DNA from: a virus
Direction: 5' to 3' (one strand)
DNA: 20,331 nucleotides
Virus record (IMG/VR): IMGVR_UViG_3300013372_000240
Span: 1-20,331 of that record
The notes beneath the pieces are model-generated. The model did not search any database, was not told where the DNA came from, and was given only the letters and a program-made list of their open reading frames with translations. Both the position numbers and the translations under genes were made by a program. The stretch's first letter is position 1. The number at the start of each line of letters is the position of its first letter. Positions 1 through 20,331 of the stretch are shown piece by piece.

Positions 1-1
1 A

Positions 2-70
2 ATTAAAGCAGTATCTACAGTCCCGAACGGTCGCTTTAATGAAAACATGATTATATTAAAGGCGTTCTAA
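2..70 (+). CDS. 3' end of an upstream gene (partial), unidentified
   Basis: Only one of the three plus-strand frames is open from the left edge. It gives 22 residues, ending NENMIILKAF, before a TAA at 68-70. The stop shares its last base with the next start (TAATG), the same coupling used elsewhere in this window, which supports a real gene end. The fragment is too short to assign a function or family. Confidence 0.5.
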   Translation: MKAVSTVPNGRFNENMIILKAF

Positions 71-252
71 TGGATGTAGAAAAGCGAATGAAAGAAATGA
101 TGGAACCAATTGATAAATGTATTCAATTGACCGATGATGATGAAGATATGCTGATGTTAGCATGTGCAATGATGCATCGTGTAAGAGAAATATTTGACAA
201 TCAAATTGGTGTAGCAGGCAGAAAACAAATGTTTAAGGATTTATTAAAATGA
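70..252 (+). CDS. Small hypothetical phage protein (60 aa)
   Basis: I do not recognise this 60-residue protein. It is charged and Met-rich, probably alpha-helical, with an acidic DDDED stretch near residue 22 and no signal peptide or membrane segment. The start is supported by AAAGG at 58-62, seven bases before the ATG, and by the TAATG overlap with the preceding gene. Its own stop overlaps the start of the MazG-like gene (ATGA), so the two are probably translationally coupled and co-expressed. A role in nucleotide metabolism is possible from its neighbour but is not shown by the sequence. Confidence 0.6.
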   Translation: MDVEKRMKEMMEPIDKCIQLTDDDEDMLMLACAMMHRVREIFDNQIGVAGRKQMFKDLLK

Positions 253-683
253 ATGTGGATTTGAACAAATATAGTGATTTTGTACAGGCTGTTACAAGCC
301 AACCAAGCAACGACTTGACAACTTTCATGGACCGACTAGATGAACTAGACGGTAACTTTGACGATGCAACACAAAGTCATGGACCTGATATCAATGTACC
401 TTTATTGCTTACCGCATGTCTAGGATTAGCCGCAGAGTCAGGTGAGTTTATTGAAATTCCAAAGAAGATTTTCTTTCAAGGTAAAGCACTTACTGATGAT
501 AATGTGTTTCACATGAAACGTGAACTCGGTGATATAATGTGGTACTGGATTAATGCTTGCAGGGCACTTCGCCTAGATCCGAATGATGTTATTGCTGAGA
601 ACGTAGAAAAACTAAAAGCACGATATCCCGGTGGTGAGTTTAACGTGTTCAACAGCGAAAACCGCAAATCCAACGATATCTGA
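249..683 (+). CDS. mazG: MazG-like nucleotide pyrophosphohydrolase
   Basis: Probable all-alpha NTP pyrophosphatase of the MazG superfamily, which hydrolyses (d)NTPs to NMP and pyrophosphate in the cytoplasm. The diagnostic metal-binding pattern is visible: E63-x2-E66 (AAESGEF), then 25 residues, then E92-x2-D95 (RELGDIMWYW). At 144 residues it is a single-domain form, with an extra N-terminal stretch of about 45 residues before the core. AAGGA at 235-239 lies nine bases before the ATG, and the start overlaps the previous stop. MazG-like proteins are common auxiliary genes of aquatic T4-like phages, where roles in the dNTP pool or in alarmone levels have been proposed. The true substrate cannot be read from the sequence. 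Confidence 0.85.
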   Translation: MNVDLNKYSDFVQAVTSQPSNDLTTFMDRLDELDGNFDDATQSHGPDINVPLLLTACLGLAAESGEFIEIPKKIFFQGKALTDDNVFHMKRELGDIMWYWINACRALRLDPNDVIAENVEKLKARYPGGEFNVFNSENRKSNDI

Positions 684-700
684 TTATGTTCGGTTCTCTA

Positions 701-708
701 GATAAATA
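701..708 (+). promoter_or_regulatory. Late-type promoter box upstream of the neck gene
   Basis: GATAAATA matches the T4 late promoter TATAAATA in all but the first base. It sits 18 bases before the ATG of the gp13-like gene, with an SD (GGAG, 717-720) in between. The same box at a similar distance precedes four other genes here. No sigma-70 -35 element is needed for this class, which in T4 is read by gp55. Confidence 0.65.
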
Positions 709-726
709 AGATATCTGGAGAATATT

Positions 727-1488
727 ATGGCTGGTCTTAGCTTAAACGAATTAAAAGAAGAATTATTTCAAAGTTTGCGATATCGCTTGGGCGAGGGTAT
801 AATCGATTTAGAATTAGATCCTCCTCATTTTGAATCTGCATATAACTATGCTGTTAAGGTCTATAGACAACGTGCTCAAAATGCTACCGTAGAATCTTAT
901 ACATTATTGTCCTTAGAGGCTCATGTTGATACATATACACTACCTAGTGAATTTATTAATGTTCGCCAAGTATTTCGCAGAACAATTGGATTAGAAACCG
1001 GACCAAGTTCCTCTAGCTTTGATCCATTTAGTAGTGCTATTCTTAATACATATTTGCTTAATTATAATTCTGCCGGCGGACTAGCAACATATGACTTTTA
1101 TGCAGGCTATATTGAATTAGCCGCACGTATGTTTGGTGGATATATTGTATACACATTTAATCCAGTAACAAAAGAAATACGACTAGTTCGAAACATAAAA
1201 GGATCAGGAGAACAAATATTAATCTGGGCCGATACACAAAGACCCGAACAAGAATTGTTGCAAGATCCAGGCGCCGGAATTTGGATTGGAGATTGGACAT
1301 TCAGTCAATTAAAAGGAATATTGGGTGAAGCACGTGAAAAATTTGCTACTATTGCTGGCCCGGGAGGCGGAACTTCATTAAATGGTACAGCATTAAAAGC
1401 TGAAGCCAAAGCAATGCAAGACCAATTAATAGAAGATTTAAAACGTTATGTGGATTATAGTCAGCCACTAACTTGGGTACAAGGTTAA
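727..1488 (+). CDS. 13: T4 gp13-like neck protein
   Basis: Probable neck (head-tail connector) protein that joins the filled head to the tail. The whole domain order fits gp13 of T4-like phages as I remember it: an N-terminal helix pair that binds the sequence ends of a short ORF (NELKEELFQSLRYRLGEG, then an AYNYAVKVYRQ helix), a strand segment (TYTLPSEFINVRQVFRR, residues about 77-94), a loop region, a YDFYAGYIELA segment, and a C-terminal helix ending in a conserved G-x-LNG then PLTW-x-x-G tail. Length 253 is somewhat shorter than T4 gp13 (about 309). It is preceded by a late-type promoter and GGAG. The usual neighbour gp14 does not follow. Alternative: another adaptor protein with a similar helical fold. 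Assignment is by recall of family pattern, not by a search. Confidence 0.68.
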   Translation: MAGLSLNELKEELFQSLRYRLGEGIIDLELDPPHFESAYNYAVKVYRQRAQNATVESYTLLSLEAHVDTYTLPSEFINVRQVFRRTIGLETGPSSSSFDPFSSAILNTYLLNYNSAGGLATYDFYAGYIELAARMFGGYIVYTFNPVTKEIRLVRNIKGSGEQILIWADTQRPEQELLQDPGAGIWIGDWTFSQLKGILGEAREKFATIAGPGGGTSLNGTALKAEAKAMQDQLIEDLKRYVDYSQPLTWVQG

Positions 1489-1497
1489 TAACATTAT

Positions 1498-1959
1498 ATG
1501 AGAGCAACTGAGTTTATTACGGAACTATTTCGCCCCGGTAATCAAAACTGGAAGTGGAATCGACAATCCGAGGAAGAGGCAGTTGCAAATTTTACTGTGG
1601 GCGAAAGAAAGTATGTATGGTCAGCCTACAGTCATCACCGAGATGATAAGCCAGAAACATGGGAAATACAATTTCGTTTAATTAGAGACTTATTCGATCC
1701 TGAAAAATTATCACTATTTGGCACAACAGGTACAGGTAACTCAGCAGAAGTAATGTCAATTGTAGTAGACATATTTCGTGAATTTTTACAAGACTACGGT
1801 GATAATGTGCAAAAAATTATATTTGATGCAAAAGAAACCAGTCGCATAGCATTATACACAAAAATGGTTAATCGTTTAATACCCAATTGGGATTTGGAAC
1901 AAGAATATAGTCCGGATTTGGGATTAAGATTTATATTAACTAATCCAAAACAAAGGTAA
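1498..1959 (+). CDS. Putative capsid-targeted protein (153 aa)
   Basis: Unrecognised 153-residue protein. It starts MRATEFITE, a short amphipathic segment ending I7-T8-E9, which fits the [LI]-x-E recognition pattern of the T4 prohead protease gp21. In T4, N-terminal peptides of this type direct internal proteins into the prohead and are then removed. The remainder looks like a compact alpha/beta domain. Its latter half (KIIFDAKETSRIALYTKM, residues 104-121) is faintly reminiscent of a GNAT acetyltransferase helix, but no acetyl-CoA loop is evident. It begins nine bases after the gp13-like gene without a strong SD, so it is probably expressed from the same transcript. A virion-internal protein is my inference; an enzyme cannot be excluded. 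Confidence 0.7.
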   Translation: MRATEFITELFRPGNQNWKWNRQSEEEAVANFTVGERKYVWSAYSHHRDDKPETWEIQFRLIRDLFDPEKLSLFGTTGTGNSAEVMSIVVDIFREFLQDYGDNVQKIIFDAKETSRIALYTKMVNRLIPNWDLEQEYSPDLGLRFILTNPKQR

Positions 1960-1967
1960 CCTAATAC

Positions 1968-1997
1968 TTTACTTTTGTCACACTCCTGTAGTATAAT
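1968..1997 (+). promoter_or_regulatory. Possible sigma-70 type promoter before the dNMP kinase gene
   Basis: A perfect TATAAT (1992-1997) lies 18 bases after TTTACT (1968-1973), which matches TTGACA at four of six positions. Initiation would fall near 2003-2005, giving a transcript that begins almost at the SD. The box lies in the loop of the hairpin at 1982-2010. An early or middle expression time would suit a nucleotide kinase, but this is inference. Confidence 0.45.
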
Positions 1998-2018
1998 ATG
2001 CTATAGGAGTTTTGTTTT
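1982..2018 (+). promoter_or_regulatory. Hairpin holding the SD of the dNMP kinase gene; also terminator-like
   Basis: Bases 1982-1991 (ACTCCTGTAG) pair with 2001-2010 (CTATAGGAGT): ten pairs including one G-U, with a nine-base loop. A T-rich run follows (2010-2018, TTTTGTTTT). The right arm contains AGGAG (2005-2009), the SD nine bases before the ATG at 2019. Read-through RNA from gp13 would therefore either terminate or hide the SD. RNA started from the TATAAT in the loop would lack the left arm and leave the SD free. Confidence 0.65.
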
Positions 2019-2654
2019 ATGATTATAGGTATTACAGGGTTTATTGGTAGCGGCAAAGACACTATTGCTGACTATCTAACTACATTTCACGGATATAAAC
2101 GAATTAGTTTTGCAGGCACTCTTAAGGATGCTTGTGCTTCTGTGTTTGGATGGGACCGCGATCTGCTAGAAGGTACTACAAAATCTAGTAGAGAATGGCG
2201 TGAGCAAGTAGATCCATGGTGGAGTGAACGATTGGGTATACCTGAACTTACTCCTAGATGGGTGTTACAACAGTGGGGCACAGAGGTATGTCGTGAAGGT
2301 TTTCATAATGACATCTGGGTAGCAAGCGTTGAAAATCAACTACGAAAAGCTAAGGATAATATTGTAATTACAGATTGTCGTTTTGATAATGAAGTAAATG
2401 CTATTAAAAATGCAGGTGGTATCACGATGAGAGTTGAGCGAGGAGAAAGACCCAAGTGGTATGATTCCGCGGTTAATTATAATAAAGGACCAAATAGTAA
2501 TGCATTGTGGTCAATAAGTAAATCAAAATTAGACAGACTGAAAGTACATGCAAGTGAATATAGTAGCGTGGGTCTAGACTATGATTTCTATATAGATAAT
2601 AATGATACCATTGACAAATTACATAAACAAATAGAAGATTTAATCAACTTGTAA
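2019..2654 (+). CDS. 1: Deoxynucleoside monophosphate kinase, T4 gp1-like
   Basis: Cytoplasmic P-loop kinase likely to phosphorylate dNMPs to dNDPs for phage DNA synthesis. The Walker A motif GFIGSGKDT spans residues 7-15. It is followed by FAGTLKDACASVFGW (31-45), typical of the NMP-binding side of this family. Further along are QQWGTEVCR (84-92) and a Walker B-like ITDCRFDNEVNAI (117-129), with D119, R121 and N124-E125 in the pattern seen in T4 gp1. Length 211 compares with about 241 in T4; the T4 insertion in the middle is absent. The SD AGGAG is at 2005-2009, inside a hairpin. The 3' end overlaps the convergent minus-strand gene by 15 bases. Finding a nucleotide-metabolism gene among late structural genes is a little unusual. 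Confidence 0.85.
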   Translation: MIIGITGFIGSGKDTIADYLTTFHGYKRISFAGTLKDACASVFGWDRDLLEGTTKSSREWREQVDPWWSERLGIPELTPRWVLQQWGTEVCREGFHNDIWVASVENQLRKAKDNIVITDCRFDNEVNAIKNAGGITMRVERGERPKWYDSAVNYNKGPNSNALWSISKSKLDRLKVHASEYSSVGLDYDFYIDNNDTIDKLHKQIEDLINL

Positions 2655-2981
2655 ATCTCCTCTTTTCCAATTTACCTGAGTCTTTTTCACAACTTCAACA
2701 CAATTTAAGCATATGGTTCTTAAATTAGAAAAATTAACATTTTCTAAGCTACCATCTATATGATAGACAGTGGTCTGACTAGGATACAGACTTTTAAAAC
2801 CACATAAGTCACATGTGGTTTTTTTCTTATATGAACTTTTTTGCCAAGTAGCTGTTCTTGGTTTTAACTTCTTTTTCTTTCTACCGCATTCATCACAACT
2901 ACCGCGATAATGTGTAGTATCATTGCGTTTGTAGTTTATCGCACAATAATTCTTATTACAAATTTTACACACAGGTCTCAT
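2640..2981 (-). CDS. HNH-like zinc-binding protein, possible homing endonuclease
   Basis: The only convincing minus-strand gene: 113 residues from the ATG at 2981. It has an N-terminal zinc-ribbon with Cys pairs at 5/8 and 29/32, a basic linker (RKKKKLKPR, 34-42), then a second Cys set (57/60 and 91/94) enclosing YHIDG (73-77) and an N-F-S-N-L element (83-87). This is the order of an HNH domain, but the final His that normally follows the last Cys (CxxCH) is Val here. The ATG is preferred over an in-frame GTG at 3014, because the GTG lies within the terminator stem at 3008-3029 and adds eleven residues before the recognisable domain. No SD is evident near the ATG. Free-standing HNH genes in T4-like phages often spread by homing; activity here is uncertain. 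Confidence 0.75.
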   Translation of the reverse strand: MRPVCKICNKNYCAINYKRNDTTHYRGSCDECGRKKKKLKPRTATWQKSSYKKKTTCDLCGFKSLYPSQTTVYHIDGSLENVNFSNLRTICLNCVEVVKKTQVNWKRGDLQVD

Positions 2982-3007
2982 GTGTTTATTTAGTACAGAA
3001 ACCTTCG

Positions 3008-3033
3008 AAGGCACGGTTATTCGTGCCTTTTTT
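3008..3033 (+). terminator. Rho-independent terminator, plus strand
   Basis: AAGGCACG (3008-3015) pairs perfectly with CGTGCCTT (3022-3029) around a six-base loop, and the strand runs into T3028-3033. Orientation is plus only: on the other strand no T-run follows. It would stop transcripts coming from the dNMP kinase gene (which run antisense through the HNH gene) before the gp18 promoter. Confidence 0.85.
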
Positions 3034-3042
3034 AGTATATTC

Positions 3043-3050
3043 GCTAAATA
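3043..3050 (+). promoter_or_regulatory. Late-type promoter box upstream of gp18
   Basis: GCTAAATA matches the last six bases of the T4 late promoter. It lies directly after the terminator at 3008-3033. Its distance to the gp18 start is 51 bases, longer than the 18-21 bases seen at the other boxes in this window, so the leader is longer. SD AGGA is at 3091-3094. Confidence 0.55.
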
Positions 3051-3101
3051 TAACTATGATAGGTCTTAAAGCCTTATAATTATAACTTAAAGGAAAACAA
3101 C

Positions 3102-6100
3102 ATGGCACTAAGTTCACCAGGCGTAGAAGTAACAATCATTGACCAAAGTCAATATTTACCAGCTGCCTCAAATTCAGTCCCCCTAATATTAATAGCAACA
3201 GCAAATAATAAAGCTGATGCCGCTGGTACTGGTACTGCTATTGCAACAATAGCATCAAATGCTAATAAATTATATCAGGTAACAAGTCAGCGTGATTTGA
3301 TTAATTTATACGGTAGTCCATTCTTCTATAAAACAACGAATGGAACAAGTATTCATGGTTACGAATTAAACGAATATGGATTATTGGCTGCGTATTCATT
3401 ATTGGGTACTACCAATCGTGCTTACGTTTTACGTGCTGATATTGATTTAGGAAGTTTAGTAGGTCAGTTATCACGCCCACTTGGTCCACCGGATGATGGT
3501 ACATATTGGTTAGATACAATAAATTCATTATGGGGTATCTATGAATTTAATAGTACCTTAAATAAATTTGTCAATAAAGAACCAATGGTAATAGTTGATA
3601 GTGTTAATATTCTTGACGACATGCCAAGAGACAGAATTGGCAACATCGGTGATTACGCAGTAATTCCAGGACAAACAATTTATGGTCAATTGTACAATAG
3701 CACTTTCTTTTATAAAACAAAAGATAATCAGTGGGTTCCGGTTGGATCTAGAGAATGGAAAATATCAAACCCTACAGTAACTGCTACTCTAACACCACAA
3801 CAATTAAATGTGGGAGACTCATTTACCATTAACGCAGACGGAGACTATCTAATTAGTATTGTTGTTCCTTCTTCTCCAAATAACACAGTTACAGGTATTG
3901 CTAATTTGATTAATAGCAAGGGTGCATCAGATTTGTATGCTACTTCATCTGGTAATATTTTGAAGATTTATTATGGTGAATATGGAATTGAAAAATCAAT
4001 TACATTGAACATTGGTGCTGGTACTGTCTTAGATGCATTAGGTATTGATGCAGGTAGATATTTTAGCCCAGAAGTAGTATTTGGTACAAGCGCCCAAATG
4101 CCATTATGGACAACTAGTCAAGATAATCCTCGTCCAACCGGATCACTTTGGATCAAAACGAGCGCGGCTGGTAATGGTATGGATTTTGCTTTGTCTAAGT
4201 ATTCAGCAAGAACAGCATCATTCAATACAGTAAACGTAGGGAAATATTCTAATGAATTACATGCTACATACGATTTAGATTCCTCTGGTGGAAAATCTAT
4301 TCCTACTGATACGGTGATTGCTTTAGTAGGCACAGGTACTCCTGAGTCAGCAGTAATGTTCTATAGAAGATTGACAACTGGACCTACAGTTGTAACTAGT
4401 TCATTAACAAATCCAACAATAACACAAAATTCTACTTTAAAAGTTGGTGTTTCTTTACCGGGAACAAATGCATCTAGTAACGCATATATTATTTCAATGA
4501 CCGGTACTACCGCATCTAGTTTTGTATTAGATTGGGCGGCTGCTCAAATCCCTTATACAACTGCAATGGTTACATCTGACGGAGCAATTCAGCTAACTCA
4601 TACATTGGGTGGTGAACTTGTAATGAATGATTTAAACGCTGCCGGTCAAAGTAATGGTTTGATTAATCAATTAGGATTTACGCATACTATTACAGTTGGT
4701 GCTAGAAGAGGTAGTTTAGACACATATGCAAATTCATCATTAAATCAAGATGCTACTAGTGGAAGTGGTACTGGTGCTATATTCAGTATCAGAAATTCTA
4801 GAGGTCATTACTATATTGATGGCGCTAACGGTGGAACAGGCTACGTAGCAGGTGATGAAATTACAATTATTGGTAGTAAGTTAGGCGGAACAACTCCAGC
4901 TAATAACTTAAAACTTACTGTAGTTCAAGTTACTTCAGGTGGTATTACATCAGTAGCATTCAAGTCAGGAACTGCATATACACTTTATTTTACAACATTA
5001 TCAAATTGGGTAGATTTAGAGTATACTGCTAACGAAGGTGCACCAAGTGCATTGCCGTTAACTGGCGCTAAGTGGTTCTATAGTACTGGTACAGAAATTG
5101 ATATTATGGTCAAAAAGGGTACAACATGGGTAGGATACAAAACTACAAACTATGATAGTTTAGGAAATCCTACTAACGTGGGTACAAACGCTACTGATCC
5201 AACTGGTATAATTTTACAAACTACAAAACCTTCACAACAGACAGACGGTACTCCATTAGTTTATGGTGATTTGTGGTTAGATGCTAGTGATTTAGAAAAT
5301 TACCCTGCATTAAGTCGCTGGGAAGAAATTGACGGTGTGGATCAATGGCTAGCTATTGACAACACTGACCAAACAAGTAATAATGGTATATTATTTGCTG
5401 ACGCACGTTGGGCAACTAATAATTATACTGACCCGGTAAATGATCCTATCCCAAGTATTAGCAGTCTATCACTGAGCAATTATGTTGATTTAGATTGTCC
5501 TAACCCAGCATTGTATCCACAAGGTATGATATTATTCAATACACGCCGTTCAGGATATAATGTAAAAGAGTTTAGAAGAAGTTACTTTACACAAGCTAAC
5601 TATCCAGGTGCTAGCTTACCAACTCATCCTTATACATGGGTATCAGTAAGTGGATTGAAGGAAGACGGCGCGGCATATATGGGTCGTAAGGCACAACGTA
5701 ACATGGTTGTACAATCATTGAAGGCAGCAATCGGTACTAATATGAGTATCCGTGAAGAAGATTCATTTATGAATCTAATGGCTACCCCGGGATATCCAGA
5801 ACTAATGCCTGATATGGTTACATTAAACAATGACCGTAATAATACTGCATACATCGTCGGTGATACACCGTTGCGTTTAGCAGACCAAGCAACTGATATT
5901 TTAGCATGGGCTAATAACACTATAGGTGCAACAAGTTCAGGTGAAGATGCTATGGTAACACGTGATACATATCTTGGTGTATTCTATCCAAGCGGTATTA
6001 CAACAGACTTAACAGGTGCTTCTGTTGTAGTTCCGGCAAGTCACATGATGTTACGCACATTCTTACGTAATGATACTGTTGCTTATCCTTGGCTAGCGGC

Positions 6101-6620
6101 AGCCGGTGTACGTAGAGGTACAATTGACAATGCTACAAATATTGGATACTTAGATTCAATTACTGGTGAATTCAAAACTGTTAAGAATCGTATGAGTATT
6201 CGTGATGTATTGTACACTAATCAAATCAATCCATTAGCATTCTTCACAGGCGTAGGCTTGTTGAATTATGGTAATAAGAATACATTTGATTCACAAAGTG
6301 CGTTAGACAGAACAAACGTATCACGTTTAGTATGCTACATTCGTGAAAGACTACAGATTGCGGCTCGTCCGTTCGTATTCGAACCTAACGATTCACTAAC
6401 ACGTAGTCAATTGACCGGTGTAGTACAATCATTATTCATTGACCTAGTTGCAAAACGCGGTTTATATGACTATTTGGTTGTTTGTGACGAGAGTAACAAT
6501 ACACCCGCAAGAATTGATAGAAACGAACTATGGGTAGACGTTGCAGTGGAGCCAGTTAAGGCTGCTGAATTCATCTATATTCCGGTACGTATTATGAATA
6601 CTGGCGAGATAAATGGATAA
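3102..6620 (+). CDS. 18: Tail sheath protein, gp18 family, greatly enlarged
   Basis: Contractile tail sheath subunit, polymerising around the tail tube. The N-terminus (ALSSPGVEVTIIDQS) is the typical sheath opening. The C-terminal portion from about residue 870 carries the conserved sheath core: a REEDSFMNLMATPGYPELMPD segment, GVFYPSG (about 957-963), HMMLRTFLRND, AYPWLAAAGVRRG, and the RRxLYDYLV-like strand with the final VEPVKAAEFIYIPVRI strand used for subunit handshakes. At 1,172 residues it is much longer than T4 gp18 (about 659). The extra length lies between about 120 and 830 and includes repeated Trp modules (G-x-YWLD near 133-138, GSLWIK at 347-352, GDLWLD at 722-727), probably surface-exposed beta domains. 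A late-type promoter precedes it and a hairpin follows the stop. The sheath assignment is firm. Confidence 0.93.
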   Translation: MALSSPGVEVTIIDQSQYLPAASNSVPLILIATANNKADAAGTGTAIATIASNANKLYQVTSQRDLINLYGSPFFYKTTNGTSIHGYELNEYGLLAAYSLLGTTNRAYVLRADIDLGSLVGQLSRPLGPPDDGTYWLDTINSLWGIYEFNSTLNKFVNKEPMVIVDSVNILDDMPRDRIGNIGDYAVIPGQTIYGQLYNSTFFYKTKDNQWVPVGSREWKISNPTVTATLTPQQLNVGDSFTINADGDYLISIVVPSSPNNTVTGIANLINSKGASDLYATSSGNILKIYYGEYGIEKSITLNIGAGTVLDALGIDAGRYFSPEVVFGTSAQMPLWTTSQDNPRPTGSLWIKTSAAGNGMDFALSKYSARTASFNTVNVGKYSNELHATYDLDSSGGKSIPTDTVIALVGTGTPESAVMFYRRLTTGPTVVTSSLTNPTITQNSTLKVGVSLPGTNASSNAYIISMTGTTASSFVLDWAAAQIPYTTAMVTSDGAIQLTHTLGGELVMNDLNAAGQSNGLINQLGFTHTITVGARRGSLDTYANSSLNQDATSGSGTGAIFSIRNSRGHYYIDGANGGTGYVAGDEITIIGSKLGGTTPANNLKLTVVQVTSGGITSVAFKSGTAYTLYFTTLSNWVDLEYTANEGAPSALPLTGAKWFYSTGTEIDIMVKKGTTWVGYKTTNYDSLGNPTNVGTNATDPTGIILQTTKPSQQTDGTPLVYGDLWLDASDLENYPALSRWEEIDGVDQWLAIDNTDQTSNNGILFADARWATNNYTDPVNDPIPSISSLSLSNYVDLDCPNPALYPQGMILFNTRRSGYNVKEFRRSYFTQANYPGASLPTHPYTWVSVSGLKEDGAAYMGRKAQRNMVVQSLKAAIGTNMSIREEDSFMNLMATPGYPELMPDMVTLNNDRNNTAYIVGDTPLRLADQATDILAWANNTIGATSSGEDAMVTRDTYLGVFYPSGITTDLTGASVVVPASHMMLRTFLRNDTVAYPWLAAAGVRRGTIDNATNIGYLDSITGEFKTVKNRMSIRDVLYTNQINPLAFFTGVGLLNYGNKNTFDSQSALDRTNVSRLVCYIRERLQIAARPFVFEPNDSLTRSQLTGVVQSLFIDLVAKRGLYDYLVVCDESNNTPARIDRNELWVDVAVEPVKAAEFIYIPVRIMNTGEING

Positions 6621-6621
6621 A

Positions 6622-6649
6622 AATAAGTCCCCGGCAACGGGGATTTATT
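6622..6649 (+). terminator. Terminator-like hairpin after gp18 (GCAA tetraloop, no T-run)
   Basis: Starting one base after the gp18 stop, 6622-6633 (AATAAGTCCCCG) pairs with 6638-6649 (CGGGGATTTATT): twelve pairs including one G-U, capped by GCAA, a GNRA loop. No clear T-run follows, so it may act as an RNA stability element or processing barrier rather than a classic terminator. The next promoter box begins four bases later. Confidence 0.7.
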
Positions 6650-6652
6650 ATA

Positions 6653-6660
6653 GATAAATA
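6653..6660 (+). promoter_or_regulatory. Late-type promoter box upstream of gp19
   Basis: GATAAATA lies 21 bases before the gp19 ATG, with AGGAG at 6668-6672 as SD. Being immediately after a stable hairpin, it would give the abundant tail tube protein its own transcript, separate from gp18. Confidence 0.7.
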
Positions 6661-6681
6661 ATAATATAGGAGAAACACAAA

Positions 6682-7317
6682 ATGGCAACAGCCTCAAATT
6701 CACTGTTTAATATGACAGTAGGTTCAGATAACACCCCTAGTTCTCAGGGTTTGTTAATGCCTAAATTACAATATCGTTTCAGAGCATTGTTCCTAAATTT
6801 CGGTGTTGGTGGTTCTACACAAGAATTAACAAAACAAGTAATGGACATTCAAAGACCCAACGTGTCATTTGAAGAAGTTACACTAGACATTTATAACAGC
6901 AAAGTATATCTAGCTGGTAAACATGCATGGCAAGAGACACAAATTAACTTGCGTGATGATGCGGCAGGAAACGTCAGTAAACTAGTTGGTCAACAATTAC
7001 AAAAGCAATTTGACTTTGTTGAACAAGCAAGTGCGGCAACAGGACAAGATTATAAATTTCAAATTAATTATGAAATATTAGACGGTGGTAATGGTGTATT
7101 GGTTCCAAACGTTTTAGAAGCATGGGAATTGTATGGCTGCTTTATTAAATCTGCAAACTACAATAACTTAGATTATAAGAGCAATGAACCAGCAACAATT
7201 CAGTTAAGTATTCGTTTTGATAATGCAATACAAAGCCCATTGAGTTCGGGTCTTGGTGTACAAGTTGGTCGTGCATTTGGTGGCGGATCGGTAACTGGTA
7301 TCGGCTCATCAAGATAA
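6682..7317 (+). CDS. 19: Tail tube protein, gp19 family
   Basis: Subunit of the inner tail tube that the sheath surrounds. The 211 residues follow the gp19 pattern: a first strand (LQYRFRALFLNFG, about 29-41), a central VMDIQRPNVSFEEVTLDIYNSKVYLAGKH-type block (about 53-80), a loop, and the closing strands ending with SIRFDNAIQ (about 175-185), followed by a Gly-rich tail. T4 gp19 is about 163 residues, so this form has short terminal extensions. It has its own late-type promoter and a strong SD. The next gene, a second tube-like protein, begins four bases after the stop codon. Order sheath then tube is that of T4. Confidence 0.9.
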   Translation: MATASNSLFNMTVGSDNTPSSQGLLMPKLQYRFRALFLNFGVGGSTQELTKQVMDIQRPNVSFEEVTLDIYNSKVYLAGKHAWQETQINLRDDAAGNVSKLVGQQLQKQFDFVEQASAATGQDYKFQINYEILDGGNGVLVPNVLEAWELYGCFIKSANYNNLDYKSNEPATIQLSIRFDNAIQSPLSSGLGVQVGRAFGGGSVTGIGSSR

Positions 7318-7320
7318 TAA

Positions 7321-8517
7321 ATGGCAAACGGCTTCGTTGAAAATCTATTAACCGACGCCGTAAAGGGATTTTTCGGTAATGATTACTTGCGTGATTACAC
7401 TCACGCAAGTAAAACCTTTCTACCAGACACACAAGCATATTCCCCTAGATTTAAATTTTTATTTCATGTATATTTTGATATAAATGACGGAATCAGTAGC
7501 GCAAATGTTCCAAACATTCCAGAAGATCATAACTATGGTCTAGCAGTAAAAACAGTACAACTTCCTAAATACAGTTTTGATGTACACACTATGAATCAAT
7601 ACAATCGTAAACGTATTGTTCAAACTAAAATAAAATATGATCCAGTTAATATAACAATGCATGACACTAATAGTGGATTGATTACTAAGTTATGGCATGC
7701 GTATTATACATATTATTATAAAGATGGTGTTCAGCCTGACCCATTAAATGCTCAAAAGAAAGCTAGTTTCGTAGGCGCAAGATCCCCTGCAAATAGAAAC
7801 GGCGTGAATAATATTGATATAAACAAACGCAATTTATATCAAAAAGATATATCTAATAGTGACGATTGGGGTTATGTCGGTGAACCTCAAAGTCTAACGC
7901 AAGGCGAAGAATACAAAGTTCCGTTCTTTAGAGCAATAAACATATATGGTTTTAATAATCACAATTTTACATTGTACAGACTGATAAATCCTATAATTGA
8001 AAGTTTCACACATGATACTTACAATTATGCTGAAGGTAGTGGTGTCATGGAAAATACAATGACATTACAATATGAAACTGTACAATATTATACTGGTGCA
8101 GTAGATGGTAAGAAACCAGAAGAGATTGTTAAAGAATTTGGTTCATTAGGGCATTATGACAAAACGGTAAGTCCTATTGCTGCCGCAGGTAGTAATGGTA
8201 GTATTCTTGGTCAAGGTGGATTACTTGATGGTGCCGGTGGAGTAATGGATAAACTTGCTAGCGGTGATTATATTGGTGCTATTAAACAAACAGGACAATT
8301 AACAAAGACATTCGCACAACCCGGTGCAATAGTTAATGCTATTAAGGGTGATGCATTTGGTGCGGCTAGTGATTATTTAAAAGGTACGCCTAATAGGAAT
8401 GTCAATTTTGGCTTCCCATCACCTAGCTCATTAATAAATAATGCACAAACCAGTCTGACACAAGGTATAGGCAAATCAACCGGATACTATCCAAAAGACT
8501 ACACAGGACCAAGATAA
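7321..8517 (+). CDS. Second tail tube-like protein (gp19/gp54/gp48-type candidate)
   Basis: A 398-residue protein whose first part looks like an enlarged tail-tube fold: SPRFKFLFHVYFD (about 41-53), AVKTVQLPKYSFDVHTMNQYN (about 75-95), a KIKYDPVNITMHDT strand pair, an aromatic helix (LWHAYYTYYYKDG) and closing strands around ALQYETVQYYTG-like residues near 250. From about 290 to the end it is Gly/Ala/Ser-rich with hydrophobic stretches, an extension not found in gp19. It begins four bases after gp19 with no strong SD, so translation may depend on gp19. Candidates are a tube-initiating or baseplate tube protein (T4 gp54 is about 320 and gp48 about 364 residues). I cannot tell which from sequence alone. 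Confidence 0.7.
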   Translation: MANGFVENLLTDAVKGFFGNDYLRDYTHASKTFLPDTQAYSPRFKFLFHVYFDINDGISSANVPNIPEDHNYGLAVKTVQLPKYSFDVHTMNQYNRKRIVQTKIKYDPVNITMHDTNSGLITKLWHAYYTYYYKDGVQPDPLNAQKKASFVGARSPANRNGVNNIDINKRNLYQKDISNSDDWGYVGEPQSLTQGEEYKVPFFRAINIYGFNNHNFTLYRLINPIIESFTHDTYNYAEGSGVMENTMTLQYETVQYYTGAVDGKKPEEIVKEFGSLGHYDKTVSPIAAAGSNGSILGQGGLLDGAGGVMDKLASGDYIGAIKQTGQLTKTFAQPGAIVNAIKGDAFGAASDYLKGTPNRNVNFGFPSPSSLINNAQTSLTQGIGKSTGYYPKDYTGPR

Positions 8518-8518
8518 T

Positions 8519-8887
8519 ATGGGTAATACATTAGATGCACCAAAGTCAATATTAGACAACACTGTTAAAATATTTGATAGTTATTATAATTCTGATATAG
8601 TCATAGATGCTAACCAGTATGAGATAGTAAAGAGTTATTTTTTTGACGTTAGCAAAAGTGAAAATATTTCTAGTAATTTTGCATCAATGATTTTCAGAAT
8701 ATCAAATATTACCGGTGATAATCCCTTAGACTTAATTGAGTATATGAAGGGTAATGCAAAGACTAAAATAGAAGCCAATGCTACGATGATATTTTATCTA
8801 AATGCTATAAAAAGCAAAACAGCATTGTATGGTATAAGTGTAGTACCACAACCCAATGATAACGTTCAACGTAACGTTTTAATTTAA
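8519..8887 (+). CDS. Conserved-looking phage protein of unknown function (122 aa)
   Basis: I do not know the function. It is a compact, probably helical protein: DANQYEIVKSYFFDV (about 30-44), an NFASMIFRISNITGDNPLDLIEY segment (about 53-75), and a closing LYGISVVP followed by an Asn/Gln-rich tail ending in RNVLI. No membrane segment or signal peptide. It begins one base after the previous stop, with AGGA (8505-8508) ten bases upstream, and ends in a TAATG overlap with the gp4-like gene. Position between tube and head-completion genes points to virion assembly, but that is inference. Confidence 0.7.
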   Translation: MGNTLDAPKSILDNTVKIFDSYYNSDIVIDANQYEIVKSYFFDVSKSENISSNFASMIFRISNITGDNPLDLIEYMKGNAKTKIEANATMIFYLNAIKSKTALYGISVVPQPNDNVQRNVLI

Positions 8888-9324
8888 TGGCTAACTATGC
8901 ACAGGGTATATTCATACCCACAAATCTCGAAAAATATATAGGTAAACATCGCCCTAAATATCGAAGTGGTTGGGAATTAACTTTCATGCAATTTTGTGAT
9001 AAAAATAAAAATGTATTAAAGTGGGCAAGTGAAGCTATAACTATCCCCTATCGCCACCCGCTAACAGGTAAAATGGCTAACTATATCCCTGATTTTTTTA
9101 TAGTTTATGAAAATAAATTTGGAAAGCAACAGGCTGAGGTTGTTGAAGTTAAACCTAAAAAACAAAGTTTAATTGAAAGTAAGGTAGCAAATGCCCGTGA
9201 CAGGGCCGTAGTAGCAGTAAATCATGCTAAGTGGGCAAGTGCTAAAGCATATTGTGCCCACAACAAGTTTGTATTCAGAGTTATCACAGAAGAAGATTTG
9301 TTTAGAAACGGTTCACGCAAGTAA
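8887..9324 (+). CDS. 4: Head completion protein, gp4-like (TnsA/PD-(D/E)XK nuclease fold)
   Basis: Likely T4 gp4 family head completion protein, needed before tails join filled heads. The 145 residues match the TnsA-like nuclease arrangement: RPKYRSGWE with E30, then YIPDFFIVY with D69, then EVVEVKPKK with E87 and K89, giving an E...D...ExK set of candidate catalytic residues. T4 gp4 is about 150 residues. A TnsA-type Tn7 transposition role is rejected because no transposase or transposon ends are present and the context is virion assembly. The start overlaps the previous stop and no good SD is visible, so translation is probably coupled. The stop lies just before the late-type box of gp16. 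Confidence 0.8.
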   Translation: MANYAQGIFIPTNLEKYIGKHRPKYRSGWELTFMQFCDKNKNVLKWASEAITIPYRHPLTGKMANYIPDFFIVYENKFGKQQAEVVEVKPKKQSLIESKVANARDRAVVAVNHAKWASAKAYCAHNKFVFRVITEEDLFRNGSRK

Positions 9325-9330
9325 TAAATA
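9323..9330 (+). promoter_or_regulatory. Late-type promoter box upstream of gp16
   Basis: AATAAATA overlaps the end of the gp4-like gene and lies 21 bases before the ATG of gp16. Initiation is expected about six or seven bases after the box, which is inside the inverted repeat at 9331-9350. Confidence 0.55.
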
Positions 9331-9350
9331 CTACTATTATAGGATAGTAG
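9331..9350 (+). promoter_or_regulatory. Small hairpin around the gp16 ribosome binding site
   Basis: CTACTAT (9331-9337) pairs perfectly with ATAGTAG (9344-9350), leaving a six-base loop that contains most of the SD (AGGA, 9341-9344). An RNA reading through from gp4 can fold it; an RNA begun at the late-type box would start within the left arm and could not form the full stem. Confidence 0.5.
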
Positions 9351-9351
9351 A

Positions 9352-9834
9352 ATGACAAAAAAGTTAGAAGAATTATTTGAACTACCGAAAGACGAAAGTG
9401 AGGTCAACGATGATTTCATTGAAAACGCAGAAATTCAAACATATACACAAGAAGCCTATAGTAATTTAGAAAAAATTGAGAACGCATTACCACAAGTGCG
9501 TGGACTAGAAGCCAGCGATACTGAAATGGATGAACTAGCGGAATTAGCTAAGAACAGCTATAAAGACTTGATGGATTTGGGAATGCAAGTCGATAGTCGT
9601 TTTGCTAGTGAAATATTTAATAGTGCTGGTACAATGTTGGGTCATGCTATTACTGCTAAGACAGCTAAAATCAATAAGAAATTAAAAATGATTGATTTGC
9701 AGATGAAAAAAGCACAATTAGACCATAAAATATCTAGTAAAACTGAAGAAATTGAAAATACCCCATTGGGCGAAGGCAATTTATTAGATAGAAATGAATT
9801 ACTAAGATCCATATTGGCAAGCAAAAAAACGTAA
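9352..9834 (+). CDS. 16: Terminase small subunit, gp16 family
   Basis: Probable small terminase, which forms a ring that recognises concatemeric DNA and regulates the gp17 ATPase-nuclease. The 160 residues compare well with T4 gp16 (164). It has an acidic, flexible N-terminus (about 1-40) opening KKLEELFELP, a helical core with LYKDLMDLGMQVDSRFASEIFNSA-type pattern (about 66-88), and a long coiled coil (HAITAKTAKINKKLKMIDLQMKKAQLDHK, about 98-126). It ends in a short tail LLDRNELLRSIL that resembles the gp17-interaction end of relatives. In T4 gp16 directly precedes gp17; here the large subunit does not follow. Preceded by a late-type box and a hairpin over the SD. Confidence 0.83.
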   Translation: MTKKLEELFELPKDESEVNDDFIENAEIQTYTQEAYSNLEKIENALPQVRGLEASDTEMDELAELAKNSYKDLMDLGMQVDSRFASEIFNSAGTMLGHAITAKTAKINKKLKMIDLQMKKAQLDHKISSKTEEIENTPLGEGNLLDRNELLRSILASKKT

Positions 9835-9838
9835 TAAA

Positions 9839-9846
9839 GATAAATA
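9839..9846 (+). promoter_or_regulatory. Late-type promoter box upstream of the 199-aa gene
   Basis: GATAAATA lies 18 bases before the ATG at 9865, with SD AGGA at 9853-9856. It falls just after the gp16 stop, with no hairpin between, so read-through from gp16 is also possible. Confidence 0.65.
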
Positions 9847-9864
9847 TTATATAGGAATAATACA

Positions 9865-10464
9865 ATGAAAAGCCTTCGTCATTACCTAACAGAAAGTGTT
9901 AGAACTTACAATTATACTATCAAAATCGCCGGCGATGTTGATAAAAACTTCTTTGACATGTTCACTTACAATCTAAGTAAATTTGATCCCGTCAAGATTG
10001 AAGATCCAAAGACGACTCCGATTCAAAAAGATCCATATGGATTTCCTGAATTAGAGAATCAGATGATTCATATTATTAAAGCTGAATTCAAATATCCTGC
10101 AACTGAACCAATGATTCAACAAGTTGCACAACAATTAGGATGCAATATAAACAATGTCAGAGTTACGACAACTGATTATAATGATAGCATTAATGCAGAG
10201 AATGACAGATATTCCAATGAAGATAGAAGCGACAAACCGTTATTGACAAATCCAGAATTACTTGATGACGGTAAGCAAGCTAATAAAGATTATGCAAATC
10301 AATACTTGGACAAGGTATTACCTAAGAGACCAAGTATTGATATTCCATATGAGGGCAAGAAAACTCCAACAGCTCCTAACAAGAGTAAAGAAGGAATGCA
10401 AACACAAAGCCCCATGAGTAAAATTAATCTTCCACCAAAACCAGCAACAGGAGCACGTAAATGA
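9865..10464 (+). CDS. Putative capsid-targeted protein (199 aa), conserved in T4-like phages
   Basis: The start MKSLRHYLTES has the length and the [LI]-x-E ending (L8-T9-E10) expected of a T4-type capsid-targeting peptide cleaved by the prohead protease. The following domain has a ferredoxin-like rhythm: YNYTIKIAGDV (about 15-25), a helix, a strand (KIEDPKTTPIQK), and QQVAQQLGCNINNVRVTT (about 86-103). The last 70 residues are polar and Pro/Lys-rich with probable disorder (PKRPSIDIPYEGKK, then PPKPATGARK). A similar arrangement occurs in conserved proteins of aquatic T4-like phages as I recall, but I know of no assigned function. The stop overlaps the start of the next gene (ATGA). Head-internal location is inference. 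Confidence 0.75.
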   Translation: MKSLRHYLTESVRTYNYTIKIAGDVDKNFFDMFTYNLSKFDPVKIEDPKTTPIQKDPYGFPELENQMIHIIKAEFKYPATEPMIQQVAQQLGCNINNVRVTTTDYNDSINAENDRYSNEDRSDKPLLTNPELLDDGKQANKDYANQYLDKVLPKRPSIDIPYEGKKTPTAPNKSKEGMQTQSPMSKINLPPKPATGARK

Positions 10465-10682
10465 TTGACTTTAATTCTAGCCAACTAACATGGATTTTAA
10501 TTGGCGCTTGTAGTATGGGCGGTACAGGGTATTTAACGATGGACAGTAAAATTGCAGAGTTAGATACTAAAGTTGAAGTAAATAGTGCAAAAATGGATGA
10601 TATGAAAACAACGTTTGCTGAACTACAAAAACAACTGACTCGCATGGAAGATAAATTAGATAGAAAACAAGGATTAAAATAA
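10461..10682 (+). CDS. Small membrane-anchored coiled-coil protein (73 aa)
   Basis: One N-terminal hydrophobic segment (LTWILIGACSMGGTGYLTM, about 9-27) is followed by a regular coiled coil (KIAELDTKVEVNSAKMDD, then FAELQKQLTRMEDKL, about 29-68) and a basic end. This is the layout of a signal-anchored protein with a cytoplasmic or periplasmic coil. Candidates are a holin or spanin-like lysis accessory, or a virion membrane protein; the endolysin here has no signal peptide and needs help to cross the membrane. The SD AGGAG (10449-10453) is seven bases before the ATG, and both ends overlap neighbours (ATGA, TAATG). Its function is undetermined. Confidence 0.7.
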   Translation: MIDFNSSQLTWILIGACSMGGTGYLTMDSKIAELDTKVEVNSAKMDDMKTTFAELQKQLTRMEDKLDRKQGLK

Positions 10683-13369
10683 TGAACTTGAGAAGCCTAC
10701 TACAAACAATGTACACCATTAGTGAGGGTGAAACAAAAGAAACTCCTACAGGTCGTGAGCATAAAGGTACTTATGGTTCCAGTCATGGCAAAGAAGATGT
10801 CCGTGACCAATATGGACATAAAGTTGGTAAAATAAATAAAGGTGCGGCAGATAAAAAGAATGATGCTCCTAAAAAGCGTGGACGCCCTACTAAGGCGGCT
10901 AAAGATTCTACTGGCGCAGATATCAAACATGACACCTCTGGTATCCAAGCGATGCTAGGTAAAAAGCCAAACAATGAAGTTGGTAAAAAATCTGTTAAGC
11001 ATAGTTTAAAAGATTGGATCGAAGCATCTGAACAAAAATCACTAAATGAAGATGGTCAGTATGTTACAAAGCCTATCCCACAACAAAATACACAATTACA
11101 ACAAGTAATTGGTCCAGATGGTAGACCGGCATTAAATCAACCTATTCCAACTAGCGCGGCTCTACGTGTTGCTAGTGCATTAAGTTCCGGTGATAGTTCA
11201 CAGGGTATGACGGAAGAAGGTAAAGGTCTATGGGCTAATATACATGCCAAACGTGAACGTATTAAAAATGGTAGCAGTGAACGTATGCGTAAGCCGGGTA
11301 GCAAAGGAGCCCCGACTGCTAGTGCATTGAAAAAATCAGCAACAGAAGGGGAAGAAATCAGTCTGTCTAACCCTGGAAAATTTAGCAATCAAGAACATAA
11401 AGATAATCTGAATCAACGATACGGACAACCCGACTTGAACACATCTCGTATGAATAAACAACATCAGGACTTCTACGATAAAAATCCTAGTTTCAAACAA
11501 AGTGGAAAAGAAACTGTTTCCTTAGGTGACCGTCGTCTTGCTTCAAAAGTTGAGCCAGCAGTGACTGATACAAAAGTAGGACGTATTCCAATGAGTACAC
11601 CTGGTGGTAGTACAGGTCGTGGCGGCGGCACAGGACTTGGTGGTAGAAGACCAGGCGATGATAATAGATTGAATCCATTAAAGTTGGAAGCCGCAGAAAA
11701 GAAAACAATGAGTCGTGCTGCCAAAGGACATGAAAAGTACGGTAAAGAAGGTATGCAAGCATTAGCTAAAGCAGGACGTGATGGTGCTAGTGAAAAGAAA
11801 TTAGATACTATCCGTAACAAGTATGACAAGTATGACAATGAAGTATCAGAAGCAAAAGATTTACCAGGTGATCAAGATAACTTAGATGTTGCACCACCAA
11901 AAGGTAAATTAACTAGTGCTGACTTCAAAGCACTACGTACTAAAAAGAAAGTTAAAGAAAGTTTAAGTTTCAATGAAATGATGGGTGAAACCAATGATGA
12001 AATGCAAGATATGTTGGCTGAATTACAACAAGATATTGAGCATTTCAATACAACAGGACATTGCAGTGATAAACTTCAAGCATTTTTAAACATACACGGT
12101 CATGCTAAAAAGAAAATGACTGATGAAGGTCAGCATACACAGCATTATTTAGATGCTAATAAACCAAGTATAGTAAGACAACATGCTGAAATTGCACAAG
12201 CACCAAAACAGCATACTCCGTGGAAGGCTGATCCGATCAGTGCTGCCAGTAATATGGCTACTGATGTAGCCCAATCAATGGGTAAAAAAACTAGTGGTTT
12301 CTTAAAAAGTTTAAGTCCATTTAGTATGACAGAAAGTAAAAATATGATAGATATTCAATTAGAAAATTGGGAAAAAGAATTAAATTCTTTATTAAATGAA
12401 GGCATTACTGTATCAAGCAGTACTGGTCAACAAGGTAGTCCTGATTCAGTAAGTATCAATGCTACTGATGCAGATGCACAAGAACTATTGTCTATTGTTA
12501 GACAAGCTGGTCTAGGTGTATTTGGTGGTGATAAACCACAAAGCAATTACGGTGCACCTATGCATGACAATCCATCAGGTCACGGAACAGAGCCAGAAAT
12601 GTCTCCTACTGTAGTTGGTGATGATAGTGACATGCTAGCATTGATTAAAAAAATGACTGGCATTAGCATAGGTGGTGAAGAAGGTTCTATGGATGGCGGT
12701 CATGGTAGTGACTACGAAGATGAAGAAGGTTCCGAAGATACAGCACTACAACCAGCTGATAGTGATGAAGAACATGATTCAGGTGAAGAGTCTGAAGAAG
12801 GTGATGAAGAGGAAGTAGATGAAAATCTAGTACCTGTACCAAATCCTAGCGGAGCATCTAGTGCAGATGACGCTAAACGTCTAGGAGGAATGATGCCAAA
12901 ACCAGCTGGATCTAATAGAGATCCTATATCCGAATTAACAGCGGAGTATCCAGGTGGTAGCACACCGCTTCCGGAAGATGAAGTTGAAGAAGGTAATGAA
13001 TTCAGTGGAAATCGTGCTGATGCTATAAAAAACCACCAAGACAATTTTGAAGTTGATGGTAAAAAATACCCAGTTAAAGAAGATGAAATAGAAGAAGGTC
13101 ATGACCATGAAACGTGCAACGAATGCGGGTCAGCAATGTATGAAGGTCACACATGCGGTGACGAACAAGTAGAAGAAGGATATGCTAATGAGACTGGTCA
13201 TGAAGAATTAGCGCAATTAAAAGCACTATTGGGTATGGGAAATGATATGCATAGACCTAAAAATAGTCAAGCTACAGGTAACGTTCAAAAAGTTACAATG
13301 GAAACAAAACTGATGAAACAATCTAGTGATTTATTAGTAGATTTTAGGAAATTAAGCGGAATAAAATAA
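10682..13369 (+). CDS. Large low-complexity virion or core protein with capsid-targeting-like N-terminus
   Basis: Unidentified 895-residue protein, largely disordered, with recognisable patches. The N-terminus (LLQTMYTISE) ends I13-S14-E15, a prohead protease-type site. Further candidate sites are LNE at 121-123 and at 571-573. An AT-hook-like KKRGRP lies at 64-69. A block around 343-370 (SRAAKGHEKYGKEGMQALAK) resembles a basic module found in proteins of aquatic T4-like phages. Residues from about 574 (ITVSSSTGQQG, then a DAQELLSIVRQAGLG segment) form a small ordered domain. There is a very acidic stretch at 677-715 and a Cys cluster C812-x2-C815-x9-C825. Mixed basic and acidic tracts suit a DNA-contacting core or internal head protein, later processed. 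Its position next to gp16 and other targeted proteins agrees, but this is inference. Confidence 0.75.
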   Translation: MNLRSLLQTMYTISEGETKETPTGREHKGTYGSSHGKEDVRDQYGHKVGKINKGAADKKNDAPKKRGRPTKAAKDSTGADIKHDTSGIQAMLGKKPNNEVGKKSVKHSLKDWIEASEQKSLNEDGQYVTKPIPQQNTQLQQVIGPDGRPALNQPIPTSAALRVASALSSGDSSQGMTEEGKGLWANIHAKRERIKNGSSERMRKPGSKGAPTASALKKSATEGEEISLSNPGKFSNQEHKDNLNQRYGQPDLNTSRMNKQHQDFYDKNPSFKQSGKETVSLGDRRLASKVEPAVTDTKVGRIPMSTPGGSTGRGGGTGLGGRRPGDDNRLNPLKLEAAEKKTMSRAAKGHEKYGKEGMQALAKAGRDGASEKKLDTIRNKYDKYDNEVSEAKDLPGDQDNLDVAPPKGKLTSADFKALRTKKKVKESLSFNEMMGETNDEMQDMLAELQQDIEHFNTTGHCSDKLQAFLNIHGHAKKKMTDEGQHTQHYLDANKPSIVRQHAEIAQAPKQHTPWKADPISAASNMATDVAQSMGKKTSGFLKSLSPFSMTESKNMIDIQLENWEKELNSLLNEGITVSSSTGQQGSPDSVSINATDADAQELLSIVRQAGLGVFGGDKPQSNYGAPMHDNPSGHGTEPEMSPTVVGDDSDMLALIKKMTGISIGGEEGSMDGGHGSDYEDEEGSEDTALQPADSDEEHDSGEESEEGDEEEVDENLVPVPNPSGASSADDAKRLGGMMPKPAGSNRDPISELTAEYPGGSTPLPEDEVEEGNEFSGNRADAIKNHQDNFEVDGKKYPVKEDEIEEGHDHETCNECGSAMYEGHTCGDEQVEEGYANETGHEELAQLKALLGMGNDMHRPKNSQATGNVQKVTMETKLMKQSSDLLVDFRKLSGIK

Positions 13370-13386
13370 TAAAAATCCGCATTTTT

Positions 13387-13414
13387 AATAACCCGGTTCG
13401 CCGGGTTATTTTTT
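13387..13414 (+). terminator. Strong rho-independent terminator (TTCG tetraloop)
   Basis: AATAACCCGG (13387-13396) pairs with CCGGGTTATT (13401-13410), ten perfect pairs closed by a TTCG loop, followed by a run of six T (13409-13414). It lies 17 bases after the stop of the 895-residue gene and separates it from the fibre operon. Confidence 0.92.
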
Positions 13415-13436
13415 GGTTATTGCTATTTAGTTAAAT

Positions 13437-13444
13437 GATAAATA
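13437..13444 (+). promoter_or_regulatory. Late-type promoter box upstream of the fibre gene
   Basis: GATAAATA lies 20 bases before the ATG at 13465. An SD-like AGGTGAT starts at 13452. Following the strong terminator, it makes the fibre and endolysin genes a separate late unit. Confidence 0.7.
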
Positions 13445-13464
13445 CTAGATAAGGTGATATAGAT

Positions 13465-16400
13465 ATGGCACAACAAAATATTGATTTTGGTTCTTTCCCA
13501 AATGATCCGGGGGCGGATGCGATAAGAACCGCTTTCGAAAAAGTACAACAAAATTTTACAGACTTATATACAACTACTATTTCGTCAGGTGTAACACAAG
13601 TTATTACAGGTCCTGGCCTTGGACAAAATAGACAGACCGGTACTATAACGATATCTGCAAACATTCCCAATATTTCGATACAGACAAGTACGAACTTACG
13701 TATTGGAGTAGGGGTAGCATCGGGTAATACTGCTACTATTAGTAGTTGGGCTACACCGTTTGTAATAGATTTATCAAGTAATATAGCAACAGCAAATGCA
13801 ACAATTGGTAATATAACAGTTGCTAATTTAAACGTAACAAATCGTGTCACATCAAGTTTAGTTCCCAGTATAGATGTAACATATAATTTAGGTAGTCCAA
13901 CAAGACGTTGGAAAGATTTGTATCTAAGTGGAAACACAATTGATCTGGGCGGTTCATTAATTTCTGCAACAGGTGGTGTTGTAAGTGTGCCGTCATTGAC
14001 AGCAATAACAGCAATAACTTCACCAAGTGTAATTGCAACTAGCGTGGTGACTCCTACTATTACTATTGGTAATTTAAACATAACCAATAATGGTTACAAT
14101 ATTATAATGCCAGCACTACAAGTTGGTAATACTGTTTTAAATCCTAGTGGTCTTACTGTAAGTGGAAACGTAAATGCAGGTAATGTATCTGCCGGCTTTA
14201 TTCAAGGAGAACTAACTACATCAAGTCAACCGGGTATTACAACTGTTGGTATATTAGAAGGATTAACTGTCACTGGTGACATGACTACTGGTAATATGAT
14301 TATTACTGGTAGTACTACAGTGGACGGTAATGTCTCTGTCACTGGTGCATTTAGTGCTCCTACTATTACCGGTAACGTTATTATCCCAGCCGGCTCATCA
14401 TTACAAGCTCCGGGTTCAACCGGACAGATTACATTTAATGATGGTGGTAACTCTGCGGCGGTTCCCGGATTAACTTTTGATAAGACTAGTAATCTATTAA
14501 GTATTTCAGGTAATGTATCAGGTGGAAACTTAGTATCAACCGGTGCATTAAGTTTAACTAAAGATGCAAACATCGGCGGTAACGTTAAATCAGCTAATTT
14601 ATTAACAGGTCGTGTTGAAGCGACCAGTATCATATCATCCGGTGGTAGTAATGTTGTATTAGATCCTGCAGGTACAGTAAGTGCTATTGGTAATATTAGT
14701 GGTGGCAATATATCAACCACCGGAACAGTTTCAGCTAACGTAATAGGTGTCACTACATTAAATGCTAGTGGTAATGCAACTATTACAGGTAATGCAACGG
14801 TAGGCAATATATCAACCACCGGAACAGCTAGTGTTGGATTACTATCTAGCGGTAATGCAACTGTCACCGGTAATATATCAGCTGGTAATTTGTCATCTGA
14901 TGGATTTGCTAGTATTGGCGGAACAATAACTGCTGGTAATTTATCAACTGGTGGATTTGCTAGTGTTGGTAGTTTATTAACTAGCGGTACTGCTAACGTT
15001 GGATTATTAGTATCTACCGGTGGTGCCAATATAACAGGTACTGTTACAGCAGGGGCAATCAGTACTGGTAATTTATCTGCGGCTAATCTTACTACCGATG
15101 GCAATTTAACTGCTGCCAATGTTAGTGTTGGGCTTGGTACTATTGCCGCAGGAAATATTAATACAACCGGTAGACATACTACAAACGAACTTGTTGTTAG
15201 TACTAATGCTAATATTCAAGGTACACATCGTGCATTGATAGGATTTACTACAGGGACTCATACTGCTGGTAATTTCTTTACATCAGGTGAATCAAATGTT
15301 GGTAGTCACAAAGCAGGTAGTAGTATTACTACCGGATTACATACTGCAAGCATATTACAAATTGATACTAATGCAACAATCACTGGTAACGGTAGTCTTG
15401 GTAATGCAAGTATAGTAGGATTATTAACCAGTCTTAATGCAAATATTACCGGAACACACTCTGCAACTACTACAGTAACTAGAGGTACTCATACCGCAAA
15501 TACATTAACGGTTAACACAAATGCTACCATCACCGGTAATAGTAGTCACGGTAATATAAACGTTCTTGGGTTACATACTACCGTAGACGCAAACGTAACC
15601 GGATTACATAAAGCCGCAACAAGCGAAACAGTAGGTACACATACTGCACGTGATTTAAAAATTAACGCTGATGCTGAAATTACTGGTAATAGTACTCACG
15701 GTAATGCAAGTGTCATAGGTACATTAACTACTAATGATGCCAATGTTACGGGAACTCACTCCTCAACTACTACTATAACTAGAGGTACGCATACCGCAAA
15801 TACATTAAGTATTAATTTAAATGCATCAGTGGCCGGCACACACACTGTAGGGACTGCAGGTGCTAATGTTGTAATGACTGGCGGTAATTTAACAATGACT
15901 GGCAGACATACTACTACCAATGCAAACGTAACCGGCATACATTTTGTAGGTGATAGTTCTAGTAACGTTGTAATGACTGGTGGTAATTTAACAATGACCG
16001 GTCGACATACTACTAGTAATGCTAACGTCACTGGTACACATTATGTAGGTAATTCTACTGCTTATACTAGTATGAGTGCAGGTAATCTTAATATGACCGG
16101 TACACACACAGCTGGTTATATTGTTATTGACAATGATAGTGAAACTAAAGGCAAACATAAGGCATTAAACTTGCAAGTTACAAATAATGCTAACTTTGAT
16201 GCAAGTATGTTTGTTACAAATGATGCTAACGTTGGTAGTATGAAAGTCAGAGGAGATCATACTGTAAACGGTAATGTTATTTCAGATAAATTTAGCGGTA
16301 ACACTGCGACATTTGGTAGTACACCCGGGGCTGCCGGAACTAGTTTAACAGTTAACGGTGTATTGTCATTGCAAGGTAATGCAAGCATTGGTAATATTAC

Positions 16401-18054
16401 TGCTATTAATAGTGTTACTGGTGGTATTATTTCTCTTACTGGAAATGCAACCGGTACTGCACTAGTAGCGGCTGGATTAGTACGTGTGGGCGGAAAACAT
16501 TCAGTAACACAAGAAATTACAGTCGGGGTATCAGTCTCAGTATCACAAGCTACTGCAGCCGGAGGTATAATAACATTAACATTCGCAGACCAAGGTATTG
16601 CTCCTTTCTATGTTGGACAAAAAATAGTATTAAAGAGTTTTGTACCAATCGGATATAATTTAGAATATACTGTACTAACTTGTAACACAACTACAGTAAC
16701 AATGGCAGGAACAAATGGTACTATTACAACACTGGGCACGGTAGAATCAAGCGGTAATGGTTTAGTAGTTAGTGGTAATCTTGTTGGTGGCAGTATGATT
16801 CTTGCCGGTAGCCACAATGTTAGTGGTAAAATCACTGGTCAAAATGGATTGGATGTAACGTCCGGGGTAGCTAATTTCCAAGGTGGATTAAAATCATTAG
16901 ATGGTACATTTACAGGTAAAGTAGACATTAACGGGAATACATCACTGTATGCTAACGGTGATGTTGCTGGTAAAATATTTACTGCAACATTGTTTACTGG
17001 TAATGGTTCAAGTATAACTAATTTGAAGGGGGTAAATATTGATAATAGCAGTATTGATGCTACTCTTAAATTAACTAACTTAGCAACTGCTGTTTCTACA
17101 TTAAGTGTTGCAAGTGCTACTAGTTCAGGTAATATAACAACAGTTAACGGGTTACCTTCAGGTGTATATACTAATATTACTGGTGTCGGAACATTAGGTA
17201 GTTTAACATTGGGTGGTGCATTTAGCAGTAATAGTACTGTTACTGCTACTAGCTTTAGTGGTGATGGTGCAAGTTTATCTAACGTAGTTGCAAAAAGTGT
17301 CGCAGCCGCAAATATTACCGGACAATCTGGTATGTGGAAATCATCACTTCGCCCAGGCGCAACACGATTATATCGTTCCGAGGATAATAGCAATTATAAT
17401 TTACAAAATTATTGGACAGGTACACATTGGTTCTTGCGTGGATATCAAGGTGATGTAGATGCTACATCAACTACAACTATACATGCTGAGGTGAGAGTAG
17501 GTTATGCTGACAGTGCAGGTAGTGCGGGTAGTGCGGGTAGTGTACCGTGGACTGGTGTGACAGGTAAACCTACTTCTTTAAGTTCATTTACGAATGAGCC
17601 AGGATATTTAACAACACAGTATACTCCACCACAAGCAATTGGCACCGGTGCTAGTGTTCAATTTAGTTCTTTGGGCATTGGTACCGCACCCGTGTCAGCC
17701 GGACAAATTCATGCTACTAACAATATTACTGCGTATTATTCTGATGACAGATTAAAAACTAAACTTGGTAATATTGAAAATGCACTAGATAAGATTGATG
17801 AACTAAGTGGTTTCTATTATGAAGAAAATGAATTAGCAGAGTCATTAGGGTATACTAAACATCGTCAAGTTGGTGTGTCCGCACAACAAGTTCAAACACA
17901 ACTTCCTGATTGTGACATAGTTGTACCCGCACCAATTGACAATAAATACTGGACTGTACATTATGAAAGATTAATTCCATTATTAATTGAAGGTATCAAA
18001 GAACTACGTGCAGAAGTTAAAGAAATAAAAAATACATTGGAAGGTAAAAAATGA
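13465..18054 (+). CDS. Repeat-built tail fibre with C-terminal S74 intramolecular chaperone
   Basis: A 1,529-residue adhesin likely to form a trimeric fibre for host recognition. The N-terminus (FPNDPGADAIRTAFEKVQQN, about 11-30) is a T4-like attachment motif, followed by an LGSPTRRWKDLYLSGNTIDL element (about 141-160). Residues from about 250 to 950 are built from 11-residue beta repeats; from 569 to 932 many units carry G-x-H. A Thr/Gly/Ala-rich shaft follows, with a GSAGSAGS stretch and a WTGVTGKP motif near the end. The C-terminus has the Peptidase_S74 signature SDDRLKT, with cleavage expected between Y1425 and S1426, which would release a 104-residue chaperone ending in a coiled coil. 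Its own late promoter and an upstream terminator isolate the gene. The last four bases overlap the endolysin start. Fibre identity is firm; receptor unknown. Confidence 0.92.
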   Translation: MAQQNIDFGSFPNDPGADAIRTAFEKVQQNFTDLYTTTISSGVTQVITGPGLGQNRQTGTITISANIPNISIQTSTNLRIGVGVASGNTATISSWATPFVIDLSSNIATANATIGNITVANLNVTNRVTSSLVPSIDVTYNLGSPTRRWKDLYLSGNTIDLGGSLISATGGVVSVPSLTAITAITSPSVIATSVVTPTITIGNLNITNNGYNIIMPALQVGNTVLNPSGLTVSGNVNAGNVSAGFIQGELTTSSQPGITTVGILEGLTVTGDMTTGNMIITGSTTVDGNVSVTGAFSAPTITGNVIIPAGSSLQAPGSTGQITFNDGGNSAAVPGLTFDKTSNLLSISGNVSGGNLVSTGALSLTKDANIGGNVKSANLLTGRVEATSIISSGGSNVVLDPAGTVSAIGNISGGNISTTGTVSANVIGVTTLNASGNATITGNATVGNISTTGTASVGLLSSGNATVTGNISAGNLSSDGFASIGGTITAGNLSTGGFASVGSLLTSGTANVGLLVSTGGANITGTVTAGAISTGNLSAANLTTDGNLTAANVSVGLGTIAAGNINTTGRHTTNELVVSTNANIQGTHRALIGFTTGTHTAGNFFTSGESNVGSHKAGSSITTGLHTASILQIDTNATITGNGSLGNASIVGLLTSLNANITGTHSATTTVTRGTHTANTLTVNTNATITGNSSHGNINVLGLHTTVDANVTGLHKAATSETVGTHTARDLKINADAEITGNSTHGNASVIGTLTTNDANVTGTHSSTTTITRGTHTANTLSINLNASVAGTHTVGTAGANVVMTGGNLTMTGRHTTTNANVTGIHFVGDSSSNVVMTGGNLTMTGRHTTSNANVTGTHYVGNSTAYTSMSAGNLNMTGTHTAGYIVIDNDSETKGKHKALNLQVTNNANFDASMFVTNDANVGSMKVRGDHTVNGNVISDKFSGNTATFGSTPGAAGTSLTVNGVLSLQGNASIGNITAINSVTGGIISLTGNATGTALVAAGLVRVGGKHSVTQEITVGVSVSVSQATAAGGIITLTFADQGIAPFYVGQKIVLKSFVPIGYNLEYTVLTCNTTTVTMAGTNGTITTLGTVESSGNGLVVSGNLVGGSMILAGSHNVSGKITGQNGLDVTSGVANFQGGLKSLDGTFTGKVDINGNTSLYANGDVAGKIFTATLFTGNGSSITNLKGVNIDNSSIDATLKLTNLATAVSTLSVASATSSGNITTVNGLPSGVYTNITGVGTLGSLTLGGAFSSNSTVTATSFSGDGASLSNVVAKSVAAANITGQSGMWKSSLRPGATRLYRSEDNSNYNLQNYWTGTHWFLRGYQGDVDATSTTTIHAEVRVGYADSAGSAGSAGSVPWTGVTGKPTSLSSFTNEPGYLTTQYTPPQAIGTGASVQFSSLGIGTAPVSAGQIHATNNITAYYSDDRLKTKLGNIENALDKIDELSGFYYEENELAESLGYTKHRQVGVSAQQVQTQLPDCDIVVPAPIDNKYWTVHYERLIPLLIEGIKELRAEVKEIKNTLEGKK
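15367..15816 (+). repeat. Three tandem 150-bp repeats in the fibre gene
   Basis: Units start at 15367, 15517 and 15667, each encoding 50 residues (one six-residue spacer plus four eleven-residue units), residues 635-784. Near-identical DNA occurs at equal places in the first and third unit, for example the stretches at 15481 and 15781, which differ at one base over about 28. A partial fourth spacer begins at 15817. Confidence 0.9.
15865..16161 (+). repeat. Three tandem 99-bp repeats in the fibre gene
   Basis: Starts at 15865, 15964 and 16063 are exactly 99 bases apart, encoding 33 residues (three eleven-residue units). The first two are close copies (both read NVVMTGGNLTMTGRHTT and on); the third is diverged (SAGNLNMTGTHTAG). 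Confidence 0.85.
17512..17538 (+). repeat. Nine-base microrepeat, three copies, in the fibre gene
   Basis: AGTGCAGGT followed by two copies of AGTGCGGGT, encoding a Ser-Ala-Gly triplet repeat before the WTGVTGKP motif. The copies keep the reading frame and may form a flexible hinge. Confidence 0.8.
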
Positions 18055-18674
18055 TAACAGTAGAATTATTACAAAAATTGTGCCCAAAGACTAAAAAGTC
18101 AGTACTTGAATTATATGCAATACCATTGCATGAGGTAGCAGAATATTATGATATGTATGATAACATGCATCGTGCGGCTGCATTCGTTGCACAAACTGCA
18201 CATGAGTCAGGTGGTTTTAATTTCGTTAAAGAAAATTTAAACTACAGTGCTAAGGGTTTGATGGGTACTTTCAAAAAATATTTCCCCACAGAAGAATTCG
18301 CAAAACAATATGAACGTAAGCCTGAAAAAATTGCTAATCGTGTATATGCCAATCGTATGAGTAACGGTGATGAGGCCTCAGGTGATGGTTATCGTTTCTG
18401 TGGACGAGGGTTAATACAACTAACCGGTCGTGCTAATTATACTAAATTTGCAGAAGATCTGGGTATCAGTATTGAGGAAACAGTCGAATATCTAGAAACT
18501 CCCGCAGGTGCAGTATCTAGTGCAGGTTGGTTCTGGGATAATAACAATTTAAATAGCATCTGCGATAAAGATGATTTTGTTTTGTTAACTAAACGCATTA
18601 ACGGCGGTACAATTGGTTTAGAAGATAGAAAACATCATTACCATATAGCGTTAGATTTACTAGAAGGACATTAA
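18051..18674 (+). CDS. Endolysin, glycoside hydrolase family 19
   Basis: Peptidoglycan-degrading lysis enzyme (chitinase-like muramidase) acting in the periplasm at the end of infection. Diagnostic GH19 elements: TAHESGGF with the catalytic acid E52, a second candidate Glu at 61, FCGRGLIQLTGRANY (117-131), a GWFWDNNNL segment (159-167) and INGGTIGLEDR (183-193). Length 207 is that of single-domain phage endolysins. No signal peptide or transmembrane anchor is present, so export depends on a holin not identified with certainty here (the 73-residue protein at 10461 is one candidate). The SD-like GGAAGG (18039-18044) lies within the fibre gene and the start overlaps the fibre stop (ATGA), so fibre and lysis enzyme share a transcript. 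Confidence 0.9.
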   Translation: MITVELLQKLCPKTKKSVLELYAIPLHEVAEYYDMYDNMHRAAAFVAQTAHESGGFNFVKENLNYSAKGLMGTFKKYFPTEEFAKQYERKPEKIANRVYANRMSNGDEASGDGYRFCGRGLIQLTGRANYTKFAEDLGISIEETVEYLETPAGAVSSAGWFWDNNNLNSICDKDDFVLLTKRINGGTIGLEDRKHHYHIALDLLEGH

Positions 18675-18675
18675 T

Positions 18676-20331
18676 ATGTCAGAGCCAACATGGCATACCC
18701 CATCCGGAGATTTAGGTAAATATTCTAGTAACCAACCATTAAAAATACAATTATCTGCATTTCCTGTATCTCCTGCAACACGCATTCATTATGAAGTTGT
18801 AAGTGGGTATCTACCTGAAGGTGTTGACACCAAACCAGTACAAATTGAATTATATAGTGGTTACTTAACCGGTACTCCAAAAGTTATTGCTACCGAAACT
18901 ATATTCAACTTCACAGTAAGGGCAATAGACGAATTTAATAATATAGCCGATAGAACCTTCTATGTTACTTTAGTAGGATCCGGAGCTCCTAAATTTACTA
19001 CTAAACCCGGTAAGATATTAGATGTAGTAGATAGTATATTTTTTGACTATCAAATACAATATCATAATGATATTCCTGAACTTGAAACAGTAATATCATT
19101 AGCAGCCGGATCATTGCCCCCGGGCCTACAGCTATTGTCAACTGGTAGAATATTGGGTTACCCTAGAGCACCTTTATTATTCGATGGCAGTCCCACTACT
19201 AGAACGTATACATTCACGTTGCAATTATTCAATTCATTGGGAATTGATAATGTAACATACTCTATTGGGGTAAAAAATCACAGATTAAATAATCCACCCA
19301 ACTCTAGAAATCCGGCAATATTAAATTCAACCCCGTTAGTATATCCAATATCAAAAACAGATAGTTACTATAATTATTATTTACCACCCAATGGCATGTT
19401 ACCAGATTTCACAACAGGTGATTTCTTTTCATTTAAAGTAATAGGGCATGATTTTGATAATAATCAAATAACGTACAAGTACTTAAAACTTCCACCTGGT
19501 TTAACCGGAGATGTAACTACAGGATGGATAACAGGTACGCCAACACTGCCAGCAGCCGGTTTAGTAAATTATGAATTTAGTGTAGTAGTACAAAAAGCCA
19601 CTAACGAATTTATTAATAGCGGGATACACACTTTTAAACTCACTGTTATAAATCAAGTTGCCAGAGACATTCAATGGGTTAGTTCAAGTGACTTAGGATC
19701 TATCAATAACGGTGCTATAAGTCAGTTATACGTGCAAGCCTCATCTAACTATACGTTAAAATATAAAATAGAATATGGTAGTCTACCGTTACATTTAGAA
19801 TTATTAGACACCGGTGAATTAGTAGGTAGAATAGCAGAACAACCTACAACAAAGTTATTATCAGCTGGATCATCAACTAATTATAAATTTGCAATTACTG
19901 CATATAGTTCTCAGTACCCGTTGCTTAGATCAACCAAAGAATTCTTATTGAGTGTTTATCAAAAATATCCTATACCTTTAGAAAACATCTATATAAAGGC
20001 TTCAAGTAATATAGCCGGAAAAAGATTAATAAAATCGTTATTAACAGATGAAACTGTAATACCCTCACCAGTTTTATATAGACCGAATGACCCTTATTTT
20101 GGCAAAGCAACTAGCGTAAATTATATTCATGCTTATGGTATGAAAGCAACAGATGTGCAAAACTATACAAATGCTATTCAACAAAGTCATTATGAACGTA
20201 AGATATTATTGGGAGATTATAAAATTGCTGTTGCAAGAGACAGTAACTCTAATATTATATATGAAGTTATATACAGTGAAATTATTGATGACCTAGTTAA
20301 TTCATATGGGGAAAGCATACCGAAAGAAATC
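18676..20331 (+). CDS. Virion protein with tandem Ig-like modules (partial at right edge)
   Basis: An open frame of 552 codons runs from ATG at 18676 through the right edge with no stop. AAGGA (18664-18668) lies seven bases before the start. Four spaced copies of the putative-Ig signature L-P-x-G/L are visible, at residues about 46, 147, 272 and 370, usually followed 10-15 residues later by a G-x-[LI]-x-G-x-P turn (SGYLTGTP, TGRILGYP, TGWITGTP; the last is degenerate). Modules are about 100-125 residues, beta-rich. After about 430 the sequence changes character (YHAYGMKATDVQNYTNAI region) and may be a different domain. Ig-like repeats are common on phage tail and head surfaces, where they bind cell carbohydrates. 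The full length, the C-terminus and the attachment site are outside the window. Confidence 0.78.
   Translation, partial: MSEPTWHTPSGDLGKYSSNQPLKIQLSAFPVSPATRIHYEVVSGYLPEGVDTKPVQIELYSGYLTGTPKVIATETIFNFTVRAIDEFNNIADRTFYVTLVGSGAPKFTTKPGKILDVVDSIFFDYQIQYHNDIPELETVISLAAGSLPPGLQLLSTGRILGYPRAPLLFDGSPTTRTYTFTLQLFNSLGIDNVTYSIGVKNHRLNNPPNSRNPAILNSTPLVYPISKTDSYYNYYLPPNGMLPDFTTGDFFSFKVIGHDFDNNQITYKYLKLPPGLTGDVTTGWITGTPTLPAAGLVNYEFSVVVQKATNEFINSGIHTFKLTVINQVARDIQWVSSSDLGSINNGAISQLYVQASSNYTLKYKIEYGSLPLHLELLDTGELVGRIAEQPTTKLLSAGSSTNYKFAITAYSSQYPLLRSTKEFLLSVYQKYPIPLENIYIKASSNIAGKRLIKSLLTDETVIPSPVLYRPNDPYFGKATSVNYIHAYGMKATDVQNYTNAIQQSHYERKILLGDYKIAVARDSNSNIIYEVIYSEIIDDLVNSYGESIPKEI

Follow-up and report, generated by a model that had tools for sequence, protein, structure and literature searches.

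What could a tail fibre gain from a shaft in which histidine follows glycine at the same short distance again and again? This is the question raised by the locus described here. The source phage is known solely through environmental DNA, and the stretch analysed (the window, 20,331 nucleotides) is a 20.3-kb virus record from IMG/VR.

Where does the fibre gene lie, and what surrounds it?

The window holds a contractile-tail module made up of a head-tail adaptor, a sheath, two tail-tube proteins, an 895-aa protein, the fibre, and an endolysin. The sheath (3102-6620) is very long at 1172 aa, and its best phage matches are to large phages, for example Sinorhizobium Phosso, Agrobacterium Atu_ph07, and Pseudomonas PA5oct. 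Two adjoining genes (6682-7317 and 7321-8517) each match tail-tube PHROG 4542, and a 199-aa protein (9865-10464) resembles the mL44 endonuclease (RNase III-like) domain at a score below threshold (20.9 bits, cutoff 27). PHROG matches to the 895-aa protein upstream of the fibre (10682-13369) span merely 40-57 residues; the gene in its place encodes 803 aa in the related locus L003, 755 in L015, and 878 in L030. Directly downstream of the endolysin, as seen in L001:11508-13682, lies a 724-aa protein with two Ig-like He_PIG stretches, possibly a further surface adhesin.

The features needed for the argument are as follows.

13465..18054 (+): tail-fibre gene, 1529 aa, containing the His lattice (open reading frame; PHROG tail-fibre/baseplate matches in the C-terminal third; Pfam S74)
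13465..14034 (+): residues 1-190, the N-terminal domain by which the family is recognised (IMG/VR relatives)
14488..15168 (+): residues 342-568 of the shaft, free of His, with a period of 11/17 and mostly aliphatic residues at position 3 after Gly
15169..16260 (+): His lattice, residues 569-932, with 20 G-x-H and 2 G-N-S-[ST]-H units
15334..15783 (+): super-repeat of 50 residues (17+11+11+11), three copies, residues 624-773
15547..15549 (+): His695, position 5 of GNSSH
15697..15699 (+): His745, position 5 of GNSTH
15864..16061 (+): 33-residue (99-nt) repeat, two copies, residues 801-866, with two G-x-H 11 apart in each
16492..16500 (+): isolated distal-shaft G-x-H, G1010-K-H1012; the aligned residues of L009 are GNH
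16807..16815 (+): isolated distal-shaft G-x-H, G1115-S-H1117; the aligned residues of L009 are again GNH
17740..17910 (+): S74 intramolecular chaperone core, residues 1426-1482 (PF13884, 33.9 bits, cutoff 22)
18051..18674 (+): endolysin (chitinase-like), overlapping the end of the fibre gene

How regular is the placement of histidine?

The original prediction drew attention to 15169-16260, which indeed corresponds to residues 569-932 of the open reading frame at 13465-18054. This segment holds 22 of the 29 His of a protein that is, as a whole, rich in Thr, Ser, and Asn. G-x-H occurs 20 times in it, against a mean of 2.65 and a maximum of 9 in composition shuffles (n=5000), and a mean of 2.9 and a maximum of 10 when His is placed randomly among non-Gly positions (20000 trials). 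The strong excess of His at position three was therefore rightly seen, but “more than 20” was slightly too many: the count is 20, and the two other lattice His (695 and 745) stand at position 5, in fifth place when counted from Gly, as GNSSH and GNSTH. With these two counted, each of the 22 lattice His falls at position 3 or 5 of a stretch led by Gly; under the null, the mean number is 5.3 and the maximum 14 (20000 trials).

Pairs of His within residues 569-932 are in excess at a lag of 11 (8 observed vs 1.3 expected) and of 50 (10 observed vs 1.1 expected). The successive spacings are 17, 11, 16, 11, 39, 11, 19, 9, 11, 11, 19, 20, 11, 17, 22, 11, 22, 11, 22, 17, and 34, the commonest being 11, 17, and 22. 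With spacings this mixed, and with residues 801-866 built as a 33-residue (99-nt) repeat, the segment does not divide almost without remainder into 11-residue units, as had been proposed. A 50-residue super-repeat, also proposed, is clear at residues 624-773, where it reads 17+11+11+11, but does not hold for the 33-residue repeat of residues 801-866. Its copies are residues 624-673, 674-723, and 724-773, the first being 54 and 60% identical to the next two. At the DNA level, 186-nt copies of the super-repeat region are 62-76% identical, and the two 99-nt copies in the window are 81-85% alike. The 11-residue period is not peculiar to the lattice; it is also found, without His, in residues 1-568.

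Which residue does histidine replace?

An 11/17 Gly-punctuated shaft is common to residues 1-568 and to many N-terminal relatives. Two residues after Gly, 51 of the 81 places in residues 1-568 are aliphatic and not one is His (0/81), whereas in residues 569-932 the same place is aliphatic in 13 of 44 and His in 20 of 44. The residue Z in G-x-Z-[ST] behaves likewise, being aliphatic in 32/38 cases in residues 1-568 and His in 13/25 in residues 569-932. Positions 2 and 4 after Gly are mostly polar, position 3 is mostly apolar, and position 5 mostly small or apolar, which points to the in/out alternation of a strand.

Excess identity is found at lags of 11, 22, 28, 33, 39, 50, 55, and 61 in the lattice, 11 and 17 in the relative L025, and 28 and 56 in L009 (all as naive z-scores, with many lags tested). 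These lie near multiples of 5.5, which suggests a strand-plus-turn quantum of about 5.5 residues. Because aliphatic residues predominate at this position elsewhere in the protein and across the family, the lattice His would face inward, and it is likely, on the sequences compared, that they took over a core-facing aliphatic position.

Which relatives carry the lattice?

A search with the N-terminal domain kept 80 IMG/VR loci, and the fibre could be read by a motif-based script in a subset of 54 entries, the same virus being repeated among them. Lattice fibres are encoded by the window virus (L001, L002, and the window itself), L003, L009/L015, and L006/L030; in L013, G-x-H units start where its contig ends. 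Over residues 1-190, identity to the window fibre is 97% in L003 and 48-59% in L006 and L009. In about 27 further long N-terminal relatives, the shaft is Gly-punctuated in the same manner, carries 0-3 G-x-H, and is mostly aliphatic where the lattice has His.

The fibre of L009, with 23 G-x-H, is homologous to that of the window from end to end and 38% identical over most of its length (53% in the S74 end). That of L006 has 30 G-x-H, including runs of GTHTM 11-mers. Near-identical GTHTM(A/G)xGVTT 11-mers stand in runs in L006:1-2325 (- strand), where some units have Gln in the place of His (GTQVVGGSTPQAG); these runs and Gln units suggest a recent expansion of units and a Gln variant of the putative ring. 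Both in L006 and in L009, Gln, Thr, or Ser also occupy places equivalent to those of lattice His.

A C-terminal Peptidase_S74 domain is present in the window fibre (PF13884, as listed above) and in L009. S74 is thus found in both complete lattice fibres, and it was not seen in 25 complete relatives (by motif scan, four being checked by Pfam), the majority of which have another C-terminus, of the form ...WY.... This C-terminal swap (S74 vs ...WY...) accompanies the His lattice.

Among the known systems nearest to the lattice fibre are these relatives. L014, L016, L025, L031, L041, and others share with it the homology of the N-terminal domain and the kind of shaft, but they have 0-3 G-x-H, a position 3 that is mostly aliphatic, and a C-terminus without S74. 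The scaffold is ordinary, and the His lattice is the new feature, for which the sequence evidence is solid; any function given to it is a candidate only.

Does the lattice belong to a known family?

As had been advised in the original prediction, we looked for a named repeat family, and residues 569-932 match none in Pfam, PHROGs, or PDB sequences. The one exception over the lattice is the tail end of a PHROG tail-fibre match that starts at residue 889, which is as far back as PHROG matches to the fibre extend; the tail-fibre and baseplate families concerned lie in its distal third. Faint similarity to bactofilin and YdcK solenoid repeats falls below the Pfam cutoff. A relation to T4-like distal long tail fibres beyond S74 was considered and rejected: the phage matches listed (40) cover solely residues 1365-1529, and none covers the lattice.

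At the sensitivity used, pattern scans of viral contigs gave no further lattice fibres beyond L006 and L009, the other matches being unrelated stretches. A pattern scan of bacterial genomes gave four matches, none of them such a fibre at that sensitivity, and no confirmed relative of the N-terminal domain was found in bacterial genomes. In 50,697 phage records, tblastn found no match to the lattice. A single-His 11/17 fibre lattice was not found described in the literature searched, many subscription papers being outside its reach.

What might the lattice build?

The lattice, its distribution in the family, the replacement of aliphatic residues by His, and its retention can all be read directly from the sequences. 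What they would build is put forward tentatively, as an account that we judge a shade short of evenly balanced: the shaft of a homotrimeric S74 fibre in which inward-facing rings of His tie the chains together and act as metal or polar register layers.

S74 is an intramolecular chaperone of trimeric fibres and spikes, and it is for this reason that we infer a trimer for the window fibre. The segment would be part of its shaft, a succession of short beta strands that are about 5.5 residues long and end in a Gly turn. Over some 65 such strands, the core-facing residue (Val, Ile, Leu, or Ala) would be exchanged for His on about every third strand. Given the three-fold symmetry of a trimer, each His would meet its two copies, so that some 22 rings of three His would line the axis. 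The most likely job of such rings would be to tie the three chains together. Rings of three His were already part of the original prediction, and the sequence offers what they would require: S74 makes a trimer likely, and the His stand at a mostly aliphatic, probably core-facing position. A place for the lattice in the T4 G-x-H-x-H type of iron site is not supported.

Would the rings hold metal?

The rings could coordinate transition-metal ions in either of two ways: each chain gives one His and water or an anion completes the site, or two rings 11 residues apart hold one ion between them. The zinc site of the insulin hexamer offers a parallel for the former, with one His per chain on a three-fold axis and a metal that has an outside ligand. 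Metal coordination is speculative and the weakest step of the account. That some 20 three-fold metal sites of the single-His kind, a type distinct from the H-x-H iron site, stand in a column seems to us unlikely.

It is useful to set the lattice beside the known phage sites. The needle of T4 gp37 (PDB 2XGF) has seven iron ions on the trimer axis at H-x-H sites, mostly G-x-H-x-H; six of them read GxH[STG]H, at spacings of 14, 37, 14, 9, and 9. His929 and His931 are essential there, as alanine at either abolishes plaque formation (PMC6957217), which makes gp37 a fitting comparison. The fibre of the window is like gp37 in being a tail-fibre trimer (as inferred here), in having a G-x-H-[ST] core at most sites, and in its consecutive His levels (PMC6957217). 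However, gp37 uses two His per chain per site, whereas the lattice has one His per level, at about 20 levels, mostly 11/17 apart and in mid-shaft. H-x-H occurs 0 times in the fibres of the window, L003, L006, and L009, that is, in every lattice fibre, and the T4 spacings are not 11. The lattice is thus not a member of the T4 H-x-H type, though it may work in a similar way.

Buried H-x-H iron on the three-fold axis of a trimer is also described for the R1/R2 pyocin fibre, P2 gpV, and phi92 spikes (PMC6116203). The pyocin shaft differs in having an H-x-H pair and a single iron site, and PMC6116203 describes no repeat lattice. In the stem of the phage phi11 RBP, His42 and His50 of each chain hold iron; here two separate His per chain, outside any H-x-H, can build one axial iron site (PMC4901313), but the stem is a helical bundle with one site. 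The tail fibre of Alteromonas phage R22Y, with six predicted H-x-H, resembles the lattice in that His sites are repeated at regular spacing in a phage fibre (PMC11705849). It differs in that its H-x-H come every 22 residues with no G-x-H context; it is a prediction only, and no sequence relation was seen. We considered R22Y as a relative on the ground that 22 = 2 x 11, and rejected it as a repeat of another kind.

The cited solved phage His-metal sites use two His per chain, and by this analogy a lattice with one per level would argue against metal rings. This is also what speaks for the foremost alternative, namely that the His rings are metal-free and make the core polar, hydrated, or protonatable, so that it sets the register of strands or gives a response to pH. 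It is favoured further by the two units in which His has moved to position 5, and by the many equivalent units of L006 and L009 with Gln, Thr, or Ser, which disfavour a strict metal site and favour a looser polar core. However, His is strongly preferred over Asn, Gln, and Ser (20 of 44 position-3 residues), and a polar layer needs no such bias. On balance we regard a metal-free core, as an explanation of its own, as a serious contender that is still not likely; rings that serve as polar, protonatable register layers are, within our own account, the less specific alternative to metal.

Do the His point inward, and into a trimer?

The structure models leave room for other orientations. An AF2 monomer model of residues 569-932 with four relative rows has a mean pLDDT of 36.5, and one of residues 342-690 with 15 relatives a mean of 55.2, both of low confidence; the latter is near 70 in its His-free part alone and mostly below 50 in the His part. 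With models this poor, the His could also point outward, binding host surface glycans or anions or being merely tolerated, in a protein whose richness in Thr, Ser, and Asn would suit such a surface. This we hold to be distinctly unlikely, as the position is mostly aliphatic elsewhere in the protein and in its relatives, with the polar positions 2 and 4 on either side of it.

Foldseek of the 342-690 model gave weak PDB matches to single-chain beta solenoids or parallel beta-helix proteins (best E 0.097), and in BFVD it gave other phage fibre-like proteins; the His geometry was not usable. If the solenoid matches were right, the His would line up as a ladder within or alongside a single chain and would form no three-fold rings, and the faint bactofilin and YdcK similarity below the Pfam cutoff would agree with this. 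We give these matches low weight and think a single-chain solenoid very unlikely. Intertwined chains are beyond what modelling of a monomer can show, and the fibres on which S74 chaperones act are trimeric. Lags of 2, 3, 5, 7, and 9 strands, like those of 11, 17, 22, 28, 39, and 50 residues, misfit any one coil size. Repeats of 2, 3, 5, and 7 strands would be better suited to the intertwined chains of the trimer that we favour than to a single-chain coil of fixed size.

Has the lattice been kept?

The fibres of the window and L003 are identical at 804 of 870 residues, and all of the comparable lattice His are kept (19/19), which at about 7% divergence is not significant alone. dN/dS between the two is 0.153 in the lattice and 0.244 in the His-free shaft. 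Among units of the window lattice, pair identity of His codons is 0.605 vs 0.600 by chance, and that of Gly codons (20 units) is 0.28 vs 0.46 by chance, that is, more mixed. Such mixing indicates that the lattice was kept, or built, via many synonymous changes and not by recent copying, and on this ground we rejected recent tandem duplication as the origin of the window lattice.

That the lattice is a neutral by-product of the tandem duplication of one His-bearing unit is highly improbable, for although L006 has near-identical GTHTM 11-mers in a row and the two 99-nt copies of the window are 81-85% alike, there is little codon identity between units in which Gly and His are nonetheless kept, copies spaced 150 nt apart are merely 62-76% identical in DNA, dN/dS is 0.153, and the lattice is kept in a fibre of 38% identity (L009).

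What would the lattice mean for phage fibres?

Should the rings exist, they would be relevant to how three chains are held in register in long fibres, and they would widen the range of phage axial metal sites, now a few H-x-H sites, to include an extended lattice of single His. The His-free homologues provide natural controls for it. A column of metal sites, if true, would run through about 300 angstrom of shaft, as inferred from a rise of 4.7 angstrom per strand layer, and a fibre wired with metal in this way could load each virion with ions on the order of a hundred, given six fibres. It has been claimed that phage tails hold relevant amounts of metal in natural waters (PMC11705849), and the rings, if they exist, would bear on that claim. 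Were they free of metal, the shaft would be a rare beta core with buried His.
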